Assembly (NCBI RefSeq): GCF_001672295.1
Contig: NZ_JXMS01000006.1
Location: 1-64,000, forward strand
Length of the DNA stretch: 64,000 nucleotides
Direction of reading: 5' to 3'
Source: Halodesulfovibrio spirochaetisodalis
GTDB lineage: Bacteria > Desulfobacterota > Desulfovibrionia > Desulfovibrionales > Desulfovibrionaceae
Below the pieces are notes generated by a model, which worked only from the letters and a program-made list of their open reading frames with translations, ran no database searches and was not told the origin of the DNA. A program made the position numbers and the translations under genes. Below, piece after piece: positions 1 to 64,000 of the stretch. Each line of letters starts with the position of its first letter. The stretch's first letter is position 1.

Positions 1-335
1 CTCGTGCTATATTTAAAAGACATTCACAAGCCTACCAGAGACAGCACAACTTATAATCTACAAACTTTATGTTGTATAAAAAAATACAATATAACATATG
101 AACACCGTTCTCACTTCTTCATACATCATGTTTGTTATTCAAACATTGTAAGATGCAATGGGCACCATCACTCTACCACAATATTTTTTCTAACCCTTCA
201 TTCCCTCCCGCTGAGTAAAAAACTTCTATCTTATGTGTTTTTTTTATACACTCTGATTCTTTGAACGCATTATCAGCGTCACCATAGGTGCTGTAGAATC
301 ATAAAATACAGCTAGCATCCCGGAGCTTAATACTT
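1..335. other. Intergenic, no gene seen
   Basis: AT-rich sequence at the window edge. The only open frame (4-264, plus) has T-rich low-complexity translation and no ribosome binding site, so I do not call it. No cobalamin riboswitch core was recognised upstream of cbiA. It presumably holds the cbiA promoter. Confidence 0.5.
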
Positions 336-1718
336 ATGCACACATCAATCATTATTGGCGGCACCCAAAGTGGCAGCGGAAAAACCCTCGTCAGCCTCGC
401 CATTATGACAGCACTTACACGCAGAGGCATTACCGTACAGCCCTTTAAATGCGGGCCAGATTTTATCGATCCGGGATTACACAAAGCCGTTACCGGCAAC
501 AAAAGCATCAACCTTGACGGCTGGATGCTTTCGAAAGACTCATGCCTCGCTACCTATGCCTCAGCAATGAATCCTGAAACAGGGACACAGCCGGACATTG
601 CTGTTATCGAGGGGGTAATGGGACTTTTTGACGGAGCAAGCGGCAGCAGCGACGAGGGTTCCACAGCACAAATAGCAAAGTGGATTAACGCTCCGGTGCT
701 TCTGGTCATTGACGGGCGCTCAATGGCGCGATCTTTTGCAGCTGTGGCGCACGGATTCACTACTCTTGATCCCGAGCTTACATTCGCTGGATGCATTGCA
801 AACAAGGTGGGAAGTGCCAATCATAAAAGCCTCATCCATGAAGCCATGCAAACATACTGTCCAGACATACCGCTGACGGGGTGCATGCCGCGAAACGAGG
901 AAATAACCTTACCATCGCGCCATCTGGGACTGGTCACAGCAGAAGAAGGCGTACTTTCAGCTGAGCGCATCAAAAAACTGGCCGACTGGGCTGAAGCAAG
1001 CATAGATTTTAATCAGCTACTCGCAAACCTTCCAAAACGTACCGTGTCTGCTGAAACTGCTCACAAACCAGAAAAGAACGTTCGTATTGCAGTGGCGCAG
1101 GACACAGCCTTCTGCTTCTGTTACCCTGATAATTTACGGCTTCTCGAAAAAAACGGGGCAGACATTGTTCCATTCTCTCCACTGAATGATCACGTACTTC
1201 CAGAAAATATTGACGGCATGTACTTGCCCGGAGGATATCCGGAATTATATGCAGAAAGATTAAGCCTTAATGCTACCATGCGTTCGGCTATCCGCGCATT
1301 TTCAGAATCAGGAAAGCCTGTGTATGCAGAATGCGGCGGCTTCATGTATCTGACACAGCAGATAACAACTGATGCTGCCACGTATCCCATGTGCGGCATA
1401 TTCAACATACAATGCACAATGGACAACCGCCGCAGGGCACTGGGATATAGAGAAATAACCACAACGGCAGATTCCATTCTGGGAGGTACAGGCACAACCG
1501 CGCGCGGCCACGAATTTCATTACTCATTTGCGGAAGAAAACGCTCCGCACACATCGCTTTACGCAGTAACTGACAGAAAAGGCGCACCAACTTCAACCTC
1601 CGGCTATGTTTCCAACAACACTGTCGGATCATATGTGCATCTGCACTTTGCTTCACAACCAAAAGTTCCCGAAGCATTTGTAGAAGCCTGTTTACAAGCA
1701 AGGAATGTTCATGACTAA
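336..1718 (+). CDS. cbiA: Cobyrinate a,c-diamide synthase
   Basis: This 460-residue protein amidates the a and c side chains of cobyrinate (anaerobic corrinoid pathway) using glutamine and ATP. The N-terminal half is a dethiobiotin-synthetase-like ATPase with a P-loop (GGTQSGSGKT, residues 8-17). The C-terminal half is a class I glutamine amidotransferase whose nucleophile is Cys333 in AECGGF, with a late histidine in HLHF. Length matches the CobB/CbiA family. The ATG at 336 lies just after CGGAG. The gene overlaps cbiC by 8 bases, so the two are translationally coupled; other corrinoid genes (cbiH, cbiG) lie about 47 kb away in this window. Cytoplasmic. Confidence 0.96.
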   Translation: MHTSIIIGGTQSGSGKTLVSLAIMTALTRRGITVQPFKCGPDFIDPGLHKAVTGNKSINLDGWMLSKDSCLATYASAMNPETGTQPDIAVIEGVMGLFDGASGSSDEGSTAQIAKWINAPVLLVIDGRSMARSFAAVAHGFTTLDPELTFAGCIANKVGSANHKSLIHEAMQTYCPDIPLTGCMPRNEEITLPSRHLGLVTAEEGVLSAERIKKLADWAEASIDFNQLLANLPKRTVSAETAHKPEKNVRIAVAQDTAFCFCYPDNLRLLEKNGADIVPFSPLNDHVLPENIDGMYLPGGYPELYAERLSLNATMRSAIRAFSESGKPVYAECGGFMYLTQQITTDAATYPMCGIFNIQCTMDNRRRALGYREITTTADSILGGTGTTARGHEFHYSFAEENAPHTSLYAVTDRKGAPTSTSGYVSNNTVGSYVHLHFASQPKVPEAFVEACLQARNVHD

Positions 1719-2358
1719 AACAACACTGCAGCCCTTCTTTTCACCGGATAATATCGAGCAACGATCATTTGAAATCATCGACAGCGAAGTACCGGAACCC
1801 CGCCCGTTTGAAGGTGACGAATGGACTATTGCGCGCCGCCTGATTCACACCACTGCCGACTTTGATCTGCTCAACCATATTGTTATCCACCCGCAGGCCA
1901 TTGCGGCCGGTGTAGAAGCTATCAAAAACGGCTGTACTATTTTTACTGATACAGAAATGGCGCGTTCCGGCATCCCGCCCCGTCGCACAAGTCCATTCGG
2001 CTGCACCACACAGTGCCTGCTGAACCGCTCGGATGTTGTTGCCAAAGCACAGGAAACAGGTTCAACGCGCGCTCAGGCCGCAATGGATGCAGCAGCACCG
2101 GAAATCGGCGGTTCCATCATGGCAATCGGCAATGCTCCGACCGCACTCATCCGCCTGATGCAGCACCTTGAACAAGGCGGAACACCTCCTGCGTTGATCG
2201 TCGGAATGCCCGTCGGTTTCGTTAATGCCGCTGAATCCAAAGAAATACTTCTTGCACAATCCAGTGTTCCTTATATAACCATTCGCGGACGCAAAGGCGG
2301 TTCTCCATTGGCAGCCGCCACAGTAAACGCGTTGGCGATACTTGCCTCCACTCCATAG
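1711..2358 (+). CDS. cbiC: Precorrin-8X (cobalt-precorrin-8) methylmutase
   Basis: Catalyses the 1,5-methyl shift from C11 to C12 that gives (cobalt-)hydrogenobyrinic or cobyrinic acid. The family motif RRLIHTTADFD carries the expected catalytic histidine (about residue 46), and Gly-rich segments (GNAPTAL, IVGMPVGFVNA, RGRKGGSPLAAATVNAL) are typical of CobH/CbiC. I prefer the ATG at 1711 because AAGGA at 1700-1704 is 6 bases upstream of it; an ATG at 1705 would abut the Shine-Dalgarno. It overlaps the 3' end of cbiA. About 215 residues, the normal family size. Confidence 0.95.
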   Translation: MTKTTLQPFFSPDNIEQRSFEIIDSEVPEPRPFEGDEWTIARRLIHTTADFDLLNHIVIHPQAIAAGVEAIKNGCTIFTDTEMARSGIPPRRTSPFGCTTQCLLNRSDVVAKAQETGSTRAQAAMDAAAPEIGGSIMAIGNAPTALIRLMQHLEQGGTPPALIVGMPVGFVNAAESKEILLAQSSVPYITIRGRKGGSPLAAATVNALAILASTP

Positions 2359-2477
2359 TCCGCTACCATTTATTAACTATTTTTCCAGCAAGTTGCAGCA
2401 ACATGCCACACCTGCTATAGTGTTCTGTGGAGCTTTGATTTTGCTAATTAACAGTCCTTTGACTGACAGGATGTACT

Positions 2478-4052
2478 ATGACTGACGAACCCCGTAACAG
2501 CGTTTCAGATGAAGCCCCTAAAAAACAGAAACAATTTGTAGACCCTGCGGACAGAATTGCCGCAGAAATTACAGGCATCACTGAGCCGGAAGATGCGCTG
2601 CCGCCGACCACACTGGAAGAACTCCCGGACGCCATCCGCGAAGCCTGTACCCGTGCAGGATGGAACAAGCTTATGCCTGTACAGGCTCATGCTATTCCGT
2701 ACGAGCTGGCAAAACGGGACATCATGGTGCAGTCACGCACAGGCAGCGGCAAGACCGGAACATATCTTCTCCCTGCGCTGGAACGGGTAGACACATCCAA
2801 AGATTACACTCAAATGCTCGTACTTGTGCCGACACGAGAACTTGCCCTGCAGGTTGAATACGAAGCATCCACTCTGTTCAAAGATACCGGAATTTCATCC
2901 TGTGCCGTCTACGGCGGTGTCGGTTACGGCAAGCAGGTTGAAAAGCTGAAGCAAGGTGCCCATGTAGTTATCGGCACCCCGGGTCGCGTACTCGACCATC
3001 TCATCCGGCACACTTTGAACCTCTCCAAGACCCGTATTCTTGTTTTTGACGAAGCTGACAGAATGCTTTCCATCGGCTTCTATCCGGACATGGTTGAAAT
3101 CAAAAGCTACCTGCCGCGAAAACGTTCAACATTCCTGCTTTCTGCAACCTACCCTCCGCGAGTTATCCAGCTTGCAGGAGAGTTCATGCATAAGCCGTCC
3201 ATGCTGAGTCTTTCGCACCAGCAGGTGCACGTCGTAGACACACCACATGTGTTCTACAACGCAAAGCCAATGGATAAAGACCGTGTTCTGGTACGTGTGC
3301 TGGAAGTGGAAAACCCGTCTTCTGCCATCATTTTCTGTAACACCAAAGCCAATGTTCATTACGTAACAGCCGTACTCAAAGGCTTTGGCTATGATGCTGA
3401 CGAACTTTCTGCCGACCTGTCCCAGTCAAAACGCGAACAAGTACTCAAAAAACTGCGTGAAGGTCGCGTACGCTTCCTTGTGGCAACAGACGTTGCCGCG
3501 CGCGGTATTGATATTCCGGAGCTCTCCCACGTAATTCTGTATGAACCGCCAGAAGATCGTGAATCCTACATCCACCGTGCAGGCCGTACTGGACGTGCGG
3601 GTGCCAGCGGCGAAGTAATTTCTCTTGTAGATATTATGCAGAAGCTGGAACTGGAGCGCATTGGCAATTACTACAAAATCTCTCTTCAGGAGCGCGAAAC
3701 TCCGACAGATGAGGATGTTGCCAAGGTTGCCGGACTCCGCCTTACAGCAATGCTGGAAGGTAAATTACGCGGTAAAACCGGCCTTGAGAAAGAGAGAATG
3801 AAGCGGTTTGTTCCACTTCTTAAAGAACTTTCTCAAGATGACGAACAGCTTCTTCTGGCTGCGCAACTTCTTGACGAGTTGTACCAGCAGACATTGCACT
3901 CCCCGCCGCCTGCGCCGGAAACTTCCAAAGAGCGCAGCAAGGGTAGCAGCAATCAGAGGGGGCAGCGTAACTCACAAGGCTCTCAGCAGCAGAAACGCAA
4001 CTCGCGTCCACGCCGCAGAAAACCTTCGCCGAGGAGCGCTGACAAGTCATAG
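2478..4052 (+). CDS. DEAD-box ATP-dependent RNA helicase
   Basis: A 524-residue helicase with the complete DEAD-box set: Q-motif region (MPVQAHAIP), Walker A SRTGSGKT (about 86-93), PTRELALQ, TPGRVLDH, DEAD at 191-194, SAT at 222-224, and in the second RecA domain IIFCNT, VATDVAARGIDIP and HRAGRTGRAG. The C-terminal tail (about 470-524) is low-complexity, rich in Ser, Gln, Lys and Arg, as in RNA-binding tails of RhlE/CsdA-type helicases. Likely role is remodelling of ribosomal or messenger RNA in the cytoplasm. The next gene starts 15 bases downstream, so the two probably share a transcript. Exact subfamily is not determined. Confidence 0.93.
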   Translation: MTDEPRNSVSDEAPKKQKQFVDPADRIAAEITGITEPEDALPPTTLEELPDAIREACTRAGWNKLMPVQAHAIPYELAKRDIMVQSRTGSGKTGTYLLPALERVDTSKDYTQMLVLVPTRELALQVEYEASTLFKDTGISSCAVYGGVGYGKQVEKLKQGAHVVIGTPGRVLDHLIRHTLNLSKTRILVFDEADRMLSIGFYPDMVEIKSYLPRKRSTFLLSATYPPRVIQLAGEFMHKPSMLSLSHQQVHVVDTPHVFYNAKPMDKDRVLVRVLEVENPSSAIIFCNTKANVHYVTAVLKGFGYDADELSADLSQSKREQVLKKLREGRVRFLVATDVAARGIDIPELSHVILYEPPEDRESYIHRAGRTGRAGASGEVISLVDIMQKLELERIGNYYKISLQERETPTDEDVAKVAGLRLTAMLEGKLRGKTGLEKERMKRFVPLLKELSQDDEQLLLAAQLLDELYQQTLHSPPPAPETSKERSKGSSNQRGQRNSQGSQQQKRNSRPRRRKPSPRSADKS

Positions 4053-4067
4053 ATTAATTCTTACAGG

Positions 4068-4541
4068 ATGGTGCAGTTAGTGCAGACGACTTATGCGGAA
4101 TCCGACTTATTCGAAAACTTTGATGCACTGCTTGAAACGTACGATATCAGCAACGAGCTCATGGTGTTTGAACTGGGGAAGTTTCATTTCCTGCGTAAAA
4201 GAAAAGCCAAGCAAGAACTCAAAGCGCTGTTTTACGCACTTTGGAAACTTGCACTTAAGCAATCTTTTCCGGACGATTATGAACGCTTCTTCTCAACCTA
4301 TTGTAAGGACAACAATCTGGAGAAAGACGCAGCAGGCAATGCAACCACGTTCTTTCGCAGCGTAGAAGTATATAACACCCTGCTGGCGGAGCACGGCACA
4401 TCAAACTTTTCCAACGTGGCTGACTTCTTGACAGATCAGCTCGTGAAAGATTCCAGCCGTAGAGAGTACATTACTCTTAAACTTGCTCTCTCAATCCGCT
4501 CTACATACAACCTTATTTTTCAAAAACTTATTGCTAACTAG
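4068..4541 (+). CDS. Conserved-looking hypothetical protein, co-transcribed with helicase
   Basis: A 157-residue soluble protein with no signal peptide or membrane segment. It is mostly helical by composition, with a basic patch (FHFLRKRKAKQELKA, about 39-53) that could touch nucleic acid. I do not recognise the family. It follows the DEAD-box helicase after 15 bases and is closed by a strong terminator 50 bases after the stop, so it forms a two-gene unit. The Shine-Dalgarno before the ATG is weak. A role alongside the helicase is only suggested by position. Confidence 0.75.
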   Translation: MVQLVQTTYAESDLFENFDALLETYDISNELMVFELGKFHFLRKRKAKQELKALFYALWKLALKQSFPDDYERFFSTYCKDNNLEKDAAGNATTFFRSVEVYNTLLAEHGTSNFSNVADFLTDQLVKDSSRREYITLKLALSIRSTYNLIFQKLIAN

Positions 4542-4590
4542 ATTTATCACGAGTGCATGCAGCACATTGTGATCGTGATCTTGAAGCACA

Positions 4591-4625
4591 AAAAAAGGCG
4601 ACCTCGCAACTGGTCGCCTTTTTTG
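4591..4625 (+). terminator. Rho-independent terminator
   Basis: The stem AGGCGACC/GGTCGCCT encloses a short loop and is followed by six T residues. It ends the helicase unit. Confidence 0.9.
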
Positions 4626-4798
4626 TGGGAGGTTATCCCCATAGGTAGTAAAACGTCTTTAGTTACTAAGCATATCGGCGCTGACGATTTTCTCTTTACG
4701 CTTTTCTGTTATTTTTATGCATAATTCAGTCACGCTTCTATCCGTTATGCATAGTTGCTGATTTTCTCTGCTGTTTTTACTTTTTTCATATTTTTGTA

Positions 4799-4828
4799 TT
4801 GACAAAAACAGCCGGAGTCCGCTAAACA
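4799..4828 (+). promoter_or_regulatory. Probable sigma70 promoter of tRNA-Ala
   Basis: TTGACA at 4799-4804 is a perfect -35. After 17-18 bases comes TAAACA (4823-4828) as a weak -10. The tRNA starts 16 bases later. Confidence 0.6.
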
Positions 4829-4843
4829 CCGACTTCACGATGT

Positions 4844-4919
4844 GGGGCTATAGCTCAGTTGGGAGAGCGCTTGACTGGCAGTCAAGAGGTCATCGGTTCA
4901 ACCCCGTTTAGCTCCACCA
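4844..4919 (+). tRNA. tRNA-Ala (anticodon GGC)
   Basis: A 76-base cloverleaf. The acceptor stem GGGGCTA pairs with TAGCTCC (one G-T pair). The D arm is GCTC/GAGC, the anticodon arm is CTTGA/TCAAG with loop CTGGCAG giving anticodon GGC, and the T loop is TTCAACC. The CCA end is encoded. The T stem ATCGG/CCGTT has one T-T mismatch at its second pair. A terminator follows 11 bases downstream. Confidence 0.96.
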
Positions 4920-4930
4920 CATTGATTGCA

Positions 4931-4964
4931 AAGGCTTACAGAATATTCTGTAAGCCTTTTTTTG
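4931..4964 (+). terminator. Terminator after tRNA-Ala
   Basis: AAGGCTTACAGAAT/ATTCTGTAAGCCTT is a perfect inverted repeat followed by a T run. Confidence 0.92.
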
Positions 4965-4992
4965 TTGCTGCCACACGTCATTGTAGTCAGTG

Positions 4993-4998
4993 TATAAT
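4993..4998 (+). promoter_or_regulatory. Candidate -10 box for the 51-residue gene
   Basis: A consensus TATAAT sits 75 bases before the GTG start at 5073. No convincing -35 is visible at 16-18 bases upstream. Confidence 0.4.
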
Positions 4999-5072
4999 CA
5001 TGCAAAATAGCATTACTATAAAAAGAGTATCCCGTATAACAATGGCAAGGTACCGGTAACGGGAGAAGACCC

Positions 5073-5228
5073 GTGACAGAGAAATGGGACTTTTACAAAG
5101 ATTATGCTCAACAATGGCGTTGGCGAAGAAAAGAAGCCAACGGAAAAACTGTCGGCGCATCCCCCAAAGGATACGAAACCAGACAAGAATGTTTAGAACA
5201 TGCCAGGCGGCACGGCTTTTCTGACTAA
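5073..5228 (+). CDS. Small DUF1508/YegP-like protein
   Basis: A 51-residue protein starting at GTG with GGGAGA 8 bases upstream. Its core reads FYKDYAQQWRWRRKEANGK then a Gly-Tyr and an acidic/Cys segment, which resembles one YegP/DUF1508 unit (beta-strand W-R-W-R, then an alpha helix). Family function is not established. The RBS and start codon sit within ACGGG/CCCGT, a 5-base-pair inverted repeat that could lower translation. The gene lies alone between tRNA-Ala and a strong terminator. Family assignment is from pattern memory only. Confidence 0.65.
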   Translation: MTEKWDFYKDYAQQWRWRRKEANGKTVGASPKGYETRQECLEHARRHGFSD

Positions 5229-5276
5229 CAGTCTTTCGCCATGTGCCGTACAGACATCTCTCACCTCGCCTACTCT

Positions 5277-5307
5277 AATGCTCCGCAGATTTCTGCGGAG
5301 CATTTTT
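5277..5307 (+). terminator. Rho-independent terminator
   Basis: AATGCTCCGCAGA/TCTGCGGAGCATT followed by Ts, 48 bases after the 51-residue gene. Confidence 0.92.
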
Positions 5308-5473
5308 TATATCTATGTCAATTCTCTTAACCTAGATCATTGTTTCTCACATTATAATGCTTCACCCTCGCCAAATGCGGTGGCTTCTCAACGTTTTGCT
5401 CCGGCATATGAAGTCATGCTGATACCCATATCAACATTACTGGCGCTCAAGCTGAAGACTATTAAGGATAAGC

Positions 5474-6514
5474 ATGACGCCGCCAACAGGTACTCATATG
5501 AGAAAACACTCTGTGATCGAGTCAACACCCAATTCGCCACTCTCCCGACGGCCGTCATTCTCACGTAGATCTTTCCTGAAAGTTTTCAGTGCTGCCGGAG
5601 CCGCCGCCTGTGCCTCTGCAGCAAAACCTGCAGAGGCACAGAACACAGAAAAACAGGAAGAGCTTATGACCGTACTCGACATATCAAAATGTGTCGGCTG
5701 CGGAGAATGTGTTGCCGCCTGCAAAGAATCAAACGCGCACAAATATCCCACAGTGCGAAAACCGATACCTAAGATGTTCCCGCCACGCGTAAAAGTGGAG
5801 GACTGGTCAGACAAAAAAGACGTCGACGACCGCCTCACCCCGTACAACTGGCTCTACATCCAGACAGCAGAACTGGAACATGACGGCGAAGACTTTGAAC
5901 TCAATATTCCTCGGCGCTGCCTGCACTGTACCAACCCGCCATGTGCAAACCTGTGCCCGTGGGGTGCAGCACTCAAGGAAGACACAGGCATTGTACGTAT
6001 TGATGAAGATATCTGCCTTGGTGGCGCAAAATGCCGTACAGTCTGTCCGTGGCACATTCCCCAACGCCAGAGCGGAGCCGGACTATATCTTGACCTGCTT
6101 CCCCGCTTTGCCGGTAACGGAACCATGCTCAAATGCGACCGCTGCTATGACAAGATAGCAGAGGGAAAAGAACCGGCATGCATCACAGCCTGCCCTGAAG
6201 ATATACAGACCATCGGCCCTCGCAGCATGATGATTAAACACGCTAAAGCGCTTGCCGCTTCCATGAATGGCTACATTTACGGCCTTGATGAAAATGGCGG
6301 AACCAACACAATCTATGTATCACCCGTGCCATTTGAAAAAATCAACAACGCCATTGAGAAAGGAAGAGGAAGACCAAATCTTGCTCCGGTTAAAAACTCC
6401 ATGGCCAACGAAGAAACACTTACGTCTGCCCTTATTGCTGCGCCACTAGCCGGTATCGCAGCAGGTGTGCTTAAAATCTTCTCTGACGCCCGCAAGGAGA
6501 AACAGAATGACTAA
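5474..6514 (+). CDS. Tat-exported 4-cluster Fe-S electron-transfer subunit
   Basis: A 346-residue DmsB/HybA-type protein. SRRSFLK (30-36) followed by an Ala-rich stretch is a twin-arginine signal, so the domain faces the periplasm; a hydrophobic helix near the C-terminus (about 318-338) may anchor it. Cysteine groups are 73/76/79/83, 149/152/157/161, 181/187/191 and 221/224/236/240. In the third group the expected second cysteine is Gly184, which predicts a [3Fe-4S] rather than [4Fe-4S] cluster, as in NarH-like subunits. AAGGA lies 5 bases before the ATG. It overlaps the next gene, a small cytochrome b. No molybdopterin or hydrogenase catalytic subunit is present nearby. Confidence 0.85.
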   Translation: MTPPTGTHMRKHSVIESTPNSPLSRRPSFSRRSFLKVFSAAGAAACASAAKPAEAQNTEKQEELMTVLDISKCVGCGECVAACKESNAHKYPTVRKPIPKMFPPRVKVEDWSDKKDVDDRLTPYNWLYIQTAELEHDGEDFELNIPRRCLHCTNPPCANLCPWGAALKEDTGIVRIDEDICLGGAKCRTVCPWHIPQRQSGAGLYLDLLPRFAGNGTMLKCDRCYDKIAEGKEPACITACPEDIQTIGPRSMMIKHAKALAASMNGYIYGLDENGGTNTIYVSPVPFEKINNAIEKGRGRPNLAPVKNSMANEETLTSALIAAPLAGIAAGVLKIFSDARKEKQND

Positions 6515-6962
6515 TCTCATCCGTAAACTCTGGGTGCCGGTAATGACGCTTATGGCAATCACAGGCATGGGACAGATGCCCATATTTAAACGGTACTATG
6601 TAGCGGATATTCCCGGTCTTGCATGGCTTGGAGAACCGTTTACGGTTCATTGGGTGCACTATGCAGGCGCAGCAGTGCTCATGTTCATGGTTGCCGTAAT
6701 AACAATCCGATGGTTCGCAGACAGAGAACCACTGACGACGTCCGGCACACTTCGCATTACCCTGCTGGCGCTGCTCATATGTACTGGCTACATCCGCGTA
6801 GTTAAAAACCTACCTGACATTCATTTTTCACCGACGTTCACCATGCTTATAGATTGGACACACCTCCTGTTCGCTATGCTTCTCGGTGTCGCTGCCCTCT
6901 GGAGCGCACGAACAGGAAGACGAAGCTACACTAAGCAAACGGAGAGTCTACGCCGCATTTAG
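6507..6962 (+). CDS. Small cytochrome b-like membrane subunit
   Basis: A 151-residue protein with about four membrane segments (roughly 8-24, 48-70, 82-99 and 112-132). His48, His51, His106 and His119 are candidate heme ligands, as in short formate dehydrogenase or hydrogenase cytochrome b subunits. I choose the ATG at 6507 because AAGGAG lies 7 bases upstream. It overlaps the Fe-S gene by 8 bases, so the two likely form a membrane quinone/periplasm electron-transfer module. Heme binding is inferred, not shown. Confidence 0.75.
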   Translation: MTNLIRKLWVPVMTLMAITGMGQMPIFKRYYVADIPGLAWLGEPFTVHWVHYAGAAVLMFMVAVITIRWFADREPLTTSGTLRITLLALLICTGYIRVVKNLPDIHFSPTFTMLIDWTHLLFAMLLGVAALWSARTGRRSYTKQTESLRRI

Positions 6963-7025
6963 ACCGATTCCGCACGTCGGGAGGGGCTGTTTGACTCCAG
7001 CATTAACCAATGCTGGGAGACAACA

Positions 7026-7065
7026 GAAAAAGGGCTGTTTTGCAGAAGCAAAACAGCCCTTTTTA
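7026..7065 (+). terminator. Bidirectional terminator
   Basis: GGGCTGTTTTGC/GCAAAACAGCCC is flanked by A and T runs on both sides, so it serves the plus-strand cytochrome unit and minus-strand asnS. Confidence 0.92.
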
Positions 7066-7089
7066 ATGTCAATGTGCTGAAGCAGTAAA

Positions 7090-8475
7090 TTAAAATTCGA
7101 TATGCTGCGGAGTACGTGGAAACGGAATTACGTCGCGAATGTTTGTAATACCAGTCACCAGCATGAGCAGACGCTCAAAGCCCATTCCAAATCCTGCATG
7201 CGGCACGGAACCGAAACGACGCAGGTCAGTGTACCACCAGTAATCTTCCGGATTCTGTCCCATTTCATTAATACGCTCAAGAAGCACGTCCATACGCTCT
7301 TCACGCTGGGAACCACCAATAAGCTCACCAATGCGCGGCACAAGCACGTCCATGGCAGCTACGGTTTTTCCGTCATCATTAAGACGCATGTAAAACGCTT
7401 TAATATCCTTTGGGTAATCATATACGATTACAGGCTTTTTAAAATGCTCTTCCGCGAGGTAACGCTCGTGCTCAGTCTGAAGGTCAATGCCCCATTCCAC
7501 AGGGAATTCCCACTTCTTCTTGGCAGCCAACAGTAAATCAACAGCTTCTGTGTAGCTCACACGGGCAAACGGTTCGTTGATGATATTCTCAAGACGCCCC
7601 ATAAGCTCTTTGTCCACAAATTTTGCGAACAGCTCGATGTCATCGGCGCAATTTTCAAGAATGTGCTTAACAACATACTTGGTCATTTCTTCCGCAAGAT
7701 CCATGTTGTCAACGTTATCTGCAAAAGCAACTTCCGGCTCGATCATCCAGAATTCAGCAGCGTGACGCGGTGTGTTGGAGTTCTCAGCACGGAAGGTAGG
7801 GCCGAAGGTGTACACCTTGCCAAGTCCCATAGCCAGAAGTTCTGCTTCCAGCTGACCGGACACAGTCAAGTTTGCTTCACGACCAAAGAAGTCATTATCA
7901 AATACAGAGCCTTCTTTCGGAGCCTCTACGCCTGTAGCAGGCAGCGTAGAAACACGGAACATTTCCCCTGCACCTTCGCAGTCAGAACCGGTAAGGATCG
8001 GGGTGTGAACATTGAAGAACCCTTTGTCACGGTAAAATTTGTGCACTGCAAAGGCAGCTTCAGAACGGATACGGAATGCTGCACCGTATTTATTAGTACG
8101 AGGACGAAGGTGTGCAATCTGACGAAGGAATTCATCAGAATGGCGCTTCTTCTGTAATGGAAAATCATCTGCATCAGCAGAACCGAGCAGAGCGAGCTTA
8201 GTTACGCGCACTTCCCACTTTTGTCCTTTACCCGGAGACGGAACAAGCTCACCAAGAACTTCAACAGCTGCGCCTGTGGTAACATCCTTAATGATCTCGT
8301 ACGTAGGTACGGCCTCGTCGACAATTGCCTGCAGGTTTTTAAGACAAGAGCCGTCATTCAGCTCAAGAAATGAAAAACCTTTTGCATCACGGCGGGTTCG
8401 AACCCAACCGCAAATCTTTATTTCTTTGGAAGCCTCTTCTGCCTGCAATGCATCAACAATGGGGGTTCTACGCAT
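7090..8475 (-). CDS. asnS: Asparaginyl-tRNA synthetase
   Basis: A 461-residue class IIb synthetase charging tRNA-Asn. The N-terminal OB fold ([23 protein letters not shown], about 21-43) binds the anticodon. The catalytic domain has motif 2 ([15 protein letters not shown]) and motif 3 near the C-terminus ([12 protein letters not shown]). The N-x-T-R-H signature separates AsnRS from AspRS. Length is normal. A roughly 190-base leader with a mini-ORF (8551-8613) lies upstream. An AGGAG lies upstream of the ATG. Confidence 0.97.
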
Positions 8476-8550
8476 GTCCCTGTCTCCTTACAGTCGTATA
8501 GCGGTATACGGCACCATACACAGCACCGTTATTTACTTGGTATTGATGCT

Positions 8551-8613
8551 CTATAACTGACTTGTATCTCCACTGCAATTTGATATTACTGTATGAATGG
8601 GGAGAATTTTCAT
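8551..8613 (-). CDS. Mini-ORF in the asnS leader (20 residues)
   Basis: An ATG at 8613 is preceded by AGGAGG with 7-base spacing, the best ribosome binding site in the region. It encodes 20 residues beginning MKILPIHTV and ends with TAG at 8551, 75 bases before asnS. It has only one Asn codon and no following terminator, so classical amino-acid attenuation is not supported. It may be a leader peptide that couples translation, or a chance ORF. Confidence 0.4.
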   Translation of the reverse strand: MKILPIHTVISNCSGDTSQL

Positions 8614-8670
8614 CGTGTTACCTCCTGAAATCAGGGATAAAACAGAACTAACGGGAGTTGCATGAGGCCA

Positions 8671-8676
8671 ATTATA
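8671..8676 (-). promoter_or_regulatory. Candidate -10 box for asnS leader
   Basis: TATAAT on the minus strand, about 58 bases before the mini-ORF. TTCGTA, 18 bases upstream, is a weak -35. An overlapping plus-strand TTGACT (8677-8682) may belong to a promoter for the downstream thiol oxidoreductase. Confidence 0.4.
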
Positions 8677-8884
8677 TTGACTCAATTCCACTGATACGAA
8701 CTATGTATATTCGTACTTTGTCTGTAGCTGAAAAAAGAAATGCCTTGCGTTATTGTAAGAGCTTGGGGCAAACAGTACAAAAATACAAAGAATGAGACAT
8801 CTTTTCATTCTCAATTGACTCGCCTGTCACGACGATTCTTTTTTTCTGCACGTTAACCTTCTGAAAGACCTGTCCGGAGGACGC

Positions 8885-9667
8885 ATGGTTCAAAGAATTT
8901 TTATAGCAGTTCTTGCACTGCTTCTTTTCATCCCGCACAGTGCATCTGCTGAAAATAATAAAGAATTAAAAGCTCAAGTAGAATCCATCCTGCGTGAAAA
9001 CCCGGAAATTTTACTTAATATTATCCGCGAAAACAGTGAGCAAGTGCTTCTTGCACTGCGTGAGGGCAACTCCAAAGCAAAAATTGCAGCCATGAAGGCG
9101 CAGTGGAAACAAGACGTAGCAGTACCTAAAGAAGTAGCGCTGAATGACCGTGCTATCCGCGGCAATGCAGACGCACCGGTAACCATTATTGCATTTTCTG
9201 ACTTCACTTGTCCGTACTGCGAACGCGCAGCATTTACCCTCAACAGCCTCCTGTCACATTACGGCAAAACTGTACGCTTTATTTTCAAAAACTACCCGCT
9301 TGCTTCCCACGAAAATGCCCGTATGGCATCACAGTACTTTGTAGCTGCCAACAATCTTGATCCTGAAAAGGCTTGGAAGCTGTATGATGAATTTTTCGCA
9401 AACCGCGAAACCCTTATTGCAGAGGGTGAACCGTTTATGAAAAAAACAGCTGAAAAAGTAGGTCTTGATCCTGAAAAGCTCGCAGCAGAAGCACGCACTG
9501 AGCCTGTAAATGCAATCATCGATGAAGATATGGCTGATGCAAAAGCACTTGAGCTTGAAGGTACACCATACTTCCTCGTGAACAACATCCTCATTCGCGG
9601 TGCGTTGCCGCTTGATCTGTATTCTGAAGCAGTAGAGATCGCGCTGGATCACGAAAACAAAAAATAG
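8885..9667 (+). CDS. DsbA-family thiol:disulfide oxidoreductase
   Basis: A 260-residue exported thioredoxin-fold protein. It has a signal peptide (hydrophobic core about 5-17, cleavage near ASA-E), a helical linker (about 28-75), and a DsbA/DsbG-like domain with active-site CPYC at 109-112 (SDFTCPYCERA). The cis-proline motif appears in EGTPYFLVNN. It resembles Com1/ScsC-type enzymes that oxidise or isomerise disulfides in the periplasm. CGGAGGA precedes the ATG. A terminator follows, so it is monocistronic. Confidence 0.88.
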   Translation: MVQRIFIAVLALLLFIPHSASAENNKELKAQVESILRENPEILLNIIRENSEQVLLALREGNSKAKIAAMKAQWKQDVAVPKEVALNDRAIRGNADAPVTIIAFSDFTCPYCERAAFTLNSLLSHYGKTVRFIFKNYPLASHENARMASQYFVAANNLDPEKAWKLYDEFFANRETLIAEGEPFMKKTAEKVGLDPEKLAAEARTEPVNAIIDEDMADAKALELEGTPYFLVNNILIRGALPLDLYSEAVEIALDHENKK

Positions 9668-9701
9668 AGACGGGGAGCAAGCCCCCTTACCTGCCAGATT
9701 A

Positions 9702-9735
9702 AAGCCTCCGGTATAACTACCGGAGGCTTCCTTTT
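9702..9735 (+). terminator. Rho-independent terminator
   Basis: AAGCCTCCGGTA/TACCGGAGGCTT hairpin followed by a T-rich tail. Confidence 0.9.
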
Positions 9736-9887
9736 ACCCAAAACTATAAATAACAATTTTGTAACTATATTAGTATAGTAAGCAAAACCAGTAAAATACT
9801 GAACTCAGAGCGCTTGCAAAGGATATAACATTCAGGCTATGTTCCTGTTCAAATCAGACTTTTAGATGTCACAAGGAGAGTTCATCC

Positions 9888-11030
9888 GTGCAAAAAACAG
9901 TGTATTTTATCGAAGGCGACGGGATCGGGAAAGAGGTGTGGGAAGCCGCACGTCCGGTTCTTACTGCTGCGATCGAAAAAGCGTACGGTAACGAACGTTC
10001 CTTGGAATTTAAGGAGCTTCTCGCCGGAGAAAAAGCATTTAACGAAACAGGTGAATACTTGCCGCAGGATACGTTGACTGCGCTGCAAAATGCAGAGCTC
10101 GCCATGAAAGGCCCGCTCATGACACCTGTAGGTAAAGGGTTCAGAAGCCTCAACGTCACGTTGAGACAAACACTTGATCTGTACGCATGTATCCGTCCTA
10201 TCCGCTATTACGACGGCATCATGTCACCGGTTAAGCGTCCTGATCTCGTGGATATGGTTGTGTTCCGTGAAAACACCGAAGATGTGTACGCCGGTATTGA
10301 ATTCGAGTCCGGCAGTGATGAGGCAAAACGTCTTATCGCATTTTTCAATGATGAACTGGGCATCACCGTAAACCCGACAGCGGGTGTTGGTTTAAAACCA
10401 ATAACCCCGAACGGTTCCAAGCGGCTGGTACGTAAGGCTCTTGAATTTGCTGTGGCACAGGGAAAACCGAGTGTCACCCTTGTTCATAAAGGCAACATCA
10501 TGAAGTACACCGAAGGCGGATTCCGCCAGTGGGGCTACGATGTAGCTGCAGACGAGTTTTCTGCCCAGACAACGACAGAAGATGCCCCTGCTGAGGGCAA
10601 AGTTGTCGTAAAAGATCGCATTGCAGACGCAATGTTCCAGGAAGCTCTCATCCGACCAGAGCAATATTCTGTTCTGGCGACTACCAACCTCAACGGCGAC
10701 TACCTTTCTGATGCACTCGCAGCGCAGGTTGGTGGCCTCGGCCTTGCGCCGGGCGTAAACATGTCTGATGACCTTGCGTTCTTTGAACCGACTCATGGCA
10801 CAGCACCGACTATTGCAGGTAAAGACATGGCAAACCCTGGCAGCCTTATTCTATCCGGTGCAATGCTTCTAGAGCATATTGGCTGGACTGAAGCTGCGGA
10901 TTCTATCCATACCGCAGTAAGCAAAGCTATTTCTGCAAAAACAGTAACGTGTGACCTTGCAAGCCAGATGGAAAACGCGAAGACCGTAGGCTGTAAAGCA
11001 TTCGGCGAACTGGTAGGAAGTCTCCTGTAA
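9888..11030 (+). CDS. icd: Isocitrate dehydrogenase (probably NADP-dependent)
   Basis: A 380-residue enzyme of the isocitrate/isopropylmalate dehydrogenase family converting isocitrate to 2-oxoglutarate, the carbon skeleton for ammonium assimilation. The N-terminus YFIEGDGIGKEVWEAARPV, the substrate loop and the REN-TEDVYAGIEF motif are diagnostic; the C-terminal FEPTHGTAPTIAGKDMANPGS binds the nucleotide. Start is GTG with AAGGAGAG 8-12 bases upstream. The protein is shorter than the E. coli enzyme, like other small bacterial forms. Cofactor choice is inferred. It sits just upstream of amtB-glnB but has its own terminator. Confidence 0.93.
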   Translation: MQKTVYFIEGDGIGKEVWEAARPVLTAAIEKAYGNERSLEFKELLAGEKAFNETGEYLPQDTLTALQNAELAMKGPLMTPVGKGFRSLNVTLRQTLDLYACIRPIRYYDGIMSPVKRPDLVDMVVFRENTEDVYAGIEFESGSDEAKRLIAFFNDELGITVNPTAGVGLKPITPNGSKRLVRKALEFAVAQGKPSVTLVHKGNIMKYTEGGFRQWGYDVAADEFSAQTTTEDAPAEGKVVVKDRIADAMFQEALIRPEQYSVLATTNLNGDYLSDALAAQVGGLGLAPGVNMSDDLAFFEPTHGTAPTIAGKDMANPGSLILSGAMLLEHIGWTEAADSIHTAVSKAISAKTVTCDLASQMENAKTVGCKAFGELVGSLL

Positions 11031-11055
11031 TCGTATCCGTTAAAACAAACGACGA

Positions 11056-11087
11056 GGGTGGCTCTGCTTGGAGCCACCCTTTTTTTA
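11056..11087 (+). terminator. Terminator after icd
   Basis: GGGTGGCTC/GAGCCACCC stem followed by seven Ts. Confidence 0.93.
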
Positions 11088-11201
11088 TTCTCAAATACTT
11101 TCAATACAATGCGAGGGAATATTCTCTTTTATTTAAGAAGAACGATTAGAAACATCGGGCAGCAATGCCAAGTACGAATGAAGTATTTTTAAAAATGTCA
11201 A

Positions 11202-11272
11202 ATTTTACAAAATTGTAAATTTAAGCTCAAAAAATCATTTTTTAAGAGTCATAATTTACAATTTTGTAAAAT
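11202..11272 (+). promoter_or_regulatory. Paired operator-like repeats upstream of amtB (putative enhancer sites)
   Basis: Two 20-base arms (11202-11221 and 11253-11272) are perfect reverse complements of each other. Each contains the dyad TTTACAA-N2-TTGTAAA. They are centred about 140 and 90 bases upstream of the predicted sigma54 start, where enhancer-binding proteins normally bind. The cognate regulator is unknown. Confidence 0.7.
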
Positions 11273-11324
11273 ATGCAAAAATCCATTTTCAATTACATTT
11301 AATAAAAACAGACAGTTACAAACA

Positions 11325-11340
11325 TTGGCACAAACCCTGC
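11325..11340 (+). promoter_or_regulatory. Sigma54 promoter of amtB-glnB
   Basis: TTGGCACAAACCCTGC has GG and GC separated by exactly 10 bases (-24/-12 type). The predicted start is near 11352, giving a 26-base leader with AGGAGG before amtB. Confidence 0.85.
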
Positions 11341-11377
11341 TTTATTCAGAGCAAAATCTGAAAAGCAGGAGGTTACT

Positions 11378-12748
11378 ATGTCTGTGTGCAAAAGCACGTT
11401 GTCCCGATCAGGGTTGGTTGCGGTTATGACCGTTTTAGCGCTTGGAGCAAGCGCAACGTTGGTACATGCGGAAGAGGAGGCGGTGTACCTTACACAAACA
11501 AACGCGAACATAGTATGGACTCTGCTCGCTGCCATGCTTGTTATGTTTATGCAGGCCGGATTCACACTGGTTGAATGCGGACTCACCCGATCAAAAAACG
11601 CCGGTAATATTCTGATGAAAAACATGCTGGATTTTGCCGTCGGCACCATGCTGTTTCTCATGATCGGGTACGGATTGATGTTTGGTGGAGACTTTTTCGG
11701 ATTATTCGGAACAGACGGGTTCTTCCTGTCATTTATTGACGGCCCGTCAGCCAGCAGGGACTTTGATATCACCTTCTGGTTCTTCCAGTCTGTCTTTGCC
11801 GCCACTGCTGCAACCATTGTTTCCGGCAGCGTGGCAGAACGAACAAAATTTCAGGCCTACATTGTCATCAGTGTACTAGTGACAGGCCTTATCTACCCTA
11901 TTTCCGGCCACTGGGCATGGGGTGGACTCAGCGGAAACGCCGGCTGGCTCGAATCCTTAGGGTTTGTAGATTTTGCTGGATCAACAGTGGTTCACTCCCT
12001 TGGTGGATGGATTGCCCTTGCAGGTGCCATCGCTGTGGGACCAAGAATCGGTAAATACATGCCGGACAAAAAACCCCGTGCCATTCTTGGACACAACATG
12101 CCAATGGCAGGACTCGGCGTCTTTATTTTATGGTTCGGCTGGTTCGGCTTTAACGCAGGCTCAACCACAATGGCAGACGGCAGCATCGGCTATATCGCCT
12201 TAAACACCAGCTTAGCTGGCTGTGCAGGCATGATTACAGCCATGTGTACCGTCTGGACACGCTTTGGAAAACCTGAAGCATCCATGACCATGAACGGCAT
12301 TCTTGCCGGACTGGTAGGTGTAACCGCAGGATGTAGCGAACTTTCACCTTTCGGCGCAATTATTGTGGGTGGAATTTGCGGCTCAGCAGTGGTTCTTTCC
12401 ATTGAGTTTATCGACACCATTCTGTGTGTGGATGACCCGGTAGGTGCCATCTCTGTGCACGGCGTCTGCGGTGCAATAGGTACTCTTTCAGTAGGTCTGT
12501 TTGCGTCGCCTGAATTCGGCTCTGCTACCGGATTCTTCTACAACGGCGATCTCAGCCTGTTCGGAGTGCAGTTGCTCGGAGTTGCAGCCTTTTTCCTCTG
12601 GGCATTCGGTGCAGGAACCGTCTGTTTTAAACTTGTCGATAATGCAGTGGGCTTACGTGTAAGCCGCGCTGAAGAAATTAAGGGACTGGATATTACCGAA
12701 CACGGCTCAGAAGCCTACAACGGTTTCCAGATTTTTAGTGTCGAATAA
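11378..12748 (+). CDS. amtB: Ammonium transporter
   Basis: A 456-residue Amt family channel. It has a cleavable signal peptide (about 1-29) and then 11 predicted membrane helices. Family motifs present are AGFTLVECG, FWFFQSVFAATAATIVSGSVAER, GHWAWGG, DFAGSTVVHSLGGW, LGHNMPMAGLGVFILWFGWFGFN and HGVCGAIGT. It conducts ammonium or ammonia across the inner membrane. glnB follows after 18 bases, the usual pairing that lets PII plug the channel. Expression should depend on sigma54 through the promoter at 11325. Confidence 0.96.
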   Translation: MSVCKSTLSRSGLVAVMTVLALGASATLVHAEEEAVYLTQTNANIVWTLLAAMLVMFMQAGFTLVECGLTRSKNAGNILMKNMLDFAVGTMLFLMIGYGLMFGGDFFGLFGTDGFFLSFIDGPSASRDFDITFWFFQSVFAATAATIVSGSVAERTKFQAYIVISVLVTGLIYPISGHWAWGGLSGNAGWLESLGFVDFAGSTVVHSLGGWIALAGAIAVGPRIGKYMPDKKPRAILGHNMPMAGLGVFILWFGWFGFNAGSTTMADGSIGYIALNTSLAGCAGMITAMCTVWTRFGKPEASMTMNGILAGLVGVTAGCSELSPFGAIIVGGICGSAVVLSIEFIDTILCVDDPVGAISVHGVCGAIGTLSVGLFASPEFGSATGFFYNGDLSLFGVQLLGVAAFFLWAFGAGTVCFKLVDNAVGLRVSRAEEIKGLDITEHGSEAYNGFQIFSVE

Positions 12749-12766
12749 CCTGATCGGAGAAAAACA

Positions 12767-13093
12767 ATGAAAAATGTCGTTGCTTTTATCAGACCGGAAC
12801 GTCTCCCGCAGGTTAAGCAGGAGTTGTTCGCAAGAGACCTTTTTGGACTGTCTGTCACCAATATTCTTGGCAGTGGTCAGCAGAAGGGATTTACAGAAAC
12901 CTACCGTGGCGTCACAGAAGAAGTGAACCTTCTTAAAAAGCTGCGAATTGAACTGGTTGTTCAAGAAGAACGACTCAATGATGCTATCTCTGCCATAGAA
13001 ACCGGTGCCCGCACCGAAACTGAAGGCGACGGCATTATCTACTTCCAGGAAATTCACAACGTGCGTCGCATTCGTACTGGTGAACCGTTGTAA
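12767..13093 (+). CDS. glnB: PII nitrogen-signalling protein, divergent T-loop
   Basis: A 108-residue PII protein that aligns without gaps to classical GlnB/GlnK. Tyr46 (TYRG) and Lys58 are kept, and RIRTGE (101-106) is intact. The uridylylation site Tyr51 is Glu (VTEEVN), and Lys85 and Lys90 are Thr and Ile, altering the ATP/2-oxoglutarate site. It therefore probably is not uridylylated at 51 and may sense effectors differently. It lies 18 bases after amtB, so AmtB is its likely partner. Confidence 0.93.
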   Translation: MKNVVAFIRPERLPQVKQELFARDLFGLSVTNILGSGQQKGFTETYRGVTEEVNLLKKLRIELVVQEERLNDAISAIETGARTETEGDGIIYFQEIHNVRRIRTGEPL

Positions 13094-13216
13094 CTCGTCC
13101 AACTACTGTTACAAAAGACAGCTCTCTGCCTTACAAGGCGCTGCCTAATAAGAAGCTACCTGATAAGCAGAGATAGTCCCACTGCCTTAGTAAACAGATT
13201 TGTGCAGTTCAACACA

Positions 13217-13271
13217 TAAAAAAGTCAGGTGCAGACATACCTACCCCATGTCTGCACCTGACTTTTTTCGC
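13217..13271 (+). terminator. Bidirectional terminator
   Basis: AAGTCAGGTGCAGACAT/ATGTCTGCACCTGACTT with A run before and T run after. It ends amtB-glnB and the minus-strand Stealth gene. Confidence 0.92.
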
Positions 13272-13275
13272 TTTT

Positions 13276-14256
13276 TTACCGTTCAAACTTTGATTTATCA
13301 GGAAACAGGCGTCGCAAAAAACGCTGCGTAATACGTACACCCTCTTCGGTTGTGTCTTCCGCATCATTTATGCAGAATGTTTTCGGCTTACAGTATCGTA
13401 TTAACGCCAACCGTTTTCTGAACCTGCTGTTTCCCGCAGTTGTTTCTACATGCTTCAGATCAAACGTCAACATGGCAAACGCCTTATTCACTCCGCCGAT
13501 ATTAACCATCCTGCTTACACCTAAATCGAGACACAACAAGCAATACGCACTTGAAAAAATAAAATCATCACGGGATCTGAAGCGATTAATAAATGTCTTT
13601 TCGCACTCTCCAGGAAAGGTATCCAGCAAGAGATCAGCCATTTTTTTCTGGATCGGCTTGGGAGTATGTCTGAACTTAACAGGCTTGAACCCGTATCCTT
13701 TTTCCATAAAAGCACAGCGGGTGTTCGCAACGGCTGCATCCAGATCTCCCATGTCATCCCGCACAGTAAGACAATCCTTCATGGGGCGTTTTTCTGTTAC
13801 ACCCCAGATAACAGGTGCTCCTGAATCATCAAAAAAATCGCTTCTGGAAACCTTGTTCCCGAACATCACATCATCATTGAAAAGTAAAAAATGCTCTGCC
13901 AAACCTTTTATCTGGGTAAGACACATCTCAATAGCGTTGCTGTTAAACGAAGGAAGGTAGGTCTGGCTGGGAAAAATGTCTTTGTGGTCAACAATAGTAA
14001 CCGCATCCAGATTTATGAAAGACGGTACCTGTCCGTCTGTGACAATGAACACCCTGTTCACCCACGGGGCATAGCGGTCTACGGAACGAAGCGAATACAG
14101 CAGCTCATTATTATCGCGAAATCTGCTCTCATCAGTTGCGCTTTCAAGATTCGCCGCACTTTTCCTTCGGGCGTACAACTCCTTCTTCTCGAGCCATTTC
14201 TGGTCGTTACCATCTACCCAAGGGTATACTATATCGACAGGAAAATCGCTGTTCAT
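13276..14256 (-). CDS. Stealth family sugar-phosphate transferase
   Basis: A 326-residue protein with the Stealth conserved regions: DIVYPWVDGNDQKW near the N-terminus (CR1), then ESRFRDNNELLYSLRSVDRYAPWVNRVFIVTDGQVP (CR2) and FLLFNDDVMFG. Stealth proteins are hexose-1-phosphate transferases that build phosphodiester-linked capsule or surface polysaccharides. No signal or membrane segment is seen, so it acts in the cytoplasm. No capsule cluster surrounds it here; upstream on the same strand is aroE, 246 bases away. Sugar donor is not predictable. Confidence 0.9.
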   Translation of the reverse strand: MNSDFPVDIVYPWVDGNDQKWLEKKELYARRKSAANLESATDESRFRDNNELLYSLRSVDRYAPWVNRVFIVTDGQVPSFINLDAVTIVDHKDIFPSQTYLPSFNSNAIEMCLTQIKGLAEHFLLFNDDVMFGNKVSRSDFFDDSGAPVIWGVTEKRPMKDCLTVRDDMGDLDAAVANTRCAFMEKGYGFKPVKFRHTPKPIQKKMADLLLDTFPGECEKTFINRFRSRDDFIFSSAYCLLCLDLGVSRMVNIGGVNKAFAMLTFDLKHVETTAGNSRFRKRLALIRYCKPKTFCINDAEDTTEEGVRITQRFLRRLFPDKSKFER

Positions 14257-14424
14257 TGCTATTCCACGTTTCTTCCAATCTGCACACCATCCCCAGACAA
14301 CACGCCGGAGGAACAGTACGTTCGATCATAAAAAACAATGCTACTGGTAAACCTGAAGGCTGTTCCTGCACCGAAAACAACAGCACAAACAGCCTGACCC
14401 TACTCAATAAGCATAGCACGAAGC

Positions 14425-14461
14425 CCCTGTTAGCTGATGGGTTTTTCCATCAGCCACAGGG
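14425..14461. other. Long hairpin downstream of aroE
   Basis: CCCTGT-GCTGATGG around the loop GTTTTT pairs with CCATCAGC-ACAGGG. It lies 42 bases past the aroE stop but has no U tail on either strand, so it may be a 3' stabilising structure or a Rho-dependent end. Confidence 0.45.
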
Positions 14462-14502
14462 AGAAATAACAATGAAAAAGAAACGTAGAGAAGAGGAACA
14501 GA

Positions 14503-15324
14503 CTACAGATTGAGCATGTCTGTCACAAGGTTGCGGATATGATCGTGAGGGATATTTTCGCCTGTCCAGAGCCGGAATTGCTCCGCCCCTTGCGCTGCGA
14601 ACATATGCAAACCGTCTATGGTTTCCCAGCCTGCGGCTTTGGCAGTGCGTAGAAATACAGTTTCCAGCGGATTATAGACAAGGTCATAGGCTGTGCCTTT
14701 CCCTGTAAACATCTCTTCTGCAAATGTTGTCTTATCAACATGATCACCTGCCATGCCCATAGGCGTGGTGTTAATCACAAGATCTGCTTCTACGATTCCT
14801 CTTGCATCCCAATCAACGCAATCCACATCAAACTGAACAGCAAGACTCGCCGCCCTGTGCGCAGTGCGGTTGCAAATGGTAACATTGTGGACACCTAGCT
14901 CCTTCAAGCCTGCAAGTACAGCCTTTGCAGCACCACCTGCTCCCAGAACAAGCGCGCGGGAATACGTTGCAGGGCTATCTATAAGCGGAGCCATAAAGCC
15001 CAGTACATCCGTATTGTCTCCCACCAGAACACCATTGTCCCAGTAAAGTGTATTCACAGCCCCCACCAGCGTTGCCCGCGGGGTAATTCTGTCCACATAC
15101 TCCATGACCGTTTCTTTATGAGGAATGGTGACACTTGCTCCGTAAAGCGGAAGCGTGCGGAAAGCAGTCATGAAATCAGCCAGTTTCTCCGGTGGAGTCG
15201 GAAAAGCCATATACACTGACGGAAGGGAAAACATGGAGAACCCGCTGTTATGCAACGCAGGGCTCATGGTGTGACCGAGAGGATGCCCGATTATTCCGTA
15301 TAATTTTTCTGGTATGGCGTTCAT
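14503..15324 (-). CDS. aroE: Shikimate 5-dehydrogenase
   Basis: A 273-residue NADPH enzyme reducing 3-dehydroshikimate in aromatic amino acid synthesis. The substrate domain has GHPLGHTMSPALHN, the catalytic Lys in IPHKETVM and Asp in GDNTDVLGF. The nucleotide domain has VLGAGGAAKAVLAGL and NRTAHRA. I start at the ATG at 15324 because MNAIPEKLYGIIG is the family N-terminus and AAGGA lies just upstream; the open frame extends 50 Cys-rich residues further but that part is not coding-like. The gene is preceded by a minus-strand terminator and an orphan sigma54 promoter. Confidence 0.95.
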   Translation of the reverse strand: MNAIPEKLYGIIGHPLGHTMSPALHNSGFSMFSLPSVYMAFPTPPEKLADFMTAFRTLPLYGASVTIPHKETVMEYVDRITPRATLVGAVNTLYWDNGVLVGDNTDVLGFMAPLIDSPATYSRALVLGAGGAAKAVLAGLKELGVHNVTICNRTAHRAASLAVQFDVDCVDWDARGIVEADLVINTTPMGMAGDHVDKTTFAEEMFTGKGTAYDLVYNPLETVFLRTAKAAGWETIDGLHMFAAQGAEQFRLWTGENIPHDHIRNLVTDMLNL

Positions 15325-15446
15325 GTTTTTTCCTTCAGTAGACGTACTGACATCAGCACACGTTATCGTTGTATGATTGAATACTGTAGCCAAGAAAAAA
15401 CACAAGGTACAGGGGGGACAGGCAGGCATGGAGCAAAAAAGACCAC

Positions 15447-15483
15447 AAAAAAAAGCGGAGTGTTTGACAGACACTCCGCTTTC
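15447..15483 (-). terminator. Terminator of the small-RNA candidate
   Basis: On the minus strand AGCGGAGTGT/ACACTCCGCT with a 7-base loop is followed by eight Ts. Confidence 0.92.
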
Positions 15484-15543
15484 AAAACTTGGTTAAGGGG
15501 AGCCACCCCTTACCCTGAATCCTTAGATGAAAAAAAGAAGGTA
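15447..15543 (-). ncRNA. Candidate sigma54-dependent small RNA
   Basis: The minus strand from a predicted start near 15543 to the T run at 15447 is about 97 bases with no ATG-initiated ORF. It contains a hairpin TAAGGGG/CCCCTTA and ends in a 10-base-pair terminator stem. A near-perfect sigma54 promoter lies immediately upstream. The inner hairpin resembles short hairpins of this genome's intergenic repeats, so part may be repeat-derived. Not matched to a known RNA family. Confidence 0.6.
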
Positions 15544-15551
15544 CTCTCATA

Positions 15552-15571
15552 TTAGCAACCTGCGTGCCAAC
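15552..15571 (-). promoter_or_regulatory. Orphan sigma54 promoter
   Basis: The minus strand reads TTGGCACGCAGGTTGCT, an exact match to the YTGGCACG-N4-TTGCW consensus with GG and GC 10 bases apart. No protein gene lies between it and the terminator at 15447. CGGAA-N5-TTCCG at 15675-15689, about 140 bases upstream of the predicted start, could be an enhancer site. Confidence 0.82.
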
Positions 15572-15767
15572 TTTTTCTAAAAAACAGTATTTTCTAAAAA
15601 CACTGTAAAAACAAAAGGTAAGACAAACACTCTCATTTTACAGACCATCAATCTAAGTAAAGTAATTTTTACTTCGGAAAATGCTTCCGCCAATTCCAAG
15701 GGCTTTAGAAAAAATTTTTGAACCAGCAAATGAAACGTAATCTCCCTAAAACTCACTGCACAGCACT

Positions 15768-15816
15768 AAAAAAGCCAGACTCAACCATACCAACAAGGTA
15801 TTTTCGAGTCTGGCTC
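15768..15816 (-). terminator. Terminator of the acyl-CoA synthetase gene
   Basis: AGCCAGACTC/GAGTCTGGCT with a long loop, followed on the minus strand by a T run. Confidence 0.85.
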
Positions 15817-15898
15817 TGTTATTTCTCTACAACTGCGTACAATTATCGCAGTGAACTGACAATTTTTTTGTCAGTATACGCAATATATTCTGTCGCAG

Positions 15899-17635
15899 CT
15901 AATGAACGTATAAGTAGCGTTTAATTTTTTGTGTCGGTGTTTTTTCAAACGGTTCGGTCTGCTCAATGACTTTCACAATTCTTGAGAATCCAGCCACTTT
16001 GCTGTTCACACTGACGCGAATTTCTTCAAGCAGCTTCAGCACTTTTTCTTCGACTTTTGCCGCGTGCAAGTTACCGAACTCGTCATCCACTTTGGTTCTG
16101 TCCATGTGAATACGGGCAATCAATTTTCTGTCCTGCTCGTACACAATTGTTTCCAGAACCCAAGGAGACTGCATAATCATGCCCTCCAGTTCTTCCGGAT
16201 AAATGTTCTCGCCGCTTGGCCCTACAATAACATTTTTAAGGCGACCTCGAATGTACAGGTAGTCGTCAGCATCAAATTTACCCAGATCACCGGTACGGAA
16301 CCACCCGTCTTCGGTAAATACAGATTTGGTTATCTCAGGCGCTTTGTAATACTCACGCATCACGCTAGGCCCTTTGGCAAGAATCTCCCCCTCTCCAGTT
16401 TTCGGATTCGGGTTATCTATCTTCAACTCCACACCGGACAACTTATATCCGGTCGATTGCAGACGAGTCTGCGCAGGGCCTGTGCCCGCAAGCAACGGAC
16501 TGGTTTCTGTAAGACCGTAGCCGATGGCATACGGGAAATGCGCTTCTTTTAAGAATCGTTCTACTTCCGGTGCAATGGCTGCACCGCCGATACAGAACAC
16601 CCGCAGGCTACCGCCAAATGTTGCCAGCAGCTTTTTCCCTGCTATTTCATGCAGCTTCGGACGGGCAACTTTGTACAATACGCGCTTAAACCAGCTTCCG
16701 GTCAGCTTCGGCAAAATTGCAGCTTTAAAAATTTTCTCAATAACAAGCGGGACAGAAAGCATTACAGTCGGCTTAACCTGCGCCATAGCAGGAAGAAGCG
16801 CACGTGCTGTAGGCGGCTTATCCATGTAATAAATATGGGCACCGTTCATGAGGGGCAGGATAAGCCCCAAAGTACATTCATACGTATGGGATAACGGAAG
16901 AATTGAGAGCAATCTGTCACCCGGCCCCACTTCTACAATATTGCGCACGGCATACGCATTGGAAACTATGTTCTCGTGGGTGAGTACTACCCCTTTGGAG
17001 TGACCTGTTGTACCGGATGTGTAAATAATCGCCGCCACATCATCAGGGGCAACGCTGTTGTCTGCAGAAAAAAGGCTGATTGTGCCTTCTATCTTTTCAG
17101 CATGTTCGCGCTCAATAAACTTCTGGGTGAGATCACGAGCCTTTTCCATAATAGAACGAAATTCACGTAATCCAGCTTTCTTCAGCTCTTTAAGCTTCTG
17201 AGGCTCTTCATCAAATGCAACCGGAGAAAATGTTTCCATAAGGAATAATTCAGGCGGCTCATCATATTGTCCGTCTTCCACCTTGCAGAACAGTTTTTGA
17301 GAAACAATAACTGCGCGGGCTTCAGAATGACGGATGATATGGTGCACAGCATCAGGATGAAAATCCGGCAAAATCGGAACAGCCACAGCCCCCATGGCGG
17401 TAATGGCAAAATACGCAATACCCCAGTTAGGAGTACTTTCACTTAAAATTGCCACCTTATCACCGGCAACAATCCCGTGCTTTACAAGTACACCCTGCAA
17501 GCCCTGAACAGCAGTGGCAAATTCCTTGTACGTAATAGGAACACCGCCGACATTCGACAGAGCGGGGTGATCAGAAAATAAATCAGCACTGCGCTCCAGC
17601 ACTGCCGTGAGTGTATACGTTGTAAGTGGGTACAT
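15899..17635 (-). CDS. Long-chain acyl-CoA synthetase (AMP-binding)
   Basis: A 578-residue ANL-superfamily enzyme that activates fatty acids to acyl-CoA via acyl-AMP. The P-loop IIYTSGTTGHSKGV, core motifs GYGLTETSPLLAG and GWFRTGDLGKFD, and the hinge/C-domain IRGRLKNVIVGPSGENIYPEELE are all present. It resembles the FadD15/FACL group. Together with the divergently placed FadL-type porin about 650 bases beyond its 5' end, it suggests uptake and activation of fatty acids or hydrophobic compounds. True substrate chain length is not determinable. Confidence 0.92.
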   Translation of the reverse strand: MYPLTTYTLTAVLERSADLFSDHPALSNVGGVPITYKEFATAVQGLQGVLVKHGIVAGDKVAILSESTPNWGIAYFAITAMGAVAVPILPDFHPDAVHHIIRHSEARAVIVSQKLFCKVEDGQYDEPPELFLMETFSPVAFDEEPQKLKELKKAGLREFRSIMEKARDLTQKFIEREHAEKIEGTISLFSADNSVAPDDVAAIIYTSGTTGHSKGVVLTHENIVSNAYAVRNIVEVGPGDRLLSILPLSHTYECTLGLILPLMNGAHIYYMDKPPTARALLPAMAQVKPTVMLSVPLVIEKIFKAAILPKLTGSWFKRVLYKVARPKLHEIAGKKLLATFGGSLRVFCIGGAAIAPEVERFLKEAHFPYAIGYGLTETSPLLAGTGPAQTRLQSTGYKLSGVELKIDNPNPKTGEGEILAKGPSVMREYYKAPEITKSVFTEDGWFRTGDLGKFDADDYLYIRGRLKNVIVGPSGENIYPEELEGMIMQSPWVLETIVYEQDRKLIARIHMDRTKVDDEFGNLHAAKVEEKVLKLLEEIRVSVNSKVAGFSRIVKVIEQTEPFEKTPTQKIKRYLYVH

Positions 17636-17831
17636 GAAGGCTCCGTAAAAAAGTCATCCTTTCAAACCGATAAATACTGTTCACTGCCAAACGATTTGTC
17701 TCTACGCGAAGATGAGCAACTCTGCAACGGCATGTCAGTCTGTCCCTGACTCCCACCCCCCTCAATTGACCTTTTAGACCCTTTGAGCATAAGAATACGT
17801 GTACTACATTATTTCATAGAAGGATTATCCC

Positions 17832-18137
17832 ATGATTAAACATATTGTCTGGTTTACATTCAAAGAAGAAGCTGAAGGCGCAACCGCATCCGAAAACGCA
17901 GCAAAAGCAGTTTCTATGCTCCGCAATCTTGAAGGCAAAATCCCTTCCCTTAAAACCATCGATGTATCCATGGAATTTGCCAGCACTACAACGGAAGATG
18001 TGCAGGTAGTTCTTCTTTCCACTCACGATGATGAAGAAGGTCTTGCAAACTACAACCAGCACCGCCTGCACGTTGAATGCGTAAACTTCATCAAAAAAGT
18101 TATCGCTTCCCGCAAAGCAATCGACTTTGTTGTTTAG
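17832..18137 (+). CDS. Dabb-domain (stress-responsive A/B barrel) protein
   Basis: A 101-residue single-domain protein matching the dimeric alpha-beta barrel family: starts MIKHIVWFTFKEEAEG and ends with a V-E-C-V-x-F-I-K-K-V helix. Family members are small cytosolic dimers; some bacterial and plant ones bind small aromatic ligands, but function here is unknown. AAGGATT precedes the ATG. It is monocistronic and closed by a bidirectional terminator shared with the FadL gene. Confidence 0.85.
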   Translation: MIKHIVWFTFKEEAEGATASENAAKAVSMLRNLEGKIPSLKTIDVSMEFASTTTEDVQVVLLSTHDDEEGLANYNQHRLHVECVNFIKKVIASRKAIDFVV

Positions 18138-18210
18138 CATGTTCGCTAGTCAGGTACGGCAAGCGTACCTTGTCGAAAACCCTATATTTCACAGAGCCTC
18201 CTGACAAAAA

Positions 18211-18252
18211 AACAAAAAAAGGCTGTCCTTACACAAGGACAGCCTTTTTTAT
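18211..18252 (+). terminator. Bidirectional terminator
   Basis: AAAGGCTGTCCTT/AAGGACAGCCTTT flanked by A and T runs. The same hairpin type recurs inside the intergenic repeats at 24682 and 32597. Confidence 0.92.
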
Positions 18253-18285
18253 TACTTGCAACAATGCTGCGTTCAAGCGCAACAA

Positions 18286-19518
18286 TTAGAATCTGTAGCC
18301 AACAGTAAGACCAAAGATGTGTGCATCACCATCTTTGAACTCACCTTTCTGTGCATACGGCATACCGTTGGACTTAGTTACATGTACGGTTGCAGATCGT
18401 TCTTTCATGAGGAGGTAGTTGTAGCTCGCATCAACAGACCAGCTTTCATTGTGCCAACCGGCACCAAAGCCAAACAGATGACGATCGTTTGCAGGAACCA
18501 TGTAACTCAGGCTGTCACCGTTCAACGGGGAGTTATCGTACACATAACTTGCACGTACATCCCAGTTTTCAGTCAAAGCGTACTCTGCACCTGCATTGTA
18601 GCGCCAAGTATCTTTGTAATCACTTTTCTTTACAAACGGGCCGCCTTCGAACTCAACCTTCAACTCACTGTAGCTGCTCCAGCCAATCCATGTTGCGCCG
18701 ACTTCCACACTTAATTTATCAGTCGGTTTCACATTGATACCAAAGCCAACCTGTTCAGGCAGAGTGATTTTACCGGATGCGCTGGTATCTTTAATTCTGT
18801 TGCTTCCAGCATCCATATTGATATCACCTTTCACACTCTGTGTGACCTGTGAACGGTAGCTTGCACCTGCAGAAAGCCATTCTGTGATCTGGTAACGGGC
18901 ACCTACGGAAACGCCTGCACCCCAGCTGTCGCCTGACATCTTAGTATCAAGATAGCCCGGAATCATCGGGTGACCGGTTTTCTTCTTCAACATGAAGTCA
19001 AACCACATAATTTCCGGCCCGATGGCAACAGAGAAGTTCTTTGTTACCTTGTAGCCGATAAGCGGGTTGATTGACACGGAACGAATGCGCACATCATGCA
19101 CATCGCTTGCACCCGGCCAGTCACTATCGAACTTGGTCCCAAGACCGAAGCGTGAAAACACACCAACACCGACATACACGTCATCAGTAAGGGCGTGAGT
19201 TGCGTAAAAATGCGGAATAGTCCAAAGGCTACTTTCACCATCGTAGCTGCCTGCATCTTCAGCAGGTGAATCAATTTTAACGGTGGCAGACGGGTAAATA
19301 CCACTTACGCCAAGCGCAAACTGAGTCCCTTCCAGTTCAGTCAACTGAGCAGGGTTGATCGCAATGGAGGAAGGGTCGGCCTTACCGGCCATTACAGAGT
19401 TACCCAGCGCGTTTGCACGGGCACTGTATTCGTAGATACCAAAACCGGCAGCCTGCGCAGCTACAGCAACAAGCAGCACAGAACAGATAACAATAAGTTG
19501 GATTACACGACGAGTCAC
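18286..19518 (-). CDS. FadL/OmpP1-family outer membrane porin
   Basis: A 410-residue outer membrane beta-barrel for hydrophobic substrates such as long-chain fatty acids. It has a signal peptide (about 1-24, AQA-A), the FadL hatch motif (NALGNSVMAGKADPSSIAINPAQL), alternating beta strands, and a C-terminal aromatic residue (VGYRF) for barrel assembly. Start is GTG with AGGAGA 5-6 bases upstream. It may supply the acyl-CoA synthetase encoded upstream. Substrate is inferred from the family. Confidence 0.92.
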   Translation of the reverse strand: MTRRVIQLIVICSVLLVAVAAQAAGFGIYEYSARANALGNSVMAGKADPSSIAINPAQLTELEGTQFALGVSGIYPSATVKIDSPAEDAGSYDGESSLWTIPHFYATHALTDDVYVGVGVFSRFGLGTKFDSDWPGASDVHDVRIRSVSINPLIGYKVTKNFSVAIGPEIMWFDFMLKKKTGHPMIPGYLDTKMSGDSWGAGVSVGARYQITEWLSAGASYRSQVTQSVKGDINMDAGSNRIKDTSASGKITLPEQVGFGINVKPTDKLSVEVGATWIGWSSYSELKVEFEGGPFVKKSDYKDTWRYNAGAEYALTENWDVRASYVYDNSPLNGDSLSYMVPANDRHLFGFGAGWHNESWSVDASYNYLLMKERSATVHVTKSNGMPYAQKGEFKDGDAHIFGLTVGYRF

Positions 19519-20014
19519 ATTCTCTCCTAATGTGAGTTAAAAGTAAGACAACCGTTCCCCTTAAGTTGCCTCCACAAGCGTGTCGTCCCTCGTTCGATTC
19601 AGTCATTTTTAAGCAGAAATGAAGTAGCACTCACCTAATAACAAAACTCTATTTTTGCAAGCTAATTCAAGATATTACGCACCAGACAGCACTTCAAAAC
19701 ACAGTCGCATACACTGCTGAGAGTGTTACTATTATCCATCCTATTTGAGAGTCTTTGTATCTCAAAAAGCAGTTTTGCTATTATTTAGAATAGCTTCTAC
19801 GCACATGCGTGCAGTGAACAGTGTTCAGGCATTTTAGGGAGATAGAAAAAAACCTTTGAGAAAAGCTTGCTTCTCGAGCGAGATTTTGATTGTGTGCAAG
19901 ACACTGGTGATGAACACAGAAAATTGGTTTATTGCAAATGTAAAAAATTGTTAAACCGCAGTGTTGGGGTCGTAGCGGCAGGCAATTCTACATTTGAAAT
20001 GGAGATGAGCTGTT
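19519..20014. other. Divergent intergenic region, no gene seen
   Basis: About 500 bases between fadL-type (minus) and L-serine dehydratase (plus). It must hold both promoters. Small hairpins occur (GAGAA/TTCTC at 19858-19875), but I see no convincing operator, RNA gene or coding ORF. Confidence 0.4.
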
Positions 20015-21232
20015 ATGGAATCCATCCGTGAATTGTACAGAATTGGTGTAGGACCTTCTTCCAGCCATACTATGGGCCCAAAAAAGGCTGCAGAACTGTT
20101 TTTACAGCAATATACACATGCAAACCGGTATGTTGTACATCTGTACGAAAGCCTTGCAGCAACCGGCAAAGGACACCTTACTGATAAGGCTGTGCTGGAA
20201 GTGCTTGGTGAGGAGTATACTAAAATACAATGGCATCCTGAAAAATGTTTGCCGCAACATCCAAACGCCATGACATTTGAAGCGTTTGATGAACAAGGGG
20301 AACTGTTAGGAACTCGTACGTTCTTCAGTGTCGGCGGGGGCGCAATTCGCGAACTCGGCGAAGAGGAACAAGAGCAAAAATCGGTGTACCCGCTCACGAC
20401 AGTCAAAGATATTATGGAGTACTGTTCGCAAAAAGGCATCACGTACTGGGAATATGTAGTGGAATGCGAAGGGGAAACAATTTTTGATTTCTTGGATACT
20501 GTCTGGGAAACAATGGAATCTGCAGTAAAAAAAGGTCTTGAAAACCAAGGTGTTTTACCGGGTTCAATCGGCCTCAGCAGACAGGCATGGCGTTATCTCA
20601 GACGATGCCGCAATGCCTCTGAAGATATGCAGCAGACAGGGCTTATCACCGCATACGCTCTTGCTGTATCAGAAGAAAACGCTGGCGGCGGCATCATTGT
20701 CACCGCTCCTACTTGCGGCGCAAGCGGCGTTGTTCCGGCAGTGCTCTATTACCTGCAGGAACAGCAGCAGCTGAAACGTATCGATATCTTACGAGCGCTG
20801 GCAACAGCAGCCCTGTTCGGTAATGTCATTAAGTTTAATGGCTCAATTTCCGGTGCAGAGGTCGGGTGTCAGGGTGAAGTCGGATCAGCATGCGCTATGG
20901 CGGCAGGTGCCGCGGCAGAGCTGCTTGGTGGTACGCTACGCCAAATCGAATATGCAGCAGAAATGGGGCTTGAGCATCATTTAGGGCTTACATGCGATCC
21001 GGTAGACGGACTGGTGCAAATTCCTTGCATCGAACGTAACGCCTGTGCTGCTACCCGCGCACTTTCCTGCGCACAGATGGCTATTCTTTCAGACGGCACA
21101 CACCACATTACGTTTGATGAGGTTGTACACGTTATGAAGCAAACAGGGCACGATCTGCCAAGCCTGTACAGGGAAACCTCCACAGGCGGGCTTGCAAAAG
21201 CCTATGCAGGGCGCTGTCGAACGCCAAAATAA
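20015..21232 (+). CDS. L-serine dehydratase (Fe-S, single chain)
   Basis: A 405-residue [4Fe-4S] enzyme deaminating L-serine to pyruvate and ammonia. The beta domain carries RIGVGPSSSHTMGPKKAAELF (about 10-30) and FSVGGGAI. The alpha domain carries APTCGASGVVPAVL, SGAEVGCQGEVGSACAMAAGA, and the late cysteines of TCDPVDGLVQIPCIERNACAA that with the earlier Cys bind the cluster. Alpha and beta parts are fused, as in E. coli SdaA. GGAG is about 10 bases before the ATG. A terminator follows directly. Either sdaA or sdaB would be a fair symbol. Confidence 0.95.
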   Translation: MESIRELYRIGVGPSSSHTMGPKKAAELFLQQYTHANRYVVHLYESLAATGKGHLTDKAVLEVLGEEYTKIQWHPEKCLPQHPNAMTFEAFDEQGELLGTRTFFSVGGGAIRELGEEEQEQKSVYPLTTVKDIMEYCSQKGITYWEYVVECEGETIFDFLDTVWETMESAVKKGLENQGVLPGSIGLSRQAWRYLRRCRNASEDMQQTGLITAYALAVSEENAGGGIIVTAPTCGASGVVPAVLYYLQEQQQLKRIDILRALATAALFGNVIKFNGSISGAEVGCQGEVGSACAMAAGAAAELLGGTLRQIEYAAEMGLEHHLGLTCDPVDGLVQIPCIERNACAATRALSCAQMAILSDGTHHITFDEVVHVMKQTGHDLPSLYRETSTGGLAKAYAGRCRTPK

Positions 21233-21270
21233 AAAAACGGGCTGCTTATCTTAAGCAGCCCGTTTTATTT
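21231..21270 (+). terminator. Bidirectional terminator
   Basis: ACGGGCTGCTTA/TAAGCAGCCCGT with A run before and T run after, between converging genes. Confidence 0.92.
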
Positions 21271-21288
21271 TGTAAAAAGAACGAGTCT

Positions 21289-21648
21289 CTAGCTTTCCAG
21301 CCACGTTTTCGCGTACTCATATTCCTTCTCAGAAAACAGTTTTGCCTCAAACGGCATCAACGGCAAAAAGAATCCGGCAGCTTTATGCACCCATTCTACA
21401 TCGGTCACAAGAGCGATTCTTTCCCACGCAAAAAGATGACGTAACCCAAACACTGTATCTGTCGCCACTGCTCCCATTGAATAGGTTGAGCCTTCAGTAA
21501 TATGCATAAAGCATTTCACTTTTTCATACGTCTCTAAAATCTCTTTTGCACGGGGAATCAGCACTTCTTCATAGTCACTGCGTGTTATTTCGCCGTGTGT
21601 CTCAATGGCAATGGTCTCATCACCGAATCCTTCCAGTAACTTCAGCAT
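21289..21648 (-). CDS. SpoIIAA-like (STAS-fold) protein
   Basis: A 119-residue protein of the SpoIIAA-like family: a GEITRSDYEEVLIPRAKEIL segment, a central CFMHI strand, FAWERIALVTDVEWVHKAAGFF, and a basic/aromatic C-terminus. These small STAS-like proteins are common in proteobacteria and have no settled role; lipid binding has been suggested for relatives. It starts 7 bases after the Sel1-repeat gene and shares its transcript. Confidence 0.82.
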   Translation of the reverse strand: MLKLLEGFGDETIAIETHGEITRSDYEEVLIPRAKEILETYEKVKCFMHITEGSTYSMGAVATDTVFGLRHLFAWERIALVTDVEWVHKAAGFFLPLMPFEAKLFSEKEYEYAKTWLES

Positions 21649-21655
21649 GTCTACC

Positions 21656-22291
21656 TCACTTACGAACAGATGAATCAGGCAGCGGAATCGACTTCTTCAA
21701 AATCACCGGCTCCCAAGCTGCAGCCAGCGCATCCGCCTCAATAAGATCCTCTTTGGACATATGCTGCTCAAGCACTTCTGCATTGCGCTTTGCTTTACTG
21801 CTACCACTTGAAGCCGCAAGCCTGAACCACTTCATTGCTTCAACAAGATTTTTTTCAACACCTTCACCGTTACCGTACATAACACCAAGGTTAGTCTGTG
21901 CAGCAGGGTGACCCTGATTGGCAGCCCGTAAGTACCACTTTGCTGCAATACCAAGGTCTTTATCTACTCCAAAACCGGCTTCATACGCAGCACCTACGCC
22001 AAACTGTGCATTCGGGTGCTCGTTTTCTGCAGCGCGGGTCAGCCAGTAGATAGTTTTCGATGTATCCTTCTTTACACCCTGCCCTAAATGATACAGCACA
22101 GCCAGATTAAACTGTGATTGCGGATCACCTTCTTTTGCCATTGAGCGGATGCATTGATATGCCTCATCATATTGCGCGGAGAAGTAATACTTATCGCATT
22201 CCTGCTGGGTATATTTCTTTGCCGATGCAAGCGAAACACTGAGCAGACACAAACACAACACCAGTGCGAAAAACTGAACTATCTTTGTCAT
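21656..22291 (-). CDS. Exported Sel1-repeat (TPR-like) protein
   Basis: About 211 residues with a signal peptide (MTKIVQFFALVLCLCLLSVSLASA) and then about four Sel1-like repeats, recognised by A-x-x-x-G-x-x-x-A-Q-x-x-L-G-x-x-Y-x-x-G-x-G-V. The last about 45 residues are outside the repeats. I start at the ATG at 22291, which has GGGAGGG about 7 bases upstream; an ATG 21 bases earlier lacks one. Sel1 proteins are periplasmic protein-interaction scaffolds. Partners unknown. It forms an operon with the SpoIIAA-like gene. Confidence 0.82.
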   Translation of the reverse strand: MTKIVQFFALVLCLCLLSVSLASAKKYTQQECDKYYFSAQYDEAYQCIRSMAKEGDPQSQFNLAVLYHLGQGVKKDTSKTIYWLTRAAENEHPNAQFGVGAAYEAGFGVDKDLGIAAKWYLRAANQGHPAAQTNLGVMYGNGEGVEKNLVEAMKWFRLAASSGSSKAKRNAEVLEQHMSKEDLIEADALAAAWEPVILKKSIPLPDSSVRK

Positions 22292-22427
22292 ACCATGCCC
22301 TCCCGTGGCCATGATCCAAAACCTGTTTTAACTGTGGGCAATTGTAGCACTCGCGAGCCGCCGGAACGTTGATAAAACAGATTAGGGATGGGATAACAGA
22401 GAGGATTATCTGGAGTCTCAGGATTAC

Positions 22428-22467
22428 AAAAAAGCCTGCACTACCCAAAAGGTATTGCAGGCTTTAG
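22428..22467 (-). terminator. Terminator of the M24 peptidase gene
   Basis: On the minus strand AAAGCCTGCAATACC/GGTAGTGCAGGCTTT with a short loop and T run. Confidence 0.88.
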
Positions 22468-22521
22468 AAAGTCTAGAAAACTAATGACAACAATGTCATA
22501 CAACAGTTATCCGCTGTATAG

Positions 22522-23589
22522 TTACATGCGTACAACACCATCTTCTGTTACCAGAACCATGTGCTCCCAACGCACTCCACCCCACTCAGGATAATACAAT
22601 CCCGGTTCGGCAGTTATCACCATTCCCGGCTTCAAAACAGCATCCGAACGCATATTCACAGACGGGGCTTCGTGGGTCTCCAGACCAATGCCGTGACCTA
22701 ATGAATGGGTAAACGCATCAGCCACTCCGGCGTCTTCAAACACCTTCACAGCAACTTCATGTGCTTCTTTAACAGGCATTCCCGGTCTCATGGCTGCAAT
22801 AGCCGCATCCTGCGCAGTACGCACAAATTCCATAGTCTGCTGGAACTCATCCGAAGGTTTGGAGCCGACCCAGATAGTACGGGTCTGGTCAGAACAATAA
22901 TCATTCAGACGGCACCCCACATCAATCAGCACAGGGCACTCCTCTTTAATCACTGTATCACCGGGGATAGCATGCGGCAGAGCAGCATTAGGCCCCACAG
23001 CAACAATAGAAGAAAATGCCAGTTCGCTCGCGCCATGATCGCGGAAAAACTTTTCAATATCCCACGCCACAGCCTTTTCAGTACGTCCCGGTCTGCAAAC
23101 AGACGGCACCCACTGCATCAGCTTATGGTTAAGGGCACACGCTTCCTTCAGACATGCAATCTCATGCTCGTCTTTAATAATTCGCAGCTCTTCAACCAAG
23201 CCGTCGCCTTCAACGCAATGCAACCCTTCTGAAAAGCTCTTCTGGAATGCATACGGAATGGTCTTCGACTCAAAACCGATTGTGCCATAGCCAAGCTGCT
23301 TAATATGCTCATTAATAGAGCCGGCAGGGTTCGCACGATAAATATAGATACGGGACTCATCCCACAGCCGTTTTGCAGCATCCCAGTATCGGGAATCCGT
23401 AAACAGCCAGTCTTTTCCGTCCTTCGTAATCAGCAGATAGCCTGCATACTCATTCTTCTGCCCGTCATGCAGCTCAAAACCGGACAAATAATACCGGTTA
23501 GCCTCATGGCTGATAAAAAGTGCATCAATACCTTTTTCATGCATTAGCGCGCGAAGCTTCTCGCGCCTTGTCTGGCATACCTGATTCAT
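22522..23589 (-). CDS. M24 family aminopeptidase (Xaa-Pro type)
   Basis: A 355-residue metallopeptidase. The N-terminal creatinase-like domain (about 1-125) precedes a pita-bread catalytic domain with the metal ligands Asp (LIDVGCRL), Asp (DYCSDQTR), His (HSLGHGIGLETHE), Glu (AEPGLYY) and Glu (WEHMVLV). It removes N-terminal residues before proline, or splits Xaa-Pro dipeptides. Cytoplasmic, no signal. Divergent from exonuclease III with a 23-base palindrome between them. PepQ and PepP/YpdF-type assignments cannot be separated here. Confidence 0.92.
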   Translation of the reverse strand: MNQVCQTRREKLRALMHEKGIDALFISHEANRYYLSGFELHDGQKNEYAGYLLITKDGKDWLFTDSRYWDAAKRLWDESRIYIYRANPAGSINEHIKQLGYGTIGFESKTIPYAFQKSFSEGLHCVEGDGLVEELRIIKDEHEIACLKEACALNHKLMQWVPSVCRPGRTEKAVAWDIEKFFRDHGASELAFSSIVAVGPNAALPHAIPGDTVIKEECPVLIDVGCRLNDYCSDQTRTIWVGSKPSDEFQQTMEFVRTAQDAAIAAMRPGMPVKEAHEVAVKVFEDAGVADAFTHSLGHGIGLETHEAPSVNMRSDAVLKPGMVITAEPGLYYPEWGGVRWEHMVLVTEDGVVRM

Positions 23590-23687
23590 ACTCTATACGT
23601 CTCCTGTCAAAGGATGGTTCTCTATCCGTAACATGTTCTGTGCACAGTGCATCACCATACTCCTGACAATATACTCAGGCAAGGCAT

Positions 23688-23710
23688 CAATCAGGAATAA
23701 TTCCTGATTG
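23688..23710. repeat. Perfect 23-base palindrome between divergent genes
   Basis: CAATCAGGAAT-A-ATTCCTGATTG has 11-base perfect arms around one central base. It lies 99 bases from the peptidase start and 63 from the exonuclease start. It is operator-like; no T run argues for termination. Confidence 0.6.
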
Positions 23711-23772
23711 ACGACTCATTATCACTGGGCTACCTTCTCTACAGCAAATTTTACCAGCTTAAGGAAACGGAA

Positions 23773-24540
23773 ATGAAACTTACTTCCTGGAATGTGAACG
23801 GCTTTCGCGCTGTACGGAAAAAGCCAGAGTGGCAATGGTTCGAAGAAAATGAAGCCGACATTGTCGGTGTGCAGGAAACAAAGGCAATGCCAGAGCAAAT
23901 TGCCGAAGAGGACAGACATCCCGAAGGTGTTTTCAGCTACTGGCTCGGCTCAACCGTTAAAAAAGGGTACTCCGGCACAGCAGTTTTCTCCAAAATAAAA
24001 CCGCTCAGCGTAAGCTACGATCTTCCCGACCCCGCATACCAAGGAGAAGGAAGAGTCATTCATCTTGAGTTTGATGCATTCCACTATTTCAACATCTATT
24101 TCCCGAACGGGCAGGCAGGCGATGACCGGCTTGAATACAAGCTCGGTTTCTACGACTCCTTTCTGGCGCACGCAGAAGAACTGCGTAAAACAAAGCCAAT
24201 CGTGGTCTGCGGCGACTTCAACACTGCACACAAGCCTGTTGACCTCGCACGCCCGAAGCAAAACGAAAAAACATCCGGTTTCCTGCCAATCGAACGGGAA
24301 TGGCTCGATAAGTTTGTTGCTGCCGGCTACGTAGACACCTTCCGCCATGTGAATCCCGACACCACCGACAAATACTCGTGGTGGTCATACCGATTCAATG
24401 CACGTAAAAACAACACCGGATGGCGTATCGACTACTTCTTTGTCTCAGACGAACTCAAAGATGCCGTCAAAGACGCTTGGATTGAAGATACGCAGTTCGG
24501 CTCTGACCACTGCCCTGTCTGGCTGGAACTTGATATTTAG
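23773..24540 (+). CDS. xth: Exodeoxyribonuclease III (AP endonuclease)
   Basis: A 255-residue exonuclease-endonuclease-phosphatase fold enzyme for base-excision repair. Landmarks are MKLTSWNVNGFRAV, VGVQETKA (metal Glu), VVCGDFNTAH (Asp/Asn), and the C-terminal GSDHCPVWLEL (Asp-His pair). Tyr/His of the active site fall in between. Normal length for ExoA/XthA. Monocistronic, followed by a mosaic intergenic repeat. Confidence 0.95.
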   Translation: MKLTSWNVNGFRAVRKKPEWQWFEENEADIVGVQETKAMPEQIAEEDRHPEGVFSYWLGSTVKKGYSGTAVFSKIKPLSVSYDLPDPAYQGEGRVIHLEFDAFHYFNIYFPNGQAGDDRLEYKLGFYDSFLAHAEELRKTKPIVVCGDFNTAHKPVDLARPKQNEKTSGFLPIEREWLDKFVAAGYVDTFRHVNPDTTDKYSWWSYRFNARKNNTGWRIDYFFVSDELKDAVKDAWIEDTQFGSDHCPVWLELDI

Positions 24541-24555
24541 TCTTAGGCTTTTTTA

Positions 24556-24850
24556 ATGCCTCCGGCGGGCAAGGGCTCTGCCCTGCACCCGCAAGGGGCT
24601 CGCCCCTTGACCCATTTATACGCGAAGCAACCCGCATTTTTATGGTATTGGAAGCCGCGAAAAAGCTAACTTTCTATCACAAAAAAGGCTGTCCCTCATC
24701 TGAAGGACAGCCTTACTTTTTTGAAAGGTAGTGGCGCGAAAGCCGCGAGGTGATCTTAAAAAAAGAAACAACTCGCGAGTAAAAAGTTTGAAAGGGGGTC
24801 TGGGGGAAAACTTTACAAAGTTTTCAGCCCAGTCGCCAAAGGCAAACTTC
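24556..24850 (+). repeat. Mosaic intergenic repeat, copy A
   Basis: An ordered set of modules: GGGCAAGGGCTCTGCCC, CAAGGGGCTCGCCCCTTG, a GGAAGCCGCG/GCTAACTTTC block, the terminator hairpin AAGGCTGTCCCTCAT/TGAAGGACAGCCTT, a GCCGCGAGG block, and GGGGGTCTGGGGGAAAACTTT with CAAAGTTTTCAGCCCAG. The same modules in the same order occur inverted at 32440-32765. It lies between the 3' ends of two converging genes. Confidence 0.85.
24682..24723. terminator. Bidirectional terminator hairpin within repeat A
   Basis: AAGGCTGTCC/GGACAGCCTT flanked by six As and a T-rich tail, between xth and hisF. Confidence 0.85.
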
Positions 24851-24862
24851 TTACAAAAATTG

Positions 24863-25642
24863 CTACCAGCTCATACGCATTTTTGCGCCCATGGCGGACA
24901 TTTGGCGTTTCAGTTCAGGGATGGTGTATTCCCCGTAATGAACAATGGAGGCGATGAGCGCAGCAGTTGCTTTACCTTGTGTCACGGCATCGTACATATG
25001 CTGTGGGTTTCCGGCACCGCCTGAAGCAATGATCGGAATACTTACAGCTTCGGCAATGGTACGGGTGAGATTCAACTCATAGCCGTCTTTGGTACCGTCT
25101 GCATCGATGGAGTTCACGCAAATTTCGCCAGCACCAAGTGCTTCAGCTGTCTTTGCCCACTCAATGGCGTCCATATTCATATGCTTTCTGCCACCGTGGA
25201 TGACGATTTCGTAGCCGGAAGGGATATCTGCGGTTACTGGAACCTGCTTTACATCCATACCCAGTACGATTGCCTGATTCCCGAATCGTGCAGCGCCTTC
25301 GCTGATGATATCAGGATTTTTAACAGCACCGGAGTTCACGGAAACTTTTTCAGCACCTGCGTTCAGGGCATCACGCATGTCTTGTACGGAGTTAATGCCA
25401 CCGCCCACGGAGAACGGAATAAAAATTGTGGAAGCAACTTTTTCTACAACATCAAGAAAGATACCGCGTCCTTCATGGGAGGCTGTGATATCGTAGAATA
25501 CGATCTCATCGGCACCTTCATCGTAGTATTTTTTGGCAGTTTCCACTGGATCGCCAATATCAACGTTGCCTTTAAACTTGATGCCTTTGGTCAATCTTCC
25601 ATCACGTACATCGAGGCACGGAATAATACGTTTACTTAGCAT
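24863..25642 (-). CDS. hisF: Imidazole glycerol phosphate synthase, cyclase subunit
   Basis: A 259-residue TIM barrel that joins ammonia from HisH with PRFAR to make imidazole glycerol phosphate and AICAR. It starts [20 protein letters not shown] with catalytic Asp11; the second acid is in [14 protein letters not shown]. Phosphate loops SVGGGI and ASGGAG are present. I use the ATG at 25642 because GGAGG is 7 bases upstream; the frame extends five codons further. It overlaps the 3' end of hisH by 11 bases. Confidence 0.97.
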
Positions 25643-26273
25643 TAGCGGCCTCCTCACAGTAGTTGTAGAAGTTTTTCATAAGGCGCAGGCCAGCGCGACC
25701 GCTTTTTTCCGGATGGAACTGTACAGCCCATAATCCCGGGCCACCGTGGATGGAGCAGAACTCGAAGCCGTACTGGGTTGTGGCAATCACATATTCCGGT
25801 GCCGGATCTGGGAAGTAGGAATGCACGAAGTAGAATTCGTCTTCATCGCTGATGCCTTTAAGCAGTTCGCATGGCTTATGCTGGGTTACTTTGTTCCAGC
25901 CCATGTGCGGAACGCGAATCGGCTCACCGTTCATGTCCTTCCATTCATCATTAAACAGATTACACTGCCCAGGGATAATACCGAGAGTCTTGGTATTACC
26001 TTCCTGACTGTAATCGAGCATAATCTGACAACCAACACAGATACCGAGCAACGGCTTTTCCTGTTCAATGGCTTTACGCAGTACTGATTCTAGACCGGAA
26101 GCTGCAAGCTCCTCCATGGCCTGACCTGCTGCGCCGACGCCTGGAAAAATAATTCCATGAGCCGCCAACACTTCATCTGGGTTTGCTGTAATTTTATTTG
26201 GGATACCGAGATGATCAAGCGCACGTTTCACGCTTGTCTGGTTCCCCGCTTTGTACTCAAGAATCGCGAGCAT
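25632..26273 (-). CDS. hisH: Imidazole glycerol phosphate synthase, glutaminase subunit
   Basis: A 213-residue class I glutamine amidotransferase. The nucleophile is Cys79 in GICVGCQ, and the His-Glu pair is in [10 protein letters not shown] near residue 193. It feeds ammonia to HisF; the overlapping gene order hisH-hisF keeps the two equimolar. GGAGG precedes the ATG. The AICAR by-product links this step to purine synthesis (purF, purD and purE also lie in this window). Confidence 0.96.
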
Positions 26274-26481
26274 GTGAGCGGCCTCCTTATATAGTATGTT
26301 GGTGTTCTATTGCCATATAATCGCAGTATACGGCAGTAGTTTACAATGATTCAGATTGTGGGAGTAACAGGCGCAAAGGAGAAGAGCAAGTATTTACGCG
26401 GCCGCTTGCATTACGCAGCATGGCAGGATATATTTTGGCAAAAGAAAATATTTTTTCGTTTGCCTTTTGATTCCCGTTAGC

Positions 26482-26537
26482 GTAAGACACGGAGATTTCT
26501 GGCGAGGGCACGAGGTTCAATCCGCTCCTTGTCTTAC
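26482..26537 (+). other. Inverted repeat in carB leader
   Basis: GTAAGACACGGAG (26482-26494) pairs with CTCCTTGTCTTAC (26525-26537) with one mismatch, enclosing a GC-rich 30-base loop region. Possible structured 5' leader of carB. Confidence 0.4.
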
Positions 26538-26577
26538 AGGTTGACGGTAATCTCGGGTTCTTACGTCATTTTATCTC

Positions 26578-26604
26578 GCGGGGAATTCTTTCCCGCTATT
26601 TTTG
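26578..26604 (+). terminator. Possible attenuator upstream of carB
   Basis: GCGGGGAA/TTTCCCGC hairpin followed by TATTTTT, 67 bases before the carB start. It lies within the leader rather than after a gene, so it may attenuate carB. Confidence 0.45.
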
Positions 26605-26670
26605 TGCCCGACAGAATATTCTGTCTTCACCGAGAAGGTGCAACCTTTACAACCAGAGATTTTTGCCACC

Positions 26671-29600
26671 ATGCCAAAAAGGACAGATTTAAAGCGCATT
26701 ATGGTTATTGGCTCCGGACCGATCGTTATCGGTCAGGCTTGTGAGTTTGATTACTCCGGAACTCAGGCTGTTAAAGCCTTGAAAGAAGAAGGGTACGAAG
26801 TTGTGTTGGTTAACTCCAACCCGGCTACGATCATGACAGACCCTGAACTTGCTGACCGGACGTACATTGAGCCAATTGAACCTGAAACGGTTGCTGAAAT
26901 TATCCGTAAAGAGCGACCTTGTGCTCTTCTGCCCACACTTGGCGGCCAGACCGGTCTGAACACTGCGCTTGCAGTTGCAGAGTCCGGTGTGCTTGAAGAG
27001 TGTGGCGTTGAACTTATCGGGGCAACCAAGTCAGTTATTGAAAAAGCGGAAAGCCGTGAACTTTTCCGTGAAGCAATGGCCAATATCGGCCTCAGCGTTC
27101 CGGGTTCTGACATTGCCCGCAGTATGGACGACGTACGTCGCATCGGCGAAGAAATGAACTTCCCGATCATTATCCGTCCTGCATTTACAATGGGCGGTAA
27201 AGGCGGCGGTATCGCCTACAACATGGAAGACCTTGAGACTATTGCCTCACAGGGTCTTGCAGCGTCTATTCAGTCAGAGTTACTTCTTGAACAGTCCATC
27301 ATCGGCTGGAAAGAGTACGAAATGGAAGTTATGCGCGATAAAGCGGATAACTGCGTTATCATTTGTTCCATTGAAAACTTTGACCCAATGGGCGTGCACA
27401 CCGGTGACTCCATTACCGTAGCACCAGCACAGACACTCACTGACCTTGAATACCAGAAGATGCGTGACGCATCCATCGCCATCATGCGTGAGATCGGCGT
27501 TGAAACTGGTGGTTCAAACGTACAGTTCGGTGTTAACCCTAAAAACGGCGACCTCGTGGTTATCGAAATGAACCCGCGTGTTTCCCGTTCCTCTGCCCTT
27601 GCTTCTAAAGCAACCGGCTTCCCTATTGCTAAAATCGCGGCAAAGCTTGCTGTGGGATATACACTTGATGAAATCCCTAACGATATTACCCGTGAGACAA
27701 TGGCTTCTTTTGAACCGACCATTGACTACTGCGTAACCAAGCTGCCTCGTTTTACTTTTGAAAAATTCCCTGGCGCTCAGGACGAACTGAACACCGCTAT
27801 GAAGAGTGTTGGTGAAGCTATGTCCATCGGACGTACCTTCAAAGAATCCTTCCAGAAAGGCATGCGCTCTCTTGAAGTTGGTGTTGCAGGATTCGGCAGC
27901 GACTACCGTGGTAAGCTTCCAGAACGTGAAGACATCATGGGTCTGCTGCGCACACCGAACTCCAAGCGTGTATTCGCCCTGCGTCACGCATTCCTCCTTG
28001 GCATGACCATTGAGGAACTGCACGAAATTACGCACATTGATCCGTGGTTCCTCCACCAGCTCAAGGACATCATTTCCATGGAAGAAGAGATCAAGGACTT
28101 CGGCCTTGCAAACTCCCTTGCTCCTGGCAATGACGAACTCTACGCACTCATGAAACGTGCAAAAGAGTACGGTTTCTCCGACCGTCAGCTTGCTGAAATG
28201 TGGAAGCAGCCGGAAACAGCAATCCGTCAGCTGCGTAAAGACCTCGATCTTGAGCCGGTGTACTACCTTGTAGACACCTGTGCTTCCGAATTTGAAGCAT
28301 ACACACCGTACTACTACTCTACCTACGAAACAGGAAAAGAGATTGAAGTTGCGGACAAAAAGAAAGTAATCATCCTCGGTGGCGGTCCTAACCGTATCGG
28401 TCAGGGCATCGAGTTTGACTACTGCTGCTGTCATGCATCCTTTGCTCTGCGCGACATGGATGTACAGTCCATCATGGTTAACTCCAACCCTGAGACTGTT
28501 TCCACTGACTACGATACATCTGATCGCCTCTACTTTGAGCCGCTCACCTTTGAAGATGTAATGAACATCGTAGAAATGGAAAAGCCGGACGGCGTTATCA
28601 TCCAGTTCGGTGGCCAGACTCCACTGAACCTTGCTGTACCGTTATTACGCGCCGGTGTGCCTATCCTCGGTACCCATCCGGACTCCATTGACCGTGCAGA
28701 AGACCGTGAACGCTTCCAGGCGCTCATCAACAAGCTCGACCTCATGCAACCTGCTAACGCCACTGTGATGTCCTTCGAAGAGGCACGCAAGGCAGCAAAA
28801 GGTATCACCTACCCGCTTGTTGTTCGTCCTTCCTACGTACTTGGCGGACGCGCTATGGAAATAGTGTTCGATGAAGAGCAGCTTGCAACCTACTTTGACA
28901 AATATGTTCCAGTTAACCTTGAGCACCCGATCCTTCTGGATAAGTTCCTTGAGAACGCGACAGAAGTTGACGTGGATGCCATCAGCGACGGTGACGAAGT
29001 ATACGTTGCAGGCATCATGGAGCACATTGAAGAAGCAGGTATCCACTCTGGTGACTCCGCTTGCGTTCTGCCTCCACACACCTTGCCTGCTGACATCGTA
29101 GGTGAGATTCGCAGACAGACTATCGAGCTTGCAAAAGAGCTTCGCGTTATCGGCCTCATGAACATTCAGTTCGCGGTCAAAGACAAGCAGATCTTTGTTC
29201 TCGAAGTTAACCCGCGTGCGTCCCGAACCGCACCGTTCGTATCCAAAGCTACCGGCGTACCACTGCCGCGACTGGCTACTCAGGTAATGCTCGGCGAAAA
29301 GCTGGCAGACCTTGATCCTTGGTCCATGCGCAAGCACGGATACGTATCTGTTAAAGAATCAGTATTCCCATTCTCACGCTTCCCTGGTGTAGATATTCTT
29401 CTCGGACCTGAGATGCGTTCCACCGGTGAGGTTATGGGTATTGCTAAAACTGTTGAAGAAGCCTTCATGAAAGGTCAGGTTGCCTGCGGACAGGTTCTGC
29501 CTCAGGAAGGAAAAGTATTCATCTCTGTGAATGATCGCGACAAGCCGTACATCCTTGATGTAGCCAAGCGCTTCGCTGATCTCGGCTTCGAAGTTCTTGC

Positions 29601-29907
29601 AACTTCAGGTACCGCTAAACTGTTCATTGAGAACGGAATTCCGGCGACAAGAGTTGCAAAAGTCTACGAAGGTCGACCAAACATAGTTGACTTTATTAAG
29701 AATGGTGAAGTAGCTCTCCTCTTGAACACGGCTTCAGGAAAACGCACCGTGCAGGATTCCAAGTCCATCCGACAGGAAGCATTGGTGTACGGAGTACCTT
29801 ACTCCACCACAGTTTCCGGAGCTCGTGCTATATCTATGGCTATAGCAGAACAGAGAAACTGCGAACTCACTGTTAAGAGTCTGCAGGAATACTACGCCGG
29901 AGAATAA
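26671..29907 (+). CDS. carB: Carbamoyl-phosphate synthase large subunit
   Basis: A 1078-residue enzyme making carbamoyl phosphate for pyrimidines and arginine. It has two homologous ATP-grasp halves: the first begins [30 protein letters not shown], the second at [21 protein letters not shown] (about 558), with an oligomerisation domain between (about 400-550) and an MGS-fold allosteric domain at the end (about 935-1078). I start at the ATG at 26671, which gives the conserved N-terminus; its RBS is weak. carA is not in the window. purF follows 28 bases downstream. Confidence 0.97.
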
Positions 29908-29935
29908 TCCTCCGAAAAAGGCTGGAAGGGATGCC

Positions 29936-31321
29936 ATGAAACGTGAATATTGTGGTGTGTTCGGGATCTATAATCACGAAGAGGCAGCCCGCCTTACTTA
30001 CTTTGGTCTATATGCTCAACAGCATAGAGGACAGGAAAGTGCCGGTATCGTAACATGGGACGGCACAAAGCTTCGTGAAGAACGTGGCATGGGGCTTGTT
30101 CCCGATGTGTTTAACGAAGAGCATCTCAGCAGAGAACTGAAGGGCAATATTGGTATGGGCCATGTCCGGTATTCAACTACCGGTGGTTCACGCCTCAGAA
30201 ATGCTCAACCATTTATGGTTCAGTACAAAGACTTAGAGCTCGCCATTGCGCACAACGGGAACCTTGTAAACACTATGGAACTGCGTGCTAAACTTGAAGA
30301 ACGCGGCTCCATTTTTCAGACCACAATTGACAGTGAAGTCATTGTGCATCTGATTGTACAAAACCTGCGCACAATGCCGCTTGAAGAAGCAGTACTTGCT
30401 GCATGCAAAGAAGCTCAAGGTTCGTACTCGCTTTTGCTTATGGTGAATAATAAGCTTATTGCAGTGCGTGACCCGCTCGGAATTCGTCCTCTGGTTCTTG
30501 GACGTCTCGGAGAATCACACGTCATCGCATCGGAGACATGCGCATTCGACCTGCTTGAAGCAGAGCTTGTGCGCAACATTGAGCCGGGAGAAATGCTCGT
30601 AATCGACGGCAACTCTATGGAGTCCTACAAAATGGACGTTGAAGTAGAGAAAAAACGCCACTGTATTTTCGAGCTTGTTTACTTCTCCCGTCCAGACTCA
30701 CTTGTCTTTGGCGAAAACGTGTATACCTGTCGAAAAGAAATGGGACGCCAGCTCGCGCTGGAGTCACATGTGGATGCTGACTTTGTCATGCCGTTCCCCG
30801 ATTCCGGTATCTACTGTGCTGTGGGCTATGCACAGGAATCCGGGTTACCGTACGAGCATGCGATGATTCGAAACCACTATGTGGGTCGAACCTTCATTCA
30901 GCCTTCACAGAGCATGCGTGATTTTAGCACCCGTGTTAAAATCAACCCGGTAAAAAGCCTTATAGAAGGTAAGCGTATTGTCATCGTGGACGACTCCGTT
31001 GTCCGTGGTACAACAATCCGCTCCCGTGTTAAGAAGCTGCGGGAACTCGGTGCAAAGGAAATTCACTTCAGAGTGAGTTGCCCGCCAATCAAGTTCCCGT
31101 GTTACTACGGCATCAACTTCTCCTCCAAAGGAGAACTCATTGCTGCCAATAATTCCATAAAGGAGATCGAAGATTACATCGGTCTGGACAGCCTTCATTA
31201 TCTTACTATCGAAGGTCTGCTCAAATCGGTTTCGTCTCCTGATGATTACTGTCTTGCCTGCTTTAACGGGGATTATGCAATCCCATGTCCGGGCGGCAAT
31301 TGCGGATCTTGCAGCTGCTAG
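29936..31321 (+). CDS. purF: Amidophosphoribosyltransferase
   Basis: A 461-residue enzyme for the first committed purine step, converting PRPP and glutamine to phosphoribosylamine. The propeptide MKREY is removed to expose Cys6 (CGVFGIYNHEEAARL). The PRTase loop is VIVDDSVVRGTT. Cysteines in SCPPI and in DDYCLACFNGDY match the [4Fe-4S] ligands of Bacillus-type PurF, and the tail adds an extra Cys cluster (CPGGNCGSCSC). AAGG precedes the ATG. It is probably co-transcribed with carB. Confidence 0.96.
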   Translation: MKREYCGVFGIYNHEEAARLTYFGLYAQQHRGQESAGIVTWDGTKLREERGMGLVPDVFNEEHLSRELKGNIGMGHVRYSTTGGSRLRNAQPFMVQYKDLELAIAHNGNLVNTMELRAKLEERGSIFQTTIDSEVIVHLIVQNLRTMPLEEAVLAACKEAQGSYSLLLMVNNKLIAVRDPLGIRPLVLGRLGESHVIASETCAFDLLEAELVRNIEPGEMLVIDGNSMESYKMDVEVEKKRHCIFELVYFSRPDSLVFGENVYTCRKEMGRQLALESHVDADFVMPFPDSGIYCAVGYAQESGLPYEHAMIRNHYVGRTFIQPSQSMRDFSTRVKINPVKSLIEGKRIVIVDDSVVRGTTIRSRVKKLRELGAKEIHFRVSCPPIKFPCYYGINFSSKGELIAANNSIKEIEDYIGLDSLHYLTIEGLLKSVSSPDDYCLACFNGDYAIPCPGGNCGSCSC

Positions 31322-31349
31322 CTGTATGTCCGCCGGAGCTTAATTAAGA

Positions 31350-32348
31350 ATGAATAAGTGTATCTGCACACCTGCTGGTGACTGGCTCGCAAAAGGACGT
31401 CAGGCACTCCAGATCGAAATCGAAGGTCTGGAAACCGTAAAAACGAACCTTGACGAATCTTTTGTACGCGCAGTCGAATTGCTTGCAGAATGCAAAGGCC
31501 GTGTGATCATCACAGGTCTCGGTAAATCCGGCCTTGTCGGTCGTAAGCTTGCAGCTACCCTGTCTTCCACAGGGACTGCGTCCTTCTACCTGCATCCTGT
31601 TGAAGGCGCCCACGGCGACCTCGGCATGATTCGCGAAGAAGACGTAGTGGTGTCCATATCCAACTCCGGAGAAACTGACGAACTTAATGCAGTTCTTCCG
31701 GCAATGCGCTCCCTCGGAGCGTCTGTGATCTCCCTTACTGGAGGCGTAACATCAACAATGGCGCGTCTGTCCGACATCGTCATTAACACCGGTGTACCTA
31801 AAGAAGCCTGCCCGCTTGATCTTGCTCCGACAAGCTCAACAACTGCCACGCTTGCTATCGGTGATGCTCTCGCAGCATGCCTGATTGAAGCAAAAGCATT
31901 CACCGCGGCTGACTTCAAACGCTACCATCCGGGTGGAGCACTCGGGCAACGCCTGACTATGTCAATCGATGCCCTGATGCTGCGCGAATCCGATCCGGTT
32001 GTGCTGCAAGAAACTCCGCTTTCAGAAGCACTCCGTGTCATGGATCAAGGACGCCTCGGCACAGTCGTATTTACCGACGCTGAAGGCTGCCTTACCGGTA
32101 TCCTCACAGACGGCGATCTGCGTCGCCTCATCTGCCAAGGAAAACTGGATATGGAACAACCTTCTTCCCAAATTATGGTCAGCAATCCCTACAGAGCTAA
32201 AAAAGGCTCATCCGTGGCGGAACTTCTCGACTTTATGGAAGAAAAAGCAATCACTGTACTTCCAGTTGTGGAAGAAGACGGGACCCTTTGCGGTATCGTG
32301 CATATGCACGACCTCCTCGGCAAAGGACGCGTTAAGTTCAGTAGATAA
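31350..32348 (+). CDS. kdsD: D-arabinose 5-phosphate isomerase
   Basis: A 332-residue KpsF/GutQ-family isomerase making arabinose 5-phosphate for Kdo and lipopolysaccharide. The SIS domain (about 40-180) has GLGKSGLVGRKLAATLSSTG and SNSGETDEL; conserved active-site residues lie in HPVEGAHGDLGM. Two CBS domains follow (about 210-330), with ILTDGDLRRL. It starts 29 bases after purF, possibly in the same transcript, and is closed by a terminator. Confidence 0.95.
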   Translation: MNKCICTPAGDWLAKGRQALQIEIEGLETVKTNLDESFVRAVELLAECKGRVIITGLGKSGLVGRKLAATLSSTGTASFYLHPVEGAHGDLGMIREEDVVVSISNSGETDELNAVLPAMRSLGASVISLTGGVTSTMARLSDIVINTGVPKEACPLDLAPTSSTTATLAIGDALAACLIEAKAFTAADFKRYHPGGALGQRLTMSIDALMLRESDPVVLQETPLSEALRVMDQGRLGTVVFTDAEGCLTGILTDGDLRRLICQGKLDMEQPSSQIMVSNPYRAKKGSSVAELLDFMEEKAITVLPVVEEDGTLCGIVHMHDLLGKGRVKFSR

Positions 32349-32374
32349 CAAAGCTTCGCAGTCTACAACATACC

Positions 32375-32408
32375 CAAAAGGGCGGCATGAATATGCCGCC
32401 CTTTTTTC
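32375..32408 (+). terminator. Terminator after kdsD
   Basis: AAGGGCGGCAT/ATGCCGCCCTT hairpin followed by six Ts. Confidence 0.93.
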
Positions 32409-32439
32409 GTCTTTTTTGACGTAGGCTGGACTGTATGCG

Positions 32440-32765
32440 GAGTGCCTTCGGCGACCCTGCGGGGCTTGTCTCCGACGGCTGGGCTGAAAACTTTGGAAAG
32501 TTTTCCCCCAGACCCCCTTTCAAACTTTCTACCTGCGAGTCTTTTCTTTTTTTAAAAATCCCTCGCGGCTTTTCCCCACTACCGTTCCAATACATAAGGC
32601 TGACCTTCATATGAGGGACAGCCTTTATTCTTTTGCCGTGGAAAGTTAGCTCCTACGCGGCTTCCAATGTCATAAATAACAAACTGATTCGCGTATATTC
32701 GGGGTCAAGGGGACGAGTCCCCTTGTGGGGGTGCAGGGGGCAACGCCCGCCTGCCCGTCAGAGAC
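32440..32765 (-). repeat. Mosaic intergenic repeat, copy B (inverted)
   Basis: Read on the minus strand it carries the same module order as copy A at 24556-24850: GGGC hairpins, CAAGGGG/CCCCTTG, GGAAGCCGCG, GCTAACTTTC, AAGGCTGTCCCTCAT hairpin, GCCGCGAGG, GGGGGTCTGGGGGAAAACTTT. It also lies between two converging genes. The unit is about 300 bases and noncoding. Confidence 0.85.
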
Positions 32766-32794
32766 AAAAAACAACGTCATAACGGCTTCCCCGC

Positions 32795-34216
32795 CTACAA
32801 ATAAGGAGAAAACAGCCAGAAGAACGCATCACGAATACGCACTGGAAGCGGCCGAGAAACCATTTCGCGGTGCGTCACTTCCTGCGACTGACGCACGGTA
32901 TCATCCACATGCTCAATAAGCTGCTGCGCTAAATTCATGTCCAGCACTTCCACATTAAGCTCGAAATTAAGCTGAAGGCTCCGTGGATCCATATTAGCGG
33001 AGCCAAATTGCACGTAGCAATCGTCGACGATGAGAAGCTTTGTGTGGCAGAACGGCTGGGGCTGATAAAAAATACGCACACCTGCTTCGAGTAAGCCGAT
33101 GAAGTAGTTTCTGCTTGCCCAGTGTACAAACGGCCAGTTGGATTTCACCGGTAAAACAATGGTGACGGCTATGCCGCGTAGCGCTGCAATGGACAGTACA
33201 CTGAGTAGCTCTGCGGATGGCAGGAAATACGGGGTGATTATACGTACTGAATGCTTTGCAGCACTGATGGTGGCCAGAATAGAGGTTTGAAGGGGGTTAT
33301 CGGGATTATCCGGCCCGTCTTTGAGAACACGGGCGAGGACATTGCCTGTATGATCCATGGGCGCAGGGAGCGGCTGATGCGGTGCTCCGTTTGAATATGC
33401 CCAATCTTCCATGAAAATTTGCTGTAGCTGAGAGACGATGGGACCTGTCAGCCGGTAGTGCATGTCTGAAAGCCTGCGGTGCCCTTTTGAATCGCGGGTT
33501 CCGCCTATGTTCATACCGCCTGTGAAACCGATTTTTCCGTCCACTGCAAGAAGCTTGCGGTGGTTACGCAAATTCAGACGAATCTGCGGCGGGAACAGGC
33601 TGAGTGGAAGGAATATGGTGGCTGGCACACCGTTTCTTTTGAGGATTCGCACAACGGAATACCATGACAGGAGCCTACCGAATCCATCTATCAGTACAGC
33701 AACGTGTACGCCCCTGTTATGGGCATCAATAAGGCTTTTAACGAACTTTCGCCCGACAGGGTCTTTATCGAGCAGGAAGGTGGATAGGTAAATTGACTCC
33801 CGTGCTTCCTTGATGGCCTCCAACATGGCGGGATAGGCTTCTTTCCCGTTATACAAGGGCTGGATGCTGTTGCCTTTCAATGGGAAGGTACCAGTCATGG
33901 CACGACCGATTTTTTCGAGCATTATGAGCTCTTTTGGAAGCTCTTTGAGCAGGCAGGTGTGCGCCCTGTGATCGGGCGGCTTAAGATGCCCCATGACATT
34001 CTGTTGTTCAAATTCTTCACGCAATCGGGTCGCACTACGCCGGACACGGTTAACCCCGAAAATCACATACGCAAGCACGCCGACTACTGGCAGCGAAAGA
34101 CACACGGTGACCCAAACCAGCGCTGAATTGGGCTGCTTTCGGGTCAGCAGTGCGTGTCCCGCTCCGATTACCGACAAGATGAAAAAGAAATTGAATAATA
34201 AAACGTAAGGAGACAT
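32795..34216 (-). CDS. cls: Cardiolipin synthase
   Basis: A 473-residue phospholipase D-superfamily membrane enzyme. Two N-terminal membrane helices (about 5-25 and 35-55) are followed by two HKD motifs: NHRKLLAVDGKIGFTGG and CHTKLLIVDDCYVQFGSAN. It condenses two phosphatidylglycerols to cardiolipin. Size and layout match bacterial Cls. Monocistronic on the minus strand. Confidence 0.93.
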   Translation of the reverse strand: MSPYVLLFNFFFILSVIGAGHALLTRKQPNSALVWVTVCLSLPVVGVLAYVIFGVNRVRRSATRLREEFEQQNVMGHLKPPDHRAHTCLLKELPKELIMLEKIGRAMTGTFPLKGNSIQPLYNGKEAYPAMLEAIKEARESIYLSTFLLDKDPVGRKFVKSLIDAHNRGVHVAVLIDGFGRLLSWYSVVRILKRNGVPATIFLPLSLFPPQIRLNLRNHRKLLAVDGKIGFTGGMNIGGTRDSKGHRRLSDMHYRLTGPIVSQLQQIFMEDWAYSNGAPHQPLPAPMDHTGNVLARVLKDGPDNPDNPLQTSILATISAAKHSVRIITPYFLPSAELLSVLSIAALRGIAVTIVLPVKSNWPFVHWASRNYFIGLLEAGVRIFYQPQPFCHTKLLIVDDCYVQFGSANMDPRSLQLNFELNVEVLDMNLAQQLIEHVDDTVRQSQEVTHREMVSRPLPVRIRDAFFWLFSPYL

Positions 34217-34336
34217 GCACGCTCCAGTATGCAGTATGAAGACTCAATATTCCGTACTCACCTGATAGAAGACAGCTCGTTATCAATACCGTTGCGTTAT
34301 TCTTTTTTGCAAGTTTTATTCTTTGTCCATATGCAA

Positions 34337-34368
34337 AATAAAAGCGCGAAACCAAATGGTTCGCGCTC
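34337..34368 (-). terminator. Terminator of uspA-type gene
   Basis: AGCGCGAA/TTCGCGCT hairpin with a T-rich tail on the minus strand. Confidence 0.8.
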
Positions 34369-34378
34369 TTTCCAGACG

Positions 34379-34801
34379 TTATCGTACAACCAGTACCGGC
34401 AGGCGGCAATGTGCAATAATCGAGGAAGAAACGCTGCCAAGCAACATACCTTCCACGTTACTCAATCCCCGTGCACCGATACAAATCAAGTCACATTGTT
34501 CTTCATCGGCCACTTTACAGATTGCGCCGAAAGGACGACCGGACACAACAACTGTTTTGTATCTGATCCTTTTCTCTTCCAGACTTGGTGTATATTCTTC
34601 AAATATCTTATTTGCATCCGCTTCCATTTCCGCATGCAGTTCTGAACGTGCATGCCCGCCAATGATCGAAGGAATAGGATCAAGCACATGAACAAGCACT
34701 ATTTCTGCGTCCATACTTTCTGCAATTGCAAGTGCTCTGTGCTTGGCAAGCAAGGCATGCTTGGAACCATCAACCGGTACAAGAATTTTTTTAAAAAACA
34801 T
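34379..34801 (-). CDS. Universal stress protein
   Basis: A 140-residue UspA-fold protein. It begins FFKKILVPVDGSKHALLAKHRAL and has the ATP-binding signature G-x2-G-x9-G-S (GARGLSNVEGMLLGSVSSSI) near residue 110-129. It is likely an ATP-binding cytoplasmic dimer induced under stress or energy limitation. Single gene, own terminator. Confidence 0.92.
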   Translation of the reverse strand: MFFKKILVPVDGSKHALLAKHRALAIAESMDAEIVLVHVLDPIPSIIGGHARSELHAEMEADANKIFEEYTPSLEEKRIRYKTVVVSGRPFGAICKVADEEQCDLICIGARGLSNVEGMLLGSVSSSIIAHCRLPVLVVR

Positions 34802-35065
34802 GAGTGCCTCCGTGCGCTTATCGTCTCACGGCATGCTGAGGCCGATAACCTGTAAGGGTAAAAAATGCTCGATATCACAACGCGTACAATTCCACCTAGT
34901 ATGACCTGCGACAGTGCGTAGCTTCAAGGATATTTATCTTTTCTTCCCAAGGCAGCACTCTGCCTGACACCATGCGTTCTATAACTTTTACCTTTCTTAG
35001 TATCATGATACATTGCCCGAAAATCCATAACATACATATTTTCATATACTATTACGGGAGACCTT

Positions 35066-35896
35066 ATGCTTGACCTTCAAACCATGAGCGATGAAATCAG
35101 CTCTCTTGTCTCTGTCTGGCTTGTGGATGGCGGCACCAATATTCTCTACGCAGGCCTTGTTCTTATTTTCGGCTTCTGGTTTGCGCGCCACTTTACTCGC
35201 CTTGTCCGCATTTCACTGAATAAATACAATGTAGACCCGCTTCAGGCCGGTTTTCTGGCTACTATAATCCGGTACGGCATTGTTATTTCCGTTCTGCTCA
35301 TTGCTGCTTCCAAACTTGGTATCAACATAACTTCACTCATTGCTGTTTTCGGTGCTGCTGCCTTGGCAATCGGCCTTGCTGTTAAAGACAACCTGTCCAA
35401 CTTTTCATCAGGAATGCTGCTTGTCTTTTTCCGCCCGTTCACCAAAGGCGATTTTGTTGAAGTATCAAATGCTACCGGCACAGTGGAAGCCACAAACCTT
35501 TTCAGCACTGTGTTAAACACCACTGATAATAAAAAAGTGTTTATTCCCAACAGCCTTGTCATGAGCAGTATCATCACCAACTACAGTGCAAACCCTACCC
35601 GCAGATTAGATCTTACTATTGGCATTGATTATAGCGATGATGTTGTTACCGCGAAAAAGACGCTCCTGAGGGTGCTGGAACAACATCCGGTTGTGCGCTC
35701 TACACCGGAGCCGATTGTTGCTGTAGAAGCGCTGGCGGATAGCAGTGTGAATTTAACCATGCGCGCATGGGTACCGACACCTAAATATCTTTCCACCAAA
35801 TTTGAACTGCTGGAAGAAAGTAAAAACGCCCTTACAGAAAATGGTGTGTCCATTCCGTTCCCGCAACTGGATGTTCACATGAGTAAAGATCAATAG
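35066..35896 (+). CDS. mscS: Small-conductance mechanosensitive channel
   Basis: A 276-residue MscS-family channel with three N-terminal membrane helices (about 20-45, 68-88 and 92-115). The pore helix is the Gly/Ala-rich VFGAAALAIGLAVKDNLSNFSSG. The beta domain follows (RPFTKGDFVEV ... VFIPNSLVMSSIITNYS). It relieves hypo-osmotic pressure, relevant beside a BCCT osmolyte-type transporter 3 kb away. Length is close to E. coli MscS. Confidence 0.94.
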   Translation: MLDLQTMSDEISSLVSVWLVDGGTNILYAGLVLIFGFWFARHFTRLVRISLNKYNVDPLQAGFLATIIRYGIVISVLLIAASKLGINITSLIAVFGAAALAIGLAVKDNLSNFSSGMLLVFFRPFTKGDFVEVSNATGTVEATNLFSTVLNTTDNKKVFIPNSLVMSSIITNYSANPTRRLDLTIGIDYSDDVVTAKKTLLRVLEQHPVVRSTPEPIVAVEALADSSVNLTMRAWVPTPKYLSTKFELLEESKNALTENGVSIPFPQLDVHMSKDQ

Positions 35897-36014
35897 GTGT
35901 GATTCCAGAGCCTGTCTGCTCTAAGCTATGACTTGAGACGGAACGAGACAAAAAAAGGCTCAACCTTGAACCAAAGCCTAAAAAACTGTATCAGGCGCTC
36001 AACAAGAACTTTCA

Positions 36015-36056
36015 ATGGTGCGCTCAGCACCATAAACAGGAATGGCTCCCCATTCC
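36015..36056 (+). other. Two hairpins in the purD leader
   Basis: ATGGTGC/GCACCAT (36015-36033) and GGAATGG/CCATTCC (36039-36056) lie just upstream of the purD Shine-Dalgarno. No known purine riboswitch core was recognised. Confidence 0.35.
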
Positions 36057-36074
36057 CAGCCTAGGAGGCCAGAC

Positions 36075-37343
36075 GTGCGGATTCTTATCGTCGGTTCCGG
36101 TGGTCGTGAACACGCCCTCGCTTGGAAACTTCGTCAGAGTGCAAAGGTTGAAGAAATCTTCATTGCCCCGGGTAATGGTGGTACTGCACTCGAAGGTACA
36201 AACGTACCAATTAAAGCAGACGACCTTCCCGCACTGGTGGCTTTCGCTAAAGAACAGGCAATCGATCTCGTTGTTCCGGGTCCGGAGCTTCCTTTGGTTC
36301 TTGGAATCAAAGATGCGCTTGATCTGGAAGGGATTCCCTGCTTTGGCCCTAATGCTTTTGCAGCCCAGCTTGAAGGCTCCAAAGCATTTGCCAAGAACAT
36401 TATGCAGGAAGCCGGTGTACCCACTGCTGCGTTCGGAGTGTTTGAAGACTTTTCCGAAGCCCGTAATTTTGTGCTGGAAAAAGGTGCCCCTATCGTTGTT
36501 AAGGCAGACGGTCTTGCTGCCGGTAAAGGGGTTATTGTGGCTCAGTCCACAGATGAGGCCATTCAGGCACTTGAAGAAATCATGGTGCAAAAGTCCTTTG
36601 GCGACTCAGGCAAACATGTTGTTGTTGAAGAGTGCCTTGTCGGTGAAGAAGCCTCTTTCATATGCTTCTGTGACGGCAATACTGTAAAACCACTTCCTTC
36701 CTCTCAGGATCATAAAGCCGTCTACGACGGCGACACAGGCCCTAACACAGGCGGCATGGGTGCATACAGCCCTGCACCGGTTCTTCCGGACAGCCGCTAC
36801 GACGAGATTATTGAATCCGTCATGAAACCTGTTGTGAACCTGCTTGGTAAAAAGGACAAACCGTTTATCGGTATCCTGTATGCAGGAATCATGATGACCG
36901 AAAACGGACCATACGTACTTGAATTCAACGTACGTTTCGGTGATCCGGAATGCCAGCCGCTCCTCATGCGCCTTGATTGTGACTTAGCAGATGTTATGAT
37001 GGCGTGTGTTCAGGGCAAACTTGCTGAAACCCCACTCCCTATCAAAAAAGAAACAACCCTCGGGGTTGTTGTAGCAGCTGATGGATATCCTGGCAGCTAC
37101 CCTAAAGGTATGGGCATTACAGGCTTTGCAGAAGCAGAAGCACTGGGTGACGTAAAAGTGTTTCAGGCAGGTACAACCATTGAAAACGGACAAACCGTGT
37201 CCACTGGCGGGCGAGTTCTTTGCGTAACAGCACTTGGTTCCGATCTCTCCGCGGCTCAAAAGCGTGCATACGAAGCGCTTGAGTACATTAAAATGGATAA
37301 CGCATACTACCGCAAAGACATTGGCTTTAAAGGCTTTAAATAA
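36075..37343 (+). CDS. purD: Phosphoribosylamine-glycine ligase
   Basis: A 422-residue ATP-grasp enzyme joining glycine to phosphoribosylamine, the second purine step. It begins VRILIVGSGGREHALAWKLRQS. ATP-grasp motifs include VVKADGLAAGKGV, EASFICFCDG and GPNTGGMGAYSPAP. I start at the GTG at 36075, which has AGGAGG 7 bases upstream; an ATG 33 bases earlier would add an unlikely N-terminal extension. purE follows after 21 bases. Confidence 0.96.
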   Translation: MRILIVGSGGREHALAWKLRQSAKVEEIFIAPGNGGTALEGTNVPIKADDLPALVAFAKEQAIDLVVPGPELPLVLGIKDALDLEGIPCFGPNAFAAQLEGSKAFAKNIMQEAGVPTAAFGVFEDFSEARNFVLEKGAPIVVKADGLAAGKGVIVAQSTDEAIQALEEIMVQKSFGDSGKHVVVEECLVGEEASFICFCDGNTVKPLPSSQDHKAVYDGDTGPNTGGMGAYSPAPVLPDSRYDEIIESVMKPVVNLLGKKDKPFIGILYAGIMMTENGPYVLEFNVRFGDPECQPLLMRLDCDLADVMMACVQGKLAETPLPIKKETTLGVVVAADGYPGSYPKGMGITGFAEAEALGDVKVFQAGTTIENGQTVSTGGRVLCVTALGSDLSAAQKRAYEALEYIKMDNAYYRKDIGFKGFK

Positions 37344-37364
37344 GACTTTCAGGAGATAGAAACT

Positions 37365-37865
37365 ATGCCTCAGGTTGCTATTTTCATGGGCAGTGCTTCA
37401 GATGAAGAAACTATGCGTCCATGTACCGAATTATTAGACCAGCTTAAAATTTCATACATCTTTACTGTAAGCTCTGCTCACAGAACACCGGAACGCACAG
37501 AACATCTGGTGGATTCTCTGGAAGCAGACGGCTGTCAGGTATTTATCTGTGCTGCCGGTATGGCTGCACACCTTGCAGGTGCAGTTGCTGCGCGCACTCT
37601 TAAACCAGTTATCGGTGTACCGGTGACCGCATCAAACCTCTCCGGCCTTGATGCGATGCTCGCAACTGTTCAGATGCCTCCGGGATACCCTGTTGCAACT
37701 GTTGCTCTTGATAAAGCAGGCGCAAAAAACGCTGCATGGCTTGCAGCACAGATCATTGCGCTTACAGATAGCAGCATTGCGACAAACCTTAAAAAAGCAC
37801 GTGATGAAGGCAAAGCCGCGGTTATCAAGAGCGCGGAAGAACTGGAAGCACGTTACGCAAAATAG
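37365..37865 (+). CDS. purE: N5-carboxyaminoimidazole ribonucleotide mutase
   Basis: A 166-residue class I Pur[12 protein letters not shown] and [11 protein letters not shown] carry the catalytic Ser and His, and [32 protein letters not shown] is the conserved core. It moves the carboxyl group from N5-CAIR to CAIR. Co-transcribed with purD and closed by a strong terminator. The partner purK is not in the window. Confidence 0.95.
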
Positions 37866-37954
37866 CATTCAATTTTCGTAGAACAGCCAATGCTCTTTGC
37901 ACCTAGCTGCAACTATGCGTGAAAAGCACGGCTTCCCCAAACTACGTAAATACG

Positions 37955-37993
37955 AAAACGCCCGTCAGAGCCAGCTGACGGGCGTTTTTTTAT
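37955..37993. terminator. Bidirectional terminator
   Basis: AACGCCCGTCAG/CTGACGGGCGTT with flanking A and T runs, between converging purE and the protease-like gene. Confidence 0.92.
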
Positions 37994-38018
37994 TCATTCT
38001 GGATGGTCAGGATACGGG

Positions 38019-38705
38019 CTAGATCACTTCCAGTCCTTCTTCTTCCATCAACTTAATACCGTATTCAATAGCTATGGCGTATGACAGGTCAGTATCAAGT
38101 GCCTGCTCGCGTGAGTACGCAGCAATTGAGCTACCGTCTGCCATCGGGCAGTAGCGACCGCAGACAATACCAACAATACGGTCTTCAGCAACGCTAACCA
38201 GAGGTCCACCAACATCACCCGCATGTACACGAGAATCAAACAGGATATGGTTATTCCCGAGAGGTGACGTAAGCTTGGAACTTACTACGGAGCTTACTAC
38301 GGTCAAGTGGTGCATATTCTGAAAGCCAAACGGATAGCCGAGGCTCACAAGCGCTGCACCGAAACGCAGATTCTCTGTATTGCCAAGAAGGAAGTCCGGC
38401 ATAACGACATCTGCTTCTACATCAAATGCAAGAAGAGCAATGTCACGGTCTTTATCTACACGGATAACCTCAACAGGAATGGAACGAACATGTTCACGCC
38501 TGATAGTCTGAAAATCTGTTGCCTCAGGTGAGTAAGGCACAACACAAAGATTTTCATGGTTCTCACCAAAGATATGGCTTGTGGTGAGCATGTAGCCTTC
38601 TTCATGAACAAGGAAGCAGGAACCTAAAAACGCTGCGCCGCAATCATCCTGCCGCATGAGCATCATGCAGCCGCCAGTGAATTTTTCTGCAGAAGTTGTA
38701 TACAT
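38019..38705 (-). CDS. Trypsin-fold protein lacking the catalytic serine (pseudoprotease)
   Basis: A 228-residue DegP/trypsin-like domain with no signal peptide or PDZ. The expected His44 (MLTTSHIFG) and Asp88 (DKDRDIALLAF) are present. The active-site loop reads AGDVGGPLV, so the serine of GNSGGP is Val165 and the asparagine Asp164. The codon is a clear GTT. It should therefore be proteolytically inactive and may bind peptides or act as a regulator. AGGAGA precedes the ATG. It begins 9 bases after the BCCT transporter stop, so they share a transcript. Confidence 0.85.
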   Translation of the reverse strand: MYTTSAEKFTGGCMMLMRQDDCGAAFLGSCFLVHEEGYMLTTSHIFGENHENLCVVPYSPEATDFQTIRREHVRSIPVEVIRVDKDRDIALLAFDVEADVVMPDFLLGNTENLRFGAALVSLGYPFGFQNMHHLTVVSSVVSSKLTSPLGNNHILFDSRVHAGDVGGPLVSVAEDRIVGIVCGRYCPMADGSSIAAYSREQALDTDLSYAIAIEYGIKLMEEEGLEVI

Positions 38706-38714
38706 AGAACTCTC

Positions 38715-40337
38715 CTAGCGAATCTTGTGCCGACGACGTTTAGCAGGAAACGCCTTTGGTGTAATGCTCATCTTCTTCGGTTTCTTATCAGGATCAATGT
38801 AGAACTGCTGAGGTCCTGAGTAGTCCTTGAGTCCTCTGAACAGACTGTACGCCATAAAGAGCAGAATCACCGCAAAAGGCAGGCCGGAAGCAATGGTTGC
38901 TGTCTGCAACGCAATGAGTCCGCCACCATACAGCAGCACAGCAGCTACTGCACCCTCCATCAAAGCCCAGAATACGCGCTGTGGAATAGGCGGATCAGGG
39001 TTACCGTCGGCTGTGATGATATCAATAACCAGCGAACCGGAGTCAGAGGAGGTTACAAAGAACGTGATAACAACGAAAATTGCAAGCACACTTGTTACAG
39101 AAGAAAACGGGAAGTGCTCAAGCAGAACGAACAGAGAAACCGGAACGTTTTCCTGAACTGCTTTTGCAATACCGCCACCACCGAACATGTCGATGAACAG
39201 CGCACTGTTACCAAATACGGTAATCCATACAAAGGTAACAAGCGTTGGAACAAGAAGTACACCTGCGATAAATTCGCGAATAGTACGACCTTTTGAAATT
39301 CGGGCAATAAACATACCTACGAATGGTGACCACCCGATCCACCAACCCCAGTAGAAAACGGTCCAGCCGTTCTGCCATGAGGAGTTTTCGTACGTTTCAT
39401 TCCAAGTTGAAAGCTGCATGAAGTTTTGCAGATAGATACCAATGTTCTCAACAAGTGCATTGAGAATGAACAGGGTTGGTCCGAGCAGAAGCACAAAGAA
39501 CATCAGCATAAGAGCAAGGCCGATGTTAAGTTCACTAAGCTTACGGATACCTGCGTCCAGCCCTCTGACTACAGAATATGTAGCAATGAGTGTAATACCG
39601 CAAATTAAAACAAGCTGAACATTTGTTGTCTGCGGCACGCCGAAGACATGAAATAAACCGGCATTTACCTGCTGCACACCTACCCCGAGAGAGGTAGCAA
39701 CACCAAAGAGAGTTGCGACAGTAGCAGAGATATCGATTGCATACCCGATAGGGCCGTTAACCTTGTCACCAAGGAGCGGTACGAACGCAGAACGAATAGT
39801 CAGCGGGTAGCCTTTGTTGAAGGAAAAGAATGCCAGTGAAAGGCCTACGATGGCGTAAACACTCCAAGGATGAAGTCCCCAGTGCAGGAAGGTCAAATCC
39901 ATTGCTCTTCGTGCAGCTTCCGGTGAACCCGGAGTGTCTGAAAACGGTGATGATATGAAGTGGAACATTGGCTCGGCAACGCCGTAGAACAGGAGGCCAA
40001 TCCCCATACCGGCACTGAAAAGCATTGCAAACCATCCGGCAGTAGTAAATTCCGGAACAGCGTCATCACCGCCGAGCCGGATATCTCCGAATCTGGAGAA
40101 CATAAAAAGAAGTACACTGACGAGAATTATGTTCATGGTCAGAACAAAAAACCAGCCCGTGTATGTTGAAATTCCGGTCTGAACTATCCCGAAAAAGTCT
40201 TTGATATCTTTACCCAGATACAGGGTAAGGCCGACGAGGACCAGAATCAGTCCTGCAGAAATAAAGAAAATATACGGATGTACATCATATTTTACTTTCG
40301 CCCCATCACTGTTGGTGAGGTTTGAATGAATTCCCAA
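38715..40337 (-). CDS. BCCT-family transporter (betaine/carnitine/choline type)
   Basis: A 540-residue secondary transporter with 12 predicted helices. The BCCT signature region is seen in YWGWWIGWSPFVGMFIARISKGRTIREFI, and FHWGLHPW-type motif appears as LHWGLHPWSVYAI. It imports trimethylammonium compounds for osmoprotection or metabolism, driven by Na+ or H+. Start is TTG with GAGGAG upstream, suggesting modest translation. A basic C-terminal tail (FPAKRRRHKIR) may sense membrane or ionic state. Four TGTACA motifs lie in its upstream region. Confidence 0.92.
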   Translation of the reverse strand: MGIHSNLTNSDGAKVKYDVHPYIFFISAGLILVLVGLTLYLGKDIKDFFGIVQTGISTYTGWFFVLTMNIILVSVLLFMFSRFGDIRLGGDDAVPEFTTAGWFAMLFSAGMGIGLLFYGVAEPMFHFISSPFSDTPGSPEAARRAMDLTFLHWGLHPWSVYAIVGLSLAFFSFNKGYPLTIRSAFVPLLGDKVNGPIGYAIDISATVATLFGVATSLGVGVQQVNAGLFHVFGVPQTTNVQLVLICGITLIATYSVVRGLDAGIRKLSELNIGLALMLMFFVLLLGPTLFILNALVENIGIYLQNFMQLSTWNETYENSSWQNGWTVFYWGWWIGWSPFVGMFIARISKGRTIREFIAGVLLVPTLVTFVWITVFGNSALFIDMFGGGGIAKAVQENVPVSLFVLLEHFPFSSVTSVLAIFVVITFFVTSSDSGSLVIDIITADGNPDPPIPQRVFWALMEGAVAAVLLYGGGLIALQTATIASGLPFAVILLFMAYSLFRGLKDYSGPQQFYIDPDKKPKKMSITPKAFPAKRRRHKIR

Positions 40338-40675
40338 AACTCCTCCTCTTACTTATGCGCAATGTACAATTCACAGTTACAGCTTATTGTACACATAAAA
40401 AACAATGCAAAACAGAATTTCTACATTATAAATTACAGTGTGTTCACAAATTGTACAGCGTTTTTCGCAGTTATGACTCGCTGTATTATAGGTTGTACAT
40501 TAAAAATATATATTAGTCAAATTTCCTATATTTTGTATGATATCAAATTCTAATACACCACCTTCGCTTTACATAAAACTCTTCTACATACTTATAACCA
40601 GTTGATTTTTAGCACTAAAAACAACCATGACGTAAAATGCAGTACGATTTTGAATAATTTTGCAAAATTTTGAAC
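40338..40675. promoter_or_regulatory. AT-rich upstream region with four TGTACA motifs
   Basis: TGTACA occurs at 40363-40368, 40388-40393, 40452-40457 and 40494-40499, upstream of the BCCT transporter. Such clustering of one palindromic hexamer in about 140 bases suggests an operator array. No ORF with an RBS is visible here. Confidence 0.45.
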
Positions 40676-40717
40676 AAAAAAAAGCACTTCTGCATATATA
40701 AGCAGAAGTGCTTTGTC
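40676..40717 (-). terminator. Terminator of the LacI-family gene
   Basis: AAGCACTTCTGC/GCAGAAGTGCTT with a T run on the minus strand. Confidence 0.92.
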
Positions 40718-40729
40718 TTTTTTTGTACG

Positions 40730-41755
40730 TTAGCGAGGTGGCACACCAGAGGATTCTCGAATAATCAAATCATGCTGTACAGACGGAATAGTCTCTTCTG
40801 GGTGTTTTCCTGTTCGCAAGATATCCAGAAGAACAGACGTCGCCTGACGTCCCATGCGATACCCCGGTTGCAGCACTGTTGTAAGCGGCGGCCACACATG
40901 CTTTGCCATCGGAATATCATCAAAACCAATGACAGAAACATCTTTAGGAATCTCAAACCCAAGGCGACGCAATGCACTGATGGTATTAATTGCAACCAGA
41001 TCGTTGGAAGCAAAAATAGCAGTCGGCGGGTTGGAAGAGTTCATCAACTTTTCAACCCCCTCAGAGCAATCCAGTGTATTTGAAGACACCTGAACAAAGC
41101 TTTGCGGGTGGGTTGGAATATCGTGATCCTGCAAGCAGTGTAAAAAGCCCTCATACCGCATACGACAACGGTCAGAAGCCGTAAACGGCACACCGAGCAT
41201 AGCAAAACTTCTATGCCCGAGCTTAATCAAGTACTCGGTAGCATCATAGCTGGCCTGCACGTTATCCACTGAAACACATGGAAGGCAACCCTGCTTGTTA
41301 AACAGGTTAACCGCAGGAATCTTTTCCTGATACAGCTTCTGAGCTATATCCCCCAAGGAGTCAGACACAGTAAGAATAATGCCGTCTACGCGACGCTCAA
41401 GAAAATTTTCCACCATCTGCTTTTCGCGCTGCCGGTTGTACTCAGCACTGGCTATAAAAACCTGATACCCGTGCAGCTGCGCTTCATCCTGCACACCTCG
41501 CGCACACTCACTGTAAATCTGGTTATTTACAGCTGGAATAATGTAACCAATAGTTTTTGTACGCTGGGTCGCCAACGCTTTAGCAGCAAAGTTACAACGA
41601 TAATTATGCTTATCAATAATGCGTTGAATGCGCTCCCCGGTTTCCTTACGCACTTTCTCCGGCATATTCAGAAAACGGGAGACAGTAGCAATGGAAACTT
41701 TTGCCTCACGGGCAATGTCCCTAATTGTAGGCTGTAAAGATTTGCTCATAGTCAT
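40730..41755 (-). CDS. LacI-family transcriptional regulator
   Basis: A 341-residue repressor. The helix-turn-helix is TIRDIAREAKVSIATVSRFLN (about 10-30), followed by the hinge (about 50-60) and a periplasmic-binding-protein-like sensor domain (IGYIIPAVNNQIYSECARGVQDEAQLHGYQVFIASAEYNRQ onward). It probably responds to a sugar or nucleoside, but the ligand is unknown. No clear RBS precedes the ATG. A LacI-type operator lies about 320 bases upstream. The neighbours (BCCT and SatP genes) are the only local candidate targets. Confidence 0.92.
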   Translation of the reverse strand: MTMSKSLQPTIRDIAREAKVSIATVSRFLNMPEKVRKETGERIQRIIDKHNYRCNFAAKALATQRTKTIGYIIPAVNNQIYSECARGVQDEAQLHGYQVFIASAEYNRQREKQMVENFLERRVDGIILTVSDSLGDIAQKLYQEKIPAVNLFNKQGCLPCVSVDNVQASYDATEYLIKLGHRSFAMLGVPFTASDRCRMRYEGFLHCLQDHDIPTHPQSFVQVSSNTLDCSEGVEKLMNSSNPPTAIFASNDLVAINTISALRRLGFEIPKDVSVIGFDDIPMAKHVWPPLTTVLQPGYRMGRQATSVLLDILRTGKHPEETIPSVQHDLIIRESSGVPPR

Positions 41756-41859
41756 AGGATATTAACGCGTCATGTTTTTAAGGGATGCATAATCCCCGAA
41801 ACGCGTGCTTAGGCTGAGGGGAAGCATCTAACGTTTTGTCATCACGACAAAAAACTTAA

Positions 41860-41952
41860 GAAACCGCATTGTTACTCTGAACGTGCAGCGCCATGAAAAC
41901 AATGCAACAAACAAATCAATTGTTTTCATTTTCTGCTTTATATTGCGGTTTC
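41860..41952. repeat. Nested inverted repeat upstream of the LacI gene
   Basis: Outer arms GAAACCGC (41860-41867) and GCGGTTTC (41945-41952) enclose inner arms ATGAAAACAA (41893-41902) and TTGTTTTCAT (41930-41939). A separate dyad TTTTGTC-N5-GACAAAA is at 41834-41852. Confidence 0.5.
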
Positions 41953-42071
41953 AAAACTTTTGCAACTCTACACGCTTCTCAAAGCAAAAAAGCTTAATAT
42001 CAACACGTTATGAATAAAAAAAACATTTCCCAACCACCTACCCATAGGATAAAAAAAAGCTATCCATGCAA

Positions 42072-42085
42072 TGTAAACGGTTACA
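42072..42085. promoter_or_regulatory. LacI-type operator candidate
   Basis: TGTAAACGGTTACA is a near-palindrome with the central CG typical of LacI-family sites. It lies upstream of the LacI-family gene and downstream of satP. Confidence 0.5.
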
Positions 42086-42123
42086 GCAGAGCTTTCAAGG
42101 CAATGCCCCTCCTTTCTGCACGC

Positions 42124-42164
42124 ACAAAAAAACGACCGGAGAAGCGTCGCTTTTCCGGTCGTTA
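42124..42164 (-). terminator. Terminator of satP
   Basis: ACGACCGGA/TCCGGTCGT hairpin with seven Ts on the minus strand. Confidence 0.92.
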
Positions 42165-42260
42165 CTATTTCACTTTGTCCTGACAGTGAAACACGCCTGC
42201 CTGACAATAATCAGGCTCAAGGCTTGGCAAGGAGTACGCATACTCCTTTTTATAGAAGCA

Positions 42261-42815
42261 CTAGCCGATTGGCAGCACTACTCTGTCGTATACTTCATTA
42301 AGTACTTCAGCCATCGCAAGGTAAATTGCGGAAAGACCACATACGATGCCTTCGTATCCTGCAATGGTACCTACAAGTGCAGAACCGGTAAAATCACGGA
42401 TTGCAAGCAGGAAGAACAGAATTGTAAGGGAAGCAAAGATAAACTTGATGCAGAAGTTGCCTTTAAGAGTTCCGAGGAAGAGGAAGAAAGTAAGCAAGCC
42501 CCACATCGCGAGATAACAACCCATGTATGCATGTGGTGTTGCCTCTGCCCAACCAAGTTTAGGCATCACAATCAACGCAACCAGAGAAAGCCAGAACAGG
42601 CCGTAAGAGGTAAACGCAGTTGTGCCAAAGGTATTACCCTTTTTAAATTCCATGATACCGGCGATTACCTGTGCAATACCGCCGTAAAAAATACCCATTG
42701 CGAGGATCATAGAAGAAATTGGAAAGAAACCCGCATTGTGAATGTTCAACAACACTGTAGTCATACCAAAGCCCATAAGACCAAGTGGTGCTGGATTTGC
42801 TAAATAGTCACGCAT
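42261..42815 (-). CDS. satP: GPR1/FUN34/YaaH (SatP) acetate/succinate transporter
   Basis: A 184-residue membrane protein with six predicted helices. The signature [14 protein letters not shown] is at residues 7-20 and the second signature near [20 protein letters not shown]. It moves acetate or succinate; acetate is the typical end product of incomplete-oxidising sulfate reducers. I start at the ATG at 42815, with AGGAG 7-8 bases upstream. The leader contains a mini-ORF and two terminator-like hairpins. Confidence 0.93.
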
Positions 42816-42854
42816 CAACCTACTCCTGATACTAAAAAGTCCTACGCCCTGTAA

Positions 42855-42880
42855 AAAGGCTGTTTGAACGAACAGCTAAT
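42855..42880 (-). terminator. Terminator-like hairpin in satP leader
   Basis: On the minus strand AGCTGTT-CGTTC-AAACAGC is followed by CTTTTT, 10 bases past the mini-ORF stop and 40 before the satP start. It could attenuate satP. Confidence 0.65.
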
Positions 42881-42889
42881 AGATATTTC

Positions 42890-42955
42890 TTAGAACTTCA
42901 AGCAAAAAGAATCTTTCTTTTGCTGATACCCATATGTTTCTAAGAAAAGCTGCAT
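42890..42955 (-). CDS. Mini-ORF in satP leader (21 residues)
   Basis: ATG at 42955 with GGAG about 8 bases upstream encodes 21 residues beginning MQLFLETYGY and ending at TAA 42890. Its coding sequence can itself fold (TTCTTAGAA/TTCTAAGAA and AGCAAAA/TTTTGCT), and a terminator hairpin follows 10 bases later. It is a leader-peptide or small-protein candidate; no codon run points to a sensed amino acid. Confidence 0.4.
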   Translation of the reverse strand: MQLFLETYGYQQKKDSFCLKF

Positions 42956-42972
42956 CCTTAACTCCAATTACG

Positions 42973-43001
42973 CATAAAAAAAGCTGCAAAATCCGCAGCC
43001 C
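42973..43001 (-). terminator. Terminator upstream of the satP mini-ORF
   Basis: GGCTGC/GCAGCT with a 7-base loop and seven Ts on the minus strand, about 30 bases after a possible TATAAT promoter (43032-43037). It may create a very short transcript. Confidence 0.6.
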
Positions 43002-43031
43002 CTGAGACTGCTGACAAAATCCTTGCCTACA

Positions 43032-43037
43032 GATTAT
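43032..43037 (-). promoter_or_regulatory. Candidate -10 box upstream of satP leader
   Basis: TATAAT on the minus strand. No good -35 at standard spacing. Confidence 0.35.
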
Positions 43038-43144
43038 AAAAACCTGTGGTATACAAGGAGAAAAAGCCACCAACTATAGTACGGTACCCAAATAGCAGGG
43101 TGACTTTTCCAATAGCAACGCTTTGGGCTTTGCCATCAGTCTCA

Positions 43145-43170
43145 AGGGCTGCGAAGTATGCAGCCCTTTC
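43145..43170. other. Hairpin after the acidic repeat gene
   Basis: AAGGGCTGC/GCAGCCCTT, 9-base-pair perfect stem, 63 bases past the stop of the minus-strand gene. It lacks a U tail in the minus direction. Confidence 0.55.
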
Positions 43171-43232
43171 TCAATACGTAGTTCCAAGCGGAGAATTGTT
43201 ACATTAGTGTTACAATCATGTTACAGAATGTA

Positions 43233-46200
43233 TTATTCGGCAGAATCTTCGGCTAACAAGGCTCTCAGCTCTTCCCGAATAACTTCTGCAGCAGACCTTG
43301 CAGCAGTCTGTTCAATTGCTCCTCTCATCTGCCCTTCAATTCTGGTGCCCAACGATTCAATCAGAGTCTCTGTTCGAACCTCAACAGCGCTCAGGACACG
43401 CGCCATTAACGGACCATCCATATCAAAGGCTTCATCTATTGCATCAACAAGAAACTCTTTTTCCACAACCGGAGCTGGTGGCGGAGTCTGTGCTTGAGCT
43501 TCCTGCATTTCCAATACTCGTTGTAATGTGTTCTCAAGATACGAAATACGTTCTGTCATTTCTGCCAGCTCGCCAGCCGTTACCACAGGCGCCGGAGCTT
43601 CTTCGAATACAGAGTCAGCTCCTTCACCAGAATTAACTTCAGGCGTTGTATCAAGCAACTCCATGGAAGAATCCGTAAATTCAGGCGGAACCACTGTAGA
43701 TTCTCGCATCAAGTCCTCAAGACTCGCATCATGTGGTACTGGCGCGGCGTTTGCGTCAATCTCTTCCATGTCAAAGCCAGAACCTGCCTGCTGCCCAACC
43801 TCCTCAAGAGTGTCTTCAGGCAGCACTTCAGGCTCTTCTTCAGCAAACATCTCCAAATCAGCCATTGCTTCCTGCGCGATATCTTCGACTGGAGCAAGTT
43901 CGTCTATAGCATCCATCACCTCAGTAACAGAAGTGAACTCACTAGAAGCATCTTCAGATTCAGCATCAGATATTTCAGCTAATTCCAGTTGTTCATCAGC
44001 ATCAGTATCAAGAGCACTCTCAACTGGTGTCTCAACTTGCAGAGCAGCTTCTGCAGCAAATTCTGCTATCTCGTCTGCATCTTCTACTGACTCAACACCT
44101 AAGGTTTCATCGACATTTTCTGCCAGTTCAGCAGACTCGGACAATGCCTCATCAGCAGCCAAGGCTTCTGTAGCAACATCTAATACTGACTCATCAAACG
44201 CAGGGTTGCCATCAATCTCGCCACCAACATTGTCCACCCCAGCAGAATCAATGTCTCCAAAGAGGTCTGGCTCATCTGCCGGTCCTAAATCGTCTTGCTC
44301 AGAATATTCACCGGACAATTCATTAAGCGGCACATCATCTGAAGCCAAGGCTTCAGATAGTGCAGCATCAATATCTACTTCTCCATCGAATGCTGACTCT
44401 GTAACGTCAGTTGGATCTTCTACAGCTTCTGATAAAATTTCATCAATATCTGTATGTGAAAAATCTGCTGGTTCAACGTCAGAAACGGCTTCAACCGGTT
44501 CGACAGCTTCAGAACCAAGTGGCTCTTCACCTAAAATTCGTCCCAATGTTGAATCTAAATCTTCTTCCAAGGATGTTGGATCACCAAGAGGATCTGACTC
44601 AGGCACACTATCAACAGCAACGGCTGCACTTTCTTCTTGAACATCATGCGGAAGCTCAAAACTGTCATCAAGGACATCATCTACAGGGACTTCAAGCAAA
44701 GAGTCAGGAGACTTATCTGAAGAAACAGATCCAGCCTCATCAGCAGCAGTTATTACAGCATCCTGATCATCGAGAAGAGAGTCTAACTCATCAAGAATTG
44801 TTTCGAACTCATCTGTAGCTCCAGCCGGAGAAGAAGCTAGCTCATCTGAAGGAGCAATTTCAATATCCTCCACAGCTGCAGAAACTTCTTCAATGTCAAA
44901 GGCTGGCTCATTAAGCATGCTTTCAAGCTCAACAGATCCTTCGTCAATGGAAGCATCATCGATTACATTAGGTTCCACACTTGCGGGTGCTGGGGGAGCA
45001 AGTAGTACCTCACGTTCATTTGCTGCAACAGGCTCTGCATCAGCAAATGAATCACTTTCAAGCAACGCATCCAGATCTATCTCATCATCTGGAACCTCAG
45101 GAGCCGAAGCAGGGATAACCTCTTCCACTTCATCCATAACAGCTGCAGGTGCAACCTGTTCCTCAACAGAGGCAGCAGGCTCTGCAGAAGCCATTTCAAG
45201 ATCATCAAGAAGCGCATCAATATCTGCATCAAAAACAGAAGGATCAACAGGGGCGGCAGGCTGCTCTTCAACAACCTCTACCGGTGCATCCTGCTCAAAG
45301 GCATCATCAGCAACCTGTTGTGCTGGCTGGCTTGGCGAAGTTGATCGAACAGGCTCAACTGTTTCATCAAAGTCCAACAACAGCGAGCCAATATCATCCA
45401 TATCCACTTCTTCAGATTCCAGTGTAACGCCATCGGCAGGAGTAAAATCTGTTCGCGGAGACATATCATCGCCCCGCAAAAGATCATCCAAATCTGAAAG
45501 TCCAGAGTCATCCTGTTCAGCATCCGGTGGCAAATCATCACTGGTTTCTTGTAAAATATCTTCAACATCAAACGGATCATCCAAAGAAAATGACTCATTT
45601 GAGGCACCTTGCTTTGGCTTTGGTGCTGACTTTGGCTTTGGTTCCGGTTCCGGCTTTGCAAGCTCAGCTTCCAGATCGATATCAGCAAACAAATCATCTA
45701 CATCAGAGTCTTCATCAAAGTCGAAGGCTCCTGATGCAACTGCACTGACGGGCTCGGTACTGGAAGGTGGCTCCACAGGCTCAGCCGCAGAAGGAGCCAC
45801 TTCAGGCTCACCACCCTGAAGTGGAGTACTCTCAGTATCTTCCACATCAAACTCAAGCCCCAAATCAGCAAATAAATCCTCATCAGAAGGAGCCGTCGAG
45901 GAAGCTGGTGCAGGGTCAGGCACTTGTACTGCTTGCGTTTCTTCTTCCGATTCCAATGAGTCAAAATCAAAACCTGCCAACAAGTCATCTTCATCAGCTG
46001 GTGCTGCAGAAGATTCTGCACTTGCAACTGCTGCTGAACCTTCATCCACGTCAAAATCAAAATCTGCGAACATGTCATCCACGTCCGAATCACTTACACC
46101 ATCACCGTTAGATGCGGTATGTACAGGTTCCGAAGCCACTGCCTGAGACTCAGAAACTGCCTCTTCTTCAAAAGAAGGTTGTTCATCTGCAGCCCCGGCT

Positions 46201-46697
46201 GACATTGCAGATAAATCTTCATCAAAATCTGGTTGATGCACTGACTCTTGCACTGCGCCTGACGGCTCAGAAAAATCTTCAAGTAAATCTTCAAAGTCAA
46301 CATCGAACCCATCTGAAGTGCCCTGTCCCTCTGCTGCATCAAGCATACTCTCAATATCAGATTGATAGGAGGAGTCCGAAGGAGTTGTGTCATTTGAAGG
46401 TACAGCGACGTCAACTTCAGGGGCAAAATCTGTTAAGAGGTCTTCAACCGTTGGCTCACTTGTCGGTGTGTCAGCTACAAGATCAATTACAGGTTCTTCC
46501 GCCTGCTCTTGATTCGGAGTGGAATCGTCCGCAAACTCTGAAAAATCTGTTGTATTGAAAAGGTCTTCCAATTCACTATCAAAATCAACTGTGCCCGCTG
46601 AGCTGGCAGGAATTGTCTTTTCGGTCTCCGCTGGCGGAGTTCCCATCTCTACAATTTCAGTTAGATCGATAATTCCATTCTTTGTATTATCGGACAT
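43233..46697 (-). CDS. Giant acidic repeat protein (1154 residues), unknown function
   Basis: I do not recognise a family. Residues 1 to about 1040 are extremely rich in Asp, Glu, Ala, Ser, Val and Pro with very few Lys or Arg, and look disordered. At least 24 short degenerate motifs of the form [DE]-x-x-[LIMF]-[LF] recur, e.g. VDDLFADIDLE, FEDLLEDFSE, LDDLLRGDD, IDALLDDLE. One PEPEPKPKSAPKPKQ basic-proline patch interrupts it. From 1043 a coiled coil (ELAEMTERISYLENTLQRVLEMQEAQ) leads to a helical C-terminal domain with normal charge. The build resembles pole-organising or hub scaffolds (PopZ, FimV/HubP) only in architecture. No signal peptide, so cytoplasmic. Single gene. Confidence 0.88.
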   Translation of the reverse strand: MSDNTKNGIIDLTEIVEMGTPPAETEKTIPASSAGTVDFDSELEDLFNTTDFSEFADDSTPNQEQAEEPVIDLVADTPTSEPTVEDLLTDFAPEVDVAVPSNDTTPSDSSYQSDIESMLDAAEGQGTSDGFDVDFEDLLEDFSEPSGAVQESVHQPDFDEDLSAMSAGAADEQPSFEEEAVSESQAVASEPVHTASNGDGVSDSDVDDMFADFDFDVDEGSAAVASAESSAAPADEDDLLAGFDFDSLESEEETQAVQVPDPAPASSTAPSDEDLFADLGLEFDVEDTESTPLQGGEPEVAPSAAEPVEPPSSTEPVSAVASGAFDFDEDSDVDDLFADIDLEAELAKPEPEPKPKSAPKPKQGASNESFSLDDPFDVEDILQETSDDLPPDAEQDDSGLSDLDDLLRGDDMSPRTDFTPADGVTLESEEVDMDDIGSLLLDFDETVEPVRSTSPSQPAQQVADDAFEQDAPVEVVEEQPAAPVDPSVFDADIDALLDDLEMASAEPAASVEEQVAPAAVMDEVEEVIPASAPEVPDDEIDLDALLESDSFADAEPVAANEREVLLAPPAPASVEPNVIDDASIDEGSVELESMLNEPAFDIEEVSAAVEDIEIAPSDELASSPAGATDEFETILDELDSLLDDQDAVITAADEAGSVSSDKSPDSLLEVPVDDVLDDSFELPHDVQEESAAVAVDSVPESDPLGDPTSLEEDLDSTLGRILGEEPLGSEAVEPVEAVSDVEPADFSHTDIDEILSEAVEDPTDVTESAFDGEVDIDAALSEALASDDVPLNELSGEYSEQDDLGPADEPDLFGDIDSAGVDNVGGEIDGNPAFDESVLDVATEALAADEALSESAELAENVDETLGVESVEDADEIAEFAAEAALQVETPVESALDTDADEQLELAEISDAESEDASSEFTSVTEVMDAIDELAPVEDIAQEAMADLEMFAEEEPEVLPEDTLEEVGQQAGSGFDMEEIDANAAPVPHDASLEDLMRESTVVPPEFTDSSMELLDTTPEVNSGEGADSVFEEAPAPVVTAGELAEMTERISYLENTLQRVLEMQEAQAQTPPPAPVVEKEFLVDAIDEAFDMDGPLMARVLSAVEVRTETLIESLGTRIEGQMRGAIEQTAARSAAEVIREELRALLAEDSAE

Positions 46698-47110
46698 TAC
46701 ACACCTTCACATTCGGTTAGGCAGTTTTGAACACAAATTTATCGTACAGTGGTGGATGATAACAAACACATCGCAACATACATTATTTCACGAAATTAAC
46801 CATACATTACTGCATAAAGCAAGGTGTGAAGGCTCTGGTTTTGGGGTACAAAGTACAATCGCCCTCTCGTCTTCAGCATTCATACACTCTGTTATATCTA
46901 TGATATTTTTGCTGCATTAATGATGTAACACTTCGTAACATTCTGAGCACAGCACAACCTTACGTAATTCATACAATACGCATAGAACAACATACTTCTA
47001 AACCGCGCTAACAGACTGTAAGATCTATATTTAACACACAACTAAAACAACCTGATTTGAAACAACAGCAAGAGAGAACTACTGTAGACGTCCCGACAAC
47101 TGCCAGAACA
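46698..47110. other. Intergenic, no gene seen
   Basis: About 410 AT-rich bases containing the promoter of the acidic repeat gene. The only notable element is CCTTCACA (46705-46712) repeated inverted about 115 bases away. No coding ORF with an RBS. Confidence 0.4.
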
Positions 47111-47142
47111 TAAAAAAAGACCGCCTTTTCAGGCGGTCTTTA
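47111..47142 (-). terminator. Terminator of cytochrome c3 gene
   Basis: AAGACCGCCT/AGGCGGTCTT with seven Ts on the minus strand. Confidence 0.92.
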
Positions 47143-47164
47143 CATTCATCAGCAGCAGTGCACC

Positions 47165-47566
47165 TTATGGGTGACACTTAGATTTTTTACAACCGGTAAG
47201 AGCTTTCTTCTTAGCTTTATCTTTACCAGCAACTTTTTTGTGGCAAGATACACAGGTTGCGATGCCAGTTTTCTTACCAGCTTTTTTGTTGTGAACAACT
47301 TTGTAGTAAGAACCAGCTTTCTTTTTATCGGCTTTAGCAGCAGAGTGGCAGCCTGCAGTAGCACATTTCTGGTAGTTTTCTTTACCATCAACAAGATGGT
47401 GACACTCAACACATTTGTATTCTGTGTGTGTTGAATGATTAAAGATAACTGGCTTTTTAGTTGCTTCCATCTTAACTGGACCAGATGGAGCTTCAACAGC
47501 ATAAGCAACCATAGCAAAAGCAACACAAAGCACTGCAGCCAAAGCGAGTACCATTACTCTTTTCAT
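47165..47566 (-). CDS. Tetraheme cytochrome c3
   Basis: A 133-residue periplasmic class III cytochrome c. A signal peptide (about 1-23, AYA-V) is followed by four heme sites: CVECH (52-56), C-x4-CH (68-74), CVSCH (105-109) and C-x4-CH (126-132), the classical alternation of CxxCH and CxxxxCH. Extra axial histidines appear in FNHSTHTEY. Lys-rich, so basic. It shuttles electrons from periplasmic hydrogenases or formate dehydrogenases to membrane complexes. I start at MKRVMV with GGAGG upstream. No heme lyase genes are adjacent. Confidence 0.95.
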   Translation of the reverse strand: MKRVMVLALAAVLCVAFAMVAYAVEAPSGPVKMEATKKPVIFNHSTHTEYKCVECHHLVDGKENYQKCATAGCHSAAKADKKKAGSYYKVVHNKKAGKKTGIATCVSCHKKVAGKDKAKKKALTGCKKSKCHP

Positions 47567-47752
47567 GACAGTACAACCTCCTTCACAAGGCATGTTATGA
47601 TTTTCACATTAGGCTATATTGTACCTCTATTACACTGTCAAGCAAAGGACACCTACTCTATAGTAATCACAGAGCTATCCTTATGAACAAAGGATACACA
47701 GCGACTCGACAATGTATAATGTGCATTGTTTGCTCACTCAATCTATACTGTA

Positions 47753-48169
47753 TTATTTTACAGTATGGCATTTCTTACATGAAGTTGGGCCAGCAGGCTT
47801 ACCTGCTTTCTTAAGTGATTTATGACAGCCATTACAACTTACCAAGCTGTTCGCATGGAATGCGTTTCTAAAGTACATAATGGACTTACGTTCTTTGGAT
47901 GAAGTCGGATTGCCGAGATCATGACACCCTTTTGATGAGCATGAATACACGTCCGGCTTCTCTTTGAGCATGTGGTGACAGGCCTCACACTGCAAGGCAG
48001 CATGAGCAGCATGCGGGAACATTACTTTTGGCTTCTTGATCTTTGCTCCGGCAGGTACGCCGATAATGACAGGTTCTTGCGGCGCTTTTTGAGCCGCAGC
48101 AATACAGACAGCTGCAAAAAACAGCGAAATTATCAATGGAACAGAAGGAACAAGGTAGCGATGTAGCAT
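47753..48169 (-). CDS. Second class III (c3-type) tetraheme cytochrome
   Basis: A 138-residue exported cytochrome. A hydrophobic N-terminus (about 8-26) acts as signal or anchor. Heme motifs are CEACH (61-65), C-x4-CH (77-83), CNGCH (112-116) and CKKCH (131-135); axial His candidates are in FPHAAHAAL and FRNAFHANS. It resembles the TpI-c3/acidic cytochrome c3 family but differs clearly from the preceding cytochrome. It starts 14 bases after cbiH ends and shares its direction, so it may be read through from the corrinoid genes. Confidence 0.9.
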   Translation of the reverse strand: MLHRYLVPSVPLIISLFFAAVCIAAAQKAPQEPVIIGVPAGAKIKKPKVMFPHAAHAALQCEACHHMLKEKPDVYSCSSKGCHDLGNPTSSKERKSIMYFRNAFHANSLVSCNGCHKSLKKAGKPAGPTSCKKCHTVK

Positions 48170-48183
48170 AACGTTTCCAATTG

Positions 48184-48933
48184 TTAGTTACGATATTTTT
48201 TCAGGTAACCACGGGGAGTTACGACTTTTTCACCTATCATTCGAGTGGAAGAATTGCCTATTATTATTGTAGAAAGCATATCCACTTGTTCTATGTCAAA
48301 GGAATTCAGAGAAAACACATGGGTTTCCTGTTCCTTACGATACGCAGATTTTACCAAACCTACCGGAGTATCAGCACTTCTGACACTTTGAACGATTTCA
48401 AGTGCTTTACCTATCTGCCAATCTCTACGCTTTGATTTAGGATTATACAATACTATCACAAAATCAGCTTCGGCTGCTGCCTTCAGGCGTTTTTCTATAA
48501 CTGCCCACTCCGTAAGCAAATCAGAAAGGCTAATCACGGCAAAGTCATGCATCAAAGGCGCACCAAGCAGAGCTGAAGCAGCAGATAATGCAGGAATACC
48601 TGCCACAACTTCGATTTCTAATGTGTCAAGATGTTCTTCTGCCAATTCATAGACCAAACCGGACATTGCATAAATTCCCGGATCGCCGGAACAAACAACA
48701 ACAGTGTTTTTACCTTCCAGCGCCACTTCAATCGCCTTTTCACACCGAGCCATTTCACCCATCATGCCTGTTGAGATAAGCTCCTTGCCCTCTTTGAGCG
48801 CTTCAGGCACCAAATCAACATACAAGGTATATCCAACAATAACATCAGCATCAGCAATAGCTTTCTGCGCCTGCGGAGTTAGCAGCGCACTGTCACCGGG
48901 CCCAAGCCCGACAACTTTCAAAGAACAACTCAT
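48184..48933 (-). CDS. cbiH: Precorrin-3B / cobalt-precorrin-3 C17-methyltransferase
   Basis: A 249-residue SAM-dependent tetrapyrrole methylase that methylates C17 with ring contraction. Family motifs: KVVGLGPGDSALLTPQA at the N-terminus, VVVCSGDPGIYAMSGLV, and VVAGIPALSAASALLGAPLMHDFAVISLSDLLTEW. Its ATG overlaps the cbiG stop by one base (TAATG), so translation is coupled. Normal CbiH length. Confidence 0.95.
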   Translation of the reverse strand: MSCSLKVVGLGPGDSALLTPQAQKAIADADVIVGYTLYVDLVPEALKEGKELISTGMMGEMARCEKAIEVALEGKNTVVVCSGDPGIYAMSGLVYELAEEHLDTLEIEVVAGIPALSAASALLGAPLMHDFAVISLSDLLTEWAVIEKRLKAAAEADFVIVLYNPKSKRRDWQIGKALEIVQSVRSADTPVGLVKSAYRKEQETHVFSLNSFDIEQVDMLSTIIIGNSSTRMIGEKVVTPRGYLKKYRN

Positions 48934-49991
48934 TATATCTCCAAAGCAACGGCAACTGTTGCGCCATCGCCCTTTTCTTTTTCTACAACCAGACGTGCCC
49001 CGTGCTTCAGGGAGGCACCATGAAGCGCAGCGGCTTCGGCAACGCTCTTTGTTCCTACAGCCTGCTTAGGTGCATCAGACGGGTTAGGAACATCTACAGT
49101 ATCAAGCAGACTAGCGGCAAAGGTGACAAAAGGCACGCCTAACGTTTCAGCAGCCTCAATAATTCCTGCTTCATCAGCCTTGGCATCTACCGATGCAAGA
49201 CAGGCAATGCTCTCCAACGCCATGTCTTTTTTATGAAATACATCCGTAATCAATCCGAGCACAGCATCTTTAGGTGCCCCACGCTTTGCCCCGACACCCA
49301 CACACAGGACTTTAGGATGTACAAGCAGCGTTTTTTCTTCCGGCTCAAGCAATTCTGCACTACGCCACGAAACAATAACAGTGGGAACATCTTCTTCTGA
49401 AAACGGCACCAGCTCTGCTGCTATAAAATGTTCTGCATGGTCACCATGCTTTAGCCCCAGCACATCTGCCGGATCATCCAGCACAACTTTTTCGCCTGCC
49501 AGCAATGCCCCGTTTACATGCTTTACCGCCCCGATATTATGTATGGAACATTCAGCCTGAGCTGCAACCATATCCAAAGACGGCAGCTGTTCTGTGTCAG
49601 TGGCTGTGGTAATAACTGCAACGCCACCCACAATATTTGCAATGGCACCTGCCAGCTCATTAGCACCGCCGAGGTGACCGGAAAGTAAACTGATTACATG
49701 CTGGCCGTTCTGATCCATAACCACCACAGCAGGATCTACGTCCTTACCAGCCAAATGTGGCGCAATGGTACGTACAGCAATGCCCGCAGCAGTTATAAAC
49801 ACATGCGCAGAAAATTCGCTGAATGATTCTGCAACACACTCACGCAAACTTTCAAAGGATACTTCATCAACGTCACAATCTGCATCGTACAACCGTGCAG
49901 GGACAAAAGCAGTACCTCCAAACGTACTGACCAGTTGGCGTGCTAACGTTACTCCCTTTGGGGTAACAGCATACACTGCAATGTGATTCAT
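48933..49991 (-). CDS. cbiG: Cobalt-precorrin-5A hydrolase
   Basis: A 352-residue enzyme opening the delta-lactone of cobalt-precorrin-5A with loss of acetaldehyde, an oxygen-independent pathway step. The N-terminal domain has IAVYAVTPKGVTLARQL and FITAAGIAVRTIAPHL; the central DPAVVVMDQNGQHVISLLSGHLGGANELA is highly conserved; the C-terminal domain has VLCVGVGAKRGAPKDAVL and FVTFAASLLDTVDVPNPS. AAAGGA precedes the ATG. Its presence shows the anaerobic route. Confidence 0.95.
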   Translation of the reverse strand: MNHIAVYAVTPKGVTLARQLVSTFGGTAFVPARLYDADCDVDEVSFESLRECVAESFSEFSAHVFITAAGIAVRTIAPHLAGKDVDPAVVVMDQNGQHVISLLSGHLGGANELAGAIANIVGGVAVITTATDTEQLPSLDMVAAQAECSIHNIGAVKHVNGALLAGEKVVLDDPADVLGLKHGDHAEHFIAAELVPFSEEDVPTVIVSWRSAELLEPEEKTLLVHPKVLCVGVGAKRGAPKDAVLGLITDVFHKKDMALESIACLASVDAKADEAGIIEAAETLGVPFVTFAASLLDTVDVPNPSDAPKQAVGTKSVAEAAALHGASLKHGARLVVEKEKGDGATVAVALEI

Positions 49992-49996
49992 AGTTT

Positions 49997-50055
49997 TCCT
50001 TTGCCTCCGGCGGCTCTCCGAGGGACAAGGGCGCTGCCCTGTACCCGCATGACTG
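49997..50055 (+). repeat. Short intergenic repeat, copy C
   Basis: TTTGCCTCCGGCGG followed by GACAAGGGCGCTGCCCTGT and CCCGCATGACTGCG. Related to the first modules of the mosaic repeat at 24556 and inverted relative to 50240-50314. Confidence 0.7.
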
Positions 50056-50115
50056 CGATTCTATTACGTATGGACGATGCAATTTTTCCTGAAAAGTCTC
50101 GGCTACAAACATAAC

Positions 50116-50152
50116 CTAAAAAAGGGTGAAGTGACGAACACTCCACCCTTTC
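50116..50152 (-). terminator. Terminator of hemL
   Basis: AAAGGGTGGAGTG and CACTTCACCCTTT pair on the minus strand, followed by a T run. Confidence 0.85.
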
Positions 50153-50239
50153 GAATGTACTCGAATGAGCTGAATAGAAAACAACCCTCGACACGCTAAC
50201 CTAGCTCACCACATTGTCTAACGATCAATGACTAGTCAG

Positions 50240-50314
50240 CACGGTAACGCAGTCGAGAGGGCGCCCCTCTCGCGGGAATGCAAGGGGCTGGCCCCTTGCC
50301 CGCCGGAGGCAAAT
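50240..50314 (-). repeat. Short intergenic repeat, copy D (inverted)
   Basis: On the minus strand: TTTGCCTCCGGCGGGCAAGG, the hairpin CAAGGGG/CCCCTTG, then CCCGCGAGAGGGGCGCCCTC and GACTGCG. It mirrors copy C about 190 bases away. Confidence 0.75.
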
Positions 50315-50326
50315 AAAAGCTGCTGG

Positions 50327-51595
50327 CTAAAACGTTACGTTGCGGGCAGCTTCAAGAGTTTTCTCAAAATGCTCATCAGTATGCGCAAAGGAAACCATTG
50401 CAGCCTCAAGACCGAGGGAAGCAAGGTATACGCCCTGAGCGCGCATCTGCTGGTAGAAAGAAGCGTACATTTTCGCATTGCAAGCTTTAGCCTGATCGAA
50501 ATGCGTTACTTTTTCGTTAGTGAAGAACATGGTGAACATGGATGCAATGGTATTGTACGTTACATCCACACCCTTGGAAGCAATGATGGCATGAAGCTCT
50601 TTAGCAAACGCTGCAACACGTGCTTCAAGCGCGTCGTAATCAGCATCACGCAGTACTTTAAGGGTAGCAATACCTGCTGCCATAACAACAGGGTTACCGG
50701 AGTTAGTACCGGCCTGAAAAATATTACCGGTTGGAGCTACGCGATCCATAATCTCGCGTTTACCACCGTATGCGCCTACAGGCATACCACCACCGATAAC
50801 CTTACCAAGCGTGGTAAGATCCGGAGTTACGCCGAAACGCTTTTGAGCGCCACCGTAGGAAAGACGGAAGCCGGTAATAACTTCATCAAAAATGAGTAAC
50901 GCGCCGTACTGGTCGCAGACTTCGCGCAAGCCTTCGAGGAATCCTTCAACAGGAGGAACCAGCCCCATGTTACCGGCTGTTGGTTCTACGATAATGCAGG
51001 CAATCTCGTCGCCGTTTGTTTCAAACTGTTTGCGAACAGCTTCAAGATCATTGTACGGAACCAGCAGAGTATCCTGCACAGTACCGGAAGGAACGCCCGG
51101 AGTACCCGGAATTGCAAGATCAGCAAAGCCGGAGCCAGCAGCAGCAAGGAACGGGTCACCGTGACCATGGTAGTTACCGGTGAACTTGATAAATTTGTTG
51201 CGTCCAGTGTAACCGCGAGCAAGACGCAGGGCTGTCATGGTTGCTTCTGTACCAGAGCTAACCATACGAACCATGTCCACGCCAGGCATTGCGTCTACGA
51301 TCATTTCTGCAAGTTCAACTTCTGCAAGGCAAGGAGCACCAAAACAGGCGCTGTTTGCAGCAGATTCCTGAATTGCTTTAGTTACGTCAGGATGAGCATG
51401 ACCAAGCAGCATCGGCCCCCAGCCTTCAACGTAATCGATATAGGTCTTGCCATCTTCAGTTGTCAGAACGGCACCGTCGCCTTTTTTAATAAAAAGCGGT
51501 TCACATTCAACACTGAGACAAGCACGAATAGGACTATTTACACCGCCCGGCATAAGATCTTTTGCACGTGCGTATAATTCACTGGAGCGTTCCAT
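50327..51595 (-). CDS. hemL: Glutamate-1-semialdehyde 2,1-aminomutase
   Basis: A 422-residue PLP enzyme forming 5-aminolevulinate, the start of heme, siroheme and corrinoid synthesis. Motifs: [70 protein letters not shown] and the PLP lysine in [23 protein letters not shown] precedes the ATG. ahbB lies just upstream on the same strand (74 bases), tying it to heme supply for the cytochromes. Confidence 0.97.
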
Positions 51596-51669
51596 ACGGC
51601 TCTCCTCTTGGATTGTATAAAATAAAAAGCTGAGTCCGCACGCCTAGCATGCATACTCTGCTGAAAAAT

Positions 51670-52149
51670 CTAAAAATAGGTCATGGAAATCTTTTTAAGT
51701 TCTTTCAAGGACGTGAGCACAGCAAATTCATCAAGCTCAGTTGTCCTGCGTAACTCTTCAACAACTTCCATATATTCATCTTCATGGCGGCCATGAATCA
51801 TAGTGAACAAGTTGTAATGCCAATCAGGATGAGTGGTCGGACGATGGTAACAGTGGGAAATGAGCTGGTGTTTCGCAGCAACCTTGCCTATTTCATCAAT
51901 AACTTTTTCATCCACTTTCCATGCAACCATTGCATTATGGTTAAACCCTGCTTTCTGATGCTTTAAGCTGGCACCAAAGCGACGGATTGTGCCTTCATCC
52001 TTCATGAGCTGCAGCAGATCAAGCACTGTCTTCTCATCTGTGCCTACTTCTTCAGCAATATCAGCATAAGGGGTTGCACTGTCTGGAAGGTTGGCTTGCA
52101 CAATATGCAAAATCTTTTTTTCGATTTCCGTGAACTCGGTTTTCGCCAT
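51670..52149 (-). CDS. ahbB: Siroheme decarboxylase subunit (Lrp/AsnC-like)
   Basis: A 159-residue AhbA/AhbB-family protein. An N-terminal winged helix (about 5-60) looks like an Lrp regulator, but the C-terminal domain has the decarboxylase motifs [22 protein letters not shown] and [23 protein letters not shown] that bind siroheme. With its partner AhbA it decarboxylates siroheme to didecarboxysiroheme, the heme route of sulfate reducers. The partner gene is not in the window; the B assignment rests on the [11 protein letters not shown]-type pattern and could be A. Confidence 0.9.
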
Positions 52150-52464
52150 GATTCGTCCTCACATTCCTTTTTTATTTACCCAGTGTTGATACCTGTTAGC
52201 ACCGTGTGTTGCAACCGCTAATCAACCAGAGAATATATCCCCATAACTTGCAGTAAATACAGAATTGTTCCTAGCTCAAGCAACCATAAACTTACTATTA
52301 AAACACTCTTCGCTTGGCAGATTCTGGCCTAGTATACATAGTAAGAATAGCCTTGTAGCCCAGAGGACGATACGATACATGGACGTTGGACTCAAAATGT
52401 AACCGTATACATTTAAGCGTATAGATCCTTTTACTATCTCTGTTGAACCTTATCGGAGTCTTTT
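52150..52464. other. Divergent intergenic region, no gene seen
   Basis: About 315 bases between ahbB (minus) and gpsA (plus). No operator, RNA or ORF is supported. Confidence 0.4.
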
Positions 52465-53457
52465 ATGAATATTACTGTCATCGGTGGTGGCAGCTGGGGA
52501 ACAGCCCTGGCACAACTGCTCGCAGAAAAAGGATATACTGTCCCGTTGCTGGTGCGTGATGAAAAACAAGCTGATGCCATCAATAGCACTCGGGAAAACG
52601 CTAAATATCTTCCTAACGTGCCTCTACACGTAAACATTACTGCAACTACAAATGCAGAAACAGCGCTCAACGGAACAAAACACATTCTCTTTTCTGTTCC
52701 GTGTCAGGTATTTCGCAACACACTTCAAAAATGCGAGCCTTTAGTTGAGCATGGGACGACTATTATCTGCTCAAACAAAGGCTTGGAGCTTGATACAGGA
52801 AAAACCGTTTCCGAAGTTGTTACAGAAGAACTTGGGCACAAGAAACCCATTTTTGCTATGCTCTCCGGCCCTTCCTTTGCCGCAGAAGTCGTACGGGGAA
52901 TGCCAACTGCAGTTGTACTTGGCTGCTGCAATCAGCGATGCGGGAAAGACTTGCGTGAAATGTTCTCAAACGAAAGCTTCCGTGCATACTCATCCACAGA
53001 TGTTCTCGGGGTCGAGCTTGGCGGAGCATTTAAAAACGTTATTGCTATTGCAGCAGGCATGTCTGACGGATTACGTTTCGGCTCAAACGCTCGCGCAGCT
53101 CTTATTACCCGCGGATTAGCTGAAATGTCCCGTCTTGGAGTTGCCATGGGAGCAAAAGCTGAAACCTTCATGGGACTTTCCGGCATGGGAGATTTAGTTC
53201 TCACATGTACTGGCGATCTTTCACGAAACCGGCAGGTAGGTCTAAAACTCGGACAAGGTAAAACACTCGATGAAATTCTCAGCGAGATGAAACAGGTTGC
53301 TGAGGGCGTTAAAACAACGACGGCAGTACATCATCTTGCCCAGCGCCTTAACGTAGAACTACCAATCACAGCCACCATGCATGCTGTCATTCATGATGGA
53401 AAAGATCCTCACGAAGCATGGCGGGAGCTTATGAAACGTGAACTACGGGAAGAATAA
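52465..53457 (+). CDS. gpsA: Glycerol-3-phosphate dehydrogenase (NAD(P)+)
   Basis: A 330-residue enzyme reducing dihydroxyacetone phosphate to sn-glycerol 3-phosphate for phospholipid synthesis. The Rossmann motif is ITVIGGGSWGTALAQLLAEKG. LSGPSFAAEV, GGAFKNVIAIAAG with the catalytic Lys, and GLAEMSRLG with the substrate-binding Arg/Lys region of LSGMGDLVLTCTGDLSRNRQVG are present. CGGAG precedes the ATG. Single gene with terminator. Confidence 0.97.
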   Translation: MNITVIGGGSWGTALAQLLAEKGYTVPLLVRDEKQADAINSTRENAKYLPNVPLHVNITATTNAETALNGTKHILFSVPCQVFRNTLQKCEPLVEHGTTIICSNKGLELDTGKTVSEVVTEELGHKKPIFAMLSGPSFAAEVVRGMPTAVVLGCCNQRCGKDLREMFSNESFRAYSSTDVLGVELGGAFKNVIAIAAGMSDGLRFGSNARAALITRGLAEMSRLGVAMGAKAETFMGLSGMGDLVLTCTGDLSRNRQVGLKLGQGKTLDEILSEMKQVAEGVKTTTAVHHLAQRLNVELPITATMHAVIHDGKDPHEAWRELMKRELREE

Positions 53458-53475
53458 CACTTACTGATGCTCAAA

Positions 53476-53509
53476 CAAAAAGACGATAGCTGTATGCTAT
53501 CGTCTTTTC
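53476..53509 (+). terminator. Terminator after gpsA
   Basis: AAAGACGATAGC/GCTATCGTCTTT hairpin with a short T tail. Confidence 0.88.
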
Positions 53510-53656
53510 GAACTTTGCCCATTTGTCATATGTCTTGAGGAGGATAAAGGTTAATTCGTGGCCTTACGGCAATCCCTTTTGAAATATCTATACACTGAGA
53601 TAAATACTGTGTCTAAAAAAATCGGTCTGTTGTGCCCGATATCTCAGTAGCTCTTT

Positions 53657-53968
53657 CTAAACCTGCGCTGTGCGTGCATCGTGCAGGTTTGCTTCTATTA
53701 CTCGGTAAAGCTTGTTTTCTGTTCCAATTGTTCGGGTAATCGTAGTGAGTGCATCATCAAAGTAGGTGGCAGCTTCCTGATTTTTACCTTGCAAGTTGAG
53801 AATGATTCCGTAGTTATTTTTTAGCTTTGCTGTGTAGGTATCTACTCCAAGCTGTTCCGCTCTGCGAATTGCCTGATGCATCATAAACTCTGCGTTCATG
53901 TAATTACCTTCAGCCATAGCTGCCATACCTGCTTTGCTAAGCGCACCAATTTCTTTTGCAACACACAT
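53657..53968 (-). CDS. Small TPR-like protein
   Basis: About 103 residues starting MCVAKEIGALSKAG, with two to three TPR-like helix pairs (ALSKAGMAAMAEGNYMNAEFMMHQAIRRAEQLG; KNNYGIILNLQGKNQEAATYFDDALTTI). I choose the ATG at 53968, since the upstream frame is Cys/Arg-rich and overlaps the DUF2325 gene. It follows DUF2325 by 16 bases, so the pair is an operon. Function unknown; a partner-binding role is inferred from the TPR fold. Confidence 0.7.
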   Translation of the reverse strand: MCVAKEIGALSKAGMAAMAEGNYMNAEFMMHQAIRRAEQLGVDTYTAKLKNNYGIILNLQGKNQEAATYFDDALTTITRTIGTENKLYRVIEANLHDARTAQV

Positions 53969-53984
53969 TGTACTTCCCCTTATT

Positions 53985-54254
53985 CTATTGCAACACCTGC
54001 TTGAGCGTAGACACGCCGCAGGAGTGAGCCATATGAACCGGAATATCTTTTGATTTTGCGTATTGCAGAACTTCTCTGCGGGCAGCATGCGAAACTTTGT
54101 TTGTGAACAGGATTACCATATCTGGTCTTCCCATCTTTCCGGCAATAGAGTTTTCTTTTCCGGTAAATACCTTCAGTTTTACACCCTGATTTTTTGCCGT
54201 GTTGATATATTCACGTTTAAGCCTGTCCATTCCACCAATTAACGTTGCGCACAT
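53985..54254 (-). CDS. DUF2325 family protein
   Basis: An 89-residue protein of the DUF2325 type: starts CATLIGGMDRLKREYINTAKNQG, has DMVILFTNKVSHAARREVLQYAKSKDIPV in the middle, and ends AHSCGVSTLKQVLQ. DUF2325 proteins are small Rossmann-like domains of unknown activity; a conserved Cys (Cys79 region) and His flank a possible ligand site. A Fur-box-like palindrome lies 47 bases upstream, so iron control is likely. Confidence 0.85.
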   Translation of the reverse strand: MCATLIGGMDRLKREYINTAKNQGVKLKVFTGKENSIAGKMGRPDMVILFTNKVSHAARREVLQYAKSKDIPVHMAHSCGVSTLKQVLQ

Positions 54255-54300
54255 AACGCCTCCAAAATGTATTCCGATCTCTTCATTACCTCCTGTTTAA

Positions 54301-54317
54301 TTGAAAACGATTTTCAA
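54301..54317. promoter_or_regulatory. Fur-box-like palindrome
   Basis: TTGAAAACGATTTTCAA has perfect 7-base arms around CGA; its core TGAAAACGATTTTCA matches the inverted Fur consensus TGATAAT-N-ATTATCA at 12 of 14 positions. It lies between the DUF2325/TPR operon (minus) and the DUF1007-NicO pair (plus) and could control either. Confidence 0.65.
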
Positions 54318-54451
54318 TGTCAACTAGAAAATGCTTTTTTTCATCACGCTGCATTGATATATGAGGAAAATAGTCAGGCTTACATTCGATCAAACCCCTT
54401 GCTATCAGCCACTTTTTGTTAAGCTGTCACCCTTTTACAAACGGTCATGAC

Positions 54452-55039
54452 ATGAAAACAGTTCGCTACCTATTCCTTCTTGCAGCCTTTTGCACAGCCT
54501 GTATTGTCCCGCAAACAGCAAAAGCACACCCGCATGTATTCGTTGACAGCTCTCTGAAGCTGAATTTTACAAATAATACGCTGACCTCTATTGATGTTGT
54601 TTGGACGTTTGATGAAATGTCCAGCGATATGTTTCTGATTGATCTGGATACTAACGCAGATGGTGCCCTTACTACTGCAGAGTGGGTAAAACAGAGACCG
54701 GATATTGAAGGCTACCTTGGAGAACAAAGTTTCTTTGTCCATGTCACATGTAATGGCAAACGCATTACCTTAGAGAAAATCAAGAATTTTACCGCCACAT
54801 TTTCTGGTGGAATCCTGAAATATGCGATGACTCTTCCAGTAAATATTGCAAAGAAAACAGATAGACAGAAAGTACAGATCGCTATCTTTGATCCTTCCTA
54901 CTACACAGATTTCTATACCGCACTTGAAGCAGTTTCTGTTAGCGGGAAAAAAAACATGCCACTCTCAATAGATGACGCACCCGAACTTGCCTTTTATCAG
55001 GGACAAATCATCCCTACAGCTGTGACTTTCGAGTTCTAA
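54452..55039 (+). CDS. DUF1007 family exported protein (metal transport partner)
   Basis: About 195 residues with a signal peptide (MKTVRYLFLLAAFCTACIVPQTAKA) followed immediately by HPHVFVDSSLKLNF, the DUF1007 hallmark with a metal-binding-like His pair at the mature N-terminus. An EF-hand-like DLDTNADGALTTAEW is near residue 68-82. Such proteins are encoded beside NicO-type transporters and are proposed periplasmic partners. It is followed 2 bases later by the NicO gene. Confidence 0.85.
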   Translation: MKTVRYLFLLAAFCTACIVPQTAKAHPHVFVDSSLKLNFTNNTLTSIDVVWTFDEMSSDMFLIDLDTNADGALTTAEWVKQRPDIEGYLGEQSFFVHVTCNGKRITLEKIKNFTATFSGGILKYAMTLPVNIAKKTDRQKVQIAIFDPSYYTDFYTALEAVSVSGKKNMPLSIDDAPELAFYQGQIIPTAVTFEF

Positions 55040-55041
55040 CA

Positions 55042-55962
55042 ATGCATAAAGTATTACTCACGGCCATTCTCATTCTGATTTTCGCTACTGCTGTCCAAGC
55101 CAGCCCATTTACTGGCGGAGGCGCAAAAAGCCATTCAAAAACAACGCTTGAGCAACCAGTTCAGCAACAGCATGAGGCTGGCTTCTTTGCACTTCAATAT
55201 TCAAAGCTCCTGCGCAAGGTAAACCTTGCACAACGCTCCATGCGTTCAAAAATGACATCGCTCGGGCGTGAAATAAAAAAACACCCGAACGGTAAAGCGT
55301 TTTGGGCGTTTTTACTCTTTTCTTTCCTGTACGGAATTATTCACGCCATTGGCCCCGGACATGGAAAATCTATTGTTTTTTCATACTTTCTGGGCAGGAA
55401 AGGTACTTTGCTCAAAGGCGTACTGATGGGGCACCTGCTTACAGCAGTTCATACCCTATCTGCCGTCACAGTTGTTCTTGGGGCATATTATCTACTCAAC
55501 CTGAAAGGAAGCCGCGCCCTTTCCTCTGCAAGTGAACCGCTGAAAGCTACCAGCTATTATCTTATCATCGGGCTTGGCATATTTATTTTACTCCACGCAC
55601 TATTCGAAGCCCTTCCCAGCAAAAAAAGTGAACCTACAAAAGAAGCTAACAATAAAGGTATCGTAACAGTCTCTGTTATCTCCGGCCTTGTCCCATGCCC
55701 GGGAGTTGCCCTGCTCCTTTCCTTTGCACTCAGCCTTAATTTACTGGTAACTGGTCTTCTGGGAGCCCTCTTTTTTACAATGGGCATGGGGATCACCACA
55801 TCTCTTTTCGGCATTGCCAGCATCCATTCCCGCAAAATGCTGATGCACGTTGCCGGTAGAAGTTCCAAAGCAATATCTGTTATTCATACATCATTTTCCG
55901 TTATTGCAGGAGTCGTCATTATATCTACAGGCTGGCTGCTTGTAGCGACTTCCAGTCTCTAA
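55042..55962 (+). CDS. NicO-family nickel/cobalt transporter
   Basis: A 306-residue inner-membrane protein with about six to seven helices. Family motifs are IHAIGPGHGKSIVFSYFLG, GVLMGHLLTAVHTLSAV and SGLVPCPGVALLLSFALSL. It moves nickel or cobalt (RcnA-like exporters and NicO importers share the fold); direction cannot be told from sequence. Cobalt would feed the cbi pathway and nickel would feed hydrogenases. Pairs with DUF1007, and a terminator follows. Confidence 0.88.
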   Translation: MHKVLLTAILILIFATAVQASPFTGGGAKSHSKTTLEQPVQQQHEAGFFALQYSKLLRKVNLAQRSMRSKMTSLGREIKKHPNGKAFWAFLLFSFLYGIIHAIGPGHGKSIVFSYFLGRKGTLLKGVLMGHLLTAVHTLSAVTVVLGAYYLLNLKGSRALSSASEPLKATSYYLIIGLGIFILLHALFEALPSKKSEPTKEANNKGIVTVSVISGLVPCPGVALLLSFALSLNLLVTGLLGALFFTMGMGITTSLFGIASIHSRKMLMHVAGRSSKAISVIHTSFSVIAGVVIISTGWLLVATSSL

Positions 55963-56019
55963 AAAAGCCCCCCGCGTAATAGCGGTATCCTACCTGATAC
56001 CTACCTCGTCTTTATTAAA

Positions 56020-56066
56020 CAAAAGTCAGGCTGTTGCTCTACAAAAGCAACAGCCTGACTTTTTCG
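56020..56066 (+). terminator. Terminator after NicO gene
   Basis: AAAGTCAGGCTGTTGCT/AGCAACAGCCTGACTTT with T run. Confidence 0.93.
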
Positions 56067-56312
56067 TATTTTGACATTCCCCCACCGTACTGCACCACAA
56101 CTCGTTCTTTTCCTTTTGTTCCATTTCTGTGACGGGAAAACAAATTTTTATAAAAACAACAGAATCTTATTGACCTTTATATCGATAATAGTAACTAATA
56201 TTGCAAATAGTCAACGTTGATTTTTGAATTTTAGCAAAGGTAACTGCTTCTTAAGTAGTTCTTATTAACGCCAAACAGCCGCTTATAACCGGTGCGTATC
56301 ATGGAGGGGTTT
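56067..56312. other. Intergenic upstream of chemoreceptor
   Basis: AT-rich stretch holding the chemoreceptor promoter. No clear sigma28 or sigma54 match; no ORF. Confidence 0.35.
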
Positions 56313-58118
56313 ATGCTACGCAGGTTTACAATTCAGCACAGAATTTTCTTCCTACTGCTCATAAATTTTTTGTGCATCACTGGAGCATTCACACTTTTTT
56401 ATATGACCACTCAAGAGGTCGAAATATACTCAGTGCAAACAGCCAAAGAAGAAATGTTTAAAGGCCGTAAAGAAGCTATTAAACTTGCTGTTACCAGTTT
56501 AGCGCACGCATTAGAAAAAGAAGTGAAACAATTACCAGAGGGGGAACAACTCACGCATATTCAAGTAGCAGTAAACAACCTGAGATATGAAGAAGATGCC
56601 TCTGGATACTTCTTTGTCATCAAAGATAACAAGTTCGCAGCATTCCCGCCTGACCCTAAAAGAGTAGGGATGAACATCCTCAACTTAAAAGATGCAAACG
56701 GGGTACAATTCATTAAGGAGTTGCTCATAAAGGCAAAAACCGGTGGCGGCTTTGTTGAATATATTTACGATAAACCAGGCAAAGGAAAACAACCCAAAAT
56801 TAGTTACGGAGCGCCAATTGGTACAACCGGTTATGTTCTGGGCACCGGCGTATACATTGATAACATAGATACCCGCGGTGCGGTGATCAGTAATACTATT
56901 ACGACAATGACTGATGATGCGTTTCTCGAAACGCTGATAATATTCTCTGTCATCTTTGCCATCATCACTCCGCTTTGCGTGCTAATTTCACGCAGTATTT
57001 TACGTCCGCTTGGAGACGCAACAAATGCAGCACAGGAAGTCGCCGCTGGAAATCTTGAAGTCTCCATTTCCGTTGATGGAAAAGATGAGGTCACAAGCCT
57101 GCAGCGCTCACTGACGCAAATGGTTGTCACCTTCAAACGAGATAAAACTGAAATGGAAGAGAAGGAAGCCGTAGCGCAGGAGCAAGCAACTATTGCCAAG
57201 CAAGCAGCCCAGCAAGCCAGAGACGCCATGGCGCAGGCGGAAGTCGCCACTAGAGAGGGAATTCTCACGGCAGCATCCACTTTGGAAGGGCTTGTGCACA
57301 ATATGAACGACGAAATAGGCTCCTTATTTGAGCAGAACTCCAACGTCCTTCAGGGCACAAATACGCAGATGAATCGTATCAGTGATGCAGCAACAGCCAT
57401 GGAAGAGATGAACGCTACCGTTCTGGAAGTAGCACGCAACGCAAGTGAAGCAGCCGCAGAAACCGAGCGTTCTCGAAGTATGGCGCAGCATGGAGAAGAA
57501 GTTATCACAGAATCTGTAGCTGCTATTACACAGCTTCACGCACGCAGTGAGGAGCTGAAAAGCAACATGACGACCCTAAACTCACAGTCAGAGTCAATCG
57601 GCAGCATTATCAATGTTATCAACGATATTGCTGACCAGACGAACCTGTTGGCTCTTAATGCTGCCATTGAGGCTGCACGTGCTGGTGATGCTGGACGCGG
57701 CTTTGCTGTTGTTGCGGATGAAGTGCGTAAACTGGCTGAAAAAACCATGAATGCCACGCATGAAGTTAGTGAAAACATCAACAGTATACAAAATTTAGCT
57801 AAATTAAACACACATGGCATGGATGAGACGCTGGAAGCTTTCAGTACTGTTCAAGAGCTTTCTGGAAAATCTGGAGAAGTGTTGCGCGAAATCGTACTTG
57901 CTGTTGATTCTGCAGCTGAGCAAGTGCAATCCATTGCGACTGCAGCTGAACAACAATCTGCTGCTTCCGAAGAAATCACCCGCAGTGTGGAAGAGATTGA
58001 TCAGATTGCAAAAGAAAACACAGGTCTTGTGGACAATTCAGCTGAAAATACAAAACAGCTTGTGGCACAATCTGAAAATCTCAACCGTGTTATCGAAAAA
58101 CTCAAAGCCGATGCTTAG
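56313..58118 (+). CDS. Methyl-accepting chemotaxis protein (Cache sensor)
   Basis: A 601-residue chemoreceptor. Membrane helix 1 is about 8-30, a periplasmic single-Cache domain about 35-195 ([46 protein letters not shown]), membrane helix 2 about 205-228, HAMP about 228-285, and a cytoplasmic coiled coil with the hairpin tip [36 protein letters not shown]. The ATG at 56313 has GGAGGGG upstream; a GTG 21 bases earlier is less likely. The ligand is probably a small organic acid, by family analogy only. Confidence 0.94.
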
Positions 58119-58282
58119 CAAACTCTGCTACGCAATACCCTGTGCTGTTATTTTATGAAACGAGCAATCTGATGGTAATCAGACTGTACCAGACGTTCTC
58201 ACGGAGCATGAACTTTCTGGATAACCATTTACGCTTTCTCGAGTAACGTACCAGCAGCGCAAAAATGCTGGCCTGAAGAAAA

Positions 58283-58337
58283 CAAAAAGCCAAGCTGTTA
58301 TGTAGATCAACTACTAAACAGCTTGGCTTCTTTTTTC
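58283..58337 (+). terminator. Terminator after chemoreceptor gene
   Basis: AAGCCAAGCTGTT/AACAGCTTGGCTT with loop and T-rich tail. Confidence 0.9.
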
Positions 58338-58468
58338 ATAACAAAGCAACATGCACTTCCTTAAGCCAATATTAACTTACCCTTAAGCACACATCTTTTT
58401 TTCTTAACTCCGGCGCAATTTTTGCTACTCCCAATGGAAAAAGAAATTTTTACCTCAGGAGAATTCCA

Positions 58469-58735
58469 ATGGCACCTATCGAATCTGTCGGGCAGGACGC
58501 GTTTTCTTTTAAGCTTGGCAACCTTGCAAAGGCTGCAAGCCAAAAAGCACAGCAGCATGAGACGACACCACAGGCACCAGTTCAGGCAGCTGCACCAAGC
58601 CTTACTGAAACAGAAGCGGCAAACATTGCCTACGGTAATACCGTAACTGCCCTTGAAAACGGTCAGCAAGCATCCGACCAGTCAGCGCATGCTCTTGATC
58701 CTGCACGAGTTGCAGCATTGCTTGAAGATTTTTAG
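58469..58735 (+). CDS. Small hypothetical protein
   Basis: An 88-residue Ala/Gln-rich protein with no signal peptide or membrane segment. The N-terminus MAPIESVGQDAFSFKLGNLAKAA and the C-terminus ALDPARVAALLEDF are the more structured ends; the middle is low-complexity. AGGAG lies 9 bases before the ATG, supporting translation. I do not recognise it. It sits between a chemoreceptor and a TPR protein; a role in motility is possible only by neighbourhood. Confidence 0.65.
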   Translation: MAPIESVGQDAFSFKLGNLAKAASQKAQQHETTPQAPVQAAAPSLTETEAANIAYGNTVTALENGQQASDQSAHALDPARVAALLEDF

Positions 58736-58809
58736 CCTGCAATGTTTCAGGGGGTGGCAACACTCCCTGAAAACAATTCATACATGTAGCATACGCCAGA
58801 TACAAAAAA

Positions 58810-59457
58810 TTACGAAAGATCAGCCTGCAACTGAGCCTTAATTTTTGCTGCCCCTACCTTGTCCCCGGTAGCATCAACAGCCTTAAATAGCATTCTCTTT
58901 GCTTTCTGCTTATCAGGATCTACTGAAACAGCCTTTTTTAAGTACCGCACTGCCATTTTAGGCTGCTTGCACTCCATACACCACTCACCAATCATGCGGA
59001 ACATGCTGTGTTCATCCACATAAAGTGATTTTGCTTCTTCAAAAGCCTCGGTAGCATCATTGAGACTGCCACCGGCAAGGTATCTTCTACCCCTACTTAA
59101 TGCTTTATCCAACGTCAGCTTACGTGTAAGCTGCTGGGTATATGATTCTGAGTCCTGAGCTTTCTTCAACTCAAGAAACAGTTTCACCAGACTGTCATGA
59201 ACAAGTTTTTCGTGTCCCTTAACGTATTGAATGCCACGCGGGAACATTTTTTCAACTTCTGTCACCCTGTTCATGTTGTGCAGCACTTCTTTAAGTGCGG
59301 TGTCAACCGTGATCCTGTCAATTCCGGTGACTTTTCCCGCCAGAACAAGCCTGAGGGTAGCAATCACAGAGGCAGTGGCCCGCAGGATATCGTGTCTTTG
59401 AAAATATGCTTTTGCACGAGCTAAGTGCTCTTTAGCAACTTTGGAATCGTCTTTCAT
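58810..59457 (-). CDS. TPR-containing protein of unknown function
   Basis: A 215-residue soluble helical protein. It starts with a helix KEHLARAKAYFQRHDILRATASVIATLRLV and has TPR-like repeats at ALSRGRRYLAGGSLNDATEAFEEAKSLY and EWCMECKQPKMAVRYLKKAVSVDPDKQKAKRMLFKAVDATG. No signal peptide. TPR folds mediate protein contacts; no partner can be named. Monocistronic, diverging from the ferredoxin gene. Confidence 0.8.
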   Translation of the reverse strand: MKDDSKVAKEHLARAKAYFQRHDILRATASVIATLRLVLAGKVTGIDRITVDTALKEVLHNMNRVTEVEKMFPRGIQYVKGHEKLVHDSLVKLFLELKKAQDSESYTQQLTRKLTLDKALSRGRRYLAGGSLNDATEAFEEAKSLYVDEHSMFRMIGEWCMECKQPKMAVRYLKKAVSVDPDKQKAKRMLFKAVDATGDKVGAAKIKAQLQADLS

Positions 59458-59595
59458 ACAGTCACCTTACACCATGTTAGTAAATACGAGGCTACAATAG
59501 TAAAATAACACTGAAAGTCAAATATCATTGTACAAGCCTCCACTCATGCTATTCACAAAGTACACTTGTAATCAAACTCTAAAAGGGAGAATCAT

Positions 59596-59787
59596 ATGGC
59601 TAAAAAGATACGTATTGATGAAGATGAATGTATTGGCTGTGAATCCTGTGTAGAGATTTGCCCGCAGGCATTCCAGATGAACGCAGACGGCGACAAAGCA
59701 ATTGTAGTCAATGAAGACCTTGAAGACGACTGTGTTGACGAGTCCATAGACACCTGTCCCGTGAACTGTATCGCATACGAGGGATAG
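59596..59787 (+). CDS. [4Fe-4S] ferredoxin
   Basis: A 63-residue acidic ferredoxin of the Desulfovibrio type. Cys12, Cys15, Cys18 and Cys54 bind one [4Fe-4S] cluster (CIGCESC and TCP motifs). Cys22, Cys46 and Cys58 are extra; Cys22 and Cys46 could form a disulfide as in related one-cluster ferredoxins. It passes low-potential electrons to and from pyruvate:ferredoxin oxidoreductase and hydrogenases in the cytoplasm. GGGAGA precedes the ATG. Single gene with terminator. Confidence 0.96.
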   Translation: MAKKIRIDEDECIGCESCVEICPQAFQMNADGDKAIVVNEDLEDDCVDESIDTCPVNCIAYEG

Positions 59788-59805
59788 TTCCATACCCCGC
59801 ACATA

Positions 59806-59838
59806 AAGCACTGGCTCTGCAGAGCCAGTGCTTTTTCT
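59806..59838 (+). terminator. Terminator after ferredoxin gene
   Basis: AAGCACTGGCTCT/AGAGCCAGTGCTT hairpin with T tail. Confidence 0.93.
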
Positions 59839-60116
59839 TGTTATGAGCACCACATCACCACAGAAGAACTTAGTGAACCATTAACACGCGTTAACACCTT
59901 TTGCTTTACCACCACCCGCTTCTCCTGTAGAACAACTCAAAACTGTAACCATCATTCTTTATTAACTTTGGTTTTTATCTCTAACAATACTGTTGCCAAA
60001 AAACGCTCTTTCTGTTGTCGTACTGCAACGACCGAGTATTATTGGTATATAACAGGTATTGTAAAATATATTGCTGCATAAAGTCCTACATGCTGCGTAT
60101 TGCTATAGGAGCTGCT
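59839..60116. other. Intergenic upstream of CheX gene
   Basis: AT-rich stretch with a possible TATAAC -10 about 65 bases before the CheX gene. Nothing else supported. Confidence 0.35.
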
Positions 60117-60581
60117 ATGAATTCTGACGTAACCTTTGCTAAGCCATTTATTAGCGCTACAAGCAGTGTGCTTTCTACAATGGCTGGTATAACCCCTGTT
60201 CCAGGAACTCCTTTTGTAAAAAAAGATGATATCGCGTGCGGTGATGTATCTGCTATCATCGGTCTTACCGGTGAAAAGCACGGAAGTATCTCTGTGACAT
60301 TTACCAAAAAATGTGCCGTTGCCCTTGTTCGTGCGATGCTTGGTGACGACATTCAGGATATTATCGCTGATACAAAGGATGCTGTAGGGGAAATTTGTAA
60401 TATGATTTCCGGACAGGCTCGTGCAGGTCTTTCCGAAATGGGGTTTAAATTTGACGGTTCAACCCCTTCCATTATCATGGGCGACGCCCACACAGTTACT
60501 CATGTAACTGCCAGTCCTGTAATTGCTGTTCCCTTCACTACCGACCATGGTGAGTTCACCATTGAGTTTTCTTTTGGATAA
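60117..60581 (+). CDS. cheX: CheX-like chemotaxis phosphatase
   Basis: A 154-residue CheX-type phosphatase, expected to dephosphorylate CheY-P or another receiver domain. The catalytic helix VGEICNMISGQARAGL supplies Glu92 and Asn95 (E-x-x-N motif). The rest follows the CheX alpha-beta fold. I start at the ATG at 60117 because AGGAG is 6 bases upstream; the frame extends upstream without coding character. Lone gene with its own terminator, so the receiver partner is elsewhere. Confidence 0.88.
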   Translation: MNSDVTFAKPFISATSSVLSTMAGITPVPGTPFVKKDDIACGDVSAIIGLTGEKHGSISVTFTKKCAVALVRAMLGDDIQDIIADTKDAVGEICNMISGQARAGLSEMGFKFDGSTPSIIMGDAHTVTHVTASPVIAVPFTTDHGEFTIEFSFG

Positions 60582-60619
60582 CTAGCCTTTATTACAGGCA
60601 AATAGCCTATTTTTCACCT

Positions 60620-60653
60620 GAAAAAGCCCGTATTTTCATACGGGCTTTTTTTC
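60620..60653 (+). terminator. Terminator after CheX gene
   Basis: AAAGCCCGTAT/ATACGGGCTTT hairpin with seven Ts. Confidence 0.93.
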
Positions 60654-60999
60654 GTACACAGCGTTAACTCAGCTATTTTCGGTAGTTTCACAGCTAATTA
60701 AAATGTTTCACAATACTTATGCACACTCTTTCCACAGTTGAATGTTAGATTTTGACATTTCGTTATTACTTTTTTTTGTAACCAAACCTGTTGAGATGTC
60801 TCACTTCTAATCGATACCATACCACAACTGAGAAAAAGTCTATTGCTAAAAAACTGTCAGCATGAGTATGATTTACTTCTTGCGACTGAGTAATTTCAAA
60901 CGTTCGTTTAGTTGTATTATTCTTTTTATTTCAATTAGTTAGACTATAAATAACAGCTTTCTTTATACAGAAAAGACACACGCTTTTAAGGATTAGAGT
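60654..60999. other. Intergenic upstream of nrdG, no gene seen
   Basis: About 345 AT-rich bases. I looked for an NrdR box or a B12 riboswitch and found neither. Presumably holds the nrdG-nrdD promoter. Confidence 0.4.
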
Positions 61000-61668
61000 A
61001 TGGCTTCAGCTTGGTCACGTGTTTTTGGTTTTGAGAGGGTAAGTCTGTGTGACTGGCCCGGCATGAATGCAAGCGTCATTTTCCTTGGCGGCTGCAATAT
61101 GCACTGTCCAACTTGCCACAACTATAACCTTGCCTGGCATAGCGACACGATGGACGTTATCCCGCAGCAAGCGATTGAGAATTACCTTACCAAACGCGCA
61201 CGTTGGATTGACGGTGTTGTTATCACAGGGGGGGAAGCTACGATTACGCCCGGACTTGCAGACCTTATCCGAGATCTGAAACACCTTGGCATGCCAGTTA
61301 AAATGGACAGTAACGGCATGCGTCCGGATGTATTACAAGAGTTGCTGGACGAAGATCTCGTCAAGCTTTTTGCGGTAGATGTTAAAGGCCCTTATCAGAA
61401 ATATCCTGTGCTTACCGGCGGTACTACATCCCCAGAAGTAGCGGAAGAAAATCTCTCTCAGGTTTTTGAATTAGCAAAGCAGTATCCTGACAAGTTCCTG
61501 TTCCGCATTACTAAAGTGCCTGTGCTGACAGAAGAAGATATTCAGGAAGCTGAAAGTTACCTGCCGGAAGGTTTTACGCTTAAGCATCAGGAGTACGTTC
61601 CCCCAAGGAGAGAACATGCCGAAACAGATTCTGAAGCGCGACAAGTGTCTGGAGACATGGTCGCTTGA
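61000..61668 (+). CDS. nrdG: Anaerobic ribonucleotide reductase activase
   Basis: A 222-residue radical-SAM enzyme that generates the glycyl radical on NrdD. The cluster motif is Cys32-x3-Cys36-x2-Cys39 (GGCNMHCPTCHN); GGE in ITGGEATITPG binds SAM. It starts MASAWSRVFGFERVSLCDWPGMNA, close to the NrdG/pyruvate-formate-lyase-activase group. AAGGA precedes the ATG. Its 3' end overlaps nrdD by 53 bases, an unusually long overlap that guarantees co-expression. Confidence 0.93.
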   Translation: MASAWSRVFGFERVSLCDWPGMNASVIFLGGCNMHCPTCHNYNLAWHSDTMDVIPQQAIENYLTKRARWIDGVVITGGEATITPGLADLIRDLKHLGMPVKMDSNGMRPDVLQELLDEDLVKLFAVDVKGPYQKYPVLTGGTTSPEVAEENLSQVFELAKQYPDKFLFRITKVPVLTEEDIQEAESYLPEGFTLKHQEYVPPRREHAETDSEARQVSGDMVA

Positions 61669-63706
61669 GCGAATTGCATATGCAATCCTCAAGGCACTTA
61701 AAGCAAGTGGAATTAAAGATCCGCTCCTTTCCAAACGGCTAGCCCGAAAAGTTGAAAGCAAACTCGGAGCTGAAGAAGTCGTACATCAGGAAATGGTACA
61801 GGACGTCATTGAGCAGGTTCTCATGGAGTCCCGACTGTATCTTGTTGCAAAACGCTTTATTATCTACCGCGAGCAGCGCAGACAATTGCGGGAACAAAAA
61901 GCTGCGTACCTTGATATCAAGGAAACTATAAATAATTACCTCGATAAAGCAGATTGGCGCGTACATGAAAATGCCAACATGACCCACTCTTTTCAGGGGC
62001 TCATGCTTCACCTTTCCGGAACACTGCAGGCAAAATATGCTCTGGAAAAGTATCCAGAAGAAATTCGCCTTGCCCATGAGCACGGGTACTTTCACATTCA
62101 CGATCTGTCATTCGGCCTTGCGGGATATTGTGCAGGTTGGAGTCTACGTGACCTGCTGCTCGAGGGATTCAACCTTGAAGGCCGCTCCAGTGCAGGCCCT
62201 GCTCACCATTTTGATGCCGTTCTCGGCCAGATGGTTAATTTCCTCGGAACACTGCAAAACGAATGGGCAGGCGCTCAGGCATTTAACAATGTAGATACGT
62301 ACCTTGCACCGTTTGTCAGAAAAGACGGTCTTTCGTACAAACAAGTACGTCAGGCCATGCAAAAATTTATTTTTAATCTCAACACAACGTCTCGCTGGGG
62401 CGGACAAAGTCCGTTTACAAACCTGACATTCGACATTGTGCCTCCGAAGCACATTGCCAAAGAAGCCGTCATCATCGGCGGTGTTCTTCAGGACTCCACT
62501 TACGGAGATTATGTTGAAGAAATGGCAATGATCAACAAAGCGTTCCTCGAAGTAATGCTGCAAGGCGATCATCACGGGCGCATATTCTCGTTCCCGATTC
62601 CGACGTACAACGTCACTTCAGAATTTCCATGGGAAACAGAAAACGGCGACCTGCTCATGCAACTGACAGCCAAATACGGTGTTCCGTATTTCCAGAACTT
62701 CATCAACTCAGACCTTGATCCTGAGGATGTGCGTTCCATGTGCTGCCGTTTACAAATGGACTTACGCGAACTGCGCAAAAAAACAGGCGGCCTGTTCGGA
62801 GCAGGAGACCTCACCGGTTCTATCGGTGTTGTCACCCTTAACCTGCCGAAACTGGCTTACCTTGCGAATAACGAAGATGACTTCCTTGACCTTGTTACTG
62901 AATATGCAGACATGGCCAAAGAATCACTTGAATTCAAACGCAAGCTTATTCAGGAAAACCTTGATCGCGGTATGTTCCCGTGGTCTGCACGCTATCTTAA
63001 GAACGGGTTTAAAGCTCATTTTGCCACCATCGGCATTGTGGGCGGACATGAAGCATGCCAGAACCTGCTCGGGAAAGGCATTGAAACTGAAGGTGGCGTC
63101 CGGCTCATGCGCCGAGTACTAAACCACTTACGAGACCTTACTTCCAATTATCAGGAAGAAACAGGCAACTTATACAACCTTGAAGCAACACCTGCTGAAG
63201 GAACAAGCTACCGTCTCGCACGCACAGACAAAAAGCTATACGAAGATATCGTCGCTTCCGGTAATGGAACACCGTACTACACAAACTCAACCGCTCTTCC
63301 GGTTGGAGCAACAGAAGACGTATTTGCAGCGCTTGAACATCAGGATCAACTGCAACCGTTATTTACCGGTGGTACTGTATTCCATACATATCTTGGCGAA
63401 GCCGTTGCTGACCATGCGGCTCTAAAAAAATTCATCGTCAAAGCATTTACCAAAACCAAGCTTCCGTACATTTCCATCACACCGACATTCTCTGTGTGCA
63501 AGGACCACGGGTATATTGCAGGTGAGCACTTCTCCTGCCCGACCTGTAATGCTGATGCAGAGGTCTACACCCGTATTGTCGGCTACTACCGTCCGGTCTC
63601 GCAATGGAACAAAGGAAAGCAAATGGAATACGATGACCGCCTTTGCTACAACAGCGCTCCGGTTGACACCGGAACAGTCATCAAAAAAGTTGAGGAAGCT
63701 GTGTAA
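61616..63706 (+). CDS. nrdD: Anaerobic ribonucleoside-triphosphate reductase
   Basis: A 696-residue class III reductase making deoxyribonucleotides without oxygen. The N-terminal ATP cone (MPKQILKRDKCLETWSLERIAYAILKAL) gives allosteric control. The barrel carries NLTFDIVPPKH and related strands. The C-terminal zinc ligands are in VCKDHGY and SCPTC, and the glycyl radical is Gly656 in RIVGYYRPVSQWNKGKQ. GGAGAG is just upstream of the ATG, inside nrdG. Full length, with terminator. Confidence 0.96.
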   Translation: MPKQILKRDKCLETWSLERIAYAILKALKASGIKDPLLSKRLARKVESKLGAEEVVHQEMVQDVIEQVLMESRLYLVAKRFIIYREQRRQLREQKAAYLDIKETINNYLDKADWRVHENANMTHSFQGLMLHLSGTLQAKYALEKYPEEIRLAHEHGYFHIHDLSFGLAGYCAGWSLRDLLLEGFNLEGRSSAGPAHHFDAVLGQMVNFLGTLQNEWAGAQAFNNVDTYLAPFVRKDGLSYKQVRQAMQKFIFNLNTTSRWGGQSPFTNLTFDIVPPKHIAKEAVIIGGVLQDSTYGDYVEEMAMINKAFLEVMLQGDHHGRIFSFPIPTYNVTSEFPWETENGDLLMQLTAKYGVPYFQNFINSDLDPEDVRSMCCRLQMDLRELRKKTGGLFGAGDLTGSIGVVTLNLPKLAYLANNEDDFLDLVTEYADMAKESLEFKRKLIQENLDRGMFPWSARYLKNGFKAHFATIGIVGGHEACQNLLGKGIETEGGVRLMRRVLNHLRDLTSNYQEETGNLYNLEATPAEGTSYRLARTDKKLYEDIVASGNGTPYYTNSTALPVGATEDVFAALEHQDQLQPLFTGGTVFHTYLGEAVADHAALKKFIVKAFTKTKLPYISITPTFSVCKDHGYIAGEHFSCPTCNADAEVYTRIVGYYRPVSQWNKGKQMEYDDRLCYNSAPVDTGTVIKKVEEAV

Positions 63707-63767
63707 ACATATTCCCCATATCTGCCGTTCGTAAGATGGGCAGAGTAATGAAACGAACGACACCAAA

Positions 63768-63810
63768 TACAAAGAGGGTGGAGCAAATGCTTCACCCTCT
63801 TTTTTTGCAT
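63768..63810 (+). terminator. Terminator after nrdD
   Basis: AAAGAGGGTGGAGCA/TGCTTCACCCTCTTT with seven Ts. Confidence 0.92.
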
Positions 63811-63849
63811 CATGCAATTATCCGACACAAACATTATGCACATTTGTAC

Positions 63850-64000
63850 GAACATTCTAGAAACGACCTGTGCAAAACTTTTACTGACATAAAGGAGAGT
63901 ATATCTCCTTAACAGCCTTACTTTACGAAACTTTTCCAAATAAAAAACAACATAGTTAGTGACAAAATAAGGAACATTTTACGAACAGGCTGTGCAAAAC
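63850..64000. repeat. Two imperfect 29-base direct repeats at the window edge
   Basis: Units at 63850-63878 and 63972-64000 share 23 of 29 positions, beginning GAACATT and ending CTGTGCAAAAC. They are intergenic and about 120 bases apart. More copies may lie beyond the window. Possible regulator sites for the next gene. Confidence 0.5.

Follow-up and report, generated by a model that had tools for sequence, protein, structure and literature searches.

A putative sigma54-dependent small RNA family with twin upstream activator sites in Desulfovibrionaceae and some related families

The locus between the AMP-binding enzyme gene and aroE

The window analyzed here is the whole 64-kb stretch (64,000 nucleotides) at positions 1 to 64,000 of contig NZ_JXMS01000006.1 of Halodesulfovibrio spirochaetisodalis. 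A candidate small RNA (sRNA) unit with the following features sits between two minus-strand genes, one for an AMP-binding enzyme and the other aroE.

15708 to 15723, minus strand: putative distal activator site GTTCAAAAATTTTTTC, a 16-bp AT-rich palindrome; best matrix site in the 64-kb window, 11 of 16 positions invariant
15675 to 15689, minus strand: CGGAA-N5-TTCCG dyad CGGAAGCATTTTCCG, between the two putative activator sites; 11 of the 15 positions 15676-15690 invariant in six orthologs
15657 to 15672, minus strand: putative proximal activator site GTAAAAATTACTTTAC; second-best matrix site in the window, 11 of 16 positions invariant
15554 to 15570, minus strand: predicted sigma54 -24/-12 promoter TTGGCACGCAGGTTGCT; perfect consensus match, conserved in orthologs
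15447 to 15543, minus strand: predicted sRNA, 97 nt; start placed by its distance to the -12 element
15528 to 15543, minus strand: CU-rich RNA 5' end UACCUUCUUUUUUUCA, the probable pairing region; 15 of 16 positions invariant in six orthologs, TACCTTC family-wide
15494 to 15512, minus strand: hairpin UAAGGGGUGGCUCCCCUUA with tip GGUGGCUCC, from the predicted fold; tip recurs in the genus
15447 to 15483, minus strand: intrinsic terminator with U8, from the predicted fold

After the AMP-binding enzyme gene, which lies upstream of the sRNA, an inverted repeat with a T run can be read from the sequence. A Stealth-family gene with regions CR1 to CR4 (13276-14256) lies near aroE.

The first-pass annotation had described an orphan sigma54 promoter on the minus strand, and the promoter string at 15570-15554 does match the consensus exactly. 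With at most one mismatch, the pattern TTGGCACG-N4-TTGCW finds this promoter as its sole match in the window; at least one match also arose in 21 of 100 shuffles, so the string alone is not decisive within 64 kb. Across the organism's whole genome, TTGGCA-N6-TTGCW occurs 23 times and the reversed pattern once, and such strings are therefore mostly real promoters in this genome. Taking the C of TTGC (15555) as -12, we placed +1 at about 15543. The open stretch annotated about 12 bases past the promoter then runs from 15543 to 15447, exactly 97 nt, and holds no ATG; an ATG at 15550-15548 lies ahead of the predicted start and is not conserved. A small peptide product was rejected, as an ATG frame of at least 10 codons occurs in 5 of 93 family members, an ATG near the start is not conserved, and no conserved peptide was seen.

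The predicted RNA folds at -34 kcal/mol (z -4.3), and none of 200 shuffles folded equally well. Within the fold are the internal hairpin UAAGGGG/CCCCUUA and the U8 terminator that had been described, although the terminator stem measures 13 bp, or 9 bp without the A-U and G-U pairs at its foot, rather than the 10 bp first given. The suspicion that the inner hairpin stems from a genomic repeat was ruled out, since the unit is unique in its own genome: a 341-bp stretch searched against it gave no matches other than the stretch itself and its own palindromic terminator. The hairpin tip, GGTGGCWCC, occurs three times in the window versus 0.70 expected.

Within the genus, the sRNA unit is conserved at the same place in 6 of 10 genomes, its own included. 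The 341-bp stretch has matches in 8 of the 59 genomes searched, again counting its own; besides this one, the true locus matches (G001, G002, G005, G008, and G009) are all of the genus, and the matches in G034 and G057 are short and fall in coding-like sequence. In addition to the counts listed above, 11 of 17 promoter positions, 15 of 18 hairpin positions, and 22 of 35 terminator positions are invariant among the six orthologs, compared with 3 of 71 further upstream, 21 of 86 in the spacer before the promoter, and 3 of 37 just downstream. The promoter, the RNA 5' end, the hairpin, and the terminator are thus kept while the flanks vary, the pattern that the annotation had expected relatives to display for a genuine unit. 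Covariation among the six orthologs is weak (95.6% paired cells, with two pairs showing double changes); two such pairs also turned up in 35 of 500 shuffles and in two of six slid versions, and the hairpin core never varies. Taken as sequence evidence, these observations support the prediction of a sigma54 promoter fronting a terminator-bounded noncoding RNA, of which we infer the transcription and the start site.

The order AMP-binding gene, RNA, aroE is kept on the same strand in 5 of 5 relatives matched, which would fit a sigma54-dependent, attenuated 5' leader of aroE instead of an independent RNA. Between the RNA and aroE, however, lies the annotated intrinsic terminator, which is conserved; a conserved stretch just before aroE may be that gene's own promoter; and other genes stand beside family members elsewhere (see below). 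On the strength of the terminator and the differing neighbors elsewhere, we rejected the leader, which we regard as very improbable, in favor of an independent RNA. The stretch before aroE, at 15370-15409 between the sRNA terminator and the gene, is invariant at 22 of 40 positions across six genomes (CTGTACCTT...TTTTTTCTTGGCTACA) and bears an odd likeness to the sRNA 5' end; maybe it is the aroE promoter.

Sibling copies across the order

The RNA is no orphan, as it had first been called, but one of a large family of siblings, another of which lies in this genome at G000:C37:13402-13507. A covariance model built from the six orthologs (R1) finds matches in all 10 genomes of the genus, this second place among them, and in 34 of the family's 199 genomes. 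In 23 weaker R1 matches that we read, the promoter is constant, and TACCTTC or a close variant stands at a fixed distance from the -12 element in nearly all; one R1 match, L045, lacks the constant RNA start and looks like chance.

The constant elements can be sought without a model. Matches to TGGCA-N7-TGCW-N10-TACCTTCNTT are present in 75 of the order's 348 genomes and in 9 of 59 genera, these 9 all within the same family, and the reversed-pattern control yielded none, a contrast on which we rejected a chance promoter. Of the 23 strict sigma54 promoters in the H. spirochaetisodalis genome, just one is followed by a TACCTTC-type RNA start. A profile of the promoter and the RNA 5' end (R2) reaches further, to 178 of 348 genomes of the order (143 of the 246 good ones) and 29 of 59 genera; because 34 members went into building it, some of these matches arise by construction, and those in its weak tail near E 1e-4 may be plain promoters. 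A scan of named-species genomes gave 56 loci, of which 16, from other taxa, were dropped as chance on record title and sequence. The 40 kept are labeled Desulfovibrio, Nitratidesulfovibrio, Halodesulfovibrio, Salidesulfovibrio, or Deltaproteobacteria, with one exception labeled Betaproteobacteria, whose contig is that of G062, a genome of the same family.

Closely spaced copies, separated by a few hundred bases, were seen in genus g8 (about 280-390 bp), G007, and G102. The genes beside them differ from place to place: one Nitratidesulfovibrio copy has NUDIX and glycogen synthase genes as neighbors, as by eye does L133 of g8; another Nitratidesulfovibrio copy has seryl-tRNA synthetase and PilZ genes; and the Desulfovibrio copy L116 adjoins an arginase-family gene. 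In Halodesulfovibrio, the GGUGGC(U/A)CC tip is carried by 22 of 25 members, on 13 distinct stem-loop sequences, and GGTGGC(T/A)CC was found in none of 68 members outside the genus. Tips outside Halodesulfovibrio are often GGxGGUCC-like (L064, L309, L311, L313, and L317; GGGUGGUCC, GGACGGUCCG, and GGAUGGUCCG), which suggests a conserved loop motif of their own.

The paired upstream palindromes and their candidate activator

The annotation had pointed to a CGGAA-N5-TTCCG dyad about 140 bases upstream as a possible enhancer. The dyad is present 132-146 nt before the predicted start, but what the family shares is a pair of AT-rich palindromes flanking it, and the dyad is conserved only in the six orthologs. 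We therefore set it aside as the family enhancer; it is possibly the site of a second regulator or an architectural site, and the shared enhancer is probably the two 16-bp palindromes, whose positions in this locus are 51 bp apart and whose family-wide form is roughly GTWNAAAWWTTTNWAC.

Members with identical 60 nt upstream were merged for the site counts, and those with less than 200 nt upstream were left out. A site of at least 9 bits was found in 84 of 85 distinct members, whereas 20 shuffles averaged 2.55 of 85 and reached 6 at most; these values are in-sample. Two sites are present in 77 of the 85 members and one in 8, all of them Nitratidesulfovibrio copies; the spacing is 51-53 bp, near five helical turns, in 60 of the 77 two-site members. 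When Halodesulfovibrio was held out (68 training members), 24 of its 25 members still had a site of at least 9 bits, versus 2.3% of random genomic windows drawn from nine stretches also holding sRNAs, and the two sites of our window remained first and second in its 64 kb. All 23 further members, taken from 20 chosen R2-matched stretches (mostly unused genera or loci, with some members related to training members), have a site, and a second of at least 8 bits is present in 20; three genomes of two other families are included. The second sRNA of the H. spirochaetisodalis genome, which stood outside the in-sample training set, has sites of 21.3 and 19.3 bits placed 43 bp apart, and no paired palindromes were found at the other 22 strict sigma54 promoters of that genome. 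A one-mismatch site pattern occurs at 69 or more places in this genome versus 66 in the control among the matches listed, so that single sites say nothing.

With the activator sites holding in held-out members, invariant blocks lying between variable flanks, and the reversed control at 0 versus 75 genomes, we give next to no credence to the view that there is no functional RNA here and that a decayed or chance promoter happens to precede a terminator. A strong site also turned up in L159 (G000:C37) at 12800-13010, where TTTTACCTTCTTT comes after GTAAAATTTTTTTTAC (21.5 bits) but no good promoter is present; this may be a decayed extra copy of the sRNA.

As the activator of this putative RNA, our candidate is an NtrC-type response regulator with a GSFTGA motif and REC-AAA-Fis architecture (G000:C9:26410-27792), encoded next to a membrane histidine kinase. 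Two small sRNA-bearing genomes encode few enhancer-binding proteins (EBPs): G322 has two, one of about 870 amino acids and the response regulator, and G269 has three. The response regulator is the only EBP common to both, which narrows the choice of activator. It was detected in 325 of the order's 348 genomes (243 of the 246 good ones), GSFTGA is present in all 35 of the response regulators read, and their DNA-binding helix is nearly invariant. The candidate is likely the ortholog of DVU3220. In the portions of the literature available to us, two response regulators, DVU3220 among them, are conserved in every Desulfovibrio studied, and DVU3220 has GSFTGA (PMC4641369).

A different EBP, possibly not the same one in every clade, has about an even chance of being the activator instead. 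Consistent with this, at least 4 of the 75 sRNA-bearing genomes have no detected response regulator (G296, 98% complete; G278, 93%; G162, 86%; and G062, 64%), and the single EBP of G296 is another protein. The response regulator is also spread more widely than the sRNA, being present in many genomes in which no sRNA was detected, and its gene is not linked to the sRNAs: no EBP gene was found near them in 20 stretches of 12-20 kb. Paired sites were seen neither at the candidate's own gene nor at other EBP genes; strong single sites at the EBP loci L176 and L182 fall in the start of the next gene, and one at L180 falls in apparent coding sequence. Moreover, if DVU3220 is the candidate's ortholog, it matters that the EMSA target reported for it is the amtB operon (PMC3333781), and the available portions of the two reports give it this one target, no DAP-chip data, and no motif (PMC4641369, PMC3333781); the amtB promoter in our window has a different palindrome and lacks the activator-site pair. 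Against another EBP stand the fact that only the response regulator is common to G322 and G269 and the conservation of both the site and the DNA-binding helix across the order. The balance of these observations hints, weakly, that the GSFTGA response regulator drives the sRNA family.

The sigma54-like promoter of amtB-glnK itself (TTGGCACAAACCCTGCT, within 11180-11378; genes at 11378-13093) is accompanied by two copies of its palindrome, TTTACAAAATTGTAAA and TTTACAATTTTGTAAA, perhaps a nitrogen-control site.

Proposed mode of action and comparison with known systems

We consider it likely that the unit encodes a stand-alone, trans-acting sRNA of Desulfovibrionaceae and some related families, made from a sigma54 promoter under an activator bound at twin sites and acting by pairing through its CU-rich 5' end without Hfq. 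The predicted promoter, the twin sites, the RNA 5' end, the hairpin, the terminator, and the family itself are brought out by comparison of sequences, whereas pairing is an inferred mode of action. Sigma54 RNA polymerase would sit at the -24/-12 elements, and an enhancer-binding activator, of which the response regulator is the likeliest candidate, would bind the two palindromes, located some 115-180 nt ahead of the start, and open the promoter in response to a signal. The transcript would begin at about UACCUUC and end at the intrinsic terminator; its 5' end, which is at most weakly paired in predicted folds, would pair with purine-rich, Shine-Dalgarno-like stretches of target mRNAs, probably repressing most of them. 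In Halodesulfovibrio, the GGUGGC(U/A)CC-tipped hairpin may provide a second contact or bind a protein.

A search with one Pfam model of Hfq (PF17209) gave no match in 7 of 7 Desulfovibrionaceae genomes (G000, G322, G269, G097, G181, G271, and G335), and the same model matched 5 of 14 genomes in a control search (E. coli, B. subtilis, and three others). The pattern AAGAAGGTA-N1-9-ATG, sought as a target signature, occurred 84 times in 10 genomes versus 131 times in the control (11 versus 13 in the H. spirochaetisodalis genome); being rarer than the control, it supports no target. Among the 30 of these 84 loci that were read, three ATG frames of at least 60 codons had a stop close upstream, and none of them recurred. 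Five genomes share the string AAGAAGGTATTCTAATG, and the one copy read opened no such frame.

CrcZ-type RNAs titrate an RNA-binding protein, and the sRNA might mainly do likewise, with its constant CU-rich 5' end and its GGUGGC(U/A)CC tip as landing sites. The recurrence of the tip within the genus (22 of 25 members, with 13 distinct stem-loop sequences) would fit such a role, as would the lack of a target above control and of a match to the Hfq model. Outside the genus, however, the tip is missing from all 68 members while the unpaired 5' end is kept, and we think titration unlikely as the main function. Pairing through the 5' end remains our preferred reading. The invariant 5' end, UACCUUC(C/U)UUUCUU, resembles what we take to be the anti-Shine-Dalgarno tail of 16S rRNA. 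A broader and more tentative extension, which we hold to be possible but doubtful, is an order-wide set of Hfq-independent sibling sRNAs with an anti-Shine-Dalgarno-like 5' end, through which one near-universal two-component regulator resets the translation of many mRNAs at once.

With the family as described here, a suspected orphan RNA may become a defined regulon, in which sibling sRNAs share a fixed 5' end and a defined arrangement of two putative activator sites. Its hosts are sulfate-reducing bacteria in which no Hfq was found (7 of 7 genomes) and in which sRNA action seems little known. These bacteria's most conserved response regulator may also gain a target in this way, DVU3220 being probably the same protein as our candidate.

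Against Rfam at the gathering score, nothing in the window matched beyond a tRNA, and none of 13 weak matches at the sRNA locus was Qrr. Literature searches returned no paper on this sigma54 sRNA family among the matches listed, and the part of an Oleidesulfovibrio noncoding RNA survey available to us makes no mention of it (PMC11124144). The Qrr sRNAs of Vibrio, sigma54-dependent siblings activated by LuxO whose action needs Hfq, are close in kind: they share with our family the sigma54 promoter, an NtrC-type activator, sibling copies, and a short, terminator-ended RNA. Activation of a sigma54-dependent quorum regulatory RNA by two EBPs has been described, according to the accessible portion of the report (PMC10162802). 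The family differs from Qrr in taxon and in activator sites and has neither a Qrr match in Rfam nor, in 7 of 7 genomes, a match to Hfq.

Nearer in taxonomy are four sigma54-dependent noncoding RNAs of D. vulgaris Hildenborough, described in the sections available to us as targets of DVU0653, DVU0679, DVU1419, and DVU2359 (PMC4641369, PMC3333781); they belong to the same order and are likewise noncoding RNAs under sigma54 and dedicated EBPs. As far as those sections report, the EBP gene is adjacent or two genes away for three of the four, whereas none was seen in the 20 stretches around our family's members, and their regulators lean to free-living species (PMC4641369), whereas our family also occurs in D. 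piger. One of the four, most openly that upstream of DVU3282, might nevertheless be a family member, the comparison being by description only.

Two further groups share single traits. CcsR/cuckoo sRNAs of alphaproteobacteria (CCUCCUCCC) have unpaired, pyrimidine-rich stretches that may mask ribosome binding sites; such stretches are a likeness to our family, and Desulfovibrio members contain CCTCCTCC, but CCUCCUCCC is absent from 15447-15543 and the promoter type differs. The LhrC sRNAs of Listeria, which are multicopy and not known to be sigma54-dependent, differ in motif and organism. They resemble our family, according to the portion of the report available to us, in being sibling copies induced through a two-component system (PMC4132741). 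Since neither an Rfam match nor a paper on it was found, the family is apparently a new one of a known kind, the sigma54-dependent sRNAs.
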